This document shows positions 1 to 64,000 of a stretch of DNA of 64,000 nucleotides, piece by piece. The stretch spans positions 744,001-808,000 of the forward strand of contig NZ_CP053832.1 of the NCBI RefSeq assembly GCF_013372225.1, read 5' to 3'. How positions within the stretch are numbered: the stretch's first letter is position 1; every line of letters begins with the position of its first letter. Source of the stretch: Campylobacter ureolyticus (lineage in GTDB: Bacteria > Campylobacterota > Campylobacteria > Campylobacterales > Campylobacteraceae). The position numbers and the translations under genes are program-made. The notes beneath the pieces were generated by a model, which ran no database searches, was not told where the DNA came from, and saw only the letters and a program-made list of their open reading frames with translations.

Positions 1-1137
1 GCTTGCGATGTGATGAAATTTAGCTCTTACGGTGTCGATTCTGCCACGACCCAAGCCCTTGCCTTGACCCTCAAATTTATCATTCCCTTCGATAAAATCA
101 GCGTATTGAAGCGCCTCGTTAGCGTTTTCATTTTTAGCAAATTTTAAAAATGTTTTGTTTGAGCCCATTAAAACAAAGCGCCTTTCATCCATTTTATTAA
201 TCGAAATAATCGGATCAATCGTTGCTGAAAAAAGCGGATCGAGCTCAAAATGGCTATTTACCTTGAAATTTTCATCCATAAAATACACGTCCCATTTCGA
301 ACTTGCCACAAATTCGCCGTCAATAAAATCAAGCGTGTTTATCGGTTTATCAAATTCGATGACTTGCTGCGATTTTATGCTTAAACTCTCATCAGCTGCA
401 ATTGGTGAGTTTTGTGGATCGTTGTCAAAATTTATGCCAAGTTTTGTAGCCGGTGCAAAGGCGTAATCAGGGGCTTTAACGTCTCTTTTTCCCAAAAATG
501 ATATGGTTTTAAAGTGATTTTTGTATCCGCTATCGTCCCAAATGATGTATTTTTTATCAAGCGTAAATCTCACCGGATCGCCTTGTCCATAATATGGCGC
601 AATTCCAGTGCTTACAAAGGCTTGAAATACATTTGAGGCTATCACAAACGCAGATATTACAAACACCACAAACACAGGTTTGCTTAAATTTCTGTAAGTT
701 TTGCCCTCCATTTCTTTGTCAAACGAACTAAATTTTGGTGCAAAAAATAGCATAATTCCAAGCAGTAAAATGACCGCCCAAAATACAACTTCTGCCCAAA
801 AATATGTATGTATTCCAAATACAGCCAAGCCAAAACCTTGATCCAAGTCCCTGTGAGCGTGATTTCCGTAGTGCGCTAAGCTTTGCCACAAACCAAATGC
901 TGTAACGATTAAAAGCATCGCTAAATATTTGGCTTTCATTCCATATCTTACGATAAAAAGCGCTATTACTCCTATAAATATCATCGCTTCTCTTTGTCCC
1001 CAGCAAAGCGTGCAAGGGCTGTCTTTTAGCACGTATCCAAAGTAGAAATTCGCAATTCCGACCGGCAAAAGGATTATTAAAAACCCAGCCAAACACATAA
1101 GAGCGTAAAATAGTTTTGTTTTTTTTATTTCGTCCAT
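1..1137 (-). CDS. dsbI: Disulfide bond oxidoreductase DsbI (partial, runs off left edge)
   Basis: The minus strand reads open from an ATG at 1137 to base 1, giving 379 residues without a stop. The N-terminal part is a DsbB-like membrane domain with several hydrophobic helices and the redox pair C42-T-L-C45 followed by W-G-Q-R-E. From about residue 190 the protein turns into a soluble beta-rich domain, the start of the propeller typical of Campylobacter DsbI (about 500 residues in the family). The family reoxidises periplasmic thiol oxidoreductases and passes electrons to quinone. The small gene dba lies 9 bases upstream, as in C. jejuni, where the pair is an operon and dsbI translation depends on dba. 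The remaining C-terminus lies outside the window. The base composition is clearly richer in G+C than the island to the right. Confidence 0.9.
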   Translation of the reverse strand, partial: MDEIKKTKLFYALMCLAGFLIILLPVGIANFYFGYVLKDSPCTLCWGQREAMIFIGVIALFIVRYGMKAKYLAMLLIVTAFGLWQSLAHYGNHAHRDLDQGFGLAVFGIHTYFWAEVVFWAVILLLGIMLFFAPKFSSFDKEMEGKTYRNLSKPVFVVFVISAFVIASNVFQAFVSTGIAPYYGQGDPVRFTLDKKYIIWDDSGYKNHFKTISFLGKRDVKAPDYAFAPATKLGINFDNDPQNSPIAADESLSIKSQQVIEFDKPINTLDFIDGEFVASSKWDVYFMDENFKVNSHFELDPLFSATIDPIISINKMDERRFVLMGSNKTFLKFAKNENANEALQYADFIEGNDKFEGQGKGLGRGRIDTVRAKFHHIAS

Positions 1138-1146
1138 TTCAAACTC

Positions 1147-1314
1147 CTATAAATTCATCATCGTAAGCAAGCCAGCTGACTTGTGTCCTACATAAAAATA
1201 CATCATAAAAAGCCACGAAAATACCACTATGCCAAAGGCAAGATTTTCGAATTTTGGCTTATACATAATGAGTATAACCGCCACCAATACGAGTAAAAGT
1301 TGCAAAAATTCCAC
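1147..1314 (-). CDS. dba: Small DsbI-partner membrane protein Dba
   Basis: This is a 55-residue ORF starting with GTG at 1314 behind an AAAGGAG ribosome binding site. It has two hydrophobic helices, roughly residues 2-17 and 26-43, and a short charged loop (YKPKFEN) between them. It ends 9 bases before dsbI. Size, two-helix layout and position match Dba of C. jejuni, the small inner-membrane protein encoded in front of dsbI and needed for DsbI synthesis. The name rests mainly on context, since so short a membrane peptide has little diagnostic sequence. Confidence 0.8.
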   Translation of the reverse strand: MEFLQLLLVLVAVILIMYKPKFENLAFGIVVFSWLFMMYFYVGHKSAGLLTMMNL

Positions 1315-1338
1315 TGCAATCTCCTTTAAAAATTTTTA

Positions 1339-1351
1339 GTTATACTATAAC
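1339..1351 (-). promoter_or_regulatory. Palindrome in the dba-dsbI promoter region
   Basis: GTTATACTATAAC is a perfect 13-base inverted repeat (centre C) 25 bases before the dba GTG. On the minus strand it contains TATAGT and could be the -10 region, an operator, or both. The C. jejuni dba-dsbI operon is known to respond to iron through Fur. I cannot say this palindrome is a Fur site. Confidence 0.4.
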
Positions 1352-1441
1352 AATATCGCTAAATTTTTACTAAAATATGAAAATAAAATTCAAAGAAGTA
1401 TAAACCTATTGAGCCGAAATTTAAAGAAAATGAGATTAAAG

Positions 1442-1624
1442 TTACTTATACATTTTAATTTTTATCGGCAATTTGCTTGAAATACTGCGACTATCTTGCG
1501 AATTTAAAATAACGGCTTGTGCGTTTTTATCGCTTAGTTTTGATAAGATATATTTTGCTTCGTCAAGGTCGATAAATCGTTTGTGTTTGCCCTTTTCGTC
1601 TAAAATTTGGCTGATAAAACTGAT
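1442..1624 (-). pseudogene. 3' remnant of an unidentified gene at the island boundary
   Basis: On the minus strand an open frame ends at a TAA at 1442-1444 and can be followed upstream for about 60 codons (ISFISQILDEKGKHKR to KLPIKIKMYK) with no start codon or ribosome binding site. Codon choice and composition resemble the dsbI region rather than the A+T-rich DNA that begins at about 1620, where the frame loses sense. I read it as the tail of a gene whose front was removed when the island inserted or when DNA was deleted here. No family was recognised. Confidence 0.5.
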
Positions 1625-1867
1625 ATGATTTATACTATTTTATTTTTGCCTAGTTTAATTTTTCAAACATTAAAAAACAAAAGTATAAAAAATCTAAAAT
1701 TTTACGGAAATATCCTAGTTTGGAGTTTTAAATATGGAAATAAAGATGAATATATTAATATGCTTCCAAATTATGCTCAAAGAATAGAAATAAGAGAGTA
1801 TTTTTTAGAAAAAATAGGAATAGATATTGATAAAACATTAAAAATAAGAAATATTTTTAAAATTTAA
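1607..1867 (+). pseudogene. C-terminal fragment of an island membrane-protein paralog
   Basis: The reading frame encodes a hydrophobic stretch, then about 55 cytoplasmic residues ending in IEIREYFLEKIGIDIDKTLK. This is the same C-terminal signature (charged residue, K/R-YF, then a D-K-rich tail) found at the end of the full paralogs at 3258, 4204, 9248 and 10245. The leader, first helices and beta domain are missing. Its nominal TTG start at 1607 lies in the sequence shared with the broken minus-strand gene, so it is probably not a real start. I read it as the outermost, truncated copy of the tandem array. Confidence 0.6.
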
Positions 1868-1971
1868 AAGGAGATTTAAAAAGAATATTTTAAAACAAGA
1901 TAAAGATAATTCTAGAAGTTATTTTTTGAAAGTTATGGCATTGACATGTAAAAAAAATTAATTATTTAATC

Positions 1972-2134
1972 ATAAAAATAACAAATTTTTTAAAAACATT
2001 TAAACTAAGATAAAATTTGAATAATATTTAAGATTTAAAATATTAAAATAAAATAGTTTTTATTAAAACAACAAAAGGCTAAAATTTTAGTGCTGACAAA
2101 AGAGAAAAACTTAGAGAGTATTTAATAAATAATA
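1972..2134 (+). repeat. Direct repeat copy 1: intergenic promoter plus decayed leader
   Basis: About 160 bases nearly identical to 4090-4252, with single-base differences in a T run. The shared segment carries a likely promoter (several TAAAAT-type boxes) and runs into the first codons of the paralog leader. In this copy the TTG start of the intact copies reads TTT, and the frame (ADKREKLREYL and so on) stops after about 27 codons at 2170. It is thus a dead copy of the gene front. The rest of 1868-2204 holds nothing else I can support. Confidence 0.75.
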
Positions 2135-2204
2135 AAATTAATCAAAGTCTTGATTTAAAATTTTATATATAAATTTGCTAAATTTTAAAAAATAAATTAA
2201 AAAA

Positions 2205-2603
2205 ATGGTGATGGATATTATGAAAAAAAGTGATTTTAATAAATTTTATAGAAAAGATAAAAAAAGTAACTCAAATTTGCCTTTCAATAAAATTTTAATA
2301 AATTCACCACTTTATGGAAAAAAACTGCCAGAAAATATAAACCGAATAAAAGGATATATCGCTGTTTTGCTTATATTGATATTTTCTATTTTTTTACTTT
2401 TTGATAGCAAAATGGAAGAAAAAAATCCTGAAATTTGGTTAAAAAAGCGTTGCGATATGGGTTATGGTAACTCTTGTGCTAAACTTGGTATTTATTATAT
2501 AGAAAACGAAAATATTAAACTCGGCAGAGAGTATATAAAAAAAGCTTGCGAGGTAAAACATAAATGGAGGACTTGTAAGCATACAAACAAACAATGGGAT
2601 TAG
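2205..2603 (+). CDS. Single-helix membrane protein with a Sel1-like repeat
   Basis: 132 residues. A basic cytoplasmic N-terminus of about 48 residues precedes one transmembrane helix (about 50-66, AVLLILIFSIFLLF). A short outer domain follows whose residues 80-115 look like a Sel1-type helix pair with paired cysteines (RCDMGYGNSCAKLG, then KKACE). Cysteine-rich Sel1 proteins are common in Campylobacter and Helicobacter, and in many bacteria they sit near secreted effectors. Only one complete repeat is present, so it may be truncated. Start choice is uncertain: an in-frame ATG at 2220 is also possible and neither has a strong ribosome binding site. The next gene starts 3 bases after the stop. 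Confidence 0.6.
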   Translation: MVMDIMKKSDFNKFYRKDKKSNSNLPFNKILINSPLYGKKLPENINRIKGYIAVLLILIFSIFLLFDSKMEEKNPEIWLKKRCDMGYGNSCAKLGIYYIENENIKLGREYIKKACEVKHKWRTCKHTNKQWD

Positions 2604-2606
2604 GCT

Positions 2607-3245
2607 ATGGAAACGATAAAAATAAAAAATTACTTAGCTACTTTATATCTCATAAATGCCACCATTTGGACAGTTGTTACAATAGTTGTCTTTTTTGATG
2701 GCGATGTTTCTTTTATTTTGAAATTTGGACTTTTGACAATGTGGATGAGCTTTGGATTAAATACTTTTATATGGGCGAAAAATAGTAAAGATAATTATAT
2801 GGAATTTAATAGTTTTGGCATAAAATTTATTAATAATAAAGGTGAAAACCTTATAAAATTTAGTGAAATTTTAGATATTAAAAGAACATTTGGATTTACA
2901 AATTTCCAAACTTCAAAAAATATTAAAATAATTATTTTAGTTTGTATTATGCTTTATTTTTTGGTAATTATTTTAAATAGCAAAAGTTTAAATGATAGAC
3001 TTGAAATTTTATATATTTTATTTGCTATGATTTTTATGCTTTTTATTTTTCCAGCTATTTTACTAAGAATTATAAACAAATCAAGGATTGATATTTTTTA
3101 TGATAGTCTCATAATTTATTCAAAAAGTGGTGAAATTTTAGAAATTATAATCTTAAATAAAGCCCAGTATCAAAAAATTAGGCGGTTTTTTATGAAATAT
3201 ACTCATAAAAACCTTAATAAAATAAAAAAAGAATTGATTATATAA
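2607..3245 (+). CDS. Four-helix membrane protein of the island paralog family (no leader)
   Basis: 212 residues with no recognised family. The layout matches the other island proteins: two helices (about 10-30 and 36-56), a 45-residue soluble part with strand pattern (NSFGIKFINNKGENLIKF), two more helices (about 105-123 and 131-153), then a cytoplasmic tail ending in a Y-x-K-I-R-R-F-F motif like the K-x-Y-F motif of its neighbours. Unlike the paralogs at 4204, 5277, 9248 and 10245 it lacks the Asn-rich leader. It starts 3 bases after the Sel1-like gene and ends 12 bases before the next gene, so the three are probably co-transcribed. Confidence 0.6.
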   Translation: METIKIKNYLATLYLINATIWTVVTIVVFFDGDVSFILKFGLLTMWMSFGLNTFIWAKNSKDNYMEFNSFGIKFINNKGENLIKFSEILDIKRTFGFTNFQTSKNIKIIILVCIMLYFLVIILNSKSLNDRLEILYILFAMIFMLFIFPAILLRIINKSRIDIFYDSLIIYSKSGEILEIIILNKAQYQKIRRFFMKYTHKNLNKIKKELII

Positions 3246-3257
3246 GAAGGAATTTTT

Positions 3258-4034
3258 ATGTCAAGAGAACAAGTTGCAAATAGAAAATTAGATGAAGTTG
3301 AAAAATATGTTGTGGATAAAATCAAAAATGTAAATTTAAATAATTCTCAAATTTCAGATAATAAAATAAATTCAATTAAACGAGATTATAATAAAGAGCC
3401 AATATTAATTCCAAATAAAGCTTTGGGTATTAACTTTTTATTTCTTATTTGCTCTTTGGCATTTATGTTTTTATTTGCTTTTATTTTCGGAGTGGAAATT
3501 AATTTTAAAAATTGGTCTGGTCAAGGTGCTTTGGCTGGTGCTCTCTTTTCAATAAAAGAATTTTTTACTGCAAGATATCAAAATATCAAATTTACAAACT
3601 CAAAAATTGAAATTATAGAAAATGAAATTATTGTTCAAAGTATAGAAAATAATAGTATTTATAAACTATTTTTGAATTATAGCAATGCTTATAGCTTTGA
3701 AAATAAAATTCCTATCTCGAAAGAGTTAATTATTTTTTCATTATTATTACTTGGAATATCTATTTTATATTTTAAGGGCTTTGGGGTATTTGCAATGCTT
3801 ATAGTTGCTCCAATTTTAGGATATTTTATTCCTAGAATTTATATATTTGGTAAAAATAGATTTAAAATGTCAAAATCTTTAGCTATATGCTATGAGAAAG
3901 ATAATAAAAAAGAATTTATAAATATACTAATTAAACCCGATTGGTATTTTGAGATAAAAGAATATTTTAAAAATGCAAAAAATATAAATATAAATAAAAA
4001 CAAAGTTGTTTTTTCGGTATTTGATAATATTTAA
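3258..4034 (+). CDS. Four-helix membrane protein of the island paralog family (hybrid leader)
   Basis: 258 residues with an AAGGA ribosome binding site and an ATG start. The first 30 residues (MSREQVANRKLDEVEKYVVD) match not the common MSDDKREK leader but the short orphan ORFs at 4045 and 5116. From residue 31 (NNSQISDNKINS, then KRDYNKEP) it rejoins the common leader. The body has helices at about 57-77 and 84-100, a strand-rich domain, helices near 155-175 and 177-195, and a tail with EIKEYFKN. The patchwork front suggests recombination between leader types. Function unknown; candidate immunity protein by context only. Confidence 0.65.
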   Translation: MSREQVANRKLDEVEKYVVDKIKNVNLNNSQISDNKINSIKRDYNKEPILIPNKALGINFLFLICSLAFMFLFAFIFGVEINFKNWSGQGALAGALFSIKEFFTARYQNIKFTNSKIEIIENEIIVQSIENNSIYKLFLNYSNAYSFENKIPISKELIIFSLLLLGISILYFKGFGVFAMLIVAPILGYFIPRIYIFGKNRFKMSKSLAICYEKDNKKEFINILIKPDWYFEIKEYFKNAKNININKNKVVFSVFDNI

Positions 4035-4044
4035 AGGAGTAAAT

Positions 4045-4080
4045 ATGAGTAGAGAAATCGTTGCTAAAAAAACAGCTTGA
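4045..4080 (+). other. Orphan 5' stub ORF (11 codons) behind a strong ribosome binding site
   Basis: AAAGGAG followed by ATG opens MSREIVAKKTA and then stops. The start matches the front of the gene at 3258 (MSREQVANRK), and a decayed relative of the same stub (ending AACAGCTTGA) occurs at about 10180-10212. It looks like the surviving front of a gene that has lost its body, though a short translated leader peptide is possible. Confidence 0.4.
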
Positions 4081-4089
4081 AATTTAACT

Positions 4090-4252
4090 ATAAAAATAAC
4101 AAATTTTTTTAAAAACATTTAAACTAAGATAAAATTTGAATAATATTTAAGATTTAAAATATTAAAATAAAATAGTTTTTATTAAAACAGCAAAGGCTAA
4201 AATTTGAGTGATGATAAAAGAGAAAAACTTAGAGAATATTTGAGAAATAATA
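4090..4252 (+). repeat. Direct repeat copy 2: promoter and leader of the 4204 gene
   Basis: Second copy of the 1972-2134 segment. Here the TTG start at 4204 is intact. Shorter versions of its last part (AAAACAACAAAAGG, a few bases, then TTGAGTGATGATAAAAG) precede the paralogs at 5277, 9248 and 10245. The repeat is long and conserved enough to act as a site for homologous recombination between gene copies. Confidence 0.75.
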
Positions 4253-5106
4253 GACCTAAAAATAGTGTAAATTTAGGTAATAGCTCTGATAATAAAGAAA
4301 AATCTAATAAAAATTTGGAAAATAATTTAAATTTGGATAACTCAATTTTAGACAATTCTCAAATTTCAAACAATAAAATAAATTCAAATAAAAGAGATTA
4401 CGATAAAGAACCGATTATTTTAAAAGACTATACGGCATATATGAAATTTCACTATTTTTTATATATTTCTTTTTGGGTTGCGGCTTCTTTTTTGCTATTT
4501 TTATATACTGCTTCAATTTATGAAAAATATGATATTGGCTTAAATATATTTCATTTTTTAATAGTTTTTATGATTTTTATATTGTTTGATATTTCTATAT
4601 TTCATAACTTAACTTCCACAAATTCAGTGACAAAAATTTATAATAATAGAGTTGAAATTTTTGAGAATGGATTTCTTAAAACTAAATTTTATATAAATAG
4701 TAAAGACAAAATAGAATTTTATACGTTTAAATCTTTTTTTAGAAATTATTTTATAATGTTTTTATTGATATTTTTATTGATATTTTTTGATAATAAATTT
4801 GAAGCATTAATAGTGCTATTATTTGTTATATTATCAATTATTATCGGACTTTTTTATAATATTTTAATCACTTCATATATTTATAAAAAATCAAACAAAA
4901 CACTTAAACATTTCTTTAAACATTATGGTAAATTTCATATAGATGTTGGTTGGGATAGATACTCAAAATTTTCATATTATATAGTAGAGCATAAAGGAAT
5001 TTCAATGTTTTATTTTAATGAAAATGACTATTTAGAGTTAAAAAAATATTTTCAAACAGTTCATAATAAAAATTTGGATAAAGATATAAAATTATTTAAA
5101 TTTTAA
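4204..5106 (+). CDS. Leader-bearing four-helix membrane protein, paralog 1
   Basis: 300 residues starting with TTG. Residues 1-75 are a hydrophilic, Asn-rich leader opening MSDDKREKLREYLRNNRP and ending KRDYDKEP. Helices lie at about 83-103, 113-133, 182-196 and 201-222. Between the second and third is a strand-rich soluble part with a possible small PH-like fold. The cytoplasmic tail has HIDVGWDRYS, then FNENDYLELKKYF and NLDKDIK. The tail is close to that of the 9248 paralog, and the leader is close to identical to that of the 5277 paralog even as DNA. No known family recognised. The gene has its own promoter-containing repeat upstream. Confidence 0.7.
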   Translation: MSDDKREKLREYLRNNRPKNSVNLGNSSDNKEKSNKNLENNLNLDNSILDNSQISNNKINSNKRDYDKEPIILKDYTAYMKFHYFLYISFWVAASFLLFLYTASIYEKYDIGLNIFHFLIVFMIFILFDISIFHNLTSTNSVTKIYNNRVEIFENGFLKTKFYINSKDKIEFYTFKSFFRNYFIMFLLIFLLIFFDNKFEALIVLLFVILSIIIGLFYNILITSYIYKKSNKTLKHFFKHYGKFHIDVGWDRYSKFSYYIVEHKGISMFYFNENDYLELKKYFQTVHNKNLDKDIKLFKF

Positions 5107-5115
5107 GGAGTAAAA

Positions 5116-5217
5116 ATGAGTGATTTCACAAGAATTAATAAAGTAAATAGCGAGCTAGATAAAGTAGAAAAAAGATACTTAAACGACAATAAAAATGTAG
5201 ATGATTTAAGAAACTAA
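5116..5217 (+). other. Orphan short ORF (33 codons) with strong ribosome binding site
   Basis: AAGGAG is followed at 5116 by an ATG opening MSDFTRINKVNSELDKVEKR and ending in DDLRN. It is hydrophilic and likely helical. The same pattern (TRIN, then EL-K) recurs in the orphan ORF at 11120, and part of it in the front of the 3258 gene. These look like heads of one gene family with their bodies deleted. They could instead be real small proteins. Confidence 0.45.
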
Positions 5218-5276
5218 TCCAGAATTATTTCAGCTGCATTATGATGGTTTTACTAAAACAACAAAAAGGTTAAAAT

Positions 5277-5921
5277 TTGAGTGATGATAAAAGAGAAAAA
5301 CTTAGAGAATATTTAAGAAATAATAGACCTAGAAATAATATAAATTTAGACAATAACTCTAATAATAAAGAAAAATCTAATAAAAATTTGGAAAATAATT
5401 TAAATTTGGATAACTCAATTTTAGACAATTCTCAAATTTCAAACAATAAGATAAATTCAAATAAAAGAGATTACGATAAAGAACCATTAATTATAAAAAA
5501 TTATGATAAATTTATGGAATGGGGTAATTTTGCTTTTTCCAAAATGTTTGCAAGTTCAAACATAGTGTTATTTTGGTTTTTGCTGGTTAAAGAAGATCTT
5601 TTAATGGTATTTTTTATGTTATTTTTAATTGTTTCGATTTGCATTATTTTTTTATATATGCCTTACAGATATTATGTTATTAATAATGAATATAAAACCG
5701 TATTTTATAATAATAAAATATGCTATTATCAAAATAATAAACTTTTAAAAGAGACAATATTTATAGACAAGAACAGTGTTGAGATTGTTAGATTATTTTG
5801 GAATGATTTTGTTGATAACAAAATACCAATATTTCTGTTATATGGATTGGTTATATTTTTTTCATTTAAAGAGCCACTATGTTTGATTTATTTTTTAGGC
5901 TCTGTTAAAATATTTTATTGA
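5277..5921 (+). pseudogene. Leader-bearing paralog 2, 5' half, split by the transposon
   Basis: A TTG start opens the common Asn-rich leader, then two helices, the soluble strand domain and part of the third helix. The genuine gene sequence ends at 5897, after codon 207. The last codons to 5921 (GSVKIFY and a stop) come from the transposon's left inverted repeat. The rest of the gene resumes in frame at 8977. Excising the transposon and one target duplication gives a 289-residue protein of the same length and layout as its siblings. The insertion is therefore recent relative to decay of the gene. Confidence 0.9.
5890..5897. repeat. Target site duplication, left copy
   Basis: ATTTTTTA directly before the left end of the transposon, identical to 8969-8976. 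Eight bases is the duplication length characteristic of the IS1595 family. Confidence 0.93.
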
Positions 5922-5925
5922 TTTT
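5898..5925 (+). repeat. Left terminal inverted repeat of the transposon
   Basis: 28 bases starting GGCTCTGTTAAAATATT, an exact reverse complement of 8941-8968. The match stops after base 5925 (TAAGC on this side, ATTAA on the other). Confidence 0.95.
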
Positions 5926-5940
5926 TAAGCTAATTTATAT

Positions 5941-5946
5941 TATAAT
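5941..5946 (+). promoter_or_regulatory. Probable -10 box of the transposase/R-M transcript
   Basis: A perfect TATAAT lies 36 bases before the transposase ATG, just inside the left inverted repeat. A strong AAGGAGG ribosome binding site follows at 5970-5976. All three element genes could be read from it. Confidence 0.5.
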
Positions 5947-5982
5947 TTCCTATATAAAATAACGATAGTAAGGAGGTTTGCG

Positions 5983-7005
5983 ATGAAAAATAAGACAACA
6001 GAGTTAGATATAATTTTACAGCTTTTTAACTCTCTTTCAAATGATGATAAAAAATCATTCATAAAAGAGATAAAAAATAAAGAAACTTCTAACAAAGTAT
6101 CTATCAAAAAAGAGATTAAATATTGTCCTCATTGTAAATCTACTAAATTTGTTAAAAATGGAAAAAGTAGCAATACTCAAAGATTTTTATGTAGAGATTG
6201 TAATAAAACATTTACTACTACAAATAATACGATATTTTTTAGTGTTAAAAAAGATATAAAAACCTGGAAATTATATATTCATTGTATGATAGAAAAATAT
6301 TCACTTAGAAAAACAGCTAAGATTTGTAATATTTCACTACCTACTGCATTTGCTTGGAGACATAAAATTTTAGATGCTTTGCAAATTATGATGAGTGAAG
6401 TTGAATTAAATGGAATAGTTGAAGCTGATGAAACTTTTATACCGCTATCTTTTAAAGGTAATCATAAAAATTTTAAATTGCCACGCTTAGCAAAGAAAAG
6501 AGGAACACCTGCTACTAAGCGTGGATTAAGTAGAGAGCAGGTCTGTGTAAGTTGTGGAATAAATTTAAATTGTTTATCTATTGCAAAAGTATCAAATCTT
6601 GGCAAACCTAAATTAAAAGATTTAGAAAAGGTTTTAAATGGTAAAATTATAAAAGATAGTATGTTTGTAACTGATAGTTTTAGAGCTTATTTAAAACTTG
6701 CAAAAGATATGGAGTTAAGTCATATTAGAATACCAAGAAACAAATATAAAGCTGGAACATTTAATATTCAAACTATAAATAGTTATCATAGTAGATTGAA
6801 AGCAATGATAACTTATAATTTTAAAGGTGTTTCAACTAAATATCTTAATAACTATCTTGTTTATCATAATTTTGTAAATTTTGCAAAAGACAATAAAAAT
6901 GACAAAGAGATAATTCTATTTGATTTTATACAAGAGAATGATTGTATAAGTAAATCTATTAACATCGCTAATAGACCAAATATACCATTGCCAGATGTGG
7001 CTTAG
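5983..7005 (+). CDS. IS1595-family (ISXO2-like) transposase
   Basis: 340 residues, full length for the family. An N-terminal zinc ribbon (C48-x2-C51 and C70-x2-C73) is followed by a helix-turn-helix-like stretch (about 105-130, SLRKTAKICNISLPTAFAW). The catalytic domain has E-A-D149-E-T, then V-T-D231-S, then N-S-x-H-S-R-L-K at 266-273. The Asn in place of the third acidic residue fits the DDNK type of this family. The gene starts behind a textbook AAGGAGG and lies between perfect inverted repeats. No damage is seen, so it is probably functional. Confidence 0.93.
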   Translation: MKNKTTELDIILQLFNSLSNDDKKSFIKEIKNKETSNKVSIKKEIKYCPHCKSTKFVKNGKSSNTQRFLCRDCNKTFTTTNNTIFFSVKKDIKTWKLYIHCMIEKYSLRKTAKICNISLPTAFAWRHKILDALQIMMSEVELNGIVEADETFIPLSFKGNHKNFKLPRLAKKRGTPATKRGLSREQVCVSCGINLNCLSIAKVSNLGKPKLKDLEKVLNGKIIKDSMFVTDSFRAYLKLAKDMELSHIRIPRNKYKAGTFNIQTINSYHSRLKAMITYNFKGVSTKYLNNYLVYHNFVNFAKDNKNDKEIILFDFIQENDCISKSINIANRPNIPLPDVA

Positions 7006-7016
7006 AAAGGGAAACA

Positions 7017-7841
7017 ATGACACTATGGACACAAAACAGCTTAGAGCTTGCAAATAATTATGATTATTTAGACAGATTATATTCTGTTTATCCTGTAATA
7101 TCTAATATAAGAAGAAATTTAGATCAAGAAACTATTAATGAATTATCATCCATGCTTACAAGTCCGCCAAATTTTGAACGAGGTAATTTATTAAGATTAT
7201 TATTAAATTTAGATATTTTTCCTATTAAAGATTCTTATGTTGCATATCTTAGACGAGATAGAAGTGCAATTGATCGCAATCCAAATACTGTATGTAGAAT
7301 TGAAAATATAATTGTAAATATGGGGCTTACAAATGTTTTGAATGAGATTACTAGACCTATTGAAGCAAATAGACAAATGGGTCAACATTTTAAAAATTGG
7401 GTAAATTCTACTAATTTTAATTTTGATAAAACAGATAATATAGATGTCTTTTTAAATACAGATACGCTAATGGTTTTTATTGGCAATGATAATATTATGT
7501 TAAATTTAGCAAAAGATATTTTTGGATACACAGGGAATAAAGGAATTGATTTTATTGCAAAAAGAGGTGAAAATGTAGCAATAGGAGAAGCTAAATTTCT
7601 TACAGATTTTGGTGGTCATCAAAATGCACAACTAAACGATGCTAAAAATATTTTACTAGATGGTTCTTTTACGCCTTGCGATTATCAAATTTTTCCTATT
7701 GCAATATTAGATGGTGTATTATATATTCAAAATACAGCCACTAGAATGACTAAAAATCATATGTCTGAGTTTGTTAATAATTCAACTAATGAACTTATAA
7801 TGTCTGCATTATTGCTAAGTAGTTTTGTGGTTACGTTATAA
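7017..7841 (+). CDS. Type II restriction endonuclease (PD-(D/E)XK), transposon passenger
   Basis: 274 residues. The catalytic core shows G-I-D178-F then, 12 residues later, G-E191-A-K193, the D...ExK arrangement of PD-(D/E)XK nucleases. The N-terminal 170 residues are helical and probably hold the recognition part. The methyltransferase gene follows with a TAATG overlap, so the pair is translationally coupled. The sequence reminds me of the Tsp45I group (GTSAC), but I cannot confirm that. The recognition site is therefore unknown. A short AAAGGG ribosome binding site precedes the ATG, 11 bases after the transposase stop. Confidence 0.82.
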   Translation: MTLWTQNSLELANNYDYLDRLYSVYPVISNIRRNLDQETINELSSMLTSPPNFERGNLLRLLLNLDIFPIKDSYVAYLRRDRSAIDRNPNTVCRIENIIVNMGLTNVLNEITRPIEANRQMGQHFKNWVNSTNFNFDKTDNIDVFLNTDTLMVFIGNDNIMLNLAKDIFGYTGNKGIDFIAKRGENVAIGEAKFLTDFGGHQNAQLNDAKNILLDGSFTPCDYQIFPIAILDGVLYIQNTATRMTKNHMSEFVNNSTNELIMSALLLSSFVVTL

Positions 7842-8923
7842 TGTCTATATCTTTAAATTATGATATAAAAAAGACTGAAATTGAAATTTTAGAAAAAATA
7901 AATAGATGTTCATCAGATAAATTAAATGTTATATATTCAGATCAAAAAACTAAACTTATATATCAAGATAATTTTCAAGCAATGTCTATTTTATTAAAAA
8001 CATATAATAATAAAATAGATTTAGTTTATATAGATCCCCCTTTTAATACAGGTCAGGATTTTTTTTATTCAAATTCTAGAACATCTTCAATATCTAATTC
8101 AGAAACAGATAAATTAGCATATAGTGATATTTTTGAATTAGATGATTATCTAGAATTTATTAGAGAAAGACTTTTTTTGATTCATAAATTATTAAGCGAT
8201 AAAGGAACTTTATATTTACATATTGATATAAAAATGGGACATTATATTAAAATTATATTAGATGAAATATTTGGAAAAGATAATTTTTTGAATGAAATTA
8301 CTCGTATAAAATCAAATCCTAAAAACTTTAAAAGAAAAGCATATGGAAATATAAAAGATACAATTTATGTCTATGCTAAAAAAAAATGTATGCAAATTTT
8401 TAATGACATATCTATAAAACTTAGCGATGAAGAGCTTTTAAAAAAATTTCCTAAAATAGACAAAAATGGCGAAAGATATACTACTGTTCCTTGCCATGCA
8501 CCAGGTGAAACACTAAATGGAAACACTGGAAAAAAATGGCGTGGCTTATTACCGCCAAAAGGAAGACACTGGAGAAGCTCTCCTGATGAATTAGAAATGT
8601 TAGATAAAACAGGTTTAATAGAATGGTCAAAAACAAACAACCCTCGCATTAAAAAATATGCAAAAGATCACAAAGGAAAAAAAATACAAGATATTTGGGG
8701 TAATTTTAAAGATCCACAATATCCAAAATACCCAACTGAAAAAAATTTAGAAATGTTAGAGCTTATTGTAAAGCAATCGTCTAATGAGAATTCTATTATA
8801 ATGGATTGTTTTTGTGGTAGTGGCTCCTTTTTAATTGCAGGTTTAAAAAATAATCGTAATGTTATCGGAATAGATATAAGTGAGCAAAGTATGAAAATTT
8901 CAAAGCAAAATATTATAAAATAA
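7841..8923 (+). CDS. Beta-class DNA methyltransferase of the transposon R-M pair
   Basis: 360 residues. The catalytic motif D65-P-P-F-N-T-G comes first and the S-adenosylmethionine motif D-C-F-C-G-S-G (322-328) comes last, the order that defines beta-class methyltransferases. DPPF favours N6-adenine as the product. The 130-320 stretch between them (GRHWRSS, then YPTEKN) is the target-recognition and helper region. It protects host DNA from the upstream endonuclease. It ends 17 bases before the right inverted repeat. The reading frame is intact. Confidence 0.9.
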   Translation: MSISLNYDIKKTEIEILEKINRCSSDKLNVIYSDQKTKLIYQDNFQAMSILLKTYNNKIDLVYIDPPFNTGQDFFYSNSRTSSISNSETDKLAYSDIFELDDYLEFIRERLFLIHKLLSDKGTLYLHIDIKMGHYIKIILDEIFGKDNFLNEITRIKSNPKNFKRKAYGNIKDTIYVYAKKKCMQIFNDISIKLSDEELLKKFPKIDKNGERYTTVPCHAPGETLNGNTGKKWRGLLPPKGRHWRSSPDELEMLDKTGLIEWSKTNNPRIKKYAKDHKGKKIQDIWGNFKDPQYPKYPTEKNLEMLELIVKQSSNENSIIMDCFCGSGSFLIAGLKNNRNVIGIDISEQSMKISKQNIIK

Positions 8924-8940
8924 AAATTTAATTTTTTAAT

Positions 8941-8968
8941 AAAATCAATAAAATATTTTAACAGAGCC
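8941..8968 (-). repeat. Right terminal inverted repeat of the transposon
   Basis: Exact reverse complement of 5898-5925. It ends in AACAGAGCC and is followed directly by the duplicated target. Confidence 0.95.
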
Positions 8969-8976
8969 ATTTTTTA
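8969..8976. repeat. Target site duplication, right copy
   Basis: ATTTTTTA, identical to 5890-5897. Confidence 0.93.
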
Positions 8977-9225
8977 TATTTAATAATGGTAGCTGGTTCA
9001 TATGTATTAGTTAAATTATTTTTGCATTATAATATAAATAATAGTTTTATATGTTTTACAAATTTTTCATCAGTATATTTGGTCGATAGTATAAATAAAA
9101 AAAATGATTTTTATTTATACTTTACTGCCAAAAATGATTATAAAAAACTGAGAAAGTATTTTTTATATAAATTTAATATAGACTTAAATAATACAAAAAA
9201 AGATTTTTTTAGTATGTATAATTAA
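8977..9225 (+). pseudogene. Leader-bearing paralog 2, 3' half
   Basis: 82 codons continue exactly in the frame of the 5' half once the transposon and one duplication are removed. They encode the rest of the fourth helix (YLIMVAGSYVLVKLFLHY) and a cytoplasmic tail with NDYKKLRKYF, the family's C-terminal signature. An in-frame ATG at 8986 could start translation, but there is no ribosome binding site. The fragment has probably lost function. Confidence 0.85.
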
Positions 9226-9247
9226 TAAAAACAAAAAAGGCTAAAAT

Positions 9248-10168
9248 TTGAGCGATGATAAAAGAGAAAAACTTAGAGAATATTTAAGAAATAATAGACC
9301 TAAAAATAGAGCAAATTTAGATAATAACTCTAACAATAAAGAAAAATCTAACAAAAATTTAGAAAATGATTTAAATTTGGATAATTCAAATTTAAATAAT
9401 AACTTAAATTTGGACAATTCTCAAATTTCAGATAATAAAATAAATTCGAATAAAAGAGATTACGATAAAGAGCCATTAATCTTAAAAGATTACACAGAGC
9501 ATATGTCTATGCACTTAGGATTATGTTTGATAGTTAGCTTTTTTATTTTTTTAAATTTTTCTAGTTTTTTTGAAGAATATGACTACGGAAATATAAATTT
9601 AATTTTTTTATTTGTTAATATGCTATTATTTATTGTATTTTTATTCATTGATATTTATTTGTTTATTTTTTTTAATTCAGTTAATCGTATTGTAGTTCTT
9701 TATAATTCATATGCCATATTTTATGAAGAAAATAAAATCACAAAAGAGTTTTTTCTTAAAGGTAAAAATATTGGAGTTAATTCTTTTTTTCATATGGTAA
9801 AAAGTATTATTTTTTTTATTATTCCAGTTCTTATTGTTTTAGTGATTTTGGAATCAATGGAAAAAGGTTTTTTATTTGGCTTTTGTTCATTATTTATCTT
9901 CATAGTTTCATTTATTACAATTATTTGCTACGATTTTTTATTTAGAAAAATTATTTATAAAAATATAAATGGTAATTTAAATGGATTCTATGACAACTGG
10001 CTAAAACTTCACATAGAAATTGGTTGGGAAAGGATGAGTGACCTTGTTACCAGAAGAGGAATTTCGCTATTTTTCTTTAACGAAAAAGACTATAAAGACC
10101 TAAAAGAATATATTCAAATAGTTTTTGATAAAAATTTAGATAAAGATATCAAATCAATTTCGGAATAA
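9248..10168 (+). CDS. Leader-bearing four-helix membrane protein, paralog 3
   Basis: 306 residues from a TTG start preceded by AAAAAGG. The leader MSDDKREKLREYLRNNRP is followed by an expanded Asn/Leu-rich stretch (NLDNS-NLNNN type repeats) to about residue 80. Four hydrophobic segments follow, two on each side of a short strand-rich domain (LYNSYAIFYEENKITKEF). The tail has HIEIGWERMS, FNEKDYKDLKEY and NLDKDIK, very close to paralog 1 at 4204. The middle of the protein is much less similar to its siblings than the two ends. Function unknown. Confidence 0.7.
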   Translation: MSDDKREKLREYLRNNRPKNRANLDNNSNNKEKSNKNLENDLNLDNSNLNNNLNLDNSQISDNKINSNKRDYDKEPLILKDYTEHMSMHLGLCLIVSFFIFLNFSSFFEEYDYGNINLIFLFVNMLLFIVFLFIDIYLFIFFNSVNRIVVLYNSYAIFYEENKITKEFFLKGKNIGVNSFFHMVKSIIFFIIPVLIVLVILESMEKGFLFGFCSLFIFIVSFITIICYDFLFRKIIYKNINGNLNGFYDNWLKLHIEIGWERMSDLVTRRGISLFFFNEKDYKDLKEYIQIVFDKNLDKDIKSISE

Positions 10169-10244
10169 GAAGGAAATTATAAATAGAGAAAACATTATAA
10201 AAAACAGCTTGAAATTTAATTATAAAACAACAAAAGGGTCCAAT

Positions 10245-11105
10245 TTGAGTGATGATAAAAGAGAAAAACTTAGAGAGTATTTAAGAAATAATCGACCTAA
10301 AAGTAAAATAAATTTAGGCAATAGCTCTAATAATAAAGAGAATTCTAATAAAAATTTGGAAAATGAATTAAATTTGTGTAATTCGAATTTAAACAATGAC
10401 TCAAATTCAAAAACCTTAAAAAATAGTTTAGATAATTCTCAAATTTCAAATAATAAAACAAATTCAAATAAAAGAGATTATGATAAAGAACCGTTGATTA
10501 TAAGAGATTACAATATGCACGAAACAGCCTTTTTTGCAGTTATTCTTTTGCTATTCTTTTTGTTTGATTTTATTTTTAATGACACAAGTGAGTTTTTCAC
10601 TCCAAAAAGAGTTGTTTTTATATTTATTCTTTTGGAAATTATTTTAGAATTATTTAAGTGTTTTTATAAAACTATTATTTTTTATGATTCAAAAATTGTC
10701 TATAAAAAAGGAAGCGATACAGCACTTGAAATAAATTTAAGCGACATAGTTGGAGTTTATAAAACTGCTATGTGTAATGAAAATTTTCAAACCCAAAAAT
10801 TTATTTCTAAAAAACTTTTTATTTTTGCTGCAGTTTTGGTCGGACTTGTTATGATTATTTTTGATTTTAATACATTTATATTCTTTTTTGGATGGATTTT
10901 TGCTATATTTTTTGGTGGCAAATTTATATTTTTTGTTCTTTTAAATAAAAAAATTGGTTTTAAAATTTATACTAGTTATTTAATAAAAACAGAGAAAAAC
11001 ATCATAAATTTTTTGCCAAAAGAAAGTGATAATATGGAAATAAAAAGATATTTCTTTGATAAATTAAAATATATAAAATTTGATAAACAATTACTTATTA
11101 GCTAA
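10245..11105 (+). CDS. Leader-bearing four-helix membrane protein, paralog 4
   Basis: 286 residues. I place the start at the TTG at 10245, which aligns with the MSDDKREK start of the siblings. An upstream in-frame TTG at 10209 lies in intergenic repeat sequence. The leader runs to KRDYDKEP at about residue 84. Helices follow, with a soluble part (FYDSKIVYKKGSDTALEI) between the pairs, then a short tail with MEIKRYFFDKLKYI. This body differs from those of the 4204 and 9248 paralogs and is closer in pattern to the 2607 and 3258 proteins. It shares the leader but has a different body. Confidence 0.7.
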   Translation: MSDDKREKLREYLRNNRPKSKINLGNSSNNKENSNKNLENELNLCNSNLNNDSNSKTLKNSLDNSQISNNKTNSNKRDYDKEPLIIRDYNMHETAFFAVILLLFFLFDFIFNDTSEFFTPKRVVFIFILLEIILELFKCFYKTIIFYDSKIVYKKGSDTALEINLSDIVGVYKTAMCNENFQTQKFISKKLFIFAAVLVGLVMIIFDFNTFIFFFGWIFAIFFGGKFIFFVLLNKKIGFKIYTSYLIKTEKNIINFLPKESDNMEIKRYFFDKLKYIKFDKQLLIS

Positions 11106-11119
11106 ACAAGGAGAAAACA

Positions 11120-11197
11120 ATGTCAAATACAAATACAAGAATTAATACTGCTCTTAAAGAGCTATCTAAGGCACAACAAGAATTAGGCTACTATTGA
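11120..11197 (+). other. Orphan short ORF (25 codons) with strong ribosome binding site
   Basis: AAGGAG and ATG open MSNTNTRINTALKELSKAQQ and stop after GYY. The N-terminus aligns loosely with the 5116 ORF (TRIN, then EL-K). It occupies the same place relative to the gene before it, directly after the stop of a leader-bearing paralog. It is probably a gene head without a body. Confidence 0.4.
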
Positions 11198-11221
11198 TAT
11201 TTTAATGCTGGATTTGTTAAA

Positions 11222-11893
11222 ATGATGAGAAATAAATTTAAAGAGAATATGTTTATGAAAGATAAACTTATAGAGCATCTTAGAAAAAAAGAGAATCATT
11301 ATAAAGACCGTGCTTATTTCAAAAATCTGTATATGTATTGGGCTATGTATTTATTAGTTTTTATTATTCCTAATTCTATTTTTGAAATTTTGCCATTTAC
11401 AAAAGATTTTTTTATCTGTTTATTTAGCGATATTCCACTTTTAAAAAATTTATTAAATAACCCCAAATATCCAGACTATGTAGTTTTTTATGTCTGTTTA
11501 ATAAGTGTAATAACTATTATTTTTGCATTTAAATTAATATATGATTATTTTTATTTTAGAATATATGAATTTGGAATGTTTGATATATATAAAATAAAAA
11601 ATACAAATTATAAAAAAGCCAAAGACGGTAATAAAATTAAGACTTTTTTGATTGTTTTTATAATTGAACCAATTATTATAGGAGTAATGATATGGTCTTT
11701 TTATTTTTATAACGGCTTTTTAGAAAGCGATTTATTTGCTAACGAGGGAAATATATCAAATCTTTTTCAAACTAGATTTGGTGCATTTTTTATGATGGTT
11801 ATTTGGCAAGGATTTATGAGCATGTTTGTTGCTGGATATCCAGTTTACTTTGTTGATTGCGTGCATGATATTTTAAAAAAGGAGAAAAAATGA
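11222..11893 (+). CDS. Four-helix membrane protein, unrelated leader
   Basis: 223 residues; not recognised. After a basic amphipathic N-terminus (MMRNKFKENMFMKDKLIEHL) there are helices at about 38-58, 86-108, 143-165 and 186-210. There is a charged cytoplasmic loop between the second and third and a short basic C-terminus. Its stop overlaps the start of a 19-codon ORF whose peptide repeats this protein's own N-terminus, a sign of local duplication and loss. By layout it may belong with the other island membrane proteins, but it lacks their tail signature. Confidence 0.6.
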   Translation: MMRNKFKENMFMKDKLIEHLRKKENHYKDRAYFKNLYMYWAMYLLVFIIPNSIFEILPFTKDFFICLFSDIPLLKNLLNNPKYPDYVVFYVCLISVITIIFAFKLIYDYFYFRIYEFGMFDIYKIKNTNYKKAKDGNKIKTFLIVFIIEPIIIGVMIWSFYFYNGFLESDLFANEGNISNLFQTRFGAFFMMVIWQGFMSMFVAGYPVYFVDCVHDILKKEKK

Positions 11894-11949
11894 ATAATTT
11901 TAGTAAATTTAAAGAGAATATTTTTATGAGATATAAACTTATAGAGTAA
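11890..11949 (+). pseudogene. Remnant duplicating the front of the preceding gene
   Basis: An ATG overlapping the previous stop (ATGA) opens MNNFSKFKENIFMRYKLIE and then stops. It matches the first 19 residues of the 11222 protein (KFKENMFMKDKLIE). It is what is left of a tandem copy of that gene. Confidence 0.55.
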
Positions 11950-12002
11950 AAAAGAAAAATGACTAAAAATAACATTTACCTACTCTATATTGTAAATGGA
12001 GA

Positions 12003-12552
12003 ATGACTGTGAATATTTTTAAACAAATACTTATATTTTTATCTTACTTATCAACTGTTTTTACTATATTTTTTGTTTGGTGGGGTGGGGCAATTTTTGG
12101 AACAATGTCTATTTTTACAATTTCTTTTTTATTTATTTTTTTAATTTTATTTGTGTTAGTGTTTTTAATCTCAAAACTAGTGGAAAAATTTTTTAAAAAA
12201 GATTCTATTAAAAATAAAACTCAAAAAATTTTTTCTAAAAAATTTAAAAAAATTATTTTAATTACAAGTATCATATTGTTACCTTTTTTAATATTTTTTT
12301 ACACATAAATTTGTATATAAAAAACCACCTTTTTTAATAGACTTCATTGTAAATAATAAAGAGAGTAAAGTTGTTGATTATTTAAATAAGAATGTCTCAA
12401 ATGATACAAATATGCAAAATTATTTGATTAAACAGGGTTTTGATTGCGAATTTGAAAATTCAAAAATGAGATGTGTTTTTGAAGATTTTTTCTATAGAGA
12501 TTATAGAAGAATTGTTGTCTTGAAAGATAAAAAAATAAAGATATTACGATAA
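12003..12552 (+). pseudogene. Small membrane protein gene broken (or switched) at a T7 run
   Basis: The first frame (101 codons, 12003-12308) encodes two hydrophobic helices and stops just after a run of seven T. Removing one T joins it to an open frame that runs to a TAA at 12550-12552 and adds about 80 hydrophilic residues (HKFVYKKPPFLIDFI to KDKKIKILR). The joined product would have about 180 residues with two N-terminal helices and a soluble outer or inner domain. Either the gene is dead, the run is phase-variable, or the base call is wrong. No family recognised. Confidence 0.6.
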
Positions 12553-12634
12553 AAGAAGTTATTTGATTTAATGCTTTAAATATAAATATTTAGTTTTGAT
12601 TTATTTAAAAGGCTAAATTTATAAAGGATAGAAA

Positions 12635-13090
12635 ATGCAAGTAGAACAAGAAAAACTTATTTTTATAATGAAGCAAAAAAAAGGAATAATAATTGTTTTA
12701 TACTATATATTTGCTACTCTTTGGGATTTAGCTACAGCATTTATCTGCATAATCTTTATGACTTTAGATAATGTCATTCCAAATATAATGGGATTTTTGA
12801 TTTTAGTTTTTATACCATACCAGTTTTTTTGTATGTTTGATATAAAAGAAGTTGTTTGTTATGAAGATTATTTACTAATTAAAAGAAAATTTTTTACTAA
12901 AAAAATTTTTTATAACCATCTAAAATATTATTGCTTTATGAGAGCAGTTAGAACTAAAATATTAGGACTTAGATTCAAAAAATATAGACTTACAGTAGCC
13001 ATTAATGAATATATGTTTAAACCAAGTGATATCCAAGAATTTATAAAAATCCTAGAAAGTAAAAAAATATCAAAGTATTCGCTATTTTGA
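12635..13090 (+). CDS. Two-helix membrane protein with a strand-rich C-terminal domain
   Basis: 151 residues. Helices lie at about 17-40 and 46-66. The soluble part that follows (VVCYEDYLLIKRKFF to LKYYCF) has the alternating pattern of a small PH-like beta domain. It ends in a helix (PSDIQEFIKILESKK). This is the helix-helix-beta half of the island paralogs, without the second helix pair. The ribosome binding site is AAAGG. It sits in front of the effector debris and, like the paralogs, is only a candidate immunity protein. Confidence 0.6.
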   Translation: MQVEQEKLIFIMKQKKGIIIVLYYIFATLWDLATAFICIIFMTLDNVIPNIMGFLILVFIPYQFFCMFDIKEVVCYEDYLLIKRKFFTKKIFYNHLKYYCFMRAVRTKILGLRFKKYRLTVAINEYMFKPSDIQEFIKILESKKISKYSLF

Positions 13091-13104
13091 AAAAGGAGGT
13101 TTAA

Positions 13105-13311
13105 ATGCAAGGTTATGTATATACAAAAGATAATAACAGAACAAAGGAAGCAGTAGTAGTTGATAAAAATAGTGGAAAAACTATAGCATTATCAAGTTTT
13201 AGTGATGGCACCATTAGTGAAGGAATGAAAACTGTTGCAGAAACTGCTAAAGGTGTGGCACGAGAACTATTGCTGGTAAAGTATTTTAATAACTTAAAGG
13301 TCTCTTTATGA
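13105..13311 (+). CDS. Short soluble protein, possibly the truncated head of an effector
   Basis: 68 residues behind a very strong AAAGGAGG site, with an ATG start. The first 45 residues (YVYTKDNNRTKEAVVVDKNS, then ISEGMKTVAETAKGVARE) look like a folded or repeat-type head. The last 15 look like frame-shifted random sequence. The stop overlaps the ATG of the lipoprotein gene. I read it as the front of a larger secreted protein whose body was lost. Not recognised. Confidence 0.45.
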   Translation: MQGYVYTKDNNRTKEAVVVDKNSGKTIALSSFSDGTISEGMKTVAETAKGVARELLLVKYFNNLKVSL

Positions 13312-13727
13312 AATTAAATGCTGCTAAGAATAAAATAATAGTTCTTTTAGCAATATGTTTATCCGCTGTGTTTTTATTTGTAGGTTGTGATAGTCGTAAG
13401 TGCAGAACCAAAGAAAATGATAATGCAAATAAAATAATATTTCAAAGAATACGTAATTTTGAACACTTAGGTGGTGCATGGACTTGTTGTGTTGATGCAC
13501 GAAGAGATTGTAGTATGATTTATGGGGCTAATGATTCTGATATGAAGATTTTACTGGAAGATTTATCAAAAGCCATCCATTTACCAAACATAAATTTAGA
13601 ATTGTACGTGTATGAAGATACAAACCCAAAAGATAAAAATTTAAAACCAAAAGCTGGGCCAATAATGGTTATAAAAATAGATAAAACAAAAGGAGAACAA
13701 GATGCCAAAGGTTGCAATTTATACTGA
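13308..13727 (+). CDS. Cysteine-containing lipoprotein next to the effector remnant
   Basis: 139 residues with a lipoprotein signal: charged MKLNAAKNK, a hydrophobic core, and a V-G-C27 lipobox. The mature part is about 112 residues with more cysteines (CRTKE, TCCVDARRDC, KGC) that could form disulfides in the periplasm. The ATG overlaps the previous stop (ATGA). The decayed effector frame starts inside its 3' end behind AAAAGGAG. A periplasmic lipoprotein coupled to a cell-wall amidase-type effector would fit an immunity protein. That is inference from position only. Confidence 0.6.
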   Translation: MKLNAAKNKIIVLLAICLSAVFLFVGCDSRKCRTKENDNANKIIFQRIRNFEHLGGAWTCCVDARRDCSMIYGANDSDMKILLEDLSKAIHLPNINLELYVYEDTNPKDKNLKPKAGPIMVIKIDKTKGEQDAKGCNLY

Positions 13728-14344
13728 TATTTTTGGTAAAGATGAGAGACCTCATACTTTTTAGGGATAGCAGATGGTGCTGGTAATGCGATATATAAAG
13801 GGTTTGGACCAAGTGAGCATGGCTTAATTAAAGTTGGAAATGGAATTGTTAGTGATGAATAAAAATGAGATGCATGAATAGCAACACAAAATAGAATTTA
13901 ATATATCGCAAAAACAATATGATGATTTAATAAGCAATATAGAAAAAAGTTCAAAAAATTCACCAAAATATCATTTGCCATCTGGTGCTCAATGTACTGT
14001 TTGGGCTATGGATATGTTGTATTAGTCAAATATTATAGATTCTTTTGGCATTTTTGAGCATTATACCGACATGAGAGAGAAATCCACTTGCTGGTTTTGC
14101 TCAAACTTTATTAATAAATCCATATATTCAGTTTTTTGGAAGTATTATAGATAATTTTTTTTAGAATCAATGAGGCATTAGATTATTGAAAAAATAAGTT
14201 TACCTCTCTAACCATCTACGACCCTTTAATCCTTGATTTAAATGGTGATGGTATAAAAACTATGTAATAGAAATTTATCCAGATGAGTATATTGGCAAAC
14301 AAGAAACAACTGGAGATGAAATTCTAAATCTAATAAAAAATTAA
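13702..14344 (+). pseudogene. Decayed effector: permuted papain-like amidase region plus DPLILDLNGDGI region
   Basis: An ATG at 13702 (site AAAAGGAG) opens MPKVAIYTDIFGKDERPHTF and stops. One extra T joins it to GIADGAGNAIYKGFGPSEHG in another frame. After further lesions come ISQKQYDDLISNIEKSSKNS, HLPSGAQCTVWAMDMLY, NPLAGFAQTLLINPYIQFF, and SLTIYDPLILDLNGDGIKT. The last frame is IEIYPDEYIGKQETTGDEIL, ending at 14344. An early His (PHTF), Y-GF-P and a later Q-C-T-V-W-A is the order of permuted NlpC/P60-like amidases. The YDPLILDLNGDGI motif occurs in large secreted RTX-like or polymorphic toxins. At least three frame changes and two internal stops show it is dead. Confidence 0.65.
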
Positions 14345-14392
14345 AATTTTTATTAAGAAAAATTATAGCTTTTTGGTAGATAAAATAGCTTA

Positions 14393-14571
14393 TTACTTCA
14401 TATTTTTTAAAATATTAGATATTAGTTCATCTATATCATTTATTATTAGTTTCTCATTGTTAGTTTTTTTAGTATTAGATTTAGCCTTTTCTACTTGATT
14501 AATGACTTCATATAGTGTTTTACCAATTGATATTGCTATCTCTAAATATTTTAGAATTTTTTTGTGTCCAT
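14393..14571 (-). pseudogene. Small peptide gene with a frameshift in an A7 run
   Basis: On the minus strand ATG at 14571, behind GGAGA, opens MDTKKF and stops. One extra A in the run of seven gives a 59-residue frame (ILKYLEIAISIGKTLYEVIN, then a Lys/Asn-rich stretch, LIINDIDELISNILKNMK). It would be an amphipathic or membrane-active small protein. Either it is dead, the run is variable, or the call is off by one. Confidence 0.45.
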
Positions 14572-14634
14572 GTTGTCTCCTTATTTATTTTGAAATTATG
14601 ATAATAGTCTTTTATATTTGCTCATGTTTAAGTA

Positions 14635-14730
14635 TTATTTGAAGTTTTTTATTGTCTTTGCTATTTTGTAAGCTGCAGAAACTCCTGTAATTATTAGATT
14701 TAGAATTTTAAATATCGCAATTTGGTTCAT
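14635..14730 (-). CDS. 31-residue membrane peptide
   Basis: ATG at 14730 behind a good AAGGAG site encodes MNQIAIFKILNLIITGVSAA followed by a basic tail (YKIAKTIKNFK). It is one hydrophobic segment with a positive C-terminus, the look of a small single-pass membrane peptide such as the toxic peptides of type I toxin-antitoxin systems. It resembles the frameshifted neighbour at 14393 in pattern (hydrophobic segment, G-K/T, then K-rich). Too short to assign. The ribosome binding site is the main support for it being real. Confidence 0.4.
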   Translation of the reverse strand: MNQIAIFKILNLIITGVSAAYKIAKTIKNFK

Positions 14731-15381
14731 AATTTACTCCTTGATTATTTTTTAGAAATTATAGCTCTATAAAAAAACATCTGTTGTCCTATTCGTATCA
14801 TATGATTGCTTTTTTAAAAAAATTATAATTTCAATATCATTAAAAACTTAAATTTTTTATCAACATCTTTACTAATTGATTTGCGAACTTTTTGCTTGAA
14901 ATTTAGATGATATAGGGATTTAGAAAGCTAAATTTAGTATAATTTTGATCGTTTTTTATATAAGAGATACAAGAGTTTAGGCCGTTAAAAGACATTGACC
15001 CGATTTAATGGGATTGAAAAATTCATCTAATTAAGTAGTAATACATAAAATTAAAATTAAGCTAAAAGTAATTTTATATGATATTTTAATATTATATTAG
15101 GCAAGATGTTATAATTTAAATTAATAAAGTAATTAGGATTAAATTTTTATAGTGAAATTTTAAAGATATTAATAATCTTGCTTTAAAGATATCTTTAATA
15201 ATGCATTTTAGTAAGTGTTGTAACAAATCATCATTATATAGTTAGTGGTGATTACGGTGCAACAAAAAGATACAAATTTATAAAAAATTTTAAAAAGTAA
15301 AATAAGAAATAATCAAATAATAACTAAAAAGATTTATAATTTTAAAAGTTGTAGATTTGCTGCATAAAAAGGGAAGAATAA
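14731..15381. other. 650-base A+T-rich gap at the right end of the island
   Basis: No gene of useful length is visible on either strand. It holds an 18-codon minus-strand ORF (MIRIGQQMFFYRAIISKK) upstream of the 31-residue peptide and a lone CRISPR-repeat-like stretch at 14985-15020. At 15183-15198 there is a perfect palindrome (TTAAAGATATCTTTAA). At about 15213-15300 a short plus-strand frame ends in IVSGDYGATKRYKFIKNFKK and may be a gene tail. The rest looks like decayed DNA. Confidence 0.5.
14985..15020 (+). other. Single CRISPR-repeat-like sequence (no array)
   Basis: The stretch contains GACCCGATTTAATGGGATTG followed by AAAA. The motif with an internal CCC/GGG palindrome (CCCGATTTAATGGG) and an ATTGAAA end is typical of type I-B/III CRISPR repeats. 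No second copy follows at repeat-spacer distance, and no cas gene is nearby. At most it is a dead remnant or a last repeat. Confidence 0.25.
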
Positions 15382-15756
15382 ATGGTATTTTTTTATAAAA
15401 AATGTGAAGTTTGTGGAAATAAAATGAGTATATTAAAAATATCTTTAAAAAATTCTACTGCATTAGAATGCAAAAATTGCAAAACTAAATATCAGGCAAA
15501 AGAGACTGTATTATATAGGGCAATTAATTTTTTGCTTATAGATTTATTTGGTGGTGCTTTTATAATACTTTTTTTATCCGCTTATACTGCTGTTTATATT
15601 GATAATAAAATTTATAAACTTGATGCTGGGTTGTTTTTTGGATTAATGGTATTTTTATGGTTAATTTTTTGTTTTATATTTTTGTTTTTTTATCTTTTAA
15701 TTATATCAAATTTAATAAAATTTGAGATAATAGAAGAAAACAATAAAAAAGATTAA
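15382..15756 (+). CDS. Zinc-ribbon, two-helix membrane protein
   Basis: 124 residues. An N-terminal zinc ribbon, C8-x2-C11 and C30-x2-C33 (CEVCGNK, then CKNCKTKY), precedes two long hydrophobic helices at about 45-70 and 83-112 and a short charged tail. This is a common layout for small bacterial proteins that sense or assemble membrane components. No specific function is known to me. The ribosome binding site is AAAGGGAAG. It stands alone between the island and the core genes, 50 bases before the MBL hydrolase. Confidence 0.65.
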   Translation: MVFFYKKCEVCGNKMSILKISLKNSTALECKNCKTKYQAKETVLYRAINFLLIDLFGGAFIILFLSAYTAVYIDNKIYKLDAGLFFGLMVFLWLIFCFIFLFFYLLIISNLIKFEIIEENNKKD

Positions 15757-15806
15757 ATATAAAAATAAATTTTAGAATTTGTTTAATTGTTTTAAAAAGG
15801 AAAAAT

Positions 15807-16412
15807 ATGAAAATTCTTAAAAAAAGCTTTGGGATTGCTGTAACAAATTGTTATATTTTAAAAGGCTCAAGTGGTGATATTGTAATAGATCCTGGCGAAA
15901 ATGCATATGAGTGGGTTAAAATAAATTCATATAATATTTTAGCTGTTTTTAATACTCATGGTCATTTTGATCATGTATATGATGATTATAAATTTAAAGA
16001 AGATGGTGTTAGAATTTATATCCATAAAAATGATGCGTTTATGCTTGAAAATGATAATTTTAGTATGCTTAAAAAAACTTGCAAGGCAGATGTTTTAACT
16101 GCGGATAAAGATGAGTTTAAAGTAGGGGATTTTAAAGTTATTTTTCACCATTTTCCAGGGCATACTCCAGGGTGTTGTATGCTTGAAGTTTGTCAAAATG
16201 ATGAAAAACCAGTACTATTTAGTGGGGATTTTTTATTTAAAAATAGCATTGGAAGATATGACTTTCCTTTTTCAAATGCCTTTGATATGAAGGAAAGTAT
16301 TTTAAAAGTTTTAAGTTTTAAAGATGATTTTGAGCTTTTTCCAGGTCATGGAAATAGTAGTTTTTTAAGTGCTGAAAAACCAAATTTAGAGCATTTTTTA
16401 AACTATTTTTAA
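15807..16412 (+). CDS. MBL-fold metal-dependent hydrolase (glyoxalase II-like)
   Basis: 201 residues, the size of the short glyoxalase II-like hydrolases. The metal ligands are all present: T50-H51-G-H53-F-D55-H56, then H119 (PGHTPG), D141 (SGD) and H181 (FPGHG). The family hydrolyses thioesters such as S-lactoylglutathione or related substrates. Which one this enzyme uses cannot be told. Campylobacter lacks glutathione, so a general thioesterase or detoxifying role is more likely. Start ATG with AAAAGG. Its stop overlaps the stop of rodA on the other strand. Confidence 0.85.
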   Translation: MKILKKSFGIAVTNCYILKGSSGDIVIDPGENAYEWVKINSYNILAVFNTHGHFDHVYDDYKFKEDGVRIYIHKNDAFMLENDNFSMLKKTCKADVLTADKDEFKVGDFKVIFHHFPGHTPGCCMLEVCQNDEKPVLFSGDFLFKNSIGRYDFPFSNAFDMKESILKVLSFKDDFELFPGHGNSSFLSAEKPNLEHFLNYF

Positions 16413-17500
16413 AGTTTATAACTATCTTTAAATTTAAAAGTAAGTAGATTTTGAAGCATTCCAAACAAACACATAAAAGTTATAAAGCTGCTTCCACCAT
16501 AACTGAAAAATGGCAATGGAACGCCTACAACTGGTGCTAGCCCGATTGTCATTGAGATATTAACCCCTGCATAGATAAAAATTAAAACCCCAATGCTTGT
16601 CGCCACAACTCTTGTAAAGTAGTCTTCTTTTAGTTGGTAATTTAATGTAATTAAGTGTATTATTAAGCATAAATAAAGCCCCATTAAAAGCAAATTTCCC
16701 ATAAAACCAAATCGCTCGCTATTATACGCAAAGATAAAATCACTTGTTGCAATTGGTAAAAATTTAAAGTGTGTTTGAGTGGCTTCATCTTTTGGTTTTC
16801 CACTCATTCCACCATTTGAGATAGCGATGATTGACTGCTTTACATGGTAGCTTGACTCTTCTGATAAAAACTCAGTTATTCTTTTTTTTTGATAATCATG
16901 CAAGCTTTGATACATCACAGGCGAAGCCACAGACATGGCTAAAAACAAGCTTATCCAAATTTTTTTATTAACATGAATTATAAATAGTGTCCCAAATCCG
17001 CCAAGTAAAAGTATCATAGCTGTTCCAAGGTCTGGCTCTTTAAGTATTAAAATAAATGGCAAAAGTATGATAAAGCTAAATTTTAAAAAACTTTTTAAGT
17101 CATATCCATCACTTGGTGGAGGATTTTTTTTAACCATATAAGCAAGCATTAGTATAAATGCTGGTTTTATGATTTCACTTGGTTGGATTGTAAAATTTAT
17201 AAGAGGTATTTCAAGCCACCTTTTTGCGCCAAGCTTGCTTACGCCAAACAGATCAACGCTTATTAATAACACTATCCCAAACCAGTAAAAAAATGGAATT
17301 ATCCATTCAAGTTTTCTAAAAGGAATTATAAAAAAAAATAAAAACACTCCAAAGCCAAGTGCGTAGTAGATGTATTGTTTAAAAGCTAAAATTTCATTTG
17401 CTTCAGATATTAAAATATGCGATAGCACTAAAATAGGAATTATAAAAATTAGCTGAACAAAGTCAAAATGTGCTAAAATACGCTTATCAAAAATTATCAA
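16409..17500 (-). CDS. mrdB: Peptidoglycan glycosyltransferase RodA
   Basis: 363 residues, about ten hydrophobic helices, SEDS family. Family motifs are present: G-A-K-R-W-L-E-I-P and Q-P-S-E-I-I-K, then K-E-P-D-L-G-T-A, and near the C-terminus G-V-P-L-P-F-F-S-Y-G-G-S-S. RodA polymerises glycan strands in the rod-elongation complex with PBP2, which is encoded in this window at 46041. The start is TTG at 17500 with GGAG ten bases upstream. It diverges from rluD across a 53-base gap that must hold both promoters. RodA is preferred over FtsW because of the motif set, the length and the position next to rluD as in C. jejuni. Confidence 0.92.
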   Translation of the reverse strand: MIIFDKRILAHFDFVQLIFIIPILVLSHILISEANEILAFKQYIYYALGFGVFLFFFIIPFRKLEWIIPFFYWFGIVLLISVDLFGVSKLGAKRWLEIPLINFTIQPSEIIKPAFILMLAYMVKKNPPPSDGYDLKSFLKFSFIILLPFILILKEPDLGTAMILLLGGFGTLFIIHVNKKIWISLFLAMSVASPVMYQSLHDYQKKRITEFLSEESSYHVKQSIIAISNGGMSGKPKDEATQTHFKFLPIATSDFIFAYNSERFGFMGNLLLMGLYLCLIIHLITLNYQLKEDYFTRVVATSIGVLIFIYAGVNISMTIGLAPVVGVPLPFFSYGGSSFITFMCLFGMLQNLLTFKFKDSYKL

Positions 17501-17553
17501 TTATATCTCCATTTAAAATTTCTAAGTGGATTATAACAAAAAAAGGTATCAAA

Positions 17554-18516
17554 TTGAGTGATTTTTTAGTAGATGAAAATTTAAGATTGGATGTTTTTGT
17601 AAGTAAAATGTTGCAAATATCAAGAAATAAAGCCTCAAATTTAGTAAAAAACGGTTTGGTTACTTTGGATAAAACACCTATTTTAAAGCCATCTTTTATA
17701 GTCGAAGTAGGAAAAAAAATTTCTATAAATTTGGATGAAAAAGAAGATAAAAAAGAAAATTTTAAAACTGATTTTAAAATACCAATAATTTATGAAGATA
17801 GTGATATTTTAGTTATAAATAAACCTGCAAATTTAGTAACTCATCCAGCACCAAGTGTAAAAGAACCAACTCTTTTAGACTGGCTTTTAGATAAAAACTA
17901 TGCTCTTTCAAATTTAAACAATGCAAGAAAAGGTATTGTTCATAGACTTGATAAAGGTACAAGTGGTGCACTTGTTATAGCAAAAACAAATAAGGCACAT
18001 TTAAATTTAGCTACCCAGCTAAAAGATAGAACAATGGGAAGAATTTACCTAGCTTTAATAAATTTAAGCTTAAAAGAAAACTTAGTAATTAATAGACCAA
18101 TTGGTAGAAATCCCAAGAATCGTCTTAAAAAAGCGATTGTTCAAGGAGCAAGAGAGTCAAAAAGTGCTTTTTTAAATTTATATAGTGATGATGAGGTAAA
18201 TTTAATTGCAGCAAAGCTTTTTAGTGGAAGAACTCATCAAATAAGAGTTCATCTTTCAAGTATAAATCGCTACATAATAGGTGATAATTTATATGGATTT
18301 AAGAGCCAAAATGATAAAATTGTTCGTTTAATGCTACACGCTTATATTTTATATTTCAAACATCCAATAACTGGGGAAAATATGAAATTTGTAGCAAATT
18401 TAGATAATGAATTTTTAAACTATAAAAATATTAAGGAGAAAGCGTATGAAAAATTTTCACCAAATTTTATTATTGGTAGTTTTGATGATTTTCATAGCTG
18501 GTTGTGCCTCACATAA
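17554..18516 (+). CDS. rluD: RluA/RluD-family 23S rRNA pseudouridine synthase
   Basis: 320 residues from a TTG at 17554, preceded by AAAAGG. An upstream frame extension would overlap the rodA start and is not supported. An S4 RNA-binding domain (about 1-65) is followed by the catalytic domain with H130-R-L-D133-K-G-T-S-G, where D133 is the nucleophile. The family isomerises uridines in 23S rRNA or tRNA. RluD is the likeliest member, but the exact site is not determined. It leads a long co-directional run of genes; flpA starts inside its 3' end, so the two are coupled. Confidence 0.85.
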   Translation: MSDFLVDENLRLDVFVSKMLQISRNKASNLVKNGLVTLDKTPILKPSFIVEVGKKISINLDEKEDKKENFKTDFKIPIIYEDSDILVINKPANLVTHPAPSVKEPTLLDWLLDKNYALSNLNNARKGIVHRLDKGTSGALVIAKTNKAHLNLATQLKDRTMGRIYLALINLSLKENLVINRPIGRNPKNRLKKAIVQGARESKSAFLNLYSDDEVNLIAAKLFSGRTHQIRVHLSSINRYIIGDNLYGFKSQNDKIVRLMLHAYILYFKHPITGENMKFVANLDNEFLNYKNIKEKAYEKFSPNFIIGSFDDFHSWLCLT

Positions 18517-19648
18517 AGTTCCTATGGTAAAAGATAGTTCTTTACCTGTAATAAATGATATTAGAACAGTTAGTTCTTCAAAATCAATTGGACTTGAGTG
18601 GAGCAATCCAAAAGATTTAGATGTGATGGGATACTACATTTATAGGGCCAATTTAAACGAGTCTTTAAAATTAGTGGGTACTATAAAAGATCGTTTTGCA
18701 ACTCATTATTTAGATGATGGCTTAAGCCCTGCTACAACTTATAGATATGCTATTAAAACATTTGGTCAAAATGGCATTTCAGCAGATGGCATAGTAGTAA
18801 GTGCTAGCACTTCCAAAGGAATTGAAACAGTTTCATTTGCTCAAGCGATATACGGACTTCCTGAAAGAGTTAAACTTGTTTGGAGACCACATGCAAATTT
18901 AAAAGTTGGCTCATACATAATCGAGCGAAGAAAAGATGAAAAAAGTAGTTGGTCTAAAAAAGCCGAAGTTAAAGGGAGATTGAGTGCTGAATATATAGAT
19001 AATAGCGTAAAAAGTGGAGAGATGTATCAATATAGAATTAGAGTAAAAACTCTTGATGGTGATATTTCAGAACCATCAAAGGTATTAACTGCTCAAACAA
19101 AAGAGCTTCCACTTGGTGTTATAAATCTTCAGGCTACAATTGATCAACCAAAAAAAATAATTTTAACTTGGGATAGTCCATTAAATGATGCTTTTTCGCA
19201 TTATCAAATTTATACTTCAAGAGGATCTATTTTGCCACTTGTTCCACTTGCTAAAACAGATAAAAATAGCTATGAAGATTTGATTAATGCAAATGGGGCC
19301 AAGAGGTATTATAAAGTAACTTTAGTTGATAAAGACGGGCTTGAGAGCTTGGCTCAAGATGAGGCTATTATGGGGCAAACACTAGTTGCTGCAAAAGCAC
19401 CTGTTTTAGGTGAGCCAATAATTGAAAAAAACTCTATATCACTTAACTGGCATACTGGGGCAAATTATGATAAATTTGTTCTTATAAGAGATGGTGGTGG
19501 TAGTACAAAAACAGTTGATAATATAAAAACAATGTCTTATGTAGATAGAGAAGTTGTAAAAGGAACAAAATATAGCTATAGAGTTTATAGTGTAGATGAA
19601 TATAGCATAAACTCAAATGTATCAAATAAAATGAGTGTAGAGTTTTAA
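18446..19648 (+). CDS. flpA: Fibronectin type III lipoprotein FlpA-like
   Basis: 400 residues with a lipoprotein signal (L-x-F-I-A-G-C20). The mature part contains three clear and one less regular fibronectin type III modules at about 35-122, 130-220, 225-310 and 315-398. In the second module W146-R-P-H-A-N-L-K-V154 lines up with the W-R-P-H-P-D-F-R-V stretch reported to bind fibronectin in C. jejuni FlpA. FlpA is a surface-exposed adhesin for host fibronectin. AAGGAG lies upstream and the start overlaps rluD by 71 bases. trmB follows by a TAATG overlap, the same order as in C. jejuni. Confidence 0.88.
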   Translation: MKNFHQILLLVVLMIFIAGCASHKVPMVKDSSLPVINDIRTVSSSKSIGLEWSNPKDLDVMGYYIYRANLNESLKLVGTIKDRFATHYLDDGLSPATTYRYAIKTFGQNGISADGIVVSASTSKGIETVSFAQAIYGLPERVKLVWRPHANLKVGSYIIERRKDEKSSWSKKAEVKGRLSAEYIDNSVKSGEMYQYRIRVKTLDGDISEPSKVLTAQTKELPLGVINLQATIDQPKKIILTWDSPLNDAFSHYQIYTSRGSILPLVPLAKTDKNSYEDLINANGAKRYYKVTLVDKDGLESLAQDEAIMGQTLVAAKAPVLGEPIIEKNSISLNWHTGANYDKFVLIRDGGGSTKTVDNIKTMSYVDREVVKGTKYSYRVYSVDEYSINSNVSNKMSVEF

Positions 19649-20805
19649 TGCCAAATTTTAGAGTAAAAAAACTTAAAAATTTAACTCTTCCTTTTGAAAA
19701 AAATGGAGTGAAGTTTTTAAAACTTGCAAAAGGAAGAGTTGTAGATTTGCTTTTAACTGAAGTTTTTGGTGAAAAATTTTTTATAACCATAAAGCCTAGC
19801 AGGGATAAATTTATCATAAAATCTGAAAAAATTACCCGTCCAGCAAGGCTTGAAAACTTGCAAATTGCTCTAGAAATTTTTAGAGATGAATTTACTCAAG
19901 AGCTTATTACAAATTCAATTAATGCTAAAAAAAGCAAATTTAAAAAAAGTGAAATTGTAAAAGATGAATTAGAAGCAATAAATTTTTTAAACAGTTCTAG
20001 TAAAAAAGCAATTGAAATAGGCTTTGGTTCTGGAAGGCACCTCTTGTATAGAGCAAAAGAAAATCCTAAAATTTCGTATTTAGGTATTGAGATTTATAAA
20101 CCATCAATTGATCAAGTCGAAAATTTAGCTATAAAAGATAAGCTTTTAAATTTGGCTTTACTAAACTGTGATGCAAGAAGTTTTTTAAGTTTAGTTAAGT
20201 CAAATTCTGTTGATTTTATCTATTTGCACTTTCCAGTTCCATGGGATGATTCGCCACATAGAAGAGTAATTTCAAAAAGCTTTTTAGAAGAGGCTAAAAG
20301 AGTTTTAAAAGTTAATGCTAGATTTGAATTAAGAAGTGATAGTAGAAATTATAGTGAGTTTAGCATAAATGAAATGCTTGATTTAAACGGTGTTAGCTTA
20401 GAAATTTATAAGAATAAAAATTTAGAAATTTCAAGTAAATATGAAGATAGATGGAAAAAACAAGATAAAGATATTTATGATATTATTATGATAAACAATG
20501 ACTTATCAGATGATATTTCAAATTTCAAAGAGTTAGAGTTTCCAAAATTTGATCCTTTAAAAATAGCTTTAAATTTTAAACACGAAAAGTTTAAATTTGA
20601 TGATTTTTTTATAAATTTTGAAGAAATTTATAAATTTAGTGATGATGAAATTTTATTAAAACTCTCTTTTGGAGATTTTAGTGTTAATGAAAATAGATTT
20701 ATTTACATTTCAAGCGAAGTTAGTAAGTACTATATAAACTCACCGCTTCCAACTAAAACAAATCAAAAAGCGCATGAAAAAATAAAGGAAATTTTACTAA
20801 AATGA
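19648..20805 (+). CDS. trmB: tRNA (guanine-N7-)-methyltransferase
   Basis: 385 residues, longer than the usual 230-250 because epsilonproteobacterial TrmB carries extra N- and C-terminal parts. The methyltransferase core has E-I-G-F-G-S-G-R-H, G-I-E-I-Y, N-C-D-A-R and the TrmB signature F-P-V-P-W-D-D-S-P-H-R-R. It makes m7G46 in tRNA. The start overlaps the flpA stop, and the gene overlaps ftsE by four bases. The C-terminal 100 residues are not typical TrmB. Confidence 0.88.
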   Translation: MPNFRVKKLKNLTLPFEKNGVKFLKLAKGRVVDLLLTEVFGEKFFITIKPSRDKFIIKSEKITRPARLENLQIALEIFRDEFTQELITNSINAKKSKFKKSEIVKDELEAINFLNSSSKKAIEIGFGSGRHLLYRAKENPKISYLGIEIYKPSIDQVENLAIKDKLLNLALLNCDARSFLSLVKSNSVDFIYLHFPVPWDDSPHRRVISKSFLEEAKRVLKVNARFELRSDSRNYSEFSINEMLDLNGVSLEIYKNKNLEISSKYEDRWKKQDKDIYDIIMINNDLSDDISNFKELEFPKFDPLKIALNFKHEKFKFDDFFINFEEIYKFSDDEILLKLSFGDFSVNENRFIYISSEVSKYYINSPLPTKTNQKAHEKIKEILLK

Positions 20806-21473
20806 CAGATATTATCAAAGCTTCAAATTTAACTCTTGGATATCACGGCTCAAGTCCTGTTATAAATGGTGCAAATTTTAGTATTAAAACAAAGGACTTT
20901 ATAGTAATTACGGGAGAAAGTGGAAGTGGAAAATCAACACTCTTAAAATCATTTTATGGCGGAATTAATATAAAAGGTGGCGATTTAGAAGTTTGCTTTT
21001 ATGATTTAAAAAACAGATCCGCTAGAAATTTAAGGCATCTTAGACAAAAAATAGGAATTGTTTTTCAAGATTATAGACTAATTGCTGAATGGACTATTGA
21101 AAAAAATATCAGACTTCCTTTAGTTATCGCAGGATACGGTGAAAAAGAGTGCGATGCTCAGGTTGAAAATCTTTTAAAAAGAGTTAAGCTTTTTCATAAA
21201 GTTGGCAAATATCCACTTGAAATAAGTGGTGGTGAGCAACAAAGAGTTGCTGTGGCAAGGGCATTGGCACAAAATCCTCAATTGATTTTATGTGATGAAC
21301 CAACAGGAAATTTAGATGATGTGTCAAGTGAGATGATTTGGAGACTTTTAAGGCTTGCAAATGATAAATGGAATGCAACAGTTGTTGTAGTAACTCATAG
21401 AGCACCATCAAGTTTAAAATTTAATTTTAGACATTTTAGAATATCAGAAGGAGCAGTATTTGAAGAGCGTTAG
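20802..21473 (+). CDS. ftsE: Cell-division ABC ATPase FtsE
   Basis: 223 residues with all ABC motifs: Walker A G-E-S-G-S-G-K-S-T (about 39-47), Q-loop F-Q-D-Y-R, signature S-G-G-E-Q-Q-R-V, Walker B L-I-L-C-D-E-P-T-G, and a late His (V-V-T-H). FtsE forms a complex with FtsX that converts ATP hydrolysis into activation of cell-wall hydrolases at the septum. The next two genes encode FtsX and an EnvC-like activator, which makes FtsE more likely than LolD. It overlaps trmB and ftsX. Confidence 0.87.
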   Translation: MTDIIKASNLTLGYHGSSPVINGANFSIKTKDFIVITGESGSGKSTLLKSFYGGINIKGGDLEVCFYDLKNRSARNLRHLRQKIGIVFQDYRLIAEWTIEKNIRLPLVIAGYGEKECDAQVENLLKRVKLFHKVGKYPLEISGGEQQRVAVARALAQNPQLILCDEPTGNLDDVSSEMIWRLLRLANDKWNATVVVVTHRAPSSLKFNFRHFRISEGAVFEER

Positions 21474-22269
21474 GACACATTTTGGCGTTATTATTTCTCT
21501 TATTGGACTTTTGTTTTCTATACAGTTTAGCTTTTTTGTAAATACTTTAGTAAATGAGTATGAAAAAATAATAAAAGATGAATATAGCATAATCTTAGTT
21601 TCAAAAAAAGCACTTGATTTAAATAGCCTAAAATTAGATGAAATTCAAAATTTAAATGAAATAAGTTCTAAAAATATGCTTGAGAGTTTACAAAACAAAG
21701 TTTCAAAAGAGGCAATTGTAAAAGTTAGCCAAAACCTTCCTAAATTTTATAGCGTAAATTTGAAATTTTTTCCAAGCAATGAACAGCTTGAATTTATTAA
21801 TCAAAAATTACAAAAAATAGATGGTGTAAGTAGAGTTGAAATTTTTTCAAAATCGCATAGTAGCACATATAAGCTTCTTTTATTTATTAAAGTTTTAGTT
21901 TTTTCTTTTTCTGTTTTAGTTGCTATTTTAGGAGTTATGCTTATGCTAAAACAGATGAAAATTTGGACTTTTGAGCATAAAAACAGAATAGAAGTTATGA
22001 ACTTATTTGGTGCTCAATACCTTACAAAAAGTATTTTTTTATATAAACTAGCTTTTTGGGATAGTTTAATAGCTGCACTTTTAGTGTGTGGATTTTTCTT
22101 TATATTACCTAATTTTGCTATTTATAAAAGTTTTATTTCAACTATTGCATTACCTTTAACATATACTTTAACAATAGATCAAATTTTACTCATTTTTGCC
22201 ATGTCTTTAAGTATTGCTTTTGTATCTGCAACTTTTGTTATGCTTGGTATTAAAGAAGAGATTTTATGA
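21460..22269 (+). CDS. ftsX: Cell-division protein FtsX
   Basis: 269 residues starting with TTG inside the ftsE 3' end. The topology is that of FtsX: one N-terminal helix (about 8-28), a periplasmic domain of roughly 110 residues, then three helices at about 145-167, 195-217 and 240-262. The periplasmic loop is the part that touches the EnvC-type activator. It overlaps the envC-like gene by four bases (ATGA). Confidence 0.85.
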   Translation: MKSVRTHFGVIISLIGLLFSIQFSFFVNTLVNEYEKIIKDEYSIILVSKKALDLNSLKLDEIQNLNEISSKNMLESLQNKVSKEAIVKVSQNLPKFYSVNLKFFPSNEQLEFINQKLQKIDGVSRVEIFSKSHSSTYKLLLFIKVLVFSFSVLVAILGVMLMLKQMKIWTFEHKNRIEVMNLFGAQYLTKSIFLYKLAFWDSLIAALLVCGFFFILPNFAIYKSFISTIALPLTYTLTIDQILLIFAMSLSIAFVSATFVMLGIKEEIL

Positions 22270-23513
22270 AAAAAATAGCTCTTTTTTTACTTGTTTTTAG
22301 CTATATTTTTGCAGAGCAAAGCACAAAAGACAAGATAGAATTAACAAATAAAAACATAGCTGTAAAAAAAAGTGAAGAAAAAAATCTATCTAAAAAAATT
22401 GATGAACTTGGAGTTTTGATAGTAAAAGAAAGTGCTGAGTTAAAAAAAACAAATGCTCAAATCGATGAAATAACTGGCTTAGTTGTAAATTTGTCACAAA
22501 AATATAAAGATGAAGCTTTAGAGCTAGATGAGTTAAATAAACAAACTGATGAGTTAGTAAAAATTAAATTAGAACTTGAGAAAAAAATCACTGAATTAAT
22601 AGTAGAAGATTTTTCTTTTAATCTAATACAAGATAGTGATATAAAAACCCATGAAGCACTTATCTCAAATGAAGTTTTTGCATCTTTAAGTGATGTTTTT
22701 AGAAAAGATATTGCAAATTTAGTTATAACCCACGATGAAGCAAGTAAAACAATTGATAAAAAAAACAAAGAAATTTTAGATTTGGAAAAAAATTTAAAAG
22801 AGTATAGTGCAAAAAAAGAAGAACTTTCAAATGCTCAAAAAAAGCAAAAAAAATTGGTTGAAAATTTAAATAAAAACAAAGAGGATTATATTCAAAAATT
22901 AATTAATACCCAAAAACAAAGTGAAGCTCTAGCTTCTACTTTAGAAGAACTTAAAATTATTGATGATAAAGAAGAAAAAGCCAAAGCTAAAAAAATAGCT
23001 CAAAAAAATGCACAAAAACAAGAAGCTCAGCCAGAAATTCTACAAAGAGATAAAAGAGTTGAAGATATTGATAAAAAAGTCAAACTTTATGGCTCAAGCT
23101 ACAAAGAAAGTAGAGTTAAAAAATATGTTGGCTCTAAAACTATTTCTCCGTTAAAAAATGCCTTTGTAAAGAGAAAATTTGGAAATTTTATAGATCCAGT
23201 TTATGATATAAAAATATTTAATGAATCAGTTATTTTAAGCTCAAACACACAAAATGCACAAGTTTATAATGTTCTTGATGGAAAAGTTATATTTGCTAAA
23301 AGTACACCGGTTTTAGACAATGTTATAATTGTTGAAAACAAAAATGGCATTCATACAATATACGCAAATTTAAGCCAAATCGCTCCAACTATAAAAAATG
23401 GAAGTGTTATAAAAAAAGGCTATTCTATCGGAAGAGTAAAAAGCGATTTAACATTTGAAGTTACGCAAAAAAACTTTCACATAGATCCGCTTGAATTAAT
23501 TTCATTAAAATAA
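22266..23513 (+). CDS. EnvC-like coiled-coil protein with degenerate LytM domain
   Basis: 415 residues: a signal peptide (cut near A17), coiled-coil segments from about 20 to 265 rich in Lys and Glu, and a C-terminal LytM/M23 domain from about 300. The zinc ligands of active LytM enzymes are missing: the usual Y-G-H-L is Y-A-N-L-S, and the usual H-x-H-F-E is L-T-F-E-V. By analogy with E. coli EnvC it should be an amidase activator rather than an enzyme, driven by FtsEX (upstream genes) and acting on AmiA, encoded downstream in the same gene run. Most functional claims here are inference from these family rules. Confidence 0.82.
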   Translation: MKKIALFLLVFSYIFAEQSTKDKIELTNKNIAVKKSEEKNLSKKIDELGVLIVKESAELKKTNAQIDEITGLVVNLSQKYKDEALELDELNKQTDELVKIKLELEKKITELIVEDFSFNLIQDSDIKTHEALISNEVFASLSDVFRKDIANLVITHDEASKTIDKKNKEILDLEKNLKEYSAKKEELSNAQKKQKKLVENLNKNKEDYIQKLINTQKQSEALASTLEELKIIDDKEEKAKAKKIAQKNAQKQEAQPEILQRDKRVEDIDKKVKLYGSSYKESRVKKYVGSKTISPLKNAFVKRKFGNFIDPVYDIKIFNESVILSSNTQNAQVYNVLDGKVIFAKSTPVLDNVIIVENKNGIHTIYANLSQIAPTIKNGSVIKKGYSIGRVKSDLTFEVTQKNFHIDPLELISLK

Positions 23514-23529
23514 ACTCACATTATGCTAA

Positions 23530-24291
<762 letters not shown>

Positions 24292-24301
24292 AAGGAAAAT
24301 T

Positions 24302-24526
24302 ATGACAAGATCAGAAGAAATAACAGCTAAGGCTTTAAAATTTGTTGATGGTGATAGATATAAGCTCTCTTTAGTTGTTGCAAAAAGAGCAAATCAGCTT
24401 CACAACGGTGAAAAACCCTTGGTAGATTTACCAAATATAAAAAATTATAAATTTGCAGATATTGCTTTAATGGAAATCGCAGAAGGTAAAGTATCGCTAT
24501 ATGGAATCGTTAAAGCAGAGGAGTGA
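24302..24526 (+). CDS. rpoZ: RNA polymerase omega subunit
   Basis: 74 residues, slightly short as usual in Campylobacter. [10 protein letters not shown] near the N-terminus, then [14 protein letters not shown] and [10 protein letters not shown] are typical of omega. It lies between pyrH and spoT as in C. jejuni. Its 3' end contains an AGGAG directly before the stop, which can serve spoT. Confidence 0.9.
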
Positions 24527-26708
24527 TATAAACATTGAAGACTTTTTAGAAAAAGTTGTAAATGCAAATACTATAGAATCAGCAAAAGAGCTTTTTTTCT
24601 TTTTTAAAGAACAAGCCGATAGACTTCAAAAAGGTGTTGAACTTTGTATAAAGCAGCACGATGGTCAGTTTAGAAAAAGTGGTGAGCCTTATGCTGTTCA
24701 TCCTATTTTAGTAGCTTCAATAGTTGCTTTTATGGGTGGTGATGATGATATGGTTATATCAGCACTTCTTCACGATGTGGTTGAAGATACTGACTATACT
24801 CTTGAAAGTGTGAAAGAAAATTTTGGAGATGGTGTTTCAAAGCTTGTTGAGGGACTTACTAAAATAGTAAGTATTAGAGAAGATAAACTAGCTCCTTCTA
24901 CTGATAAAGACACAAAACTAAGATCTTCTGCATTAACTTTTAGAAGAATGCTTTTAATATCTATTGAAGATGTTAGAGTTTTAGTAGTTAAGCTTTGCGA
25001 TAGGCTTCATAATATGCTTACGCTAGATGCTTTAAGAGAGGATAAGCAAAAAAGAATAGCAGAAGAAACACTTGTAGTTTATGCGCCAATTGCTCATAGA
25101 CTTGGAATTTCATCTATTAAAAATTTGCTTGAAGATTTAAGTTTTAAATATGTTTTGCCAGAAGAATATGATAAGATTGATTCATACATCAATGAGCATA
25201 AGCAACAACTTCAAATGAGTTTAAATAAATTTAGTCTTAAAATAACTGAGCTTTTGCTAACTAATGGTTTTAGTGAAGATAGCTTTGATGTTCAAAAAAG
25301 AGTAAAACACTACTACTCAACATATCTTAAAATGCAAAGAAAAGGAATTTCCATACAAGAAGTTTTAGATCTTTTAGCCGTTAGAGTTATCGTTAGAGAT
25401 ATTAGAGATTGTTATATCGTTCTAGGAATTATTCATAATAAATTTAACCCTTTAATTTCAAGATTTAAAGACTATATTGCACTTCCAAAACAAAATGGCT
25501 ATCAAACCATTCATACAACTGTTTTTAACGATAGTATGATAATAGAAGCTCAAATTAGAACTTTTGATATGCACAATACTGCTGAATACGGCGTTGCAGC
25601 ACATTGGAAATATAAATATAGTGGCTCTCTTAACCCTAAGCTCGATTGGTTGAGTGATATAAGCGCAAAAGACACTAATACAAATGATGAAGAAGATCCT
25701 GAAGAGCTTTATGAATATGCAAAAGATAGTCTTTATGCGGAAGATATAGCTGTCTATTCGCCAAAAGGTGGAATTTTCACTTTGCCTCGTGGTGCTACTG
25801 CTTTGGATTATGCTTATGAAATTCACTCACAAGTTGGTCTAAAGGCAATTGAAGCTTATGTTAACCGCGTAAAAGTTCCACTTCTAACAGAACTTAAAAA
25901 TGGAGATATTGTTCATATTATAACAGGAAATGAAGCTCATTATAGATGCAGCTGGCTAACTTCAGTAAAAACAGGAAAAGCAAGAGCAACTATAAGAAAT
26001 TTTTGTAAGCAAAAACTAAAAGAGCTTAATACTCAAATTGGTATCAAAATTTTATCAGCTATTTTTGACACAAAAGATATCAATGTTTTATCATGGCTTG
26101 AAAAAGAAAATTTACATAATAAAATAGGAAGAGCCGCATACGATTCTATCTACCTTCAAAATGTTGTTAATGCACTTAAAAAATATCCTAAAAAAGATAA
26201 ATTATTTACTTTAAATTTGGGTGATAAATATATAGTTAGAAAGCAAAAATTTGATAATATTGTTGTTTATTCAAACTATAAAGTAAATAGTGTAGAGTTT
26301 GATTATTGTTGTAATCCAAAAAGAGATGATAATATTTTAGGCTTTAGAAGCGGTACAAATGTTGCAGTTCATCATAAATTTTGTGAAAGAGCTGCAAATT
26401 TAATAAAAGAGGGTAATGAGCTAATTTTTGTAAAATGGACAAGAAATGCTCCACATAGATATAAAGTTATCTTAAATTTGGAAAACAAAAGAGGATCTTT
26501 GGCTGGATTTTTAAATTACTTAACAAGGCTTCAAGTTGATTTATCAGCTATAAATTTAAATGAAAATGATGAGACAAAGTCAGATTTTTTCGAGCTTGTT
26601 ATTGAGTTTGGTGAAAATGTAAAGGCAAAAGATATCAAAACAAGACTTAAAGATAGATATAAAATAGTGGAATTTACTTCCCTTGATGATGTTTATAAAA
26701 ATAGTTAA
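24501..26708 (+). CDS. spoT: Bifunctional (p)ppGpp synthetase/hydrolase
   Basis: 735 residues with the full Rel/Spo layout: an HD hydrolase (about 45-200, with H91-D92 in L-L-H-D-V-V-E-D-T), the synthetase domain (about 250-370), TGS (about 410-470) and a C-terminal ACT-like domain (about 655-730). It controls the stringent response alone in Campylobacter. The ATG at 24501 overlaps rpoZ by 26 bases and has no clear ribosome binding site. The AGGAG at 24518-24522 may point to a non-standard start just downstream. Conserved sequence begins at about residue 12, so the choice matters little. Confidence 0.92.
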
Positions 26709-26722
26709 ATTAGGAGAAAAAA

Positions 26723-27928
26723 GTGGTAAATTTAGATGAAATTTATAAAGAACTAAAAAGAGGCGTAAGCGAAATAATTGATGAAGAAAAAGTAAAGGAT
26801 TTAATAAAAAATTATTATGAAAAAGGTGAAAATTTTTATGTAAAAATAGGTATGGATCCAACTGCTCCAGATCTTCATTTAGGACACTCTGTAACTCTTC
26901 AAAAAATGGCTTTTTTACAAGCCCATGGCGCTATTATTATGTTTTTAATAGGTGATTTTACAGCTCAAATAGGTGATCCATCTGGAAAAAGTGAAACTAG
27001 AAAAAAACTAAGTAAAGATGTTGTTTTAGAAAATGCAAAAACTTATGAAAAACAAGTTTTTAAGGTTTTAGATAAAAATAAAACAAAAATTATGTTTAAT
27101 TCAGATTGGTTAAACAAAATGAATGCTGCAGATATGATAGAACTTGCTTCAACATATAGCGTTGCACGAATGCTAGAAAGAGACGATTTTGAAAAAAGAT
27201 ATAAAAATCAAACTCCGATTTCAATAAGTGAGTTTTTATATCCACTATTACAAGGTCATGATAGTGTTGTTATGAAGTGTGATATAGAAATGGGTGGAAC
27301 TGATCAAAAATTTAATCTTTTAATGGGTAGACACTTGCAAAGAATTTACAATACCGGAAAAGAACAAGCTGTTATTACTATGCCTCTTTTAGTTGGACTT
27401 GATGGGGTCAATAAAATGAGTAAATCCCTAAATAATTATATTGGTGTAACAGATGAGCCAAATCAAATGTATGCAAAAACTTTAAGTATAAGTGATGAGC
27501 TTATGTGGGAATGGTATAAACTTTTAAGTACAAAAAGTTTAAAAGAAATTGATGAGCTTAAAAAAGGCGTTGAAAATGGTACCATTCATCCAAAAGAAGT
27601 CAAGGAAGCTTTGGCTTTAGAAATTACTGCAAGATTTCATGATGAAAATTTAGCAAAAAAAGCAAAAGAGGAATTTGATAAAATTCACACATTAAATAAG
27701 CTTCCAAGCTCTATGGAGGAATTTGAGATAAAAGATGAAATTTGGGTGGTTGAAGCTATTGTAAAATGTGGCTTAGCTAGTTCAAACTCACAAGCTAGAA
27801 GGCATATAAAAGCAAATGCTTTTAGTATAGATCAAAAAAAGATAGATGATGAAAATTTGGTATTAAAAAAAGGTAAATATGTTCTTCAAATAGGAAAGAA
27901 AAACTTTGCAAGATTAAAGGTCGTTTGA
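26723..27928 (+). CDS. tyrS: Tyrosyl-tRNA synthetase
   Basis: 401 residues. GTG start at 26723 behind TAGGAG. Class I signature H-L-G-H-S at about 52-56 and K-M-S-K-S near residue 232, plus D-Q-K-F-N and a C-terminal S4 RNA-binding domain (about 340-400, SSNSQARRHIKANAF). It charges tRNA-Tyr. It ends overlapping the next start. Confidence 0.95.
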   Translation: MVNLDEIYKELKRGVSEIIDEEKVKDLIKNYYEKGENFYVKIGMDPTAPDLHLGHSVTLQKMAFLQAHGAIIMFLIGDFTAQIGDPSGKSETRKKLSKDVVLENAKTYEKQVFKVLDKNKTKIMFNSDWLNKMNAADMIELASTYSVARMLERDDFEKRYKNQTPISISEFLYPLLQGHDSVVMKCDIEMGGTDQKFNLLMGRHLQRIYNTGKEQAVITMPLLVGLDGVNKMSKSLNNYIGVTDEPNQMYAKTLSISDELMWEWYKLLSTKSLKEIDELKKGVENGTIHPKEVKEALALEITARFHDENLAKKAKEEFDKIHTLNKLPSSMEEFEIKDEIWVVEAIVKCGLASSNSQARRHIKANAFSIDQKKIDDENLVLKKGKYVLQIGKKNFARLKVV

Positions 27929-29019
27929 TGAAAAGTATAAAAATAGGCAAGTATGAACTAAAACATCCGATTATTCAAGGTGGCATGGGCTTAGGAATAA
28001 GTTGGAGCAATTTAGCTGGAAATGTAAGTTTAAATGGCTGTTTGGGTGTTGTCAGTTCTGTTGGGACTGGATATTATAAAAACAGATTATATTCTAAAAA
28101 AGAGATTAATTCAAAGCCACTAGGAAGCGAAAATTTTTATTCTAAAGAGGGCTTAAAAGCTTTAGCTGATGATGCAAGAAAAATTTGTGGTGATTCTCCA
28201 CTTGGTGTAAATATAATGTGTGCTTGTAATGATTATGAAAAGATAGTTAAAGATGCATGTCAGGCTGGGTTTAATATAATCATAAGCGGTGCAGGACTTC
28301 CTACAAATTTACCTGAGTTCACACAAGAATTCAGTGATGTTGCTTTAATACCAATAGTTTCATCTGCCAAAGCATTAAAGATAATTTGTAAAAGATGGAA
28401 ACAAAGATATAATCGCTTGCCAGATGGAGTTGTTTTAGAAGGTCCTTTAAGTGGTGGTCATCAAGGTTTTACTTATGAACAGTGTTTAGATCCAGAATAT
28501 AGCATTTGGAATTTAATTCCTCAAGTTAAAGAAGAAATTTCAAAATGGGGAGATTTCCCACTTTTTGCAGCAGGTGGAATTTGGGATCATAATGATATCA
28601 TGAAAGCAATTTCACTTGGAGCAAATGGCGTTCAAATGGGAACTAGATTTATAGGTACAAATGAATGTGATGCAGCATCTGAGTTTAAAGATGTGATAAT
28701 TAATGCAAAAGAAGAAGATATTATGCTTATAAAATCTCCAGTTGGTTATCCTGCAAGAGGAGTAAAAACAAACTTATTAAAACTTGTTGAAAAAAAAGAA
28801 GGTCCAAAAATTCAGTGTATTAGCAACTGTGTAAGTCCATGTCAGCGTGGAAAAGGTGCCAAAATGGTTGGATACTGTATAGCTGATAGACTTTTTGATG
28901 CATACGACGGAAATAAAGAATTTGGATTATTTTTTACAGGTGCAAATGGATATAAGCTTGATAAAATAATTAGCGTAAAAGAGCTGGTTGAAAAGTTAGT
29001 AAATGGCGAAGACAGTTAG
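27928..29019 (+). CDS. Nitronate monooxygenase / 2-nitropropane dioxygenase family FMN protein
   Basis: 363 residues from the ATG at 27928, which overlaps the tyrS stop (TGATG). A TIM-barrel FMN enzyme with P-I-I-Q-G-G-M-G at the N-terminus, S-G-G-H-Q-G-F (the His used by nitronate monooxygenases) and A-A-G-G-I-W plus G-A-N-G-V-Q-M-G-T-R-F for phosphate binding. Near the C-terminus C-I-S-N-C-V-S-P-C and a further Cys could bind metal, a feature of some family members. The physiological substrate is unknown. FabK-type enoyl reductase is a weaker alternative. C. jejuni has the same gene at this place. Confidence 0.85.
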   Translation: MKSIKIGKYELKHPIIQGGMGLGISWSNLAGNVSLNGCLGVVSSVGTGYYKNRLYSKKEINSKPLGSENFYSKEGLKALADDARKICGDSPLGVNIMCACNDYEKIVKDACQAGFNIIISGAGLPTNLPEFTQEFSDVALIPIVSSAKALKIICKRWKQRYNRLPDGVVLEGPLSGGHQGFTYEQCLDPEYSIWNLIPQVKEEISKWGDFPLFAAGGIWDHNDIMKAISLGANGVQMGTRFIGTNECDAASEFKDVIINAKEEDIMLIKSPVGYPARGVKTNLLKLVEKKEGPKIQCISNCVSPCQRGKGAKMVGYCIADRLFDAYDGNKEFGLFFTGANGYKLDKIISVKELVEKLVNGEDS

Positions 29020-30616
29020 AGTTGTTCTATTTTTTTTCTTAGCCGTTTTTTTATGGGGTGGGGACTTTGATAGGAATTTTTCAAATTTTGATAAAAATTT
29101 TGATAATTCAAGCAAGGCGGTAAAAGAAAAATTTCATAAAGAGTTAAAAGATATTTATTTGCAAACTTCCATTGATAAAAATAAAATTGATAGAATAAAT
29201 GTTTTAAAAAGGCTAGTTCATTCATCAAAGGCCTTAAAACTAAATCATAAGGGCTATGAATCAGAGCTTAATTTACTAGGAGATAATTATGAAAGCTATA
29301 TAAATCAAAAAATAAATTTATCTAAATTTATACCAAAAAATAGCAAAGTAGTTGATGAAAAAGTAGCATTAGAACAAGATGAAAAAACAAAAACTATAAT
29401 TGAAAAATCTCAAAATTCAAACAAGCAAAATGATAAAAATTTAAACCAAAAAAATGACAATATTAAAGAAAAAAATACAAACAATAAAAAAATAATTATT
29501 ACAAAAGAGTCTAAAAATTACGAAGTCAATAAAAATATTAGATTAAGACTTAAAAGTGTTGATAAAACAGATGCTGGAATTAAGCTAACATTTAATAGAA
29601 ACGTAAGCGAAGATGAAATTAAAAAATTTGCTTTAAAAAGTAAAGAGTATAGAAATGTAATTGATATAAAAGCAGTAAACGATGCAAAAATTTCAAAAAT
29701 ATTGCGTCATTTAAGCGATGAAATAAGAATTGCTCAGTATAATCCAAAAACTACAAGAGTTGTTTTTACACAAAAAAATAGTTTTAATATAAATTTAAAA
29801 TTTGATGAAAAATCCATATTAATAGATATCAAAAACCCTTCAAATTCTGTAAATTTAACCATTCCTCCAGTTGCAAAAACATCTAGTAGTGGCAAAAAAA
29901 CAACTCAAAATAAAAAAGGACCTTTAGAAATTGCTAGAAAACAAAGAACTATTGTAATTGATCCAGGTCATGGCGGAAAAGATTCAGGAGCTATTGGAAA
30001 TGGACTTAAAGAAAAAGATTTGGTATTAAAAATTTCACAATTTTTAGGTGATGAGTTAAAAAATATGGGTTATAAAGTTTTATTTACACGAAATAAAGAT
30101 GTATTCATAAATTTAAAAGATAGAACTGCTTTTGCAAATAAAAAAAATGCCGATATGTTTATTTCAATACATATAAATGCAGGACCAAAAACAAAATCAG
30201 GAAGTTCTCTTTCAGGTGTTGAGACATTTTTCTTAAGTCCAGCAAGAAGTGAGCGTAGTAAAAACGCAGCTGCTCTTGAAAATAAAGGCGACATTGAAGA
30301 TATGAATCATTTTTCTCAAGAGACTTATTTAAATTTTTTAAATAGAGAAAAAATAATAGCTTCAAACAAAGTTGCTATAGATATACAAAAACATATGCTT
30401 AATAAAGTTCAAGGCAAATATAATGTAAAAGATGGCGGAGTTAGAGAGGCTCCATTTTGGGTTTTAGTGGGTGCTACTATGCCAGCAATTTTAGTTGAAT
30501 GCGGTTATATTTCAAATAAAAATGATAGTAAAAATTTAGCCAATAGAGTGTATCAAAAACTTATTGCAGAGGGTATTGCAAATGGAGTGGATGCATATTT
30601 TTTAAAGAATGAGTAA
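29003..30616 (+). CDS. amiA: N-acetylmuramoyl-L-alanine amidase AmiA
   Basis: 537 residues. Signal peptide (F-F-L-A-V-F-L-W-G-G), a Lys/Asn-rich linker, an AMIN domain at about 175-290, then Amidase_3 from about 315. Zinc and catalytic residues: H323 in D-P-G-H-G-G-K-D, H390 in I-S-I-H-I-N-A-G, and E499 in L-V-E-C-G-Y. It cleaves the stem peptide from peptidoglycan to separate daughter cells. The FtsEX and EnvC-like genes upstream probably encode its activation system. The ATG lies inside the previous gene. mnmC starts right after the stop. Confidence 0.93.
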   Translation: MAKTVRVVLFFFLAVFLWGGDFDRNFSNFDKNFDNSSKAVKEKFHKELKDIYLQTSIDKNKIDRINVLKRLVHSSKALKLNHKGYESELNLLGDNYESYINQKINLSKFIPKNSKVVDEKVALEQDEKTKTIIEKSQNSNKQNDKNLNQKNDNIKEKNTNNKKIIITKESKNYEVNKNIRLRLKSVDKTDAGIKLTFNRNVSEDEIKKFALKSKEYRNVIDIKAVNDAKISKILRHLSDEIRIAQYNPKTTRVVFTQKNSFNINLKFDEKSILIDIKNPSNSVNLTIPPVAKTSSSGKKTTQNKKGPLEIARKQRTIVIDPGHGGKDSGAIGNGLKEKDLVLKISQFLGDELKNMGYKVLFTRNKDVFINLKDRTAFANKKNADMFISIHINAGPKTKSGSSLSGVETFFLSPARSERSKNAAALENKGDIEDMNHFSQETYLNFLNREKIIASNKVAIDIQKHMLNKVQGKYNVKDGGVREAPFWVLVGATMPAILVECGYISNKNDSKNLANRVYQKLIAEGIANGVDAYFLKNE

Positions 30617-32478
30617 TGAAGACTTTTTTTAAAGATGGAGTTTTTTATAGTAAAGAATTTGATGATGGTTATTATAGTAAAAACTCAGCTATTGGTGAAA
30701 GTAAATTTGTTTTCGAAAGCGCTTTGAATGAAATTTGGGATAAAAAAGATAGTTTAATAGTTGCAGAAGCTGGCTTTGGTGTTGGCATTAATTTTTTAAA
30801 TTTATGTAAAAAATTTAAAAATAGTAATAAATTTTTGCATTTTGTAAGCATAGAAAAATTTCCTCTCTCAAAGAAAAAACTTAAAAAATTTTATAATAAA
30901 TTTGATGAATTTGATGATGAGTTTAAAAAACTATCAAAAAAACTTATTAAAAAATATCCACCCAAAAAAACTGGTCTTTACAGAATCTTTTTTTCAAAAA
31001 ATATTATTTTAGATCTTTATTTTGATGATATAAAAATAGTTCTTAAAAATCTTAATTTTAAAGCTGATGCTTGGTTTATGGATGGTTTTTCTCCAGCTAA
31101 AAATCCTGATATGTGGGATTTAGAAGTTATGAAAGGTGTTGCTAGTTTAAGTAAGGCAGGAACTATTTTAGCAACTTATTCAAGCTCTGGATTTGTAAAA
31201 AGAAATTTAATAGAAGCTGGATTTGAAGTAAGCCTAATAAAAGGTCACGCTCAAAAAAGACAGATGATTAGAGCTGTTTTAAAAGAAAATTTAAATCCCA
31301 TTAATGATGAAATTTGGTTTAGGAGAGTTTTAAAAACTTACAATAAAAATTCAAAAGTTTTAATTATTGGAGCTGGGATTTCAGGTTTGGCAACTGCAAA
31401 AGTTTTTAAAAACGCTGGCTTTGATGTTGTAATTACTGAAAAAGAAAGTGAAGTTGCTACTAATGGGAGTGGAAATTTAATCGGAGCTTTAATACCATTA
31501 ATTACTCAAAAAGATGTTGTTTTGGGTAAAATGCATTATGCAGCTTTTTTAATGGCTGTGAATTTTTATAAAAAATATGGTAAAAATTTTGTTAAATTCA
31601 ACGGGGCAAAGGAATTTGCTTTTGATGAGACACTAATAAAAAGATATAACAACTCAAATTTTAAGCTTGATAAAAAAGATTTTCCTTATCCAAGCATTTA
31701 TATAAAAAATGCAGCAAGCATTCGACCCAAAAAGCTTTGTGAGGCTCTTTCAAGTGAGTTTAATATTTTATTTAATTATGAATTTAAAAACCTTGAAAAA
31801 TTAGGTAATAAATATAAAGTGCATTTTAAAAATGGCGATATTATAGAAACTGATATAGTTATTTTTACCATGGGAAGCCATAGCGAAGAGCTTTTTAATA
31901 AAGGAGAAAACCCAAAAACAAATTTTGATGATAAGGTACAAATTAGTTCAGTAAGAGGGCAAGTTACTTGGATAAAAAAAAGGCTTAATAATAAATTTCC
32001 ACTTAGTGCAAGAGGGTATATTTGCCCGCCAGTTGGCAAAATCCAGCTAATTGGAGCTACTTATGACAGGCTTGATTATGAGAAGAAAAAAAGATATATT
32101 GATGATGTTAAAAATTTAGAAAATATTTGTGAATTTATAGGTTCTAAAAAAACTAAGATTCTAGATTCAAATGTTGGTTTTAGATCTTATAGCGGTGATA
32201 GGTTTCCAATAATTGGTGCTTTGCACGATAAAGAGTTTTTTATTAAAAACTATAAATCTATAAATTTTACAAAACATTCAGATATTTATCCAAAACATTT
32301 AGATGGAGTTTTTATAAATGCAGCTCATGGCGCAAGAGGGCTTGGAACTTCTATAATGGGAGCTTATATTTTGCTAGATCTTGTTTTAAATAGACCACTT
32401 TGTGTGAGTAAAGAGATATTTAACTCTTTAAATCCAGCTAGATTTTTAATCAGAAAACTTAAAAAAGGGCTTATATGA
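30616..32478 (+). CDS. mnmC: Bifunctional tRNA 5-methylaminomethyl-2-thiouridine enzyme MnmC
   Basis: 620 residues, two domains. The N-terminal methyltransferase (about 1-230) has A-E-A-G-F-G-V-G-I-N-F and W-F-M-D-G-F-S-P-A-K-N-P. The C-terminal FAD oxidoreductase starts with the dinucleotide motif G-A-G-I-S-G-L-A at about 251 and ends with H-G-A-R-G-L-G-T-S. It finishes mnm5U34 in wobble tRNAs. The ATG overlaps the amiA stop by one base. Confidence 0.93.
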   Translation: MKTFFKDGVFYSKEFDDGYYSKNSAIGESKFVFESALNEIWDKKDSLIVAEAGFGVGINFLNLCKKFKNSNKFLHFVSIEKFPLSKKKLKKFYNKFDEFDDEFKKLSKKLIKKYPPKKTGLYRIFFSKNIILDLYFDDIKIVLKNLNFKADAWFMDGFSPAKNPDMWDLEVMKGVASLSKAGTILATYSSSGFVKRNLIEAGFEVSLIKGHAQKRQMIRAVLKENLNPINDEIWFRRVLKTYNKNSKVLIIGAGISGLATAKVFKNAGFDVVITEKESEVATNGSGNLIGALIPLITQKDVVLGKMHYAAFLMAVNFYKKYGKNFVKFNGAKEFAFDETLIKRYNNSNFKLDKKDFPYPSIYIKNAASIRPKKLCEALSSEFNILFNYEFKNLEKLGNKYKVHFKNGDIIETDIVIFTMGSHSEELFNKGENPKTNFDDKVQISSVRGQVTWIKKRLNNKFPLSARGYICPPVGKIQLIGATYDRLDYEKKKRYIDDVKNLENICEFIGSKKTKILDSNVGFRSYSGDRFPIIGALHDKEFFIKNYKSINFTKHSDIYPKHLDGVFINAAHGARGLGTSIMGAYILLDLVLNRPLCVSKEIFNSLNPARFLIRKLKKGLI

Positions 32479-32834
32479 AAAAATACTTAATTTTTGCATC
32501 AATAATATTTTTAATATTTATGGGAATTTGGGCGATGCTTGGTAAATCAAGTAGTGAATTTTTAAGAGATATAAAAATAATTGTTGTATTTATCACCTTG
32601 ATTGTTTATATAATTTCTTTAGTAGTGATTGCAATAGGAGAAAAAAATGTTGTTAATCATCCTCTTGCCTATTCCGTTGGGATAGCCTTTATAGCAGGAT
32701 TTGTGAGTGGGTTTTTGATGTTTAAAAACTTCTTTTTAATATCTTTTGTTATAGGTATTTATGTTGGTATTGTCGTGTTTTTGCAGTATAGATATCAAAC
32801 TTTTACAAATAAAATTTACAAAGATAAAAAATGA
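32475..32834 (+). CDS. Small integral membrane protein
   Basis: 119 residues, four hydrophobic helices (about 5-20, 35-55, 66-84 and 90-108), overlapping mnmC by four bases (ATGA). No family recognised. It forms a pair with the next gene, of similar size and layout; they may make one membrane complex or be ancient duplicates. Confidence 0.7.
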   Translation: MKKYLIFASIIFLIFMGIWAMLGKSSSEFLRDIKIIVVFITLIVYIISLVVIAIGEKNVVNHPLAYSVGIAFIAGFVSGFLMFKNFFLISFVIGIYVGIVVFLQYRYQTFTNKIYKDKK

Positions 32835-33157
32835 GAAATTTTAAAGTTGCAACTATTATTTTATGGATTATCTGTTTGGTTTTAAACACACTTTCTTTGC
32901 TTGGATTTGCAAATTTTAGTGGTAAAGAGACAGCTATTATTTGGTTTTTTATCTCAATTTTAACTTGTGTTTTTATATATGATAAAATTTATAATAAGAT
33001 TTTATCAAGAGCTTTAATAAGTTTGGTTGCATTTTTTGGTGGATTTTTTACATATTTTTTATATTACGGATTTTATGATTTAAATTCCATCTATATGGGA
33101 GTGATATCACTTATAATAACTTTGAGTTTAAGTCTTGGAGTTGGAGTTTTAATTTAG
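32831..33157 (+). CDS. Small integral membrane protein, last gene of the run
   Basis: 108 residues, four hydrophobic helices, again starting by an ATGA overlap with the gene before it. Not recognised. The operon-like run that began at rluD ends here, followed by a hairpin at 33196-33221. Confidence 0.68.
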   Translation: MRNFKVATIILWIICLVLNTLSLLGFANFSGKETAIIWFFISILTCVFIYDKIYNKILSRALISLVAFFGGFFTYFLYYGFYDLNSIYMGVISLIITLSLSLGVGVLI

Positions 33158-33195
33158 TTTTAAATAGTTCAAATTTACTAAAAAGCATTTTTGAA

Positions 33196-33221
33196 AAGTT
33201 TGGATTTTTATTTCCAAACTT
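33196..33221. terminator. Hairpin between converging transcripts
   Basis: A perfect 9-base stem (AAGTTTGGA with TCCAAACTT) and an 8-base loop. It covers the 3' end of the metE-like gene on the minus strand and lies 38 bases after the last plus-strand gene. T-rich stretches follow on the minus-strand side. It may terminate both transcripts. Confidence 0.5.
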
Positions 33222-34305
33222 CAAGTGCTATTTCTTTTACTAAATTTATTTTTGCCCACTGTTCATCAATGCTGAGATTATTTCCTTCCTCTGTTGATGA
33301 AAATCCACATTGCGTGCTAAGTAGAAGTTGATTTAGTGGTATAAATTTTGTCGCTTCAAAAATTCTTTTTTTAACTATTTCTTTATCTTCAAGCTCTGGA
33401 AATTTTGTAGTAATTAAACCTAAAACTACTTTTTGATTTTTTATAAACTTAAGTGGTTCAAATCCACCAGAGCGGTCATTATCATATTCTAAGAAAAACA
33501 TATCGATATTGCACTTACCGAATAAAACTTCTGCAACACTTTCATATCCACCACTTGTAAACCAAGTTGAGCGGAAATTTCCTCTGCAAATATGCATACT
33601 AAGTATCAAATCTTTTGGTTTTGCTTTTGCTATTTCATTTATTACCCAAACATATTTTTCTTGAATGAGATCTAAATTTATACCTCTTTTTGCATAAGCT
33701 TCTCTTTTATCTTTATCGCAAAACTCACCCCAAGAAGTATCATCGAGTTGCAAATGTCTGCAACCAAGTTTATAAAACTCATTCATAAAATCTATATAGG
33801 TTTGTGCAATATCTTTATAAATTTCATCATTGTTTTTATAAATTTCAATTGGAGTGTAATTTTGTGCTCTTACACAAGGTATTAAATGAAGCATTGATGG
33901 GGATGGGATAGTCATCTTGGCATTTTTTGTTTCTATTAAACTTGTTAAAAATTTAAAGTCTTGTAAAAAAGGATGATTTTTATTAAAACAAATTTTATCA
34001 TTTATAATTATTGTATTTGCTTTTGGAGAGCTATCTTTAAATTTAACAGACCACTCTTTTGAGGTTACTTTTTTTACTCCACCAATGCTGGCTAAAAAAT
34101 CCAAATGCCAATACTCTCTTCTAAATTCACCATCAGTTATAAAAGGTAAATTTAACTTTTTTTCTTTTTCAACTAGTTCTTTTATACATTTATCTTCTAT
34201 TTTTCTTAATTTATCTTTATTTATTTCACCATTTTCAAAGCCAGCTCTTGCTTGTTTTAATTCAGCTGGTCTTAAAAAACTTCCCACTATATCGTAACAA
34301 TACAT
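33208..34305 (-). CDS. Core methionine synthase (cobalamin-independent MetE-like, catalytic domain only)
   Basis: 365 residues, about half the size of classical MetE and matching its C-terminal catalytic barrel. Zinc ligands are kept: H238-I-C240, E273 (FLEYD) and C333 (STQCGFSS). So are D188-D-T of the homocysteine site and the N-terminal G-S-F-L-R-P. Such core-MetE enzymes lack the N-terminal domain that binds folate polyglutamate, so the methyl donor may differ. It probably makes methionine, or acts in a related methyl transfer. It has its own start, 44 bases before ppa ends. Confidence 0.82.
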   Translation of the reverse strand: MYCYDIVGSFLRPAELKQARAGFENGEINKDKLRKIEDKCIKELVEKEKKLNLPFITDGEFRREYWHLDFLASIGGVKKVTSKEWSVKFKDSSPKANTIIINDKICFNKNHPFLQDFKFLTSLIETKNAKMTIPSPSMLHLIPCVRAQNYTPIEIYKNNDEIYKDIAQTYIDFMNEFYKLGCRHLQLDDTSWGEFCDKDKREAYAKRGINLDLIQEKYVWVINEIAKAKPKDLILSMHICRGNFRSTWFTSGGYESVAEVLFGKCNIDMFFLEYDNDRSGGFEPLKFIKNQKVVLGLITTKFPELEDKEIVKKRIFEATKFIPLNQLLLSTQCGFSSTEEGNNLSIDEQWAKINLVKEIALEVWK

Positions 34306-34326
34306 TAATTTCCTTGTTGAGTATTT

Positions 34327-34344
34327 AAGGGAAAAATTTCCCTT
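34327..34344. repeat. Short perfect inverted repeat between ppa and the metE-like gene
   Basis: AAGGGAAA and TTTCCCTT around a two-base centre. A T-rich stretch follows only on the plus strand, which has no gene here, so I do not call it the ppa terminator. It could still attenuate transcription into the metE-like gene. Confidence 0.4.
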
Positions 34345-34348
34345 ATTT

Positions 34349-34867
34349 TTATTTGTAGTTTTTAATAGCTTTATCTAAAATTTCAGTAGCTGTTTTTAAG
34401 TCTTTAAATCCTTTTACTTTTACCCATTTATTTGGCTCAAGAAGTTTATAAGTCTCAAAAAAGTTTTTAATTCTATTTAGGGTTGCTTTTGGTAAATCAT
34501 CGATTGATTCTATATTATCAAATCTTGGATCAATTTTACTAATCGGAACTGCTAAAAGTTTTTCATCCATTCCAGCTTCATCCTCCATTACTAAAACACC
34601 TATTAATCTACAAGGTATTACAGAGCCAGCTTGCAAAGGATACTCATTAATTACTAAAATATCAGCTGGATCACCATCATCAGCTAAAGTATTTGGTACA
34701 AATCCATAATTTGCAGGGTAAAATACAGCTGAATATAAAACTCTATCAACCACTACAGCACCGCTAGTTTTATCTATTTCATATTTTACATTTGATCCGT
34801 AAGGTATTTCTATAACAGCACTTATCTTATCAGGGTTTGAGCCTATTTTTATTTTTGAAATATCCAT
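34349..34867 (-). CDS. ppa: Inorganic pyrophosphatase (family I)
   Basis: 172 residues, the normal size. The active-site signature D-G-D-P-A-D-I-L-V at about 66-74 is complete, preceded by Y-G-F-V-P-N-T, with E-D-E-A-G-M-D-E-K further on. It hydrolyses pyrophosphate made by adk-linked and tRNA-charging reactions. It lies 11 bases after adk, the C. jejuni order. Confidence 0.95.
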   Translation of the reverse strand: MDISKIKIGSNPDKISAVIEIPYGSNVKYEIDKTSGAVVVDRVLYSAVFYPANYGFVPNTLADDGDPADILVINEYPLQAGSVIPCRLIGVLVMEDEAGMDEKLLAVPISKIDPRFDNIESIDDLPKATLNRIKNFFETYKLLEPNKWVKVKGFKDLKTATEILDKAIKNYK

Positions 34868-34878
34868 TTTTACTCCTA

Positions 34879-35460
34879 TTAATTCATTGATTTCATAATA
34901 GCTTGAACTATTATCTCATTCATATCGGCAACGATTTCATCAATTGTTCTTTCGCCATTTACAACTTTATAACAACCTTTATTTTTATAAAATTTTCTAA
35001 TTTTTTCAATTGGATCTGTAAAAATTTTCATTCTATTATTGAAAATTTCTTCATTATCATCGTTTCTGTTTCTTCCTAAAATTCTCTCTTTTGCAACTTC
35101 TTCACTAACATCTACTTCGATAACGCAGTTTAGATTTATATCAGAATTATCTTTTAAAACTTCATCAAATTTTTCCATTTGCTCAACGCTTCTTGGAAAG
35201 CCATCTATTATAATAAAGTCCAAATCAGAGCTTTTTATAGCTGAAGTTATGGTGTTTATAACTATTTCAAGTGGAACCAAATTTCCTTTTGAGATAAAGC
35301 TATTTATCTCTTTTCCAAGTTCGCTTCCTTTTGCAACTTCTGCTCTTAACATATCTCCTGTTGAGTAGTGTTCCACGCTTTGATTCATTTCTTTTATCAT
35401 GCTTGCATCAGTTGTTTTTCCGCTTCCTGGAGCTCCTATGATTAAAAATACATTTTTCAT
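34879..35460 (-). CDS. adk: Adenylate kinase
   Basis: 193 residues, a short form without a full zinc LID, as usual in Campylobacter. P-loop G-A-P-G-S-G-K-T-T at 8-16, AMP site Y-S-T-G-D-M-L-R, and D-G-F-P-R-S. It balances adenine nucleotides. It follows aspS by 11 bases and precedes ppa, so the three are likely one transcript. Confidence 0.95.
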   Translation of the reverse strand: MKNVFLIIGAPGSGKTTDASMIKEMNQSVEHYSTGDMLRAEVAKGSELGKEINSFISKGNLVPLEIVINTITSAIKSSDLDFIIIDGFPRSVEQMEKFDEVLKDNSDINLNCVIEVDVSEEVAKERILGRNRNDDNEEIFNNRMKIFTDPIEKIRKFYKNKGCYKVVNGERTIDEIVADMNEIIVQAIMKSMN

Positions 35461-35471
35461 TTTTATCCTTT

Positions 35472-37220
35472 CTAATTTTGTTTTTTTACTACTTTAAGAC
35501 CAAGCTCTTTTAATTGCTCGTCACTTGCATGACTTGGAGCTTTTGTAAGAGGGCATTGAGCTCTTTGTGTTTTTGGAAATGCTATAATATCTCTAATGCT
35601 AGATGATTTTGTTAAAAGCATTATAAGTCTGTCAAACCCAATTGCAATTCCTCCATGTGGTGGCGCTCCAAAGGTTAAAGCATCTAGTAAGAATCCAAAT
35701 TTATCTCTTTGTTCTTTTTCATCTATTCCAAGCTTTTCAAATACTTTTTGCTGAATATCATTCTTATGAATTCTTATACTTCCGCCGCCAAGTTCAATTC
35801 CATTTAATACAACATCATAAGCAACTGAAGTAATATCTTCTATGTCATCATCAATATTATTTGGCATTGTGAAAGGGTGATGCATTGCTGAGTAGGTGCC
35901 ATCATCGTTTTCTTCAAACATAGGGAAATTTAATACCCATAAAAACTCTAATTTATCTTTATCGATTAGATTCATCTCATTTGCTAAAAATAGTCTAAAT
36001 CTTCCCATATAATCAAGTACGACTTTTTTCTTACCAGCTCCAAAAAATACAACATCTCCAACTTCAAGGTTGCATCTTTTTATGATCTCATCTATATCTT
36101 CTTTTTCAAAGAATCTAAGCAAAGGTCCTTTTAATCCATTTTCTTTTACTTGGAAAAATGCTAATCCTTTTGCTCCAAATTTTTTAACATACTCTTCAAA
36201 GCCTTGCATTTGGCGTTTACTAAAGATATTATCTCCATTTTTGACGGCTATAGCTTTTACTCTATTTTTTCTTTTGTCTTGTGCTATTTTGCTAAAAATT
36301 TCATTGCTTGATTTTTCAAAAATATCTGCTACATCAACAAGTGGCATATCAAATCTTAAATCCGGTTTGTCACTTCCATATTTTTCAGTAGCCTCTTTAT
36401 AATCCATTCTTCTAAATGGGATTTTTATATCATGCCCACACTCTTTAAAAATATCTTTTAATACTTCTTCAGCGACTTTTATAACGTCTTCTTGCTCAAC
36501 AAAGCTCATCTCTATATCTATTTGTGTAAATTCAGGCTGTCTATCAGCTCTTAAATCCTCATCTCTAAAGCATTTTGCTATTTGGAAGTATTTATCAAAA
36601 CCTGAGCACATTAAAAGCTGTTTAAAAAGTTGAGGGCTTTGAGGAAGTGCATAAAACTCACCTGGATAAACTCTACTTGGAACTAAATAATCTCTTGCTC
36701 CTTCTGGAGTTGCTCTTGTTAAAACCGGAGTTTCTACTTCAACAAATCCAAGGCGATTAAGTGTGTTTCTAGTTGCAATTGCTGCTTTTGAACGAGTTTT
36801 AAATTTAGCAAAATTCTCAGGAGTTCTAAGATCTAAAAATCTATATTTAAGTCTTGTTTCTTCTCCTACGTTTTTATCACCAATTACAAATGGTAATGGT
36901 GCACTTGGATTTTCTATAACTAATTCATTAACAACTACTTCTATTTCGCCTGTTTTTAACTTTTCATTTGTAAGGCCTTCGCCTCTAAGTCTTACTTTTC
37001 CACTTGCTTTTATAACAAATTCATTTCTTATAGTATTTGCTAAATCGTAAGCTTTTTTATTATCAGCTGGATCACAAACTAGTTGTAAAATACCACTTCT
37101 ATCTCTTAAATCTATAAAAATAACGCCACCATGATCTCTATAAGAGTTCACCCAGCCACATACTTTTACCTCTTTTCCGACATCTTCTTTTGATAAATCG
37201 GTGCAATAATGACTTCTCAA
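35472..37220 (-). CDS. aspS: Aspartyl-tRNA synthetase
   Basis: 582 residues, full bacterial length. OB-fold anticodon domain at the N-terminus ([14 protein letters not shown]). Class II motif 2, [17 protein letters not shown], and motif 3, G-I-A-I-G-F-D-R-L, at about 533-541. Related epsilonproteobacterial enzymes also charge tRNA-Asn and rely on GatCAB; the sequence alone does not settle that here. First gene of the minus-strand aspS-adk-ppa group, divergent from nadK. Confidence 0.95.
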
Positions 37221-37299
37221 AGTTATTCCTTTTTATATTATTTTTGAAATATTAACTCTCATTGTATCGAAATTTTGCTTTTGTAAAGCTAATTTTTAC

Positions 37300-37305
37300 T
37301 AAAAT
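37300..37305 (+). promoter_or_regulatory. -10 box for nadK, implying a leaderless transcript
   Basis: TAAAAT in TTTTTACTAAAATAAC ends only seven bases before the nadK ATG at 37313, so transcription should start at or next to the start codon. No ribosome binding site is seen. Confidence 0.45.
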
Positions 37306-37312
37306 AACAACT

Positions 37313-38179
37313 ATGAATAAAATAATTTTAGAAAAAAACTTAAAATATATTGGAATAGTTGCTAAAAATCCTAAAAAATGTTTGAAATTTGTAAAATATT
37401 TTGAAAGTTTAGGCTATGAAATTTTATTTTTAGAAAAGACTATAAATAAATTTGAAAATCTGCATAAGATAGATGAGGAAAAAACTTTAATTTTAAGTAT
37501 TGGAGGAGATGGAACTTTAATCTCAACTTGCAGAGAAGTAGCTAAAAATGGTTTTAAAAATTTAAATGTTTTAGGTGTTTATGATGGAACTCTTGGTTTT
37601 TTAACTGATATTAAAATTGATAAGTTAAATGAGTTTTTTGCCGATTTTTTAAAAGGCAAATATGAAATAAAAAAACCTTTAATGTTAGAAATTTCACTTA
37701 AAAATTCAAAAAATGAGATAAAGCTCATTGCATTTAACGATCTTGTTTTATCAAGAAGTGCAGTTTTGTCAATGAGTAAAGTTGATGCGTATTTAGATGA
37801 TGAATATTTTAATACATATTATGGTGATGGCGTTATAGTAAGCTCACCTGTTGGCTCAACTGCCTATAATATGAGTGCAAATGGACCAATAATTTATCCA
37901 ATGAGCAAGGTTTTTTGTATTACGCCAATTTGTGCTCATAGCCTAACACAAAGACCGCTTGTTTTGCCAGCTGAATATAAATTAAAATTTAAAAATGCAG
38001 GAAATAGCAAGGTAAGCATTATAATAGATGGGCAAAATGCTTTTGATATGAGTAAATTTGATGAAGTTGTGGTTAGGCTTGGAGGCACTCACGCAAATTT
38101 AATAAGACATTTAAACGCAAATTATTTTGAAGTTTTAAAAAATAAACTTCATTGGGGACATAATGGAGGCAAGGTTTGA
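37313..38179 (+). CDS. nadK: NAD kinase
   Basis: 288 residues from the ATG at 37313. A longer frame from 37262 would start inside the aspS-nadK promoter region and is rejected. The nucleotide-binding G-G-D-G at 64-67 and G-S-T-A-Y-N-M-S-A-N-G-P-I are complete. It phosphorylates NAD to NADP. It overlaps recN by four bases, the same pair as in C. jejuni. Confidence 0.93.
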   Translation: MNKIILEKNLKYIGIVAKNPKKCLKFVKYFESLGYEILFLEKTINKFENLHKIDEEKTLILSIGGDGTLISTCREVAKNGFKNLNVLGVYDGTLGFLTDIKIDKLNEFFADFLKGKYEIKKPLMLEISLKNSKNEIKLIAFNDLVLSRSAVLSMSKVDAYLDDEYFNTYYGDGVIVSSPVGSTAYNMSANGPIIYPMSKVFCITPICAHSLTQRPLVLPAEYKLKFKNAGNSKVSIIIDGQNAFDMSKFDEVVVRLGGTHANLIRHLNANYFEVLKNKLHWGHNGGKV

Positions 38180-39699
38180 TAGATAGACTTTATATGAGAA
38201 ATAATTTAACTTTCAAAGAATCAGAGCTTTTTTTTGATAAAGGATTAAGTGTTTTTACAGGAGTTAGTGGAGCTGGAAAATCAGTTTTGATGAACGCCAT
38301 TTTGTCTGTATTTGGACTTAGCGAAACAGATGCTGGTTTAATAGAAGCAGATGTGGAGTTTGATTTTGATTTAAGTGAATTTGGCATAGAAAACGAAAGT
38401 GTTAATAATTTTAGAATGCTAAAAGATAGATCAACAAGATATTTTATAAACTCTCAATTTATCTCTAAAAAAAATTTATTTTCAATTGCTTCAACCCATA
38501 TTAAATATCTTAGCATTAGAAATGCTGATGAGTTTAATAATAAAAATTTATTAAATTTGCTAGATTTATTGGCCATTAAAAAAGATAAAGCTCATAAAAC
38601 TAATTTAGAGAGTTTAGGTGAGATTTTTAAAGAATTTAGTGATGTAAAAAAAGAGCTTGAAAAAATTGAAAATGAAGAGAAAAATATTGAAGAGTTAAAG
38701 GATTTTGCTAAATTTGAAATAAATAAAATAGAAAGTATAAATCCTAAAATAGGCGAATTTGAAGAGTTGATGGAGTTAAAAAAACGCCTTAGTAAAATAG
38801 ATAGGATAAATGAAGCTTGGATGAAAGCTGAAATGATATTTGATATAGAAAGCAGTGTAATTGAAGCTTTAAGGGTAAGTGATTTAGAAAGTGATTTTTT
38901 TGAAGAAGCCATAAATGAGTTAAGAGCTAAAAAAGAGAGTTTAAATTTAGAAGATTTAGAAAATATTGATATAGAAAAAACTTTAAATAGAATCGAAGAT
39001 TTAAACTATTTAGAAAAACGCTATGGTGGCGTAAAAGAAGCACTTGAAACCTTACAAACTAGAAAAAAAGAGTTAAACGAATATGAAAATATAGAGTTTA
39101 AAAAAAATGATTTAAAAAACTCTTTTAAAACTCTAGAAGAAAAACTTCTTAAAATTTCAAATTTAGTAAGTAGTAGTAGAAAAAATGTAAAAAAAGAGCT
39201 TGAAAATATTTTAAATGGATATTTAAAAGAGTTTTATATGAGTGATGCAAAAGTTATATTCAAAGAAAAAGAGATTGATAGTTTAGGAATGGATGAAATA
39301 AACTTTGAAATTTCAAATACACTTTTAAAAAATTTAAGCTCTGGTGAGTTTAATAGACTAAGGCTTGCATTTATTGGTACAAATATTGATATAACAGGTT
39401 TTGCAAATGGTGTTTTAATCCTTGATGAAATAGATGCAAATTTAAGTGGAAAAGAGGCTATGAGTATTGCCAATGTTCTTTTAAAAATTTCAAAATTTTA
39501 TCAAATTTTTGCTATTTCACATCTTCCGCAACTTAGTTCAAAAGCTGATTCTCATTTTTTAGTTAGTAAAATAAATGATATTTCAAATGTAAAAAAACTA
39601 AACGAAGATGAGAAAATAACAGAGCTTGCAAGAATGATAAGTGGGGAAAAAATCACAAAAGAAGCCTTAGAATTTGCAAAAAAACTTAGAAATAGTTGA
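38176..39699 (+). CDS. recN: DNA repair protein RecN
   Basis: 507 residues, shorter than the usual 550 because the coiled coil is reduced. TTG start (TTGA overlap with nadK, GGAGG upstream). Walker A G-V-S-G-A-G-K-S at 29-36, coiled-coil regions at about 145-340, and a C-terminal half with L-S-S-G-E-F-N-R-L and Walker B V-L-I-L-D-E-I-D. An SMC-like ATPase for double-strand break repair. Confidence 0.92.
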   Translation: MIDRLYMRNNLTFKESELFFDKGLSVFTGVSGAGKSVLMNAILSVFGLSETDAGLIEADVEFDFDLSEFGIENESVNNFRMLKDRSTRYFINSQFISKKNLFSIASTHIKYLSIRNADEFNNKNLLNLLDLLAIKKDKAHKTNLESLGEIFKEFSDVKKELEKIENEEKNIEELKDFAKFEINKIESINPKIGEFEELMELKKRLSKIDRINEAWMKAEMIFDIESSVIEALRVSDLESDFFEEAINELRAKKESLNLEDLENIDIEKTLNRIEDLNYLEKRYGGVKEALETLQTRKKELNEYENIEFKKNDLKNSFKTLEEKLLKISNLVSSSRKNVKKELENILNGYLKEFYMSDAKVIFKEKEIDSLGMDEINFEISNTLLKNLSSGEFNRLRLAFIGTNIDITGFANGVLILDEIDANLSGKEAMSIANVLLKISKFYQIFAISHLPQLSSKADSHFLVSKINDISNVKKLNEDEKITELARMISGEKITKEALEFAKKLRNS

Positions 39700-39779
39700 A
39701 AATTTATACTGCTTTAAGCTTTCATTTGTCATTTTTTGCTAAAATCGAAAATTGATTAAAATAATTAATAGGTTAGCAG

Positions 39780-40562
39780 ATGATAATAGACACACATTGT
39801 CATTTAGATGATGATAGTTTTAATGACGATTTGGATTTTGTGATAAAAAGAGCGAAAGAAAGCGGAATTAATAAAATAATAATTCCTGGGGCTGATATAA
39901 AAACCCTAAAAAAAGCTAGAGATATCGCTTATGCTTATGATAATGTTTATTTTGCAGCTGGAGTTCATCCATATCACGCTGATGAGTTTGAAATAAATTA
40001 TCTAAGAGATTTTTTAGATGATAGAAAGTGTGTAGCTGTTGGAGAGTGCGGACTTGATTATTTTAAGATAAAAGAGCATTTTAATAGTGATGAAGAGGTT
40101 TTGGCTAATAAAAATTTACAAAAAAAGATTTTTTTAGATCAAATAAATTTAGCAATTCAGTTTAAAAAACCTCTTATAATTCATGCAAGAGATGCAAATG
40201 AGGATATTTATAATATTTTAAAAGAGCATTCTAAAAAACTTTTTGGTGTGGTTTTGCACTGTTATAATGCAAGCAAATTATTGCTTTCATTAAAAGATGA
40301 AGGGTTTTATTTTGGAATTGGTGGAGTTTTAACTTTTAAAAATGCTAAGAATTTAGTTGAGATTTTAGATCAAATTCCATTATCAAATATAGTCATTGAA
40401 ACAGATGCACCGTATTTAGCGCCAACACCAAATAGAGGAAAAAGAAATGAGCCTGCTTTTACTACATTTGTAGTACAAAAAATGGCTGAAATTTTAAATT
40501 TAGAGGTAAGTAAAATAGAAGAAATTACAACAAAAAACGCAGAAAAACTTTTTAAAATTTAA
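39780..40562 (+). CDS. tatD: TatD-family metal-dependent DNase
   Basis: 260 residues. Metal ligands H6-C-H8 in D-T-H-C-H-L, the E of V-G-E-C-G-L-D-Y, H of I-I-H-A-R-D, H of V-L-H-C-Y, and D of I-E-T-D-A-P-Y-L. These are 3'-5' exonucleases linked to DNA repair and turnover. A TAAAAT box lies about 40 bases upstream; the ribosome binding site is weak. It starts the envelope cluster. Confidence 0.92.
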   Translation: MIIDTHCHLDDDSFNDDLDFVIKRAKESGINKIIIPGADIKTLKKARDIAYAYDNVYFAAGVHPYHADEFEINYLRDFLDDRKCVAVGECGLDYFKIKEHFNSDEEVLANKNLQKKIFLDQINLAIQFKKPLIIHARDANEDIYNILKEHSKKLFGVVLHCYNASKLLLSLKDEGFYFGIGGVLTFKNAKNLVEILDQIPLSNIVIETDAPYLAPTPNRGKRNEPAFTTFVVQKMAEILNLEVSKIEEITTKNAEKLFKI

Positions 40563-40571
40563 GGAGAAAAT

Positions 40572-41768
40572 TTGAATAAATTGTTTAGTATTTTTACAAT
40601 TTTTATATTTACTATTACTTTACAAGCAAATACACTTATAGATGAGATTTTAAACGAGTTTGCTATCCCAAATAATGAAAAAAATAAAGAAATAGTGTTA
40701 AATATAGAAAAAAGTATAGATCAAAGAGATGTAAGTGAGTTTATAAAAATTATAAAAAGCTCTCCCGATAATGTTTATATGGTAAAAAAAGAGCTTGAAA
40801 AAATTGATGCTCCTGAGTTTTTGCTCTATCTTGCTATGGTTGAGTCAAAATTTTTAAACAGAGCAACTTCGTCAAAAAAAGCTAGTGGAATGTGGCAGTT
40901 CATGCCTATAACTGCTAAATCTTTTGGTCTTAATGTTAATGCTCAAATCGATGAAAGAAGAGATCCTTTCCTCTCAACAGATACAGCTTTTAAATATTTA
41001 GATTTTTTAAATGAGAGTTTTGAAGATAAGTGGTATATCTCTTTAATGGCTTATAATTGTGGCGATGGCTGTATGAAAAAAGTTATAAGAAATAATAAAA
41101 ATGATGATTTTTCAACTCTTTTAACAAGTAGTAAAACCCCAAGAGAAACTAAAAATTTCATTAAAAGAATTATTAAAAACACAATAATTTCAAAAAATAT
41201 TGATGCAAGAATCGCGCTTGTTGATATAAAGCCAGAAAATTCAGTAGAAAAAATAAAAGTTCAAGGTGGAACAAGTCTAGCAAGCGTTGGAAATAGCATA
41301 GGTCTAAGCGTGGATGAGATGAAGAAGTATAATCCTCACATTAAAACTTCTGTTGCTCCAAAAGATCAAAATGCATATCATTTTTATATCCCTGAGGAAA
41401 AACTTAATCTTTATGCATTAAACTATATAGGACAGATAATAAGAGGAGAGAATACATTTGCTCCATCATATAATATCCATGTAGTTGCAAAAGATGAAAC
41501 CATAGAAAGCATAGCTAAAAAATGGGACACTACAACTGATGAATTAATAAAAGAAAACGATCTTAGTGATGAGTTAGAGATTGGGAAAAAGCTTAAAATT
41601 CCAATTCCTATAATTGCTTTTAATGACAATAAAGAATATACCATAAAAAAAGGTGATACACTAATAACAATATCCAATAAGTTTGATGTTGATGTAGCTA
41701 CTTTAGTTGCTGCAAATGATATAAAAAATTTAAACATTAAAGCAGGAGATACAATTGTTATACCATAA
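40572..41768 (+). CDS. Membrane-bound lytic transglycosylase (MltD-like) with two LysM domains
   Basis: 398 residues. TTG start behind AAGGAG, signal peptide cut near A19. SLT catalytic domain at about 75-200 with the catalytic E91 in A-M-V-E-S-K-F, then S-G-M-W-Q-F-M-P and M-A-Y-N-C-G. LysM domains at about 302-348 and 353-398. It cleaves glycan strands to 1,6-anhydro products. No lipobox, so a secreted rather than lipid-anchored form. It overlaps rlpA by 14 bases. Confidence 0.9.
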   Translation: MNKLFSIFTIFIFTITLQANTLIDEILNEFAIPNNEKNKEIVLNIEKSIDQRDVSEFIKIIKSSPDNVYMVKKELEKIDAPEFLLYLAMVESKFLNRATSSKKASGMWQFMPITAKSFGLNVNAQIDERRDPFLSTDTAFKYLDFLNESFEDKWYISLMAYNCGDGCMKKVIRNNKNDDFSTLLTSSKTPRETKNFIKRIIKNTIISKNIDARIALVDIKPENSVEKIKVQGGTSLASVGNSIGLSVDEMKKYNPHIKTSVAPKDQNAYHFYIPEEKLNLYALNYIGQIIRGENTFAPSYNIHVVAKDETIESIAKKWDTTTDELIKENDLSDELEIGKKLKIPIPIIAFNDNKEYTIKKGDTLITISNKFDVDVATLVAANDIKNLNIKAGDTIVIP

Positions 41769-42492
41769 AAAAATTTTAACATTTTTTTTTATAGCTTTTT
41801 TTATAGTAGGGTGTTCAACTAAAACATCTCATCCTGTGGTTACTCCTAAGCCAAGCACTCATGCTACTATGAGGCCTTATAAGATAAATGGAAAAACATA
41901 TTATCCGCAAAAAGTTGAAGTAGGAGAAACTCAAAAAGGACTCGCTAGTTGGTATGGACCAAATTTTCATGGTAAAAGCACTGCAAATGGCGAAAGATAC
42001 AATATGTATGCTCAAACAGCTGCACATAAAACTTTTCCTATGAACACAATGGTAAAAGTTACAAATTTAAATAATTCAAAATCAACAGTTGTAAGGATAA
42101 ATGATAGAGGTCCATTCGTAAGTGGAAGAATTATTGATTTATCTAAAAAAGCAGCTTCTGATATTGGAGTGATTGCCAGCGGAACCGCTCCTGTTGTTAT
42201 AGAGGTTGTTGGATTCGATGGTCATAGTATTAGTAAAACAGCTCCACAAAGTGAAAGAATTTATATAGGTGGAACCTTTATGGTTCAAGTAGGAGCGTTT
42301 AGAAATTTGAATGGAGCAAAAATTTATCAAAGAGAATATGATGGAAAAGGTGGATATAGGGCTATAATTAAAGAATTTGATAAAGATGGACTCCATAGGG
42401 TATTTTTAACAGGTTTTAGAAGTGAGGATGAAGCAAGAGATTTTGCTCATAGTTCATATCATTTAGATGGCGCTTTTATAGTTAGACAATAG
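41755..42492 (+). CDS. rlpA: Septal-ring lytic transglycosylase RlpA
   Basis: 245 residues. TTG start with AGGAG in the previous gene. Lipobox I-V-G-C20. Double-psi beta-barrel with G-L-A-S-W-Y-G-P-N-F-H-G-K at about 62-74 and R-I-N-D-R-G-P-F-V. C-terminal SPOR domain (F-M-V-Q-V-G-A-F-R-N at about 176) that binds denuded glycans at the septum. RlpA cuts such glycans. Confidence 0.92.
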   Translation: MLYHKKILTFFFIAFFIVGCSTKTSHPVVTPKPSTHATMRPYKINGKTYYPQKVEVGETQKGLASWYGPNFHGKSTANGERYNMYAQTAAHKTFPMNTMVKVTNLNNSKSTVVRINDRGPFVSGRIIDLSKKAASDIGVIASGTAPVVIEVVGFDGHSISKTAPQSERIYIGGTFMVQVGAFRNLNGAKIYQREYDGKGGYRAIIKEFDKDGLHRVFLTGFRSEDEARDFAHSSYHLDGAFIVRQ

Positions 42493-42501
42493 GGGTTTAG
42501 T

Positions 42502-43068
42502 ATGATAGAACGAAATACAAAAGAGACAAAAATAAAGCTTAGATTAGAAATTTATGGAACTGGAAAAAGCAAAATAAATACTAAAATAGGTTTTTTAAAC
42601 CATATGCTTGAAGCTTTTGCAAAACACTCTTTAATGGATTTAGAAGTAGAGTGTGATGGTGATATAGAGGTCGATTTTCATCATAGTGTTGAAGATATCG
42701 GTATAGTTTTAGGAATGGCTTTAAAAAAACAAATTTATCCAGTTCAAAATATTGAAAGATATTCAAATTCAGTTGTTGTAATGGATGAAAGTTCAGTAAG
42801 CTGTGATTTAGATATATCAAATAGAGCTTTTTTAGTTTATGATAGCATAAAAGAGGGTTTAATAGGCGAATTTGATGCTGAGTTGATAGAAGAGTTTTTT
42901 AGAGCTGTTGCTTTTAATGCAGGTATTACACTTCATCTTATAAAATTAAGAGGAAGTAATAAACATCACATAGCAGAAGCAACTTTTAAAGCCTTTGCAG
43001 TTGCACTAAGAAGAGCTTTAACTAAAAATGAAAAGATGGGAATTCCTAGTACGAAAGGCGTTTTATAA
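42502..43068 (+). CDS. hisB: Imidazoleglycerol-phosphate dehydratase
   Basis: 188 residues, a stand-alone dehydratase without the phosphatase part. Metal-binding motifs are D-F-H-H-S-V-E-D and the second K-H-H-I-A-E-A-T, with M-D-E-S between. Sixth step of histidine synthesis. No other his gene is in the window; it sits between two envelope genes, 9 bases after rlpA. Confidence 0.95.
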   Translation: MIERNTKETKIKLRLEIYGTGKSKINTKIGFLNHMLEAFAKHSLMDLEVECDGDIEVDFHHSVEDIGIVLGMALKKQIYPVQNIERYSNSVVVMDESSVSCDLDISNRAFLVYDSIKEGLIGEFDAELIEEFFRAVAFNAGITLHLIKLRGSNKHHIAEATFKAFAVALRRALTKNEKMGIPSTKGVL

Positions 43069-43080
43069 AAGGGCGTTTTT

Positions 43081-43569
43081 ATGATAGAAATTATTTTTTT
43101 AGATGTTGATGGCTGTTTAACTGATGGTGGGCTTTACTATACAAATTTGGGTGATGAGCTAAAGAAATTTAATGTAAATGATGGTTTTGGTATAGAACAG
43201 TGGAATAAAATGGGCAAAATTTCGGCCATAATTACAGGAAAATCATCAAAAATAGTTGAAAAAAGAGCAAAAGATTTAAAAATAAAATATATTTTTCAAG
43301 GCGTTAAAGATAAATTTAGTGTAGCAGAAGAAATACTAAAAAAAGAGGGGCTAGGTTTTGAAAATGCTGCTGCCATAGGTGATGACTACAACGATATAAA
43401 GCTTTTAAATAATGTTAAAATGAGCTTTAAGCCATTAAATGCCATGAGTGAAGTAAAGGCTGATATAATGCTTTCAAAAAAAGGTGGCGATGGTGCAGTT
43501 AGAGAGATGATAGAAACAATTATAAAAAAAGAAAACCTAAGAGATGTTTGGCTTAAAAAATGGCTATAA
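43081..43569 (+). CDS. kdsC: KDO-8-phosphate phosphatase
   Basis: 162 residues, HAD C0 type without a cap. Catalytic D-V-D-G-C-L-T-D-G at 8-16, K of I-I-T-G-K-S, and G-D-D-Y-N-D. It makes KDO for the LPS inner core. lptC overlaps its end, linking precursor supply to LPS export. Confidence 0.92.
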   Translation: MIEIIFLDVDGCLTDGGLYYTNLGDELKKFNVNDGFGIEQWNKMGKISAIITGKSSKIVEKRAKDLKIKYIFQGVKDKFSVAEEILKKEGLGFENAAAIGDDYNDIKLLNNVKMSFKPLNAMSEVKADIMLSKKGGDGAVREMIETIIKKENLRDVWLKKWL

Positions 43570-44078
43570 GAATTTTTTATTTTGGTATTGCTATTTTTAG
43601 TGTTATGATGGTTATTTTATCAGTTCAAACACCTTATTTTAGTGATTTTTTTAAAAATGAGATAGATTTAGCCCAAACTGAAATGTTTGATATAACTGAT
43701 TATGAGGTAACAGAAGAAAAAATTATTGCAAAATATGAAGCTGATAAAGGTGTAAAATATAAAGATAAAGATGAGTTTGAAAATTTCAAAAGTTTTATTT
43801 TAAATAAAGATACAAATCATACATTAAGTTCAAAAAAAGCTATTCATAAAGATGATACAATAGAGTTTTTAGGCGATGCGAAGTATAAAAATAGTGATGA
43901 CATGAACTATATTTCAGATGAAATTTTTTATAATACAAAAACTAAAATTGCTACAAGCAACAAGCCTTTTATTTTATGGCAAAATGAAAATAATGTAACT
44001 GGTCTTACTTTAAAGTATGATTTAAATACAAAACAGACTTTTGCAACAGGAGTTAATGGATGGTTTATAAGAAAATAA
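43560..44078 (+). CDS. lptC: LPS export protein LptC
   Basis: 172 residues with one N-terminal membrane helix (about 5-24) and a periplasmic beta-jellyroll region. Sequence is weakly conserved. The call rests on the layout, the length and the position between kdsC and lptA, the usual order. LptC hands LPS from the inner-membrane LptBFG to LptA. Confidence 0.85.
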   Translation: MAIRIFYFGIAIFSVMMVILSVQTPYFSDFFKNEIDLAQTEMFDITDYEVTEEKIIAKYEADKGVKYKDKDEFENFKSFILNKDTNHTLSSKKAIHKDDTIEFLGDAKYKNSDDMNYISDEIFYNTKTKIATSNKPFILWQNENNVTGLTLKYDLNTKQTFATGVNGWFIRK

Positions 44079-44545
44079 TAGTGTTTTTACTTGCGTCTTT
44101 GCCTTTATTTGCTGAGCAAGTTGAGGTTACGGCCGATAATTTTTTTGCTGATGAGATAAAGCTTCAAAGTGTTTTAACTGGAAATGTAAAAGTTAAAAAA
44201 GGCTCATTTGATACTCTGAATAGTGATAAAATTACAATTTATTTTGATAAAAATAAGCAACCTACAAAATATATTGCAACAGGTAATGCCAAATTTAAAA
44301 TTTTGATTAATGAAAGCCACTATAACGGCAAAGGAGATATTTTAACCTATGAGCCAAAAACTGAAATTTATACTTTAAAAGGCAACGCTTGGATTGAAGA
44401 GGTTGAAACAAAAAGAGAGGTCTTTGGAGATATCATAACAATAAATCAACTTAATGGAAAATATGAAGTAAATAGTGATAGATCAAGCAAAAAAATAGAT
44501 AAAAAACCCGCAAAATTAATTTTTAAAATTGAGGATAAAAAGTGA
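44060..44545 (+). CDS. lptA: LPS periplasmic bridge protein LptA
   Basis: 161 residues with a signal peptide (L-A-S-L-P-L-F-A-E). It has OstA-type repeats of strands (A-D-N-F-F-A, L-T-G-N-V-K-V, A-T-G-N-A-K-F-K-I, L-K-G-N-A-W). It bridges the periplasm for LPS. It overlaps lptC and engB. Confidence 0.9.
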   Translation: MVYKKIIVFLLASLPLFAEQVEVTADNFFADEIKLQSVLTGNVKVKKGSFDTLNSDKITIYFDKNKQPTKYIATGNAKFKILINESHYNGKGDILTYEPKTEIYTLKGNAWIEEVETKREVFGDIITINQLNGKYEVNSDRSSKKIDKKPAKLIFKIEDKK

Positions 44546-45144
44546 TAAAGGTTTTAAATGCTAGGTTTTTAACATCATCTCCTAGTTTAGAAAAAAGTGA
44601 TTTTTACTCAGGAAGTGAAATAGCTTTTTTAGGTAGATCAAATGTTGGAAAAAGTAGCTTTATAAACTCTTTATTAAATCAAAAAAACTTAGCAAAAAGT
44701 AGTAGTACCCCAGGAAAAACTAAACTTATAAATTTTTTCGAAGCAAATTTTAAAGATGATGATGAAAATTTATATAATTTAATCTTAGTAGATTTGCCTG
44801 GTTTTGGTTATGCAAAAGTTGCAAAAAGCACACACAAAATTTGGCAAAGTGCTTTGGATGAGTTTATCAAAAAAAGAAACTCAATAAGACTTTTTATCCA
44901 TCTTAGAGATAGTAGGCAGTTTGATATGGAAATTGATAAAAATGTTGATTTGTATATAAAAAGTTTTTTAAGAAGTGATCAAAAGCTTATAAATTTTTAT
45001 ACAAAATCAGATAAATTAAATCAAAGTCAAAAAGCAAAAGTTTTAAATTTTTATAAAGATGCTAAATTTATATCAACATTAAGAAATGAAGGTATTGATG
45101 AAGCAAGAGAACTTATTATAAAGGGTGTTTTTGGTAGAGTATAA
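44542..45144 (+). CDS. engB: Ribosome-assembly GTPase EngB/YsxC
   Basis: 200 residues. G1 G-R-S-N-V-G-K-S-S at about 31-39, G2 T in S-T-P-G-K-T, G3 D-L-P-G-F-G-Y-A, and G4 T-K-S-D-K. It acts in maturation of the large ribosomal subunit. GTG start overlapping the lptA stop. Confidence 0.93.
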   Translation: MIKVLNARFLTSSPSLEKSDFYSGSEIAFLGRSNVGKSSFINSLLNQKNLAKSSSTPGKTKLINFFEANFKDDDENLYNLILVDLPGFGYAKVAKSTHKIWQSALDEFIKKRNSIRLFIHLRDSRQFDMEIDKNVDLYIKSFLRSDQKLINFYTKSDKLNQSQKAKVLNFYKDAKFISTLRNEGIDEARELIIKGVFGRV

Positions 45145-45589
45145 AACTGCAAAGTTAAAAGACATTAAAGCTATGCAAGAAATGGTTGCTGATGAAGTAA
45201 AAAAAGGCATTATACTGCCAAGAAGTGATAGTGAAATTGCTCAAAATATAAGATCTTATACTTTAGCTTTAAAAGATAGTAAAATTGTAGGATATGCATC
45301 TTTACATATTTATTCTATAGAATTAGCTGAAATTAGAAGTCTTGTTGTAAGTAAAAATTTAAGAGCAAATGGCATTGGAAGCAATCTTGTAAAAATCTTA
45401 TTAAAAGAGGCAAAATTTCAAGATATTAAAAAAGTTTTTGCTTTAACTTATGCAGATAAGTTTTTTAAAAAGTTAGGTTTTGTGGAAATTTCAAAAGAGG
45501 AGTTGCCTGATCAAAAAATTTGGGCAGATTGTATTAAATGCAAACAATTTCCAGTATGCAACGAAATAGCCGTGATAAATACGCTTTAA
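45125..45589 (+). CDS. GNAT acetyltransferase, ArgA-like (N-acetylglutamate synthase)
   Basis: 154 residues, one GNAT domain. The acetyl-CoA loop is S-K-N-L-R-A-N-G-I-G-S-N-L. The C-terminal F-F-K-K-L-G-F-V-E, K-I-W-A-D-C and the C-x2-C...C-N-E end match the short, kinase-free ArgA acetyltransferases. It would make N-acetylglutamate, the first step to arginine. Family members differ, so the substrate is not certain. It overlaps both neighbours. Confidence 0.75.
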   Translation: MFLVEYKTAKLKDIKAMQEMVADEVKKGIILPRSDSEIAQNIRSYTLALKDSKIVGYASLHIYSIELAEIRSLVVSKNLRANGIGSNLVKILLKEAKFQDIKKVFALTYADKFFKKLGFVEISKEELPDQKIWADCIKCKQFPVCNEIAVINTL

Positions 45590-46044
45590 AAAACTTAGTT
45601 TTTTGGGTTTTTTTATTCTTTTATGAGATTTTAACATCTATTTATACTTCATTGCCACCTTTTATAGGTCTATTTTTTGCGTATGCAGTTATTTTAAAGT
45701 ATGAAAAAGATAAAAATTATGAAGATTTTACAAGCAAATGGTATCAAACGATAATTTTTCTTTTTTTTGCTGAACAGCTTCATGGGTTTGAACTTTTTTC
45801 TATAGCAATTTCATTTTGTGTTTTTTACTATTTTATGTTTAAATTTAGTTTTGAAGGTTTTAAGCTTAGAAATATATTTTTAACATTTTTAGTTTTTTAT
45901 GGCTATATTAGCACCTTTTTAGTAAGCAACTTAATTTCATATTTTAATTCAAATCAGGTCTTAAATTTAACTTATGAATATTTAATGTATGCAGTTTTTG
46001 AGTCTGCAGTTTGTGTCCTTTTGTTTAAGGATAGGATTATATGA
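45538..46044 (+). CDS. MreD-like membrane protein
   Basis: 168 residues, five or so helices. It has little conserved sequence. The layout and position directly before the PBP2 gene suggest MreD, the elongation-complex membrane subunit. An in-frame ATG at 45556 is another possible start. It overlaps mrdA by four bases. Confidence 0.55.
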   Translation: MQTISSMQRNSRDKYALKNLVFWVFLFFYEILTSIYTSLPPFIGLFFAYAVILKYEKDKNYEDFTSKWYQTIIFLFFAEQLHGFELFSIAISFCVFYYFMFKFSFEGFKLRNIFLTFLVFYGYISTFLVSNLISYFNSNQVLNLTYEYLMYAVFESAVCVLLFKDRII

Positions 46045-47813
46045 GACTTAAATTTAGCATTTTATTTATCGTTTTATTTTGGCTTATGCTAATTTTAAGA
46101 GTTTATTATTTAAGCTCAAATGAGTATTATGCTGGAATTGCTTCAAAAAATGTTGTAAAAACTACTGAGTTGCCACCAGTTAGAGGTCAAATTTTTGATG
46201 CAAATAACAACCCATTAGCAATAAATCGCCTTGGATACTCACTATTTTTAAAACCTCACTTAAAAAATGAAATTATAGAAGAAGAAACTATATATTTAGA
46301 AAAATTATTTATAGATTTAAATTCTACAAAAATGCAAAAAGAGTATAAAAAACAAAACTCACCATATAATCAAGATTTTATAAAAATAGTTGATTTTTTA
46401 GAGTATGAGGATATTTCCCCTCTGTTTTCAAAACTAAATTTAAGAAAAAATTTACGCATAGAGCCAGCTTCACTTCGCTTTTATCCATATAATTCTACGG
46501 CATCTCATGTTATTGGATATGTGGCAAAGGCAAATTCAAAAGATCTAGAAACTAATCCTTTATCAAAACTTACAAATATAGCTGGAAAGAGTGGCGTTGA
46601 GAGATATTATAACGATATCTTACAAGGAAAAGAGGGAAAACGCCTAACAAAAGTTACTGCTTTAAATAAAGTAGTTGAGGAAATATCATACACAAAACCA
46701 CAAAGCAGTGATATAACTCTAAGCATAGATATGAAACTACAAGAGTATTTAGAAGATCTTTTTAGTGATAAATCAGGAGCTGTTATTATAATGAATGTGG
46801 ATAATGGCGAAATAGTTGCAGCAGGAAGCTTTCCAGAGTATGATTTAAATCCATTTGTCACAGGTATTAACCAAAAAGATTGGATAGATTTAATTGAAAA
46901 TTTAGATCATCCATTTACAAATAAGCTTATAAATGGGCTTTATCCACCAGGTTCAGTTGTGAAAATGTCAGTTGCAATGGCATTTTTAAATAGTGGTAAA
47001 ATTGACAAAGATAAAAGCTATTTTTGTGGTGGAGCAATGGAACTTGGAAATCATAAATTTAGGTGTTGGAGCAGATGGGGTCATGGCAAAATGAACTTAA
47101 ACGATGCCATAAGACAAAGTTGCGATATTTATTTTTACGAGGGAAGTTTAGAAGTTGGAATTGACTTTTTATCTTCAAATTTAGAAAAACATGGTTTTGG
47201 CAAAAGAACAGGAGTTGATCTTCCAAATGAGTTTATAGGAACAGTTCCAAGCAGGGTTTGGAAAATGGAAAAATACGCAAAACCTTGGTATATGGGTGAA
47301 ACTGTCATAACATCAATTGGGCAAGGAAGTTTTTTAGTAACTCCAATGCAAATAGTTAAAAACACAGCTGAAATAGCTAGTGGAAAAGGCCTAACACCTC
47401 ATTTTTTAAAAAAAATTGATGATGATGAAGTAAGCTTTAATACTTATGAGGTTTTTACACCTTTTGAAAAACAAAATTTACCATATATAAGAAAAGCTAT
47501 GTATGAGGTGGCAAATCATCCAAAAGGCACAGCCTATAAATATTTAAAAGATAGCATTGTGAAAATAGCTGCAAAAACCGGAACTGCACAAGTTGTAAGC
47601 ATCCCACAAAGTGAAATTGTAAGAATGAAAGAAAAAGATATGGAGTATTATCACCGTTCACACGCTTGGATAACAGGCTATGCACCGTTTGATAATCCAA
47701 AATACGCGGTTACAATTTTAGTTGAACATGGCGGTGGTGGAAGTAGTACAGGCGGACCTCTTTTAAAAAATATTTTTGAAAAACTTGTAGATATGGGATA
47801 TATAAGTAATTAA
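46041..47813 (+). CDS. mrdA: Penicillin-binding protein 2
   Basis: 590 residues. One N-terminal helix, a dimerisation domain with P-P-V-R-G-Q-I-F-D at about 45-53, and the transpeptidase. Active-site S305 in P-P-G-S-V-V-K, S-C-D in R-Q-S-C-D-I-Y, and K-T-G-T-A-Q. It crosslinks peptidoglycan for rod elongation with RodA. ATG in an ATGA overlap. Last gene of the cluster. Confidence 0.95.
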   Translation: MRLKFSILFIVLFWLMLILRVYYLSSNEYYAGIASKNVVKTTELPPVRGQIFDANNNPLAINRLGYSLFLKPHLKNEIIEEETIYLEKLFIDLNSTKMQKEYKKQNSPYNQDFIKIVDFLEYEDISPLFSKLNLRKNLRIEPASLRFYPYNSTASHVIGYVAKANSKDLETNPLSKLTNIAGKSGVERYYNDILQGKEGKRLTKVTALNKVVEEISYTKPQSSDITLSIDMKLQEYLEDLFSDKSGAVIIMNVDNGEIVAAGSFPEYDLNPFVTGINQKDWIDLIENLDHPFTNKLINGLYPPGSVVKMSVAMAFLNSGKIDKDKSYFCGGAMELGNHKFRCWSRWGHGKMNLNDAIRQSCDIYFYEGSLEVGIDFLSSNLEKHGFGKRTGVDLPNEFIGTVPSRVWKMEKYAKPWYMGETVITSIGQGSFLVTPMQIVKNTAEIASGKGLTPHFLKKIDDDEVSFNTYEVFTPFEKQNLPYIRKAMYEVANHPKGTAYKYLKDSIVKIAAKTGTAQVVSIPQSEIVRMKEKDMEYYHRSHAWITGYAPFDNPKYAVTILVEHGGGGSSTGGPLLKNIFEKLVDMGYISN

Positions 47814-47910
47814 ATATTTATTTTACAAACACATACAAAATCTTTTCTATTTTATTTTTTATATTTATTTTAAAAATTTCATTTAATATGTTTTATTCAA
47901 AAACTCAGTT

Positions 47911-47958
47911 ATTAAATATATTTAATTAATATTATTTTTACATTAAATAAAGTATAAT
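47911..47958 (+). promoter_or_regulatory. Promoter and palindrome before the TonB-dependent receptor
   Basis: ATTAAATATATTTAAT (47911-47926) is a perfect 16-base palindrome. A perfect TATAAT follows at 47953-47958, 47 bases before the receptor ATG. Iron-uptake receptors in Campylobacter are usually under Fur. The palindrome is a possible operator but is not close enough to a Fur box to name it. The 143-base gap after mrdA holds nothing else. Confidence 0.45.
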
Positions 47959-48004
47959 GCTTGTTTTTATTTTAATACTTATATTCAATATTAAAAGGAG
48001 AGAG

Positions 48005-50794
48005 ATGAAAAGTTTAACAAGGCTAAGTTTAATAGCTGTTTGTTTTGGTTGTTTAAATGCTGCTGAGACTATAACTTTGGATACTATAGATGTCGAAGAT
48101 AAAGAACTTAAAGCAGATAAGGAGGTTTATCAAAAGGCTAAGGCAGTAAGCGCTAGGGAAGATATCGCAACTTCTACGCAAAACTTAGATACAATTTTAA
48201 GAAGTATTCCAGGAACTTTTACTAATCAAGATAAATCTACAGGAACAATAGCCCCAAATATTCGTGGCTCACAAGGTTTTGGCAGGGTAAATACCATGAT
48301 CGATGGTGTTACTCAGACATTTTATTCATCAGGAGCTGATGATGGTAGAAGTGGTTCAACTTCACAATTTGGTGCCACGATAGATCCAAGTTTTATAGCA
48401 GGAGTTGATGTAGAAAGAGGAACCTTTGGTGGTAAAAGCGGAGTAAATTCTTTAATGGGATCTGCAAATTTCAGAACTCTTGGAGTAAATGACATCATAA
48501 AAGGTGATAAAAATTTTGGCTTTTTAGGAAAGTATCAAGTAGGTGATAATGCTTATAAGAGTAATTATATGGGAACTTTTGCCGGAAGAGCGTATTATGA
48601 TGATGGCTTTTATGTAGGAGCTTTGATTGGACATAGTCATAGAGATATTTCTCAAGATTATAAGGTAGGTGGTGGTATAAAAATAAATGATATTAATAAA
48701 ATAGAATTTGAAAATCTTCATAAAAAATTTATAGATTATGGTCTTAAATATTTTTATACACCAAGTGCAAAAAAAGGTGATATTGTAGGATATAAAGAGA
48801 GTTGGGAAAAAGATCCTTTATGTATGCCTTGGGATGATCCTTGCCCACTAGTTAAAGTGAGAGTTCCTATTCGTGGTGATGGTCCAAAAGATGAATATTT
48901 AAAAGACAGAGAAAAGCAGTGGAAAGAAACATCAGAACAATATGACCAAACCCCTTATGATCCAAATAAATTAAAGCAAGAGATAAATAGTTATATAACA
49001 AAATTTGAATTTGGAGATGAACGCAATCTTTTAACACTTTCATTTAGAAATTTAGAAAATAAAATTTGGTCAAGAAAAATAGAGGCAAACAACTATCAAC
49101 TTAATTATAATCTTAATAATGATAAAAATATAGACTTAAATGTTTTGTTTGCTTACAATGAAACTAAACAAAAATACAATGACATGGCACAAATTTCAGG
49201 CAAACAACTAATAGCTGATCTTGAGACTAAAAACAAATCAACCACTTTTGATATAAGCAATACTTTTAAAAGTGATTTTAGCGATACTACATTTTTAACT
49301 ACCACAATAGGCTTAAATAACCTTAAAAACTCATATTCAAAAAATCGTCATCCTTATGAGCTTGTTTGGTTTAATGACTATAGGCAAATTTTAGATGGAA
49401 AAGCTGATAATTATCCTAATATGACACCTGAAAAAAGACAAAAATTACTTAAAGAAATGTTAAATGGTGGATTCTTTACAGCTCCAAGCAATATGGGAGC
49501 ATATGGTGGAGTTTATGACTTTTCAAGCTTAGATACCCCAAGCATTCATGGTTATAGAGCAAATACATTTCAACCTTCAGGAAAACAAGAATTTTTTACC
49601 ATTTACGCAGACAATAGCTTAGATTTTGGAATTTTTAACTTAAATGTTGGCACAAATTTGGTTAAATACGATTATAATGGTAAATATTTTGATTTAGTTG
49701 ATAAAAAAGGTGGATATGGAGAATATAATGGTAAGCCAAATGAGATAATGTTTGATGATTATGGTCAAAGAAAAGCTTTTAATTATTCAGCTACATTATC
49801 AGCTTTTGTAGATGAGCTTTTTACACCTTTTGTATCTTACTCAAAAAGTTCAAGATTTCCTACTTTGCAAGAGATGTATTTTACGCAACGAACATCAAAT
49901 GGATTTGCTAATGATTTAGAAAATGAGTATGCAAAAACTTGGCAAATAGGTTTAAATAGTTTTAAAGAAAATTTGATATTTGATAAGGATATATTTGGCT
50001 TTAAAGCTCTATATTATCATACAAAAATAGATAATTATATTCATAATGTTTTAATACCTAGATATAGTATTCAAGGATATAATAAGCATTCTAATAAGTC
50101 AGATCCAAAATATAAATTATATAATAATGATGATCCATATATTAAGTTTATAAATTATGACAAAGATGTTGTAAAAAAAGGTTTTGAAATGGAAATAAGC
50201 TATGATATGGGGTTGTTTTATATAAATTTAGCTTATGCAAGACAAAAAACAAACCAGCCAACTTCAGCATCTGATGCAAGCCCTGCTATATATCCAGCAC
50301 CTACAAGAAATGATTTTTACTCTTTAGGGCATGGTATAAGCAAAGTTACAATGCTTCCAAAAGATTATGGTAGCTTAGATACTGGTGTTAGACTTATGAA
50401 TGAAAAACTTACATTAGGAACAAGAGTAAAATATTTTGGAGAAAGCAAAAGAGCCATTTATGAAAGCAATACTTTTGAAAACAAACCTCTTCATAGACCA
50501 GAATGTACTGATTCAACAAAATGTGGAAATGAGCAAAAATATATAAGATGGACTGAAGTTATAGAAAAACAACCATTTATATTTGATTTTTATGTAAGTT
50601 ATGAGCCAATTGAAAATTTAGTTATAAAAGCTGAGGTTCAAAATGCATTTGATAAACAATATATTGATCCACTTGATACTAATAACGATGCAGCTTCCAT
50701 GAGAAGTTACAGCTTTTTAAATGGTGAAAATAACTCATTAAGCAATTATGCAAAAGGTAGAACTACGGTTTTAAGTTTTGAATATAGATATTAA
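48005..50794 (+). CDS. TonB-dependent outer-membrane receptor (heme/transferrin type)
   Basis: 929 residues from the ATG at 48005 behind AAAGGAG. An upstream in-frame ATG at 47957 falls inside the -10 box. Signal peptide cut near A20. TonB box region E-T-I-T-L-D-T-I-D-V, plug domain to about 170 (P-N-I-R-G-S-Q-G-F-G, M-I-D-G-V-T-Q), then a 22-strand-type barrel. R-F-P-T-L-Q-E-M-Y-F and the following N-E-Y-A-K-T-W-Q-I-G-L are typical of hemoglobin/transferrin/lactoferrin receptors. The last residue is Tyr after R, close to the usual aromatic end. The ligand is not decided by sequence; no transport genes lie next to it. Confidence 0.88.
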   Translation: MKSLTRLSLIAVCFGCLNAAETITLDTIDVEDKELKADKEVYQKAKAVSAREDIATSTQNLDTILRSIPGTFTNQDKSTGTIAPNIRGSQGFGRVNTMIDGVTQTFYSSGADDGRSGSTSQFGATIDPSFIAGVDVERGTFGGKSGVNSLMGSANFRTLGVNDIIKGDKNFGFLGKYQVGDNAYKSNYMGTFAGRAYYDDGFYVGALIGHSHRDISQDYKVGGGIKINDINKIEFENLHKKFIDYGLKYFYTPSAKKGDIVGYKESWEKDPLCMPWDDPCPLVKVRVPIRGDGPKDEYLKDREKQWKETSEQYDQTPYDPNKLKQEINSYITKFEFGDERNLLTLSFRNLENKIWSRKIEANNYQLNYNLNNDKNIDLNVLFAYNETKQKYNDMAQISGKQLIADLETKNKSTTFDISNTFKSDFSDTTFLTTTIGLNNLKNSYSKNRHPYELVWFNDYRQILDGKADNYPNMTPEKRQKLLKEMLNGGFFTAPSNMGAYGGVYDFSSLDTPSIHGYRANTFQPSGKQEFFTIYADNSLDFGIFNLNVGTNLVKYDYNGKYFDLVDKKGGYGEYNGKPNEIMFDDYGQRKAFNYSATLSAFVDELFTPFVSYSKSSRFPTLQEMYFTQRTSNGFANDLENEYAKTWQIGLNSFKENLIFDKDIFGFKALYYHTKIDNYIHNVLIPRYSIQGYNKHSNKSDPKYKLYNNDDPYIKFINYDKDVVKKGFEMEISYDMGLFYINLAYARQKTNQPTSASDASPAIYPAPTRNDFYSLGHGISKVTMLPKDYGSLDTGVRLMNEKLTLGTRVKYFGESKRAIYESNTFENKPLHRPECTDSTKCGNEQKYIRWTEVIEKQPFIFDFYVSYEPIENLVIKAEVQNAFDKQYIDPLDTNNDAASMRSYSFLNGENNSLSNYAKGRTTVLSFEYRY

Positions 50795-50829
50795 AATTTA
50801 GCTTTGGTTAACAACCAAAGTTTTTAAAT

Positions 50830-51231
50830 CTATGAATTTCTTACAATCAAGCTTTTTGGAAGATTAAATTTATTTATAATTTTTTCTTCCATTTTTCTCA
50901 TTTCTCCATTATCTATTTCGTGATCATATCCTAAAATATGAAGCAATCCATGTGTAAAAAGTAGGGCGATTTCATCATCTAAGTTGTGTTTAAGCTCCTT
51001 TGATTTTTCATCTGCAAGATCTAAATTTATAACAACTGAACCAAGTGGAAAATTTGGTATTTTAGCATAAGGAAAGCTCAAAACATCAGTTGTTTTATCT
51101 ATGTTTCTTTCCTTTTTATTAAGTTCATGCATTTCACTAGAGTTTAAAAAAATAAGCTCAATCTCAGCATCTGTTAATTCACTAGCTATTAAATCTAAAA
51201 TTTTAGGATATTTCTCATCGCAACTTATCAA
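50830..51231 (-). CDS. ybeY: rRNA maturation endoribonuclease YbeY
   Basis: 133 residues. Zinc motif [11 protein letters not shown] at about 94-104 is complete. T-D-V-L-S-F-P-Y is the second signature. It processes the 16S rRNA 3' end. It is convergent with the receptor gene and divergent from queC. Confidence 0.93.
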
Positions 51232-51298
51232 ATTAAATCCTTTTTTTAGTTAAATTTGGCTAAGATTATACCAAAATTTATAATATAAAAGGGTGAAA

Positions 51299-51964
51299 AT
51301 GAAAAAAGCACTTTGTATAATAAGTGGTGGAATGGATAGCGTAACATCAGCATATATTGCAAAAAACGAAGGCTATGAGATAGTTGCGCTTCATTTTGAT
51401 TATAATCAAAGGACAATGAATAAAGAAAAAGAGTGTTTTAATAAAATTTGTGATGAGTTAAAGGTTGTAAAAAAAGAGATTTTAAATGTTAGTTTTATTT
51501 CTCAAATTGGGGCTAATGCTTTAACTGATAGTAGCTTAGAAATTCCAAAAGATGGGTTAAGTGATGAGGTGCCAATAACTTATGTTCCTTTTAGAAATGG
51601 TATATTTTTAAGCATTGCAGCAGCTTTAGCTGAGCGTGAAAAGTGTGAGGCAATATTTATAGGAGTGGTTGAAGAAGATAGTAGTGGATATCCTGATTGT
51701 TCCCAAGAGTTTATAAAAAGCATGGAAAAATCGATTAATCTAGGACGAGAAACAGGCATTAAAACAAAAATCTTAACTCCATTAGTTCATTTAAGTAAAG
51801 CTCAGATTGTTCAAAAAGCATTTAGTTTAAAAGTTCCTTTACAATATACTTGGAGTTGCTATGAAAGGGAGGATTTGGCGTGTGGAGTTTGTGATAGCTG
51901 TAGACTTAGACTAAAAGGTTTTAAAGAAGCAGGTAAAAAAGATCTAATAAAATACGCTAATTAA
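51299..51964 (+). CDS. queC: 7-cyano-7-deazaguanine synthase
   Basis: 221 residues. I take the ATG at 51299, seven bases after AAAAGG, over a GTG two codons upstream. ATP site S-G-G-M-D-S near the N-terminus; zinc Cys at the C-terminus ([11 protein letters not shown]). It makes preQ0 for queuosine. Its end nearly meets the end of priA. Confidence 0.93.
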
Positions 51965-51967
51965 AGT

Positions 51968-53803
51968 TTAGCTAAAAAATATCGCATCCATATCAACTTC
52001 AACATTTGGAATTTTTTCAAGCACATGAGAAAGCATTACTAAATTTTTGTAAGTGTGTGAGCGAAGCAGTATTTCATATCTAAATTTTGAAGCAATATAT
52101 TCAATTACGGCTTTTCCGTGTCCAATAACCTCAATATCTTTAAATTTAGGTATGATTTCTAGGCATTTTTGTGTGATTTCATTTGCTATTTTTTCATCTT
52201 TATGTGATATTAAAACTCTTAAAATTTTAGTAAAAGGTGGATATAAATCTTCTCTAAACTCAGTTTCATCTTCTAAAAACTCATCATATTTGTCTAAATA
52301 ACTTTTAAAAAAATCAGCTTGTTTTGTTTGTATTAATACTTTTGCATTGCCTACTCTCCCAGCTCTTCCAGCTATTTGCATACATAAAGCCAAGGTTTTT
52401 TCTCTAGCTCTAAAATCAGCATACGCTAATCCTGTATCAATACCCATTATCACAGCTAGTTTTACATTGTGATAATCATGCCCTTTACTAAGCATTTGAG
52501 TGCCTACTAAAATATCTATTTTTCTATCATTAAAGTCTTTTAATAAATTTGTAAGTTTTCTTTGCGTTGTTATCTCATCTTTGTCAAATTTAGCGATATT
52601 TGCCTCTTTAAAGGCTTTTTGTAAGGCGTTTAAAACTTCACTTGTTCCCATTCTTTTTGCTTCAAATGTATCACCACCACATTTATCACAACTTGCATTT
52701 TGATAAGTTGTATAGCCACAATAATGGCAAATCAAAGCATTTTTATCCTTGTGAACGCTCATGCCAACGCTACAAAATGGGCATTTTATTATCTCACCAC
52801 ATTTTTTGCATTGTTTGTATTTAAAATTTGCTCTTGTGGGTAAAAAAACAATTGCTTGGTTTTTATTTTCAAGACAAGCTTTTATCTCTTTTAGAATTTT
52901 TGATGAAATCTGAGTTTCATTTTCATCATAAATTACTTCTTTACTACTTTTAAAAAAAGTTCCTTTTAGCCTAAAATAGGGCTGCTTTTTATAAGTTGTA
53001 AGTGAAGGCGTAGCTGAGCCAAGCACTACTTTTATATCAAATTTACTAGCTAAAAAAATAGCTAAATCTCTTGCGTTATATCGCGGTTTTGTGGCTGATT
53101 TATAACTATCATCATGCTCTTCATCAACAACTATAAGACTTAAATTTGTAAATGGTAAAAAAAGAGCCGACCTAGCTCCTGCAATTAATTTTATCTTTCC
53201 ATCTTCAAAATCTTTTAATAAATTTTGCTTTTTTTTAGGCGTGATTTTTGAGTGCCAAACACCTACAAAATCACCAAAATACTCTTTTAGTCTTTTTTCC
53301 ATTTGTGGGGTAAGTGAGATTTCAGGCATTAAAAAAAGCACTTGTTTGCCCAAATTTAGCTCTTTTACTATTAGTGAAATATAAATTTCACTTTTCCCGC
53401 TTCCAGTATCGCCAAATACAAGGCTTGTTTTATGCTCTGTTACAAAATTTAAAGCCTTATTTTGAAGTGGGCTTAATGTTGGAGTTTTATCAAAATTATG
53501 ATTTATAAAATTTGAACTTTTAAATGGAGTAAAAATTTTAAAAACCATACCCAAATTACAAGCATAGTAGTAGCTTATAAACTTAGCTAGAGTTTTTTGA
53601 ATGTTACTAAATTTTTCATCACAAATACTTAAAATTTCTAAAGTTTGAAATTTTGGCTTTTTGACTTCTTTTAAAATTATAGCTTGTTTTGTATTTTTTG
53701 AAAGAGGGGCTAAAACTAAGCTATAAATTTCAAGCTTAGTTTTAGAATGATATGTGAGAGGTCTTAAATTTAGACCTAAAATAAAGACTTCGTAGTAAAA
53801 CAT
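51968..53803 (-). CDS. priA: Primosomal helicase PriA
   Basis: 611 residues, the compact form found in epsilonproteobacteria. Walker A G-D-T-G-S-G-K-S-E at about 131-139, D-E-E-H-D, G-S-A-T-P-S, and eight Cys in the zinc region (C-K-K-C-G, C-P-F-C, C-H-Y-C, C-D-K-C). It restarts stalled replication forks. The next gene upstream on the same strand is a pseudopilin that ends one base before the priA start. Confidence 0.93.
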   Translation of the reverse strand: MFYYEVFILGLNLRPLTYHSKTKLEIYSLVLAPLSKNTKQAIILKEVKKPKFQTLEILSICDEKFSNIQKTLAKFISYYYACNLGMVFKIFTPFKSSNFINHNFDKTPTLSPLQNKALNFVTEHKTSLVFGDTGSGKSEIYISLIVKELNLGKQVLFLMPEISLTPQMEKRLKEYFGDFVGVWHSKITPKKKQNLLKDFEDGKIKLIAGARSALFLPFTNLSLIVVDEEHDDSYKSATKPRYNARDLAIFLASKFDIKVVLGSATPSLTTYKKQPYFRLKGTFFKSSKEVIYDENETQISSKILKEIKACLENKNQAIVFLPTRANFKYKQCKKCGEIIKCPFCSVGMSVHKDKNALICHYCGYTTYQNASCDKCGGDTFEAKRMGTSEVLNALQKAFKEANIAKFDKDEITTQRKLTNLLKDFNDRKIDILVGTQMLSKGHDYHNVKLAVIMGIDTGLAYADFRAREKTLALCMQIAGRAGRVGNAKVLIQTKQADFFKSYLDKYDEFLEDETEFREDLYPPFTKILRVLISHKDEKIANEITQKCLEIIPKFKDIEVIGHGKAVIEYIASKFRYEILLRSHTYKNLVMLSHVLEKIPNVEVDMDAIFFS

Positions 53804-54220
53804 TTATTCAAAAAGATTACAGTTGTCGCCTTTACAATTAAAGTCTCCTGCATTGTTTCCTGTTGTTACAAGTTCAAACTCAGCACATTTTTTAGCAATG
53901 CAAGCCTTTGCAGTTGTTTTATTAAAAGTCCAACCATTTCTTTCATTTCCAGGTTTAATACCACCTTGAACAACGCTTGAAAAATTATTATTAGCAAGAT
54001 CTGCTACATTTGTTTTCCAATCAGACAGTCTTCCTTCCATCATTGCCTTGCTTTTATCAAGCGCTATACCACTTCTTATAGAAGCTAAATCAGCTCTCAT
54101 TTTAGCCATCGTAGCATCATCTCTTGTAACCGAAAGTCTTGGTATAGCAACTCCTGCCAAAATTCCCAAAATAACAATAACGAAAACTAGCTCAATCATA
54201 GTAAAAGCTTTTTTATTCAT
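53804..54220 (-). CDS. Type II secretion/type IV pilus-like pseudopilin 1
   Basis: 138 residues from the ATG at 54220 behind AAAGGAG; a start six codons upstream is less likely. Prepilin signal M-N-K-K-A-F-T-M-I-E-L, with cleavage before F, then a hydrophobic helix V-F-V-I-V-I-L-G-I-L-A-G-V-A-I-P-R-L. C-terminal Cys pairs (A-C-I-A-K-K-C, F-N-C-K-G-D-N-C). In Campylobacter such pseudopilins belong to the Cts DNA-uptake system. Assignment to a specific subunit is not possible. It is adjacent to priA. Confidence 0.85.
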   Translation of the reverse strand: MNKKAFTMIELVFVIVILGILAGVAIPRLSVTRDDATMAKMRADLASIRSGIALDKSKAMMEGRLSDWKTNVADLANNNFSSVVQGGIKPGNERNGWTFNKTTAKACIAKKCAEFELVTTGNNAGDFNCKGDNCNLFE

Positions 54221-54277
54221 ATTTTCTCCTTTTTTCATACATATATGAAATTCTAGTAATTATATCAAAAAAACCTG

Positions 54278-54742
54278 TTAAAGACTAGGTTTTTCACCTA
54301 AAAATATTTTGCTTCCACTTTGCAAATATGATTTTACAGCAGGCAATTCAAGTGCTCTTTTGCAGAGCTTTTCATTGTTATTTACTGTTTTTATCTCAAA
54401 CATTCCAGCTCTTACATTGTTTGCACTATCATCATCGTTATAAGCAATTATTTCAATACAGGACTTTTTTCTTATATTAAGCGTTGCTTTATAATCTTGT
54501 TCGTCTTTAACATCTACATAGGTCATATTAGATATTTTTTTATCATAATTTCCCTTAGATGTTTGATAAGCTGCAATATCAGTTATCAAAGTCGATAAAT
54601 TTTGAGCAAATTTCGCAACTTCTGCATCATCTCTTGTAGCAACCAGTCTTGGCAGTGCAAAAGCAGCTAAGATTCCTAAAATAACAATGATAAAAATTAG
54701 CTCTACCATTGTAAAACCTTTTTTCATATTACTTTTTCTCAT
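54278..54742 (-). CDS. Type II secretion/type IV pilus-like pseudopilin 2
   Basis: 154 residues. Prepilin signal K-K-G-F-T-M-V-E-L, helix I-F-I-I-V-I-L-G-I-L-A-A-F-A-L-P-R-L, and then V-A-T-R-D-D-A, nearly the same as in pseudopilin 1 (V-T-R-D-D-A). The globular part differs. A start at the second Met (54727) would give the usual short leader. The two genes are paralogs 57 bases apart, probably for one pseudopilus used in natural transformation. Confidence 0.83.
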   Translation of the reverse strand: MRKSNMKKGFTMVELIFIIVILGILAAFALPRLVATRDDAEVAKFAQNLSTLITDIAAYQTSKGNYDKKISNMTYVDVKDEQDYKATLNIRKKSCIEIIAYNDDDSANNVRAGMFEIKTVNNNEKLCKRALELPAVKSYLQSGSKIFLGEKPSL

Positions 54743-54811
54743 AAAATGGCTTTCTCCTTTCTTAAAATTTGATATTATTTTATTAAAAAATATCTTTAAA
54801 GATAGTTAAAT

Positions 54812-55450
54812 TTAGAATTTAAAATATTTTAAAAGCTCTTTTTTGTTAAAATCTACAACTTTTCCATTTTCATCTGTTTTTAAAAGATCAAGTTTTTTAA
54901 ATTTTGTAATTATTCTTGAAAATGTTTCAGCAGATATGTTTAAAATTTTAGCTATATTTGAATATTTTAGTGTTTGAAAAGCTTCGAAATTATCGCATAT
55001 GAAATTTGCAACTTTTCCCTCACTATCCCAAATAATTTCTTTCATTATGACTTTATTCATAGCTTTTATTTTGCCAGAAAATGACTTTAATAAAGCAAAT
55101 GCAACTTGTGATTTTTTTAAAAACATCTCTTCAAATTTAAAATAATCTATCTTTAAAATCGTGCTATCTTCACTAAAAGATGAGCTTGCTGGATAAGTTA
55201 TGTTTTCAAAATTTGCTAGCTCAGCTACAAAATTTATAGGTAGTATTTCATGAATAAATATTTCTTTTCCTTTTGGAGAAGTTTTATAAATTTTTAATTT
55301 TCCATCTAAAAGTATGCTTAGAAAAAGTGGTTTTTCTCCCTCTAAAAAAAATATTTCACCTTTTTTATAGTGTTTTATAATGCTTATATTTTCTATTTTC
55401 TCAAGCTCTTCATCGGATAAATCTTTAAAAATGGGAATTTCTCTTAACAT
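54812..55450 (-). CDS. Crp/Fnr-family transcription regulator
   Basis: 212 residues. Cyclic-nucleotide-binding-type beta barrel at about 8-115 and a helix-turn-helix at about 165-190 (I-A-K-I-L-N-I-S-A-E-T-F-S-R-I). There is no N-terminal cysteine cluster, so it is not an iron-sulfur FNR. Ligand unknown. It has a poor ribosome binding site and stands alone, divergent from gltX and upstream of the pseudopilin pair on the same strand. Confidence 0.85.
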   Translation of the reverse strand: MLREIPIFKDLSDEELEKIENISIIKHYKKGEIFFLEGEKPLFLSILLDGKLKIYKTSPKGKEIFIHEILPINFVAELANFENITYPASSSFSEDSTILKIDYFKFEEMFLKKSQVAFALLKSFSGKIKAMNKVIMKEIIWDSEGKVANFICDNFEAFQTLKYSNIAKILNISAETFSRIITKFKKLDLLKTDENGKVVDFNKKELLKYFKF

Positions 55451-55539
55451 TTTTTCTTCTTTTCTTAAATTAAATTTATAAATATTATATCAAGGTTAAA
55501 TTAACAAGCTCTTTTAAACTGAAATTTTAAAAATTATTA

Positions 55540-55545
55540 TATAAT
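55540..55545 (+). promoter_or_regulatory. Probable -10 box of gltX
   Basis: A perfect TATAAT 32 bases before the gltX ATG, in T/A-rich DNA, followed by AAAAGGAAG. The gap between the divergent regulator and gltX is 127 bases. Confidence 0.5.
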
Positions 55546-55577
55546 CTTAGAAAATATTTTTTAAAAAGGAAGAATTT

Positions 55578-56879
55578 ATGTATCGTTTCGCACCATCGCC
55601 AACTGGTGATATGCATATAGGAAATTTAAGAGCTGCAATATTTAATTATATTGTTTCCAAACAAAAAAATGAAGGTTATATTTTACGTATTGAAGATACG
55701 GATAAAGAGAGAAACATAGATGGAAAAGATGAAGATATAAAAGAAATTTTAACAAAATTTGGTATAAAGTGGGATAAGCTTTATTATCAAAGTAAGAATT
55801 TAAAATTTCATAGAGAATTTGCAAATAAACTTTTGATTGATAAAAAAGCATTTTGTTGTTTTTGCAGTGAAGAAGAACTTGCAGCAAAAAAACAAAAAGC
55901 TAAAGATGAGGGCGTAGCTTATAGGTATGATGGAACTTGTGAAAAGCTTAGTGATGTTGAAGTTTTAGATATAACAAAACCTTTTGTTATAAGGATGAAA
56001 AAGCCATCTCATGCTATGAAATTTACAGATGATATCAAAGGCGAGCTTAGTTTTGAACCAGAAAATATCGATAATTTTGTCATAATGAGAAGAGATAAAA
56101 CCCCAACTTATAACTTTGCTTGTAGTATTGATGACATGCTTATGGATGTAAGCTATGTAATAAGAGGCGAGGATCATGTAAGTAATACTCCAAAACAGGA
56201 CTTAATAAGACAAGCGCTTGGATATGATAAAAAAATAGGCTACGCACATCTTCCAATTATTTTAAATCAAGAGGGTAAAAAGATGAGTAAAAGAGAAAAA
56301 GACTCATCGGTTAAATTTTTACTTGATAGTGGATATTTACCTGAAGCAATACTTAATTACCTAGTTCTTTTAGGAAATAAAACTCCGTATGAAATTTTTA
56401 CTTTAGATGATGCAATTAAGTGGTTTGATATAAAAAATATCTCCAAAAGTCCTGCTAAATTTGATATAGAAAAGCTAACTCAAATAAACAGAGAGCATAT
56501 CAAAATAGCAAATAATAAGCGACTTAGCGAGCTTTTTGAAATGGATATTAAATTTGGTGATTTGATACGATTTTACACTCAAGAAGGAAGTTTAATCCCT
56601 GAAATAAAAGAAAAAATTCTTCAAATTTATTCTAAAAAAACTATCCCAGATGAGTATAAAGAAAATGTAAATTTGATAAAAAATGCAATTTCAAAAGTGG
56701 AAATTTCTAAAGATTTTAATGAATTTAAACAAAATTTAATGAAATTAACTAATCTTAAAGGAAAGAACTTTTTTATGAGCTTAAGGATACTGCTTACAAA
56801 TCAAACTCACGGACCAGAACTTAGTGAGCTTTATCCACTTATAAAAGATGATATAAAGGAGATAGTAAGTAAATGTTAA
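55578..56879 (+). CDS. gltX: Glutamyl-tRNA synthetase (GltX1 type)
   Basis: 433 residues. Class I signature [11 protein letters not shown] at 6-16, and K-M-S-K-R at about 238. Epsilonproteobacteria have two GluRS enzymes that split tRNA-Glu and tRNA-Gln; which one this is follows from synteny (before yggT and slt), not from sequence. It overlaps yggT. Confidence 0.93.
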
Positions 56880-57169
56880 TTTTAAAAACTTTTTTGCTAG
56901 CACTTGTTAATATTTTGCATATTTTGATTTTTGCCTACACGCTTGTTATCATAGTTGCTGCCGTTATAAGCTTTACAAACCCAGATCCATACAACAAGCT
57001 TGTTCAAGTTGTCTTTAGACTAACTGAGCCAGTTTATGAATATATAAGAAAGATTATCCCAACTTCATTTGGGGGGCTTGATTTTGCACCGATGATAGTT
57101 TTGTTGGCCCTTACTTTTATAGATAAATTCTTTATAAAATTGGTTGAAATTTATGCCTATAAGATGTAA
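56873..57169 (+). CDS. YggT-family membrane protein
   Basis: 98 residues. Two helices around a short loop with [28 protein letters not shown] and [10 protein letters not shown], the YggT signature. Function unclear in the family (osmotic or division-related roles have been suggested). It overlaps gltX by seven and slt by 17 bases. Confidence 0.88.
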
Positions 57170-58799
57170 GTTTATACTACTTTTGTTTTTAAGCTTTACT
57201 TTTTTAAACGCAAATGTAAAAAGCTACGATGAAATTAAGAACGAGCCTAAATCTTTAGCAAAAGATTATTATATTTATCGTTATATTACAGAGGGAAATT
57301 ATAAAAAAGATGAGGTGAAAACTTTAAGTAAGCAAATTTATAGAAATAGAGGAAAACTTAATAAAGAAATTTATAAAATTATCCCAAAGCCAAAACCTTA
57401 CGATGAGTGTAAAAATTTTTGGGTTAAAAATATAAATGATGCAAACTTAACTTGCAAGCTTAAAAGATCAACTCCAGCTTTTTTAAAAAAATTAAACAAG
57501 CAAACATTAAAGTCTTTGGAAAAAGACTTTGCAAATTTCCCATATAAATTAAGACTTTTAAAAGGTATGAGTTCTGAGAATCCAGCTGTTTATTTTGCTA
57601 ATAATTTAGATATAAAAAATTTTTTTAATTATTATAATTCACTTTCTCAAAACCAAAAAAATAGTGATTTTAACATAGTTTTAAGTAAAGAATTTGCAAA
57701 CGAGCTAGGCAAAGAAAAAGCTTTTAACTCTTTTATAGCAGATGTTATTATAAATAAAAGATATGCAAATTTAAGAAAGTCTTTTTTAGATGTAAATGCT
57801 TCAAAATTTAACTCTTTGGGTGCATTTTACTTAGGGATTAATGCAGTTTTATATGATGATTTAAATAAAGCTTATGAGTTTTTTAAAGTTGCAAACTCAA
57901 CTTTTAAATCTAGTATTGATAAAGACAAAGCAAATTTATGGGCATATTTAGTAAGTAGCAATGAAGATGATCTTTTAAATACAGCAAAAAGTGATAATAT
58001 AAATATATATTCTTTGTATGCAAAAGAGCTTGCTGGACTTAATAAAACATTAAATTTAGTTATTCCAAATCCAACTAAAAATGAAGCCCCAAAAGGCTAT
58101 GATCCAACTGATCCATTTAGCTGGGTAAGACTTAAAAATAAAATTTCTAAAATGGATAAAGCAAGTCTAAAAAATGAAGCCAATAAATTTGACACTAAGC
58201 AAACTCTTGGTGAGTATATTTATATCTCAAATATTTTATCAGGCTATAAAGATAACTTTTATCCACTTCCTTTTTTGGATTATTTAAACGGTCAAAATTT
58301 GCATAGAAAAGCTATGATTTTATCTCTTGCAAGACAAGAAAGCAGATTCATTCAAAGTGCCATTTCTATTTCTTACGCACTTGGAATGATGCAATTTATG
58401 CCTTTTGTAGCAAATGACTGGGCTAAAAAAGGTGGCTTAAAAGACTTTGACCAAGATGATATGTTTAACCCAAAAATGGCTTATGATATGGCAAATGTTC
58501 ATCTAGACTGGCTTGAAAAACTTGTTTATAGTCCTGTTTTTGTAGCTTATGCTTATAATGGCGGCATTGGTTTTACTAAAAAAGTGCTAACAAGAGGAGA
58601 TTTATTTAACGCTGGTAAATTTGAGCCATTTTTATCAATGGAATTGGTTTATTATGAGGAAAGCAGAGAATATGCAAAAAGAGTTTTATCAAATTATTTT
58701 ATCTATTCTCAAATTTTAGAACCTAAGAAAAATATCTCTATTATTGAGCTTTTGAGTGATTTGCTAGTTCCAGCTAAAAGTGACAGCTTCCGAAACTAG
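57153..58799 (+). CDS. slt: Soluble lytic transglycosylase Slt
   Basis: 548 residues from the ATG at 57153; a TTG three codons earlier is also in frame. Signal peptide (F-I-L-L-L-F-L-S-F). A long helical superhelix region to about 380, then the SLT domain with catalytic E in R-Q-E-S-R-F and G-M-M-Q-F-M-P, and A-Y-N-G-G. It degrades glycan strands. It ends in a hairpin terminator. Confidence 0.9.
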   Translation: MPIRCKFILLLFLSFTFLNANVKSYDEIKNEPKSLAKDYYIYRYITEGNYKKDEVKTLSKQIYRNRGKLNKEIYKIIPKPKPYDECKNFWVKNINDANLTCKLKRSTPAFLKKLNKQTLKSLEKDFANFPYKLRLLKGMSSENPAVYFANNLDIKNFFNYYNSLSQNQKNSDFNIVLSKEFANELGKEKAFNSFIADVIINKRYANLRKSFLDVNASKFNSLGAFYLGINAVLYDDLNKAYEFFKVANSTFKSSIDKDKANLWAYLVSSNEDDLLNTAKSDNINIYSLYAKELAGLNKTLNLVIPNPTKNEAPKGYDPTDPFSWVRLKNKISKMDKASLKNEANKFDTKQTLGEYIYISNILSGYKDNFYPLPFLDYLNGQNLHRKAMILSLARQESRFIQSAISISYALGMMQFMPFVANDWAKKGGLKDFDQDDMFNPKMAYDMANVHLDWLEKLVYSPVFVAYAYNGGIGFTKKVLTRGDLFNAGKFEPFLSMELVYYEESREYAKRVLSNYFIYSQILEPKKNISIIELLSDLLVPAKSDSFRN

Positions 58800-58811
58800 G
58801 GAAGCTGTTTA
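58783..58811. terminator. Bidirectional intrinsic terminator between slt and the lipoprotein gene
   Basis: A perfect 9-base stem, ACAGCTTCC with GGAAGCTGT (58783-58791 and 58800-58808), 8-base loop, and Ts after the stem. It spans the slt stop and reaches the stop of the convergent gene. Confidence 0.7.
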
Positions 58812-59291
58812 GTTATCAAGTTTAATTTGTGGATTCCAATACATTGATTTTGAAACTTTTAGAAATTTCAAATTTGCATTTATCCCACTTTGAGTTTTAT
58901 AATTTAGTGTTAAATAATCACTATTTTTAACTTTTGAAGTTATTTTATAATGGTTACTCCAAGGAAGATTTATATTTAGTATTTTTAAAAGCTCATCATC
59001 TAAATCAAGTTTTGTGATATTTAAGTCAAAATCACTATTTATATTTACTGAATTTAGTAAAATAATCTCTTCTTTTGGGTAAGATGAGAGGATAAAAATT
59101 TCTTTATCACTATTTTTTAAAACAGGATTTAAATATGTTGAAACTGCCAAATAGCGTTTTTTACCATTAATGCTTTCAAATTTTTGCGTATAGGCTAAAA
59201 GCTCATTTTTCACTGGATCTAAATCACTTTTTTTTTCAGCACAGCCAGTTAAAAAAATAAGTACTAAAATAAATAAATTTAGTTTTTTCAT
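58809..59291 (-). CDS. Hypothetical lipoprotein
   Basis: 160 residues, lipobox L-T-G-C17 after a hydrophobic signal. The mature part is beta-rich and holds no motif I recognise. The same kind of gene stands at this place in C. jejuni, between slt and mobB. Convergent with slt, divergent from mobB. Confidence 0.8.
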   Translation of the reverse strand: MKKLNLFILVLIFLTGCAEKKSDLDPVKNELLAYTQKFESINGKKRYLAVSTYLNPVLKNSDKEIFILSSYPKEEIILLNSVNINSDFDLNITKLDLDDELLKILNINLPWSNHYKITSKVKNSDYLTLNYKTQSGINANLKFLKVSKSMYWNPQIKLDN

Positions 59292-59355
59292 GCAATGCCT
59301 TTAATAAATTTTTAGATATTTTATCAAATTTAGCCTTTTTATAGCCTAAAATAGA

Positions 59356-59361
59356 TATAAT
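59356..59361 (+). promoter_or_regulatory. Probable -10 box of mobB-fbp
   Basis: A perfect TATAAT 25 bases before the mobB ATG, in the 95-base divergent gap. AAGGAAA precedes the start codon. Confidence 0.5.
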
Positions 59362-59386
59362 TAAAAACTTTTTTTAAGGAAAATTA

Positions 59387-59866
59387 ATGAAAAGATTAGG
59401 CATTGCATTTTCAGGGCCTTCAAATTCTGGAAAAACAACTTTGATTCTAAAGGTTGCTAAGCGCTTTTTAGAAAGTAATTTAAAAGTAGCTATTGTAAAG
59501 CACGATCCAAGTGATAAGGCTAAATTTGATGTCGAGGGAAAAGATAGTTATAAATTTTCAAGTCTTGGTGTGGATGTGGTTGTTACAAGTCCTACAAGAA
59601 CGACTTATTTTAATAAATCACAAAAAGATTTAAATGATATTATAAAAATGATAGATAATTTTGATATTTTGATAGTTGAGGGTTTGAAAACACTCCCACT
59701 TCCTAGAATTTCTATTTTTAGAGATAGTATTGAAGAGAGTTATTTGAAATTTTCAAACGCTATTGCAACAAATAATCTCAAATATAGTGGAGAGTTAAAA
59801 CATTTTGATATAAATGATGATTTAAATATTTCAAAATGGATTTTAGAAAATGCTAAAAAACTGTAA
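59387..59866 (+). CDS. mobB: Molybdopterin-guanine dinucleotide biosynthesis protein MobB
   Basis: 159 residues. P-loop G-P-S-N-S-G-K-T-T at 9-17 and V-K-H-D-P-S with later V-E-G-L-K, the MobB pattern. It assists guanylation of the molybdenum cofactor needed for nitrate, formate and other oxidoreductases. First gene of the mobB-fbp-metG run. Confidence 0.9.
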   Translation: MKRLGIAFSGPSNSGKTTLILKVAKRFLESNLKVAIVKHDPSDKAKFDVEGKDSYKFSSLGVDVVVTSPTRTTYFNKSQKDLNDIIKMIDNFDILIVEGLKTLPLPRISIFRDSIEESYLKFSNAIATNNLKYSGELKHFDINDDLNISKWILENAKKL

Positions 59867-59888
59867 AATAAACCTATAAAGGAACAAT

Positions 59889-60740
59889 ATGGAAATTTTA
59901 ATAAATTCAATAAAAGAAGCTGTTTTAGAAATCAGTAAAGCTTTAAAATACGCTGATTTATCATATAGCAATCATCAAAATAAAACCGGTGATACTCAGC
60001 TAAAATTAGATGTTTTAAGCGATGAAATCATAACAAAAAAATTATCAAAATTAAGCTGTGTTAAAGCTTTAGTTAGTGAAGAAAAAGATGAGGCTTTAAA
60101 TTTAAATGAAAATGGTGAATTTATCGTAGCTTATGATCCGCTCGATGGATCAAGCTTGGTTGATGTGAATTTTGCTGTTGGAAGTATTTTTGGAATTTAT
60201 AAAAATGAAATAAAACCTAAAAATTTAATACTTTCACTTTATAGTCTTTATGGTCCAAGACTTGAAATGGTGATTTGTGATAAAACACCTATTTTATATA
60301 GACTTGATGAAAATAATGAGTTTAAAAAAGTTAGAGAATTAAAATTAAAAGAAAAAGGAAATCTAAATGCCACAGGTGCTAGTCAATGGGCATGGAGTAA
60401 GACTCACGCAAAATTTGTAAAAAGCCTTTTTGATGAAAAATATAGGCTTAGATATAGTGGTGCCATGGTTGCTGATTTACATCAAATTTTATTAAAAGGT
60501 GGTGGTCTTTTTAGCTATCCTGCGACAAGTGATCATATAAATGGCAAATTAAGAGTTGTTTTTGAAGTGCTTCCTTTTGCTAAAATTTATGAAAGTGCGG
60601 GTGGAAAAACAAGTGATGGATTTTCAAAGTCTCTTTTTGAAATAAAGATAGATAAAATTCATCAAACAACACCTTGTTTTTTTGGATCATCTTATGAGAT
60701 AGAAAAAATGCACACATTTTATGGAAAAAATAATGAATAA
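59889..60740 (+). CDS. fbp: Fructose-1,6-bisphosphatase class I
   Basis: 283 residues. Metal site D-P-L-D-G-S-S at about 84-90, preceded by V-A-Y. V-S-E-E-K-D and R-Y-S-G-A-M-V-A-D and a late E-S-A-G-G complete the signature. It drives gluconeogenesis, which Campylobacter needs because it does not use glucose well. It overlaps the small Cys protein gene. Confidence 0.93.
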
Positions 60741-60915
60741 CTACGAAGAAATTCAACAAGAAATGCTTAAAAAAGTGCAAACTTGCCAAAAAGATCATGA
60801 TTTAAAAACTTGTTTTGATTGTGATAAATTGTTAGATTGCAAGCTTAGAGATGAATATGTAAAAGCTACATATGAGTATTTAAGCGAAGGCAAGCAGGGC
60901 GATTTTGATTTTTAA
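60733..60915 (+). CDS. Small cysteine-containing protein
   Basis: 60 residues from the ATG at 60733, overlapping the fbp stop; an in-frame ATG four codons earlier is possible. C-x7-C-x2-C and a later C (T-C-Q-K-D...T-C-F-D-C-D, D-C-K) could bind zinc or iron. A similar small gene sits between fbp and metG in C. jejuni. Function unknown. Confidence 0.75.
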
Positions 60916-60936
60916 AATTTAAGATTAAGGACAACA

Positions 60937-62823
60937 ATGAAAAGATTTATAACAACACCAATTTATTATGTAAATGATATTCCACATATTGGACATGCTT
61001 ATACGACAATTATAGCTGATACAATTGCTAGATTTTATAGATTAAAAGGCGATGAAGTATTTTTTATGACTGGGACTGATGAACATGGTCAAAAGATAGA
61101 AGAAGCAGCTAAAAAAAGAGGTTTTAAACCACAAGAATACGCCGATGAAGTTAGCATGAAATTTAAAAATCTTTGGGATGATTTTGAAATAAGTTATGAT
61201 AAATATTTTAGAACTACTGATAAAGATCACATTAAAACTGTTCAAAGTGCGTTTTCAAAAATGCTTGAAAAAGGTGATATTTATAAAGGCAAATATGAAG
61301 GGCATTACTGCGTAAGTTGTGAGAGTTTTTTTCCTGAAAATCAGCTTGTTGATGGTGAGTGCTGTCCAGATTGTGGGAAGCAAACTAGTATTTTAGAAGA
61401 AGAAAGTTATTTTTTCAAGCTCTCAAAATACGAAGATAAGCTTTTAAAATGGTATGAACAAGACTGCATTTTGCCAAAATATAGAAAAAACGAAGTTATA
61501 AATTTCGTAAAAAGTGGCTTAAAAGATCTTTCCATTACAAGAACAAGTTTTGATTGGGGTATTAAATTACCTGCAAATTTAAATGAAGCAAAACATGTTA
61601 TTTATGTTTGGCTTGATGCGCTTTTGATATATCCATCAGCTCTTGGATATTTAAGAGATGAGAAAAATATGGATTTTTGGCAAAACACTTTGCATTTGGT
61701 TGGTAAAGATATTTTAAGATTTCATGCGATTTATTGGCCTGCTTTTTTAATGAGTCTTGATATGCCTTTGACAAAAACTATCGCAGCTCACGGCTGGTGG
61801 ACAAGAGATGGTAAAAAAATGAGCAAATCTCTTGGAAATGTAATAAACCCAAAAGAAGTAGCAGATGCATACGGGCTAGAGCAATTTAGATATTTTTTAC
61901 TTAGAGAGGTTCCTTTTGGACAAGATGGCGATTTTTCTCAAAAGGCATTAATTACAAGAATAAATAGTGAGCTTTGTAATGATTTAGGAAATTTATTAAA
62001 TAGAATTATTGGAATGAGTAAGAAATATTCAAATTTTATTATTGATAGTAGCGATGTTTTAAAGTATTTTAAAGATGAAATTAATGAAAGTGAAATCTAT
62101 ATAAAAAATGCTTTAAAAGAAATTAGCGAAATTTCAACAAGTAGATATTTAGATGAAATTTGGAAAATTTTAAATTTAGCAAATTTAAGTATTGCAAAAT
62201 ATGAGCCATGGAATCTAATAAAAAATGGTGAAGATAAAAAAGCTTTTGCTTTAGTTTCAATGGTTGCAAATTTGCTTGCAAGAGCAACTATTTTACTAAG
62301 TCCAGTTATGCCAAAAACAGCTTTAAAAATTGCTTCAAATTTAAATTTTGAAATTTCAACAAAAACATATAATGAAGTAATTAATGAAAATAAGCTTTTG
62401 GATTTTAAAGCAAGTGAGTGTGAGCCGTTATTTACTAAGATTGAAGAGCCTTTGATGCAAACTCCTGTTGGTGTTGAGACAAAAGAAGATAAGACGATAA
62501 ACTTAATAACTCTTGATGATTTTAAAAATATAGTTATAAAAGTTGGTGAAGTTTTAGAGTGCGAAAACATAGAGGGTAGTGATAAGTTATTAAAATTTAA
62601 GATTGATTTAGGAGAAGAAAATCCTCGTCAAATAATTTCAGGCATAGCTAAATACTATAATCCTAAAGATTTAATAGGAAAACAAGTTTGTGTTTTGGCA
62701 AATTTAAAGCCTGCTAAAATTTTTAAACATCTAAGTGAGGGTATGATTTTAAGTGCCGAAGATGGTAAATTAACTTTGCTTTCAACTCTTGCCAAGGTTA
62801 AAAATGGAGCAATAGTTGGATGA
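60937..62823 (+). CDS. metG: Methionyl-tRNA synthetase
   Basis: 628 residues. Class I P-H-I-G-H-A-Y at 14-20, one zinc knuckle (C-V-S-C and C-C-P-D-C at about 126-149), K-K-M-S-K-S at about 297-302, and a C-terminal tRNA-binding domain at about 525-628. It overlaps the next gene by four bases (ATGA). Confidence 0.95.
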   Translation: MKRFITTPIYYVNDIPHIGHAYTTIIADTIARFYRLKGDEVFFMTGTDEHGQKIEEAAKKRGFKPQEYADEVSMKFKNLWDDFEISYDKYFRTTDKDHIKTVQSAFSKMLEKGDIYKGKYEGHYCVSCESFFPENQLVDGECCPDCGKQTSILEEESYFFKLSKYEDKLLKWYEQDCILPKYRKNEVINFVKSGLKDLSITRTSFDWGIKLPANLNEAKHVIYVWLDALLIYPSALGYLRDEKNMDFWQNTLHLVGKDILRFHAIYWPAFLMSLDMPLTKTIAAHGWWTRDGKKMSKSLGNVINPKEVADAYGLEQFRYFLLREVPFGQDGDFSQKALITRINSELCNDLGNLLNRIIGMSKKYSNFIIDSSDVLKYFKDEINESEIYIKNALKEISEISTSRYLDEIWKILNLANLSIAKYEPWNLIKNGEDKKAFALVSMVANLLARATILLSPVMPKTALKIASNLNFEISTKTYNEVINENKLLDFKASECEPLFTKIEEPLMQTPVGVETKEDKTINLITLDDFKNIVIKVGEVLECENIEGSDKLLKFKIDLGEENPRQIISGIAKYYNPKDLIGKQVCVLANLKPAKIFKHLSEGMILSAEDGKLTLLSTLAKVKNGAIVG

Positions 62824-63788
62824 GAATAGAAAATCTTGTAAGGTTAATAAATGCAAAGTTAGTTACAAAACCACAAATTTCAAGTGTTGATAACTTTGCT
62901 ATAAGCCTTAAAGATGTGAGTTTGGGAAGTGCATTTTTAAGCAATGATGAAAAAGAAATTAATGAGGCGATAGAAAATGGTGCTTATGCTGTTATTTTCG
63001 ATAAAAAGTGTGAAGTTAAAAATAGTGAAATCGCATATATAAAAGTTGATAACTTAGACAAAGCAAAACTTAGAATAGCACAGTTTTTTGCTGTCTCAAA
63101 CTCCGTTAAAAATCTATTTTTAAGACCAGCTGAAAAAGAGATTTTAAAAAATTCAACTCTTAGTAGAAATGCAAAATTTTTAAGTAAAAATTTAGATGAA
63201 GTTTTTATTAATTTTATAAATTCAAAAAAAGGCGATGTTTTTTTATATGATGATTTGGAATTTTTAAAAGAAATTTCACCTATTTATGAGACTTTGAATT
63301 TAAAAAACGATGCTAAAATTTTAATCGATGGGTCTTTATTTTTTCTAAATTTTGAATATAAGGATAGAATTTTTAATTTAAATTTGCCACAAATTTTTTT
63401 GCCTGAAGCTTACTCTATTTTGAATTTTATGGATAAAAATAATGTTTTTATCAAATTTAAAGATTTAAGAAATATTGGGCATTTTGAAAGTATTTTTGTT
63501 GATAAATTTTATAATATAAAAGCTTTTGGGGAAAGCTATAGAGCTTTTATAGTTGAGAATGATATCAAGCTTTTTTTAAGAGAAGTTAAGTTTTTAAAAG
63601 ATAAATTTGGTAAAGAGATAATTTCAATGTCACCAAAAAAACTAAATTTAAAAAGTGACATTGAATATGACAGCTTAGAAGAGATAAAAACAAGTTATGA
63701 TTTTAAGTATGCAGTTGTTTTGGCAAATAAACAAGATGTCGTGGATATGCTAAATAGCAAGAAAAAAGAGCTATCGCTTTTTGATTAA
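62820..63788 (+). CDS. Protein with a Mur-ligase N-terminal-like domain
   Basis: 322 residues. The first 110 residues (F-A-I-S-L-K-D-V-S-L-G-S-A-F-L-S, then E-A-I-E-N-G-A-Y-A-V-I-F-D-K) follow the N-terminal substrate-binding domain of MurE/MurF. The ATP-binding and catalytic domains of those ligases are not present: no P-loop (G-T-N-G-K-T) is seen. The remaining 200 residues are of unknown type. It may bind a peptidoglycan precursor without ligating, or be a decayed ligase fixed in the genus (the same gene follows metG in C. jejuni). Confidence 0.65.
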   Translation: MRIENLVRLINAKLVTKPQISSVDNFAISLKDVSLGSAFLSNDEKEINEAIENGAYAVIFDKKCEVKNSEIAYIKVDNLDKAKLRIAQFFAVSNSVKNLFLRPAEKEILKNSTLSRNAKFLSKNLDEVFINFINSKKGDVFLYDDLEFLKEISPIYETLNLKNDAKILIDGSLFFLNFEYKDRIFNLNLPQIFLPEAYSILNFMDKNNVFIKFKDLRNIGHFESIFVDKFYNIKAFGESYRAFIVENDIKLFLREVKFLKDKFGKEIISMSPKKLNLKSDIEYDSLEEIKTSYDFKYAVVLANKQDVVDMLNSKKKELSLFD

Positions 63789-63804
63789 AAAACAAGGGTA
63801 AAAT

Positions 63805-64000
63805 TTGAGTGAAATAATCACATTTATAGTAAATTTGGTTGAAAGTTGGGGATATTTAGGTATATTTTGTATGATGTTTTTAGAAAGCTCATTTTTCCCA
63901 TTTCCAAGTGAAGTTGCGATGATACCAGCTGGATATCTTGTTTTTCAAGGCAAGATGAATATTTTTTTAGCTTTTTTTGCTGGAACATTTGGATCACTTA
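63805..64000 (+). CDS. DedA-family membrane protein (partial, runs off right edge)
   Basis: A TTG start (weak AAGGG upstream) opens 65 codons to the window end. M-F-L-E-S-S-F-F-P-F-P-S-E near residue 26 is the DedA re-entrant signature, followed by P-A-G-Y-L-V. DedA/VTT proteins scramble or flip lipid carriers such as undecaprenyl phosphate. The C-terminal two-thirds is outside. Confidence 0.88.
   Translation, partial: MSEIITFIVNLVESWGYLGIFCMMFLESSFFPFPSEVAMIPAGYLVFQGKMNIFLAFFAGTFGSL

Follow-up and report, generated by a model that had tools for sequence, protein, structure and literature searches.

Organization of the locus

The window is a stretch of 64,000 nucleotides from the closed 1.82-Mb genome of Campylobacter ureolyticus (NZ_CP053832.1, positions 744,001–808,000), termed the host genome below. 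Four open reading frames (ORFs) in it, all on the plus strand and all with a TTG start, begin with a nearly constant leader of about 75 codons that ends in KRDYDKEP (Table 1). The first-pass annotation described these four as an array of membrane-protein genes. The leader is common to all four, and three of the four genes are intact; gene 2 is broken at position 5897 by an IS1595-type element. The array is also longer than first described, with two further family members and two remnants located upstream of gene 1. Additionally, stubs of 11–33 codons that match the start of RTX-type toxin genes sit between the genes.

Table 1. Features of the array in the window.
Feature	Position	Strand	Evidence or remark
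Decayed 3′ end of a family member	1622..1867	+	Family profile E 4e-11 on ORF 1607-1867
Decayed leader remnant without start (DKREKLREYL..)	2086..2140 (about)	+	Repeat families D2 and D5; sequence
Family member without standard leader, then toxin start fused to the neighboring gene	2607..3245	+	Family profile E 1e-9; toxin-start profile score 18.9
Family member, 5′ part a toxin start (MSREQVANRKLDEVEKYVVDKIKN) joined to leader end and body	3258..4034	+	
Toxin-start stub MSREIVAKKTA*	4045..4080	+	Too short for profile scoring
Immunity-like gene 1, leader-bearing, intact, TTG start	4204..5106	+	
Toxin-start stub MSDFTRINKVNSELDKVEKRYLNDNKNVDDLRN*	5116..5217	+	Held-out match to toxin-start profile, score 17.8
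Gene 2, leader-bearing, 5′ part, cut by the IS	5277..5897	+	ORF 5277-5921
IS1595-type element, 3071 bp, interrupting gene 2	5898..8968	+	Terminal inverted repeats; 8-bp target duplication ATTTTTTA
IS transposase	5983-7005		Pfam DDE_Tnp_IS1595 1.5e-11
Tsp45I-type restriction enzyme in the IS	7017-7841		Pfam Tsp45I 2.4e-72
DNA methylase in the IS	7841-8923		Pfam N6_N4_Mtase 4.5e-42
Gene 2, 3′ part	8977..9225	+	ORF 8986-9225, family profile E 5e-10
Immunity-like gene 3, leader-bearing, intact	9248..10168	+	Product modeled (P0002)
Immunity-like gene 4, leader-bearing, intact	10245..11105	+	
Probable toxin-start stub MSNTNTRINTALKELSKAQQELGYY*	11120..11197	+	Behind a family gene; weak score 6.0
RTX toxin constant-segment remnant (YDPLILDLNGDGIKT)	14205..14264	+	tblastn: toxin P0013 E 0.002, P0015 E 0.007

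The element inside gene 2 combines an ISXO2-like DDE transposase with terminal inverted repeats and an 8-bp target duplication, which are the properties of the IS1595 family. Three copies with 99.97–100% identity are present in the host genome (in the window, at about 1172.8 kb and at about 1241.6 kb), and a separate 8-bp target duplication flanks each of them. With its complete Tsp45I-type restriction–modification pair, the element is a recently mobile restriction–modification system.

Predicted fold of the family

No array protein was assigned to a family from Pfam, NCBIfam, or PADLOC, and when solved structures were searched by sequence, the family had no match and the toxin head no convincing one. 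Structure prediction, proposed in the first-pass annotation, was run on P0002 and on the toxin head and yielded a PH-like fold for P0002. The AF2 model (pLDDT 79.6) starts with an N-terminal helix (residues 3–15) that is followed by a disordered arm up to about residue 66. The subsequent β-sheet is interrupted by hairpins at residues 83–143 and 181–241, and a helix is located at the end. The layout of four helices, initially not recognized, thus becomes recognizable in the predicted model as a PH-like fold that is cut by two transmembrane hairpins. Among the structural matches listed, nearly all are PH or PTB-like folds, the best of them with a middling Z of 7.6 (rmsd 3.4 over 93 residues). 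A Foldseek search of the model against the PDB gave no match at E ≤0.001. Of what characterizes a bacterial PH domain, the PH-like fold is present in the predicted P0002 model only; the Pfam cut-off for the bPH family was reached by no array protein.

Constant leader and exchange of bodies

In 60-nt bins, pairwise DNA identity amounts to about 80–100% at the start and the end of the leader and is looser in its middle, in keeping with the conservation at DNA level that had been noted. Straight behind KRDYDKEP it drops to 35–60%, which is the background level of AT-rich DNA. The DNA alignment therefore places the identity break at a single sharp position, the opposite of the evenly spread divergence that the first-pass annotation had named as counterevidence. 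In the host genome, 20 family matches are found in eight places, most of them with the common leader, and the family is present in 29 of the 120 genomes searched from the same taxonomic family (the named relatives are Campylobacter and related Campylobacterales). The leader family is thus not a product of chance.

The selection pressure varies along the leader. The ratio pN/pS is 0.02 for the first 17 codons, 0.55 for the disordered codons that follow, and 0.24 for the last 14 leader codons. The strong purifying selection on the first 17 codons indicates that the leader is kept as a protein and is more than a recombination anchor.

Recombination behind a constant front, suspected from the four genes, is supported by observations at other loci and between species. 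Within the host genome, the block 1057267-1055949 is identical to 1148389-1147071 over 1319 nt; it extends from 13 nt before one leader start to 94 nt into the next leader. Past this block, the two genes (g1055 and g1146) have the leader in common and unrelated bodies. Between species, similar bodies are found behind unrelated leaders, with body identities of 87% (G005 versus G003), 70% (G003 versus the host genome), and 48–55% (host versus G001 and G013). Bodies consequently travel, and leaders are local. In G003, one family gene (L035, 1501-2463) has its 3′ third swapped in frame for an RTX constant segment, which makes it an immunity/toxin chimera.

Toxin genes downstream of the family

In relatives, family genes are located within about 60 nt upstream of RTX-type toxin genes on the same strand, and many of these toxin genes begin with MSRExxAxxELDxAExRL. 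The toxin head was found in eight of the 120 genomes, in all eight directly downstream of a family gene. The chance that all eight fall among the 29 family-bearing genomes is ∼5e-6 (hand calculation). Most head-bearing proteins belong to the RTX class associated with type I secretion. For one pair the preceding gene encodes VgrG: in G102, two family genes stand between VgrG and a head-like protein. In another genus (G092), the toxin frame contains 22 RTX motifs in 2405+ aa and begins in overlap with the stop codon of a family gene; this long frame runs off the contig. A currently active toxin/immunity pair was not found in the same genus, as the head-bearing toxin genes there stop short of the secretion end.

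The host genome itself, searched together with the 120 genomes, has no toxin-head match. It encodes HlyB (TIGR01846, 808 bits), HlyD, and TolC (OEP) together with large RTX proteins, and HemolysinCabind repeats (PF00353) occur in both the toxin partners and the host RTX proteins, so that repeats and exporter of an RTX/type I secretion system are present. Two host arrays are adjoined by secretion or RTX genes. No family relatives were found in plasmids and phages, so nothing points to either of these as a vehicle.

A profile built from 11 toxin starts was scored up to 70 nt downstream of genes. It matched behind 22 of 102 family genes, compared to one of 745 control genes; 11 of the 22 matches are held-out ones, two of them in the window. 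Behind the remaining 80 family genes, no toxin start was recognizable within 70 nt.

Immunity body and toxin head vary together. Across 12 adjacent pairs, their similarities correlate with a Mantel Spearman r of 0.53 (p 0.0008), or 0.47 (p 0.0016) when one duplicate toxin is left out. The exception is found in G003, where two modules share an identical toxin and have immunity bodies that are 34% identical, from which it follows that recombination can also fall between the immunity gene and the toxin gene of a module. DNA identity along two modules is U-shaped: it amounts to 77–78% in the leader, 39–63% in the body, 95–97% from the immunity end to the toxin start, 44–61% in the head, and 92–97% in the RTX region. 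The relatives thus display variable heads on a shared RTX region and, next to them, polymorphic immunity genes that vary in step with the toxin domain (with the one exception in G003), as is typical of polymorphic toxins.

A probable orphan immunity array

Judged from gene order, stubs, and co-variation, the genes probably form an immunity family, and the window array would then consist of orphan immunity genes of a polymorphic toxin system. Among the three roles initially considered, immunity against related effectors gained from the same evidence; phage defense and surface variation gained nothing. The absence of an intact toxin head from the host genome and the stubs behind the window genes point to the window as a graveyard of orphan immunity genes.

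The system would belong to Campylobacter-type bacteria, and its toxins would mostly be RTX proteins of the class handled by type I secretion. In the putative intact module, the toxin gene directly follows the gene for the membrane immunity protein, and the toxin carries a variable, glycine- and hydrophobic-rich N-terminal head in front of the shared RTX region. This order would keep the immunity body beside the toxin head. The constant immunity leader and the constant RTX region would permit homologous recombination to swap the variable part between them; the identity breaks are sharp, and body and head may be exchanged jointly. In the host genome, heads would have been lost and immunity genes and toxin-start stubs retained, presumably because the orphan copies protect from neighbors that still make toxins. 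Each protein is predicted to sit in the inner membrane, with two transmembrane hairpins that interrupt a PH-like domain and with the conserved N-terminal helix held on a disordered arm.

Two extensions of this scheme are weaker. The immunity protein may block a toxin head that inserts into the inner membrane, a tentative proposal to which we give slightly less than an even chance. With a toxin-head model of low quality (pLDDT 51), the pore-forming reading is drawn from head composition. Rather doubtful is the idea that leader and RTX region serve as matched constant flanks for unit exchange and that, in some relatives, silent modules and orphan immunity genes arise with the help of a dedicated palindromic element, which is nearly confined to the cut ends of these toxin genes. 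If true, the unit exchange of an "immunity body plus toxin head" cassette would be the mirror image of contact-dependent growth inhibition (CDI).

A description of the family was not found in the open-licence literature searched. The toxin–immunity system would be large and is apparently undescribed, with ∼20 immunity-like copies in the host genome, and the family would account for many anonymous membrane proteins of the genus. A rule for toxins of type I secretion that can be tested would also follow: where the export region is C-terminal, the immunity gene should be sought upstream.

Alternative explanations

The strongest competitor, which we nevertheless consider improbable, is that the family assists RTX toxins in an accessory role, for example as membrane adaptors or helpers in export. 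Such proteins would be predicted to show this gene order as well, and there is a precedent in DdE and DdF, pleckstrin-homology-domain membrane proteins that help to transport the leaderless bacteriocin enterocin DD14 (PMC8657885, PMC13262744). However, many copies persist without a toxin (20 matches and no toxin head in the host genome), the polymorphic bodies co-vary with the variable head and not with the shared export region, and the pair at the VgrG locus implies a different export route.

Still less probable is an array of mere debris, in which paralogs decay after insertion and recombination and have no present function. Several genome copies do contain internal stops, one is split by the IS, and stubs and remnants are abundant; the three intact window genes and the near absence of nonsynonymous change at the start of the leader argue against decay as the whole account.

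Surface or phase variation, with the exposed body of a membrane antigen swapped behind a constant front, would fit the mosaic exchange and is very unlikely, because the predicted PH-like core appears cytoplasmic, as does the disordered, hydrophilic leader, and the consistent toxin-gene neighbor would be left unexplained. Membrane effectors of a phage-defense system, suggested by variable clusters of membrane proteins near restriction–modification genes, are the least likely reading, since those genes belong to the mobile IS with its two near-identical copies elsewhere, no PADLOC defense model is matched (0 matches), and no sensor or nuclease partner recurs.

Comparison with known systems

The orphan-immunity reading can be placed among several described systems. 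Polymorphic toxin systems including CDI (Zhang et al. 2012, PMC3482391) resemble it in having a variable toxin domain attached to a common trafficking region, an adjacent polymorphic immunity gene, and recombination with displaced modules. Unlike in CDI, the toxin domain here is N-terminal and the immunity gene upstream, which is the reverse arrangement. In a text search of part of that paper, no polymorphic system of such a form came up that uses type I secretion; RTX toxins are treated there as host-directed toxins. CDI ionophore toxins (PMC11630599) also act on membranes and have polymorphic immunity proteins with ∼30% identity within one group, but they differ in CdiA delivery, the C-terminal toxin, and gene order.

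In the Vibrio cholerae T6SS, displaced effectors likewise leave arrays of orphan immunity genes that were gained by recombination (PMC5361080). The secretion route is different, and here the immunity genes precede the toxin and have the same constant coding leader. A precedent for the upstream position is Smlt3024/Smlt3025, an effector that resembles the N-terminal part of an RTX protein and the immunity gene directly upstream of it (PMC6759196). FrpD is a lipoprotein that attaches to the N-terminal portion of the RTX protein FrpC, and Smlt3025 is structurally similar to FrpD; neither FrpD nor Smlt3025 is presented in that study as a four-helix membrane protein (PMC6759196).

The Cdz system of Caulobacter crescentus (PMC5380434) shares type I secretion, glycine-rich killing proteins, and a small transmembrane immunity protein. 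Cdz proteins are 84–86 aa long and carry N-terminal signals, whereas the toxins here are large and have RTX repeats behind the head. An assignment to Cdz was rejected for this reason, as small glycine-zipper proteins (about 85 aa) with N-terminal signals would be expected.

Palindromic elements and neighboring genes

In some relatives, an AT-rich palindrome of 53–87 nt is located exactly at the cut points of toxin genes and is oriented as the module (L052–L056 and L094 of G003; L064, L068, L083, and L090). At L083 it comes after a 26-codon toxin stub. In G003, all matches across the genome fall inside the three module arrays; other genomes contain single or few copies, mostly beside such modules. 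An integron reading is not claimed because no tyrosine recombinase lies near the G003 arrays and a search of the host genome returned none of the palindromes.

Different membrane genes (MVLFYIIL or MEIVVSFIF) precede lipase-like toxins in G003 (L053, L056, and L094), and this order suggests further immunity families that are likewise placed upstream. In the host genome, the array at 1055-1057 kb is separated from HlyD by the gene for an unassigned 515-aa membrane protein (L037, 416-1963), a shorter relative of which occurs in G008 (L098).

Within the window, another small membrane protein with weak bPH_4 resemblance is encoded at 12635-13311, and a short ORF behind it (13105) may be a different toxin stub. 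The segment 13308-13860 holds what is probably a lipoprotein gene and, behind it, a disrupted reading frame (ADGAGNAIYKGFGPSEHG); the two may represent a further immunity gene with a decayed effector.

Follow-up and report, generated by a model that had tools for sequence, protein, structure and literature searches.

Species of Campylobacter and Helicobacter possess large and variable repertoires of restriction-modification (R-M) systems, whose movement has been deduced for the most part by comparing genomes, and the locus analysed here holds a complete R-M system inside a single insertion sequence (IS). The locus lies in a stretch of 64,000 nucleotides from Campylobacter ureolyticus (contig NZ_CP053832.1), referred to as the window. 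An earlier note on this DNA had described there an intact IS1595-type transposon that moves a whole type II R-M pair, and this description was borne out, given that five copies of the element were found in the genome and that in every copy its ends enclose the R-M genes. Our main reading, to which we assign a probability of about 0.88, is that the element would be a transporter IS moving a complete type II R-M system, in a lineage whose modules are replaceable.

The window copy is a whole IS1595-family element of 3071 bp on the plus strand (5898..8968). Its left terminal inverted repeat (GGCTCTGTTAAAATATTTTATTGATTTT, 5898..5925, plus strand) and its right one (8941..8968, minus strand) match each other at 28 of 28 bases, and the 8-bp target-site duplication ATTTTTTA stands directly outside both of them (5890..5897 and 8969..8976), as had been claimed for the repeats and the duplication alike. 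The element interrupts a gene on the plus strand, whose 5' part of 207 codons (5277..5897) and 3' part of 82 codons plus stop (8977..9225) form one uninterrupted 289-aa ORF, the reconstructed empty site, when the flanks are joined with the duplication counted once. Two intact paralogues of the split gene have lengths near 289 aa (300 aa at 4204-5106 and 306 aa at 9248-10168). The surrounding part of the window (2607-11105) encodes membrane proteins arranged in tandem in a row; several are paralogues that start with MSDDKREKLREYLRNNRP, and it is one of these that was split; another copy of the element (L010) adjoins a second locus with such a row about 420 kb away.

Inside the ends, the transposase, endonuclease and methyltransferase genes all have the same direction, as previously noted, and they form an operon-like row. 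The transposase gene (5983..7005, plus strand) is uninterrupted, which agrees with the claim of an undamaged transposase, and encodes a 340-aa IS1595-family protein with an N-terminal zinc ribbon. Against NF033547 (IS1595, cut-off 75) this protein reaches 187 bits, and against NF050000 (IS1/IS1595 zinc domain, cut-off 28) 52 bits; it also matches PF12762 above the cut-off. Its putative catalytic residues, judged from the motif layout, are D149, D231, N266 and K273. At the left end there is a candidate promoter read from the sequence (5918..5946, plus strand), consisting of TTGATT, located within the inverted repeat, a spacer of 17 bases and TATAAT. This is probably a promoter that lies partly within the repeat, and a -10-like box (TATAAT or TAAAAT) is present at the same place in the left ends of the relatives. 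The endonuclease gene begins 11 bases past the transposase stop, and its own stop codon shares one base with the methyltransferase ATG (TAATG). Judging by this 11-bp spacing, the overlap of a single base and the conservation of the left end, transcription of the endonuclease and methyltransferase genes probably starts at the left-end promoter and passes through the transposase gene, so that all three genes would be co-transcribed.

The first cargo gene (7017..7841, plus strand) encodes a 274-aa type II restriction endonuclease of the Tsp45I family (Pfam PF06300, 2e-72). Its residues D178, E191 and K193, which had been assigned to a PD-(D/E)XK site, are invariant across seven aligned family members, the other six of which are 41-72% identical to the window endonuclease. 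The second (7841..8923, plus strand) encodes a 360-aa DNA methyltransferase (PF01555), in which DPPF at residue 65 precedes DCFCGSG at residue 322, a motif order that indicates the beta class; together with the gene overlap, this upholds the proposal of a coupled beta-class methyltransferase. A PF06300 endonuclease with PD-(D/E)XK residues and an adjacent methyltransferase are thus both present, as in a Tsp45I-type type II R-M system. The recognition site is predicted to be GTSAC from the family name only. This motif is found 0 times within the element against 0.7 expected, an expectation too low to be informative, and 10 times in the window against 16.6 expected, too few for a claim of avoidance. 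A scan of genome contigs revealed four distant R-M homologues, while no relatives of the endonuclease or the transposase were found in the viral contigs searched.

The 1.82-Mb single-contig genome contains exactly ten perfect matches to the end sequence, which form five pairs with equal spacing, and a reversed control pattern does not occur in the same genome. Since all ten ends fall into correctly spaced pairs and the control gave zero, the element ends are not due to chance. The five copies (three on the plus strand, two on the minus strand) are identical save for one substitution in one of them, and each is bordered by a perfect 8-bp duplication of its own (ATTTTTTA, TAAAATTT, TAAAATAT, TTAGAAAA and TATCTTTT), all of them different. 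The genome has five genes each for the transposase, the endonuclease and the methyltransferase, all within the five copies, and a search of the genome detected no copy of any of the three outside them. Therefore, the check proposed beforehand, that the R-M pair should be enclosed at other loci by other 8-base duplications, gave five sites with five duplications, and neither of the outcomes that were set to count against transposition, namely a single locus or ends without R-M genes, occurred. The near-identity of the copies might be taken to mean that a chromosomal segment was duplicated or exchanged by homologous recombination without any transposition, but identity between copies ceases exactly at the 28-bp ends, each copy has its own 8-bp duplication and the flanks are unrelated, and we regard this explanation as refuted. 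Judged from the insertion products seen in this one genome of the species, the five near-identical insertions are recent transpositions of the whole unit. A composite transposon, in which two IS flank the cargo, was also considered and rejected, given that there is one transposase per element and five in the genome. All five copies have the 8-bp duplication and the inverted repeats (28 bp) beginning with GG that define the IS1595 family, and all enclose the endonuclease and the methyltransferase within the ends of a single IS, as in a transporter IS.

Transposases 60-74% identical to that of the window are present in other genomes of the same family and in a second family of the order, which is taken to be Helicobacteraceae because a Helicobacter pylori plasmid copy groups there. 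Transposases within this range of identity are also found on Campylobacter coli and H. pylori plasmids and, in truncated form, in a Neisseria gonorrhoeae record. Both ends could be placed for 15 distinct elements, with matching 8-bp duplications in 14 of them; the left flank of the fifteenth (G173) lies beyond its contig. All 15 enclose a DNA methyltransferase gene, and between them their methyltransferases or R-M systems represent eight or more unrelated kinds; this proportion is to be read with the fact that members were gathered by a search with one transposase, which could miss R-M-free members below about 45% identity. Besides the Tsp45I pair of the window element, the cargo consists of a C5 methyltransferase with an NgoFVII-C-domain protein (G005), an N4/N6 methyltransferase with a 188-aa gene and a small HTH gene (ISCaje5, in G044, G090 and C. 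coli plasmids), an Eco57I-type methyltransferase with a 207-aa gene (G051), a type IIG enzyme of about 810 aa (G079, G228 and G204), two D12 methyltransferases with an AlwI endonuclease (G250), two C5 methyltransferases with an HNH protein (G241b), HSDR_N and N6-methylase fusions with a specificity gene (G151 and G367), type I-like modification and specificity genes (G019, G173 and N. gonorrhoeae) or an N6 methylase alone (G176). Since other members carry different R-M systems, the window element is one of an R-M-carrying lineage and not a lone oddity. The ISCaje5 copies from two genomes and one C. coli plasmid are 99.7-99.97% identical and have different duplications. The 188-aa (G044, L098 4949-5515) and 207-aa (G051, L100 5206-5829) proteins encoded beside methyltransferases have no Pfam or NCBIfam match and may be uncharacterised restriction endonucleases.

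Several members of the lineage are decayed, with the transposase or the methyltransferase frameshifted or lost. Outside the 15 there are G241a (L125) and the pY95 element (L111), the right ends of which could not be placed and are likely degenerate or rearranged. Copies in decay and without placed ends adjoin R-M genes of the Tsp45I (G580), AlwI (G241a and pY95), type IIG (G273), Eco57I-like (G348), EcoRI-methylase plus GmrSD/HNH (G027) and N4/N6 methylase (G187) kinds, and no R-M gene was recognisable in the sequence read around the relics G177, G218 and G585. The decayed N. gonorrhoeae member (NZ_CP119142, L114 4917-7570) is 2654 bp long, with 24 of 24 bases matching between its ends and remnants of type I-like modification and specificity genes; its record is labelled as a plasmid but measures 2.17 Mb and is probably a chromosome. 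The 5.2-kb member of G151 (L122 7883-13097), which carries the HSDR_N/N6-methylase protein and the specificity gene, lies within the cas10/csm1 gene of a type III-A CRISPR system, TIGR02578 matching on both sides, so that one defence system is interrupted by another. In G367 an 8.8-kb unit (L139 2901-11728) has two facing transposase genes at its ends, one of them truncated, a single outer 8-bp duplication (TTGTAATA), the R-M/specificity pair and four genes without a Pfam match.

It could be argued that the R-M genes are neutral hitch-hikers, trapped by chance in one IS, and that the link between the two is meaningless. IS elements with passenger genes are indeed known (PMC3129680), and the relative ISCaje6 adjoins a lipoprotein-like gene between its ends. 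Nevertheless, the methyltransferase in each of the 15 end-defined elements, of so many kinds, amounts to a repeated independent gain of one functional class that chance trapping does not predict, and R-M genes are also carried by a second IS1595 subgroup, which makes this explanation very unlikely. The second subgroup is distant (ends CGATATTATGTAGCA, 21-28% transposase identity) and encloses or adjoins a C5 methyltransferase with HaeII, D12 with HNH, D12 with AlwI, Dam with DUF6997, or an N6 methylase with a specificity gene. Its members (L180-L189) have a transposase of about 338 aa and, in most cases, a facing ORF of about 146 aa; Dam is accompanied by DUF6997/6996. Short IS1595 transposases of about 230 aa from the same order had no adjacent R-M gene by ORF reading, a weaker contrast than one between elements with placed ends.

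Evidence that the cargo is exchanged comes from pairs of elements. G241a and G241b, which reside in the same genome, match each other at 99.3% identity along exactly their first 1080 bp, from the left end to the 3' end of the transposase gene, and share nothing beyond this point, where one has an AlwI set and the other C5 methyltransferases with HNH. The type IIG enzymes of G079 and G228 are 83.6% identical although their transposases are only 56.5% identical, whereas the transposases of G228 and pY95 are 79% identical and their R-M systems are different. Tsp45I cargo is likewise found on two transposases, those of the window element and of G580; the G580 Tsp45I gene has 69% identity to that of the window over 173 aa, and the nearest transposase to that of G580 belongs to G079, which carries a type IIG enzyme (81% identity, tree support 100/98). 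Because the deepest splits in the transposase tree lack resolution, we base the argument for swapping on pairwise breakpoints and identities and not on tree shape alone, and the 1080-bp breakpoint together with the type IIG enzymes on diverged transposases indicates that R-M modules have been exchanged behind the transposase. The first cargo gene starts 8-31 bases past the transposase gene in the elements measured and overlaps it in pY95, which places the swap point just behind the transposase stop. The cargo of the window element is also separable: the closest relative of its R-M pair is located on the Campylobacter armoricus conjugative plasmid pCA639-2 (72% identity for the endonuclease, 76% for the methyltransferase), where the two genes again overlap by one base and none of the annotated neighbours is a transposase. 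DNA homology between the two pairs sets in 15 bases upstream of the endonuclease ATG and stops just past the methyltransferase.

Taken together, these data suggest a mechanism in which one transposase and its ends would move an R-M system whose two genes come second and third in the transposase operon. The enzyme would cut at the GGCTCTGTT ends and insert the element at AT-rich 8-bp targets, of which the insertion structures were seen five times. As the comparison of elements shows, now and then the module behind the transposase is replaced by another R-M system, with the recombination edge at the transposase stop codon. We consider it probable that transposase and ends form a constant chassis and that this IS1595 lineage is specialised to carry and exchange unrelated R-M modules behind the stop codon, spreading R-M diversity; the exchanged modules would include type IIP, IIS and IIG systems, C5 pairs and type I-like modification and specificity pairs, in Campylobacter, Helicobacter and beyond.

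Why the lineage keeps R-M cargo over other genes is a separate matter, on which exclusion of rivals, plasmid stabilisation and addiction predict different things. According to the last of these, the R-M pair would retain the transposon by post-segregational killing upon its loss. Such killing is established for several plasmid type II R-M systems (PMC4176335) and the family residues of the endonuclease are intact, but five near-identical copies make the loss of one harmless and leave no selection for each copy, since with five methyltransferase copies the loss of a single one should leave no sites unprotected. We therefore find this reading doubtful; at most, addiction could protect a copy that is the last one left or that is alone on a plasmid. 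Most likely, the R-M cargo helps the element by excluding competing DNA and stabilising a carrier plasmid, rather than by guarding each chromosomal copy, an interpretation we favour because it fits the multi-copy state.

That some IS1595 elements carry passengers, as the earlier note stated, agrees with the literature: transporter ISs, which are IS copies that hold passenger genes, entered the literature together with the IS1595 family (PMC3129680, citing Siguier, Gagnevin and Chandler 2009). For insertion sequences and transposons at large, carriage of R-M systems is on record (PMC4176335), and IS-linked R-M movement was demonstrated experimentally with the host elements IS1 and IS5 (Takahashi et al. 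2011, PMC3031569). Our literature search, which covered few subscription papers, turned up no description of an IS lineage with exchange of R-M modules, and ISCaje5, although named in ISfinder, was not mentioned in any paper found in the literature searched. Hence, passenger carriage by IS is already known, and the pattern of an R-M-exchanging lineage may be new. A single-IS vehicle for whole R-M systems, with precise 8-bp duplications and cargo swaps, offers a concrete and testable route of movement.

The IS1595 transporter ISs, including ISCaje5, resemble the window element in transposase family, 8-bp duplication, ends starting with GG and internal passengers. ISCaje5, the transposase of which is 66% identical to that of the window, carries a methyltransferase, the 188-aa gene and the small HTH gene, whereas in the window element the transposase is followed, in one row, by a complete Tsp45I-type pair. 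In the IS-linked case (PMC3031569) R-M genes were also moved by IS activity with target duplication, but there they either were linked to IS1 or IS5 copies of the host or had an IS on each side, while those of the window lie inside a single IS, between one pair of ends. Finally, the Tsp45I R-M system and its pCA639-2 homologue share with the window the endonuclease family (PF06300), the methyltransferase and the one-base overlap, but the plasmid pair is without an adjoining transposase, whereas that of the window is the cargo of an IS.
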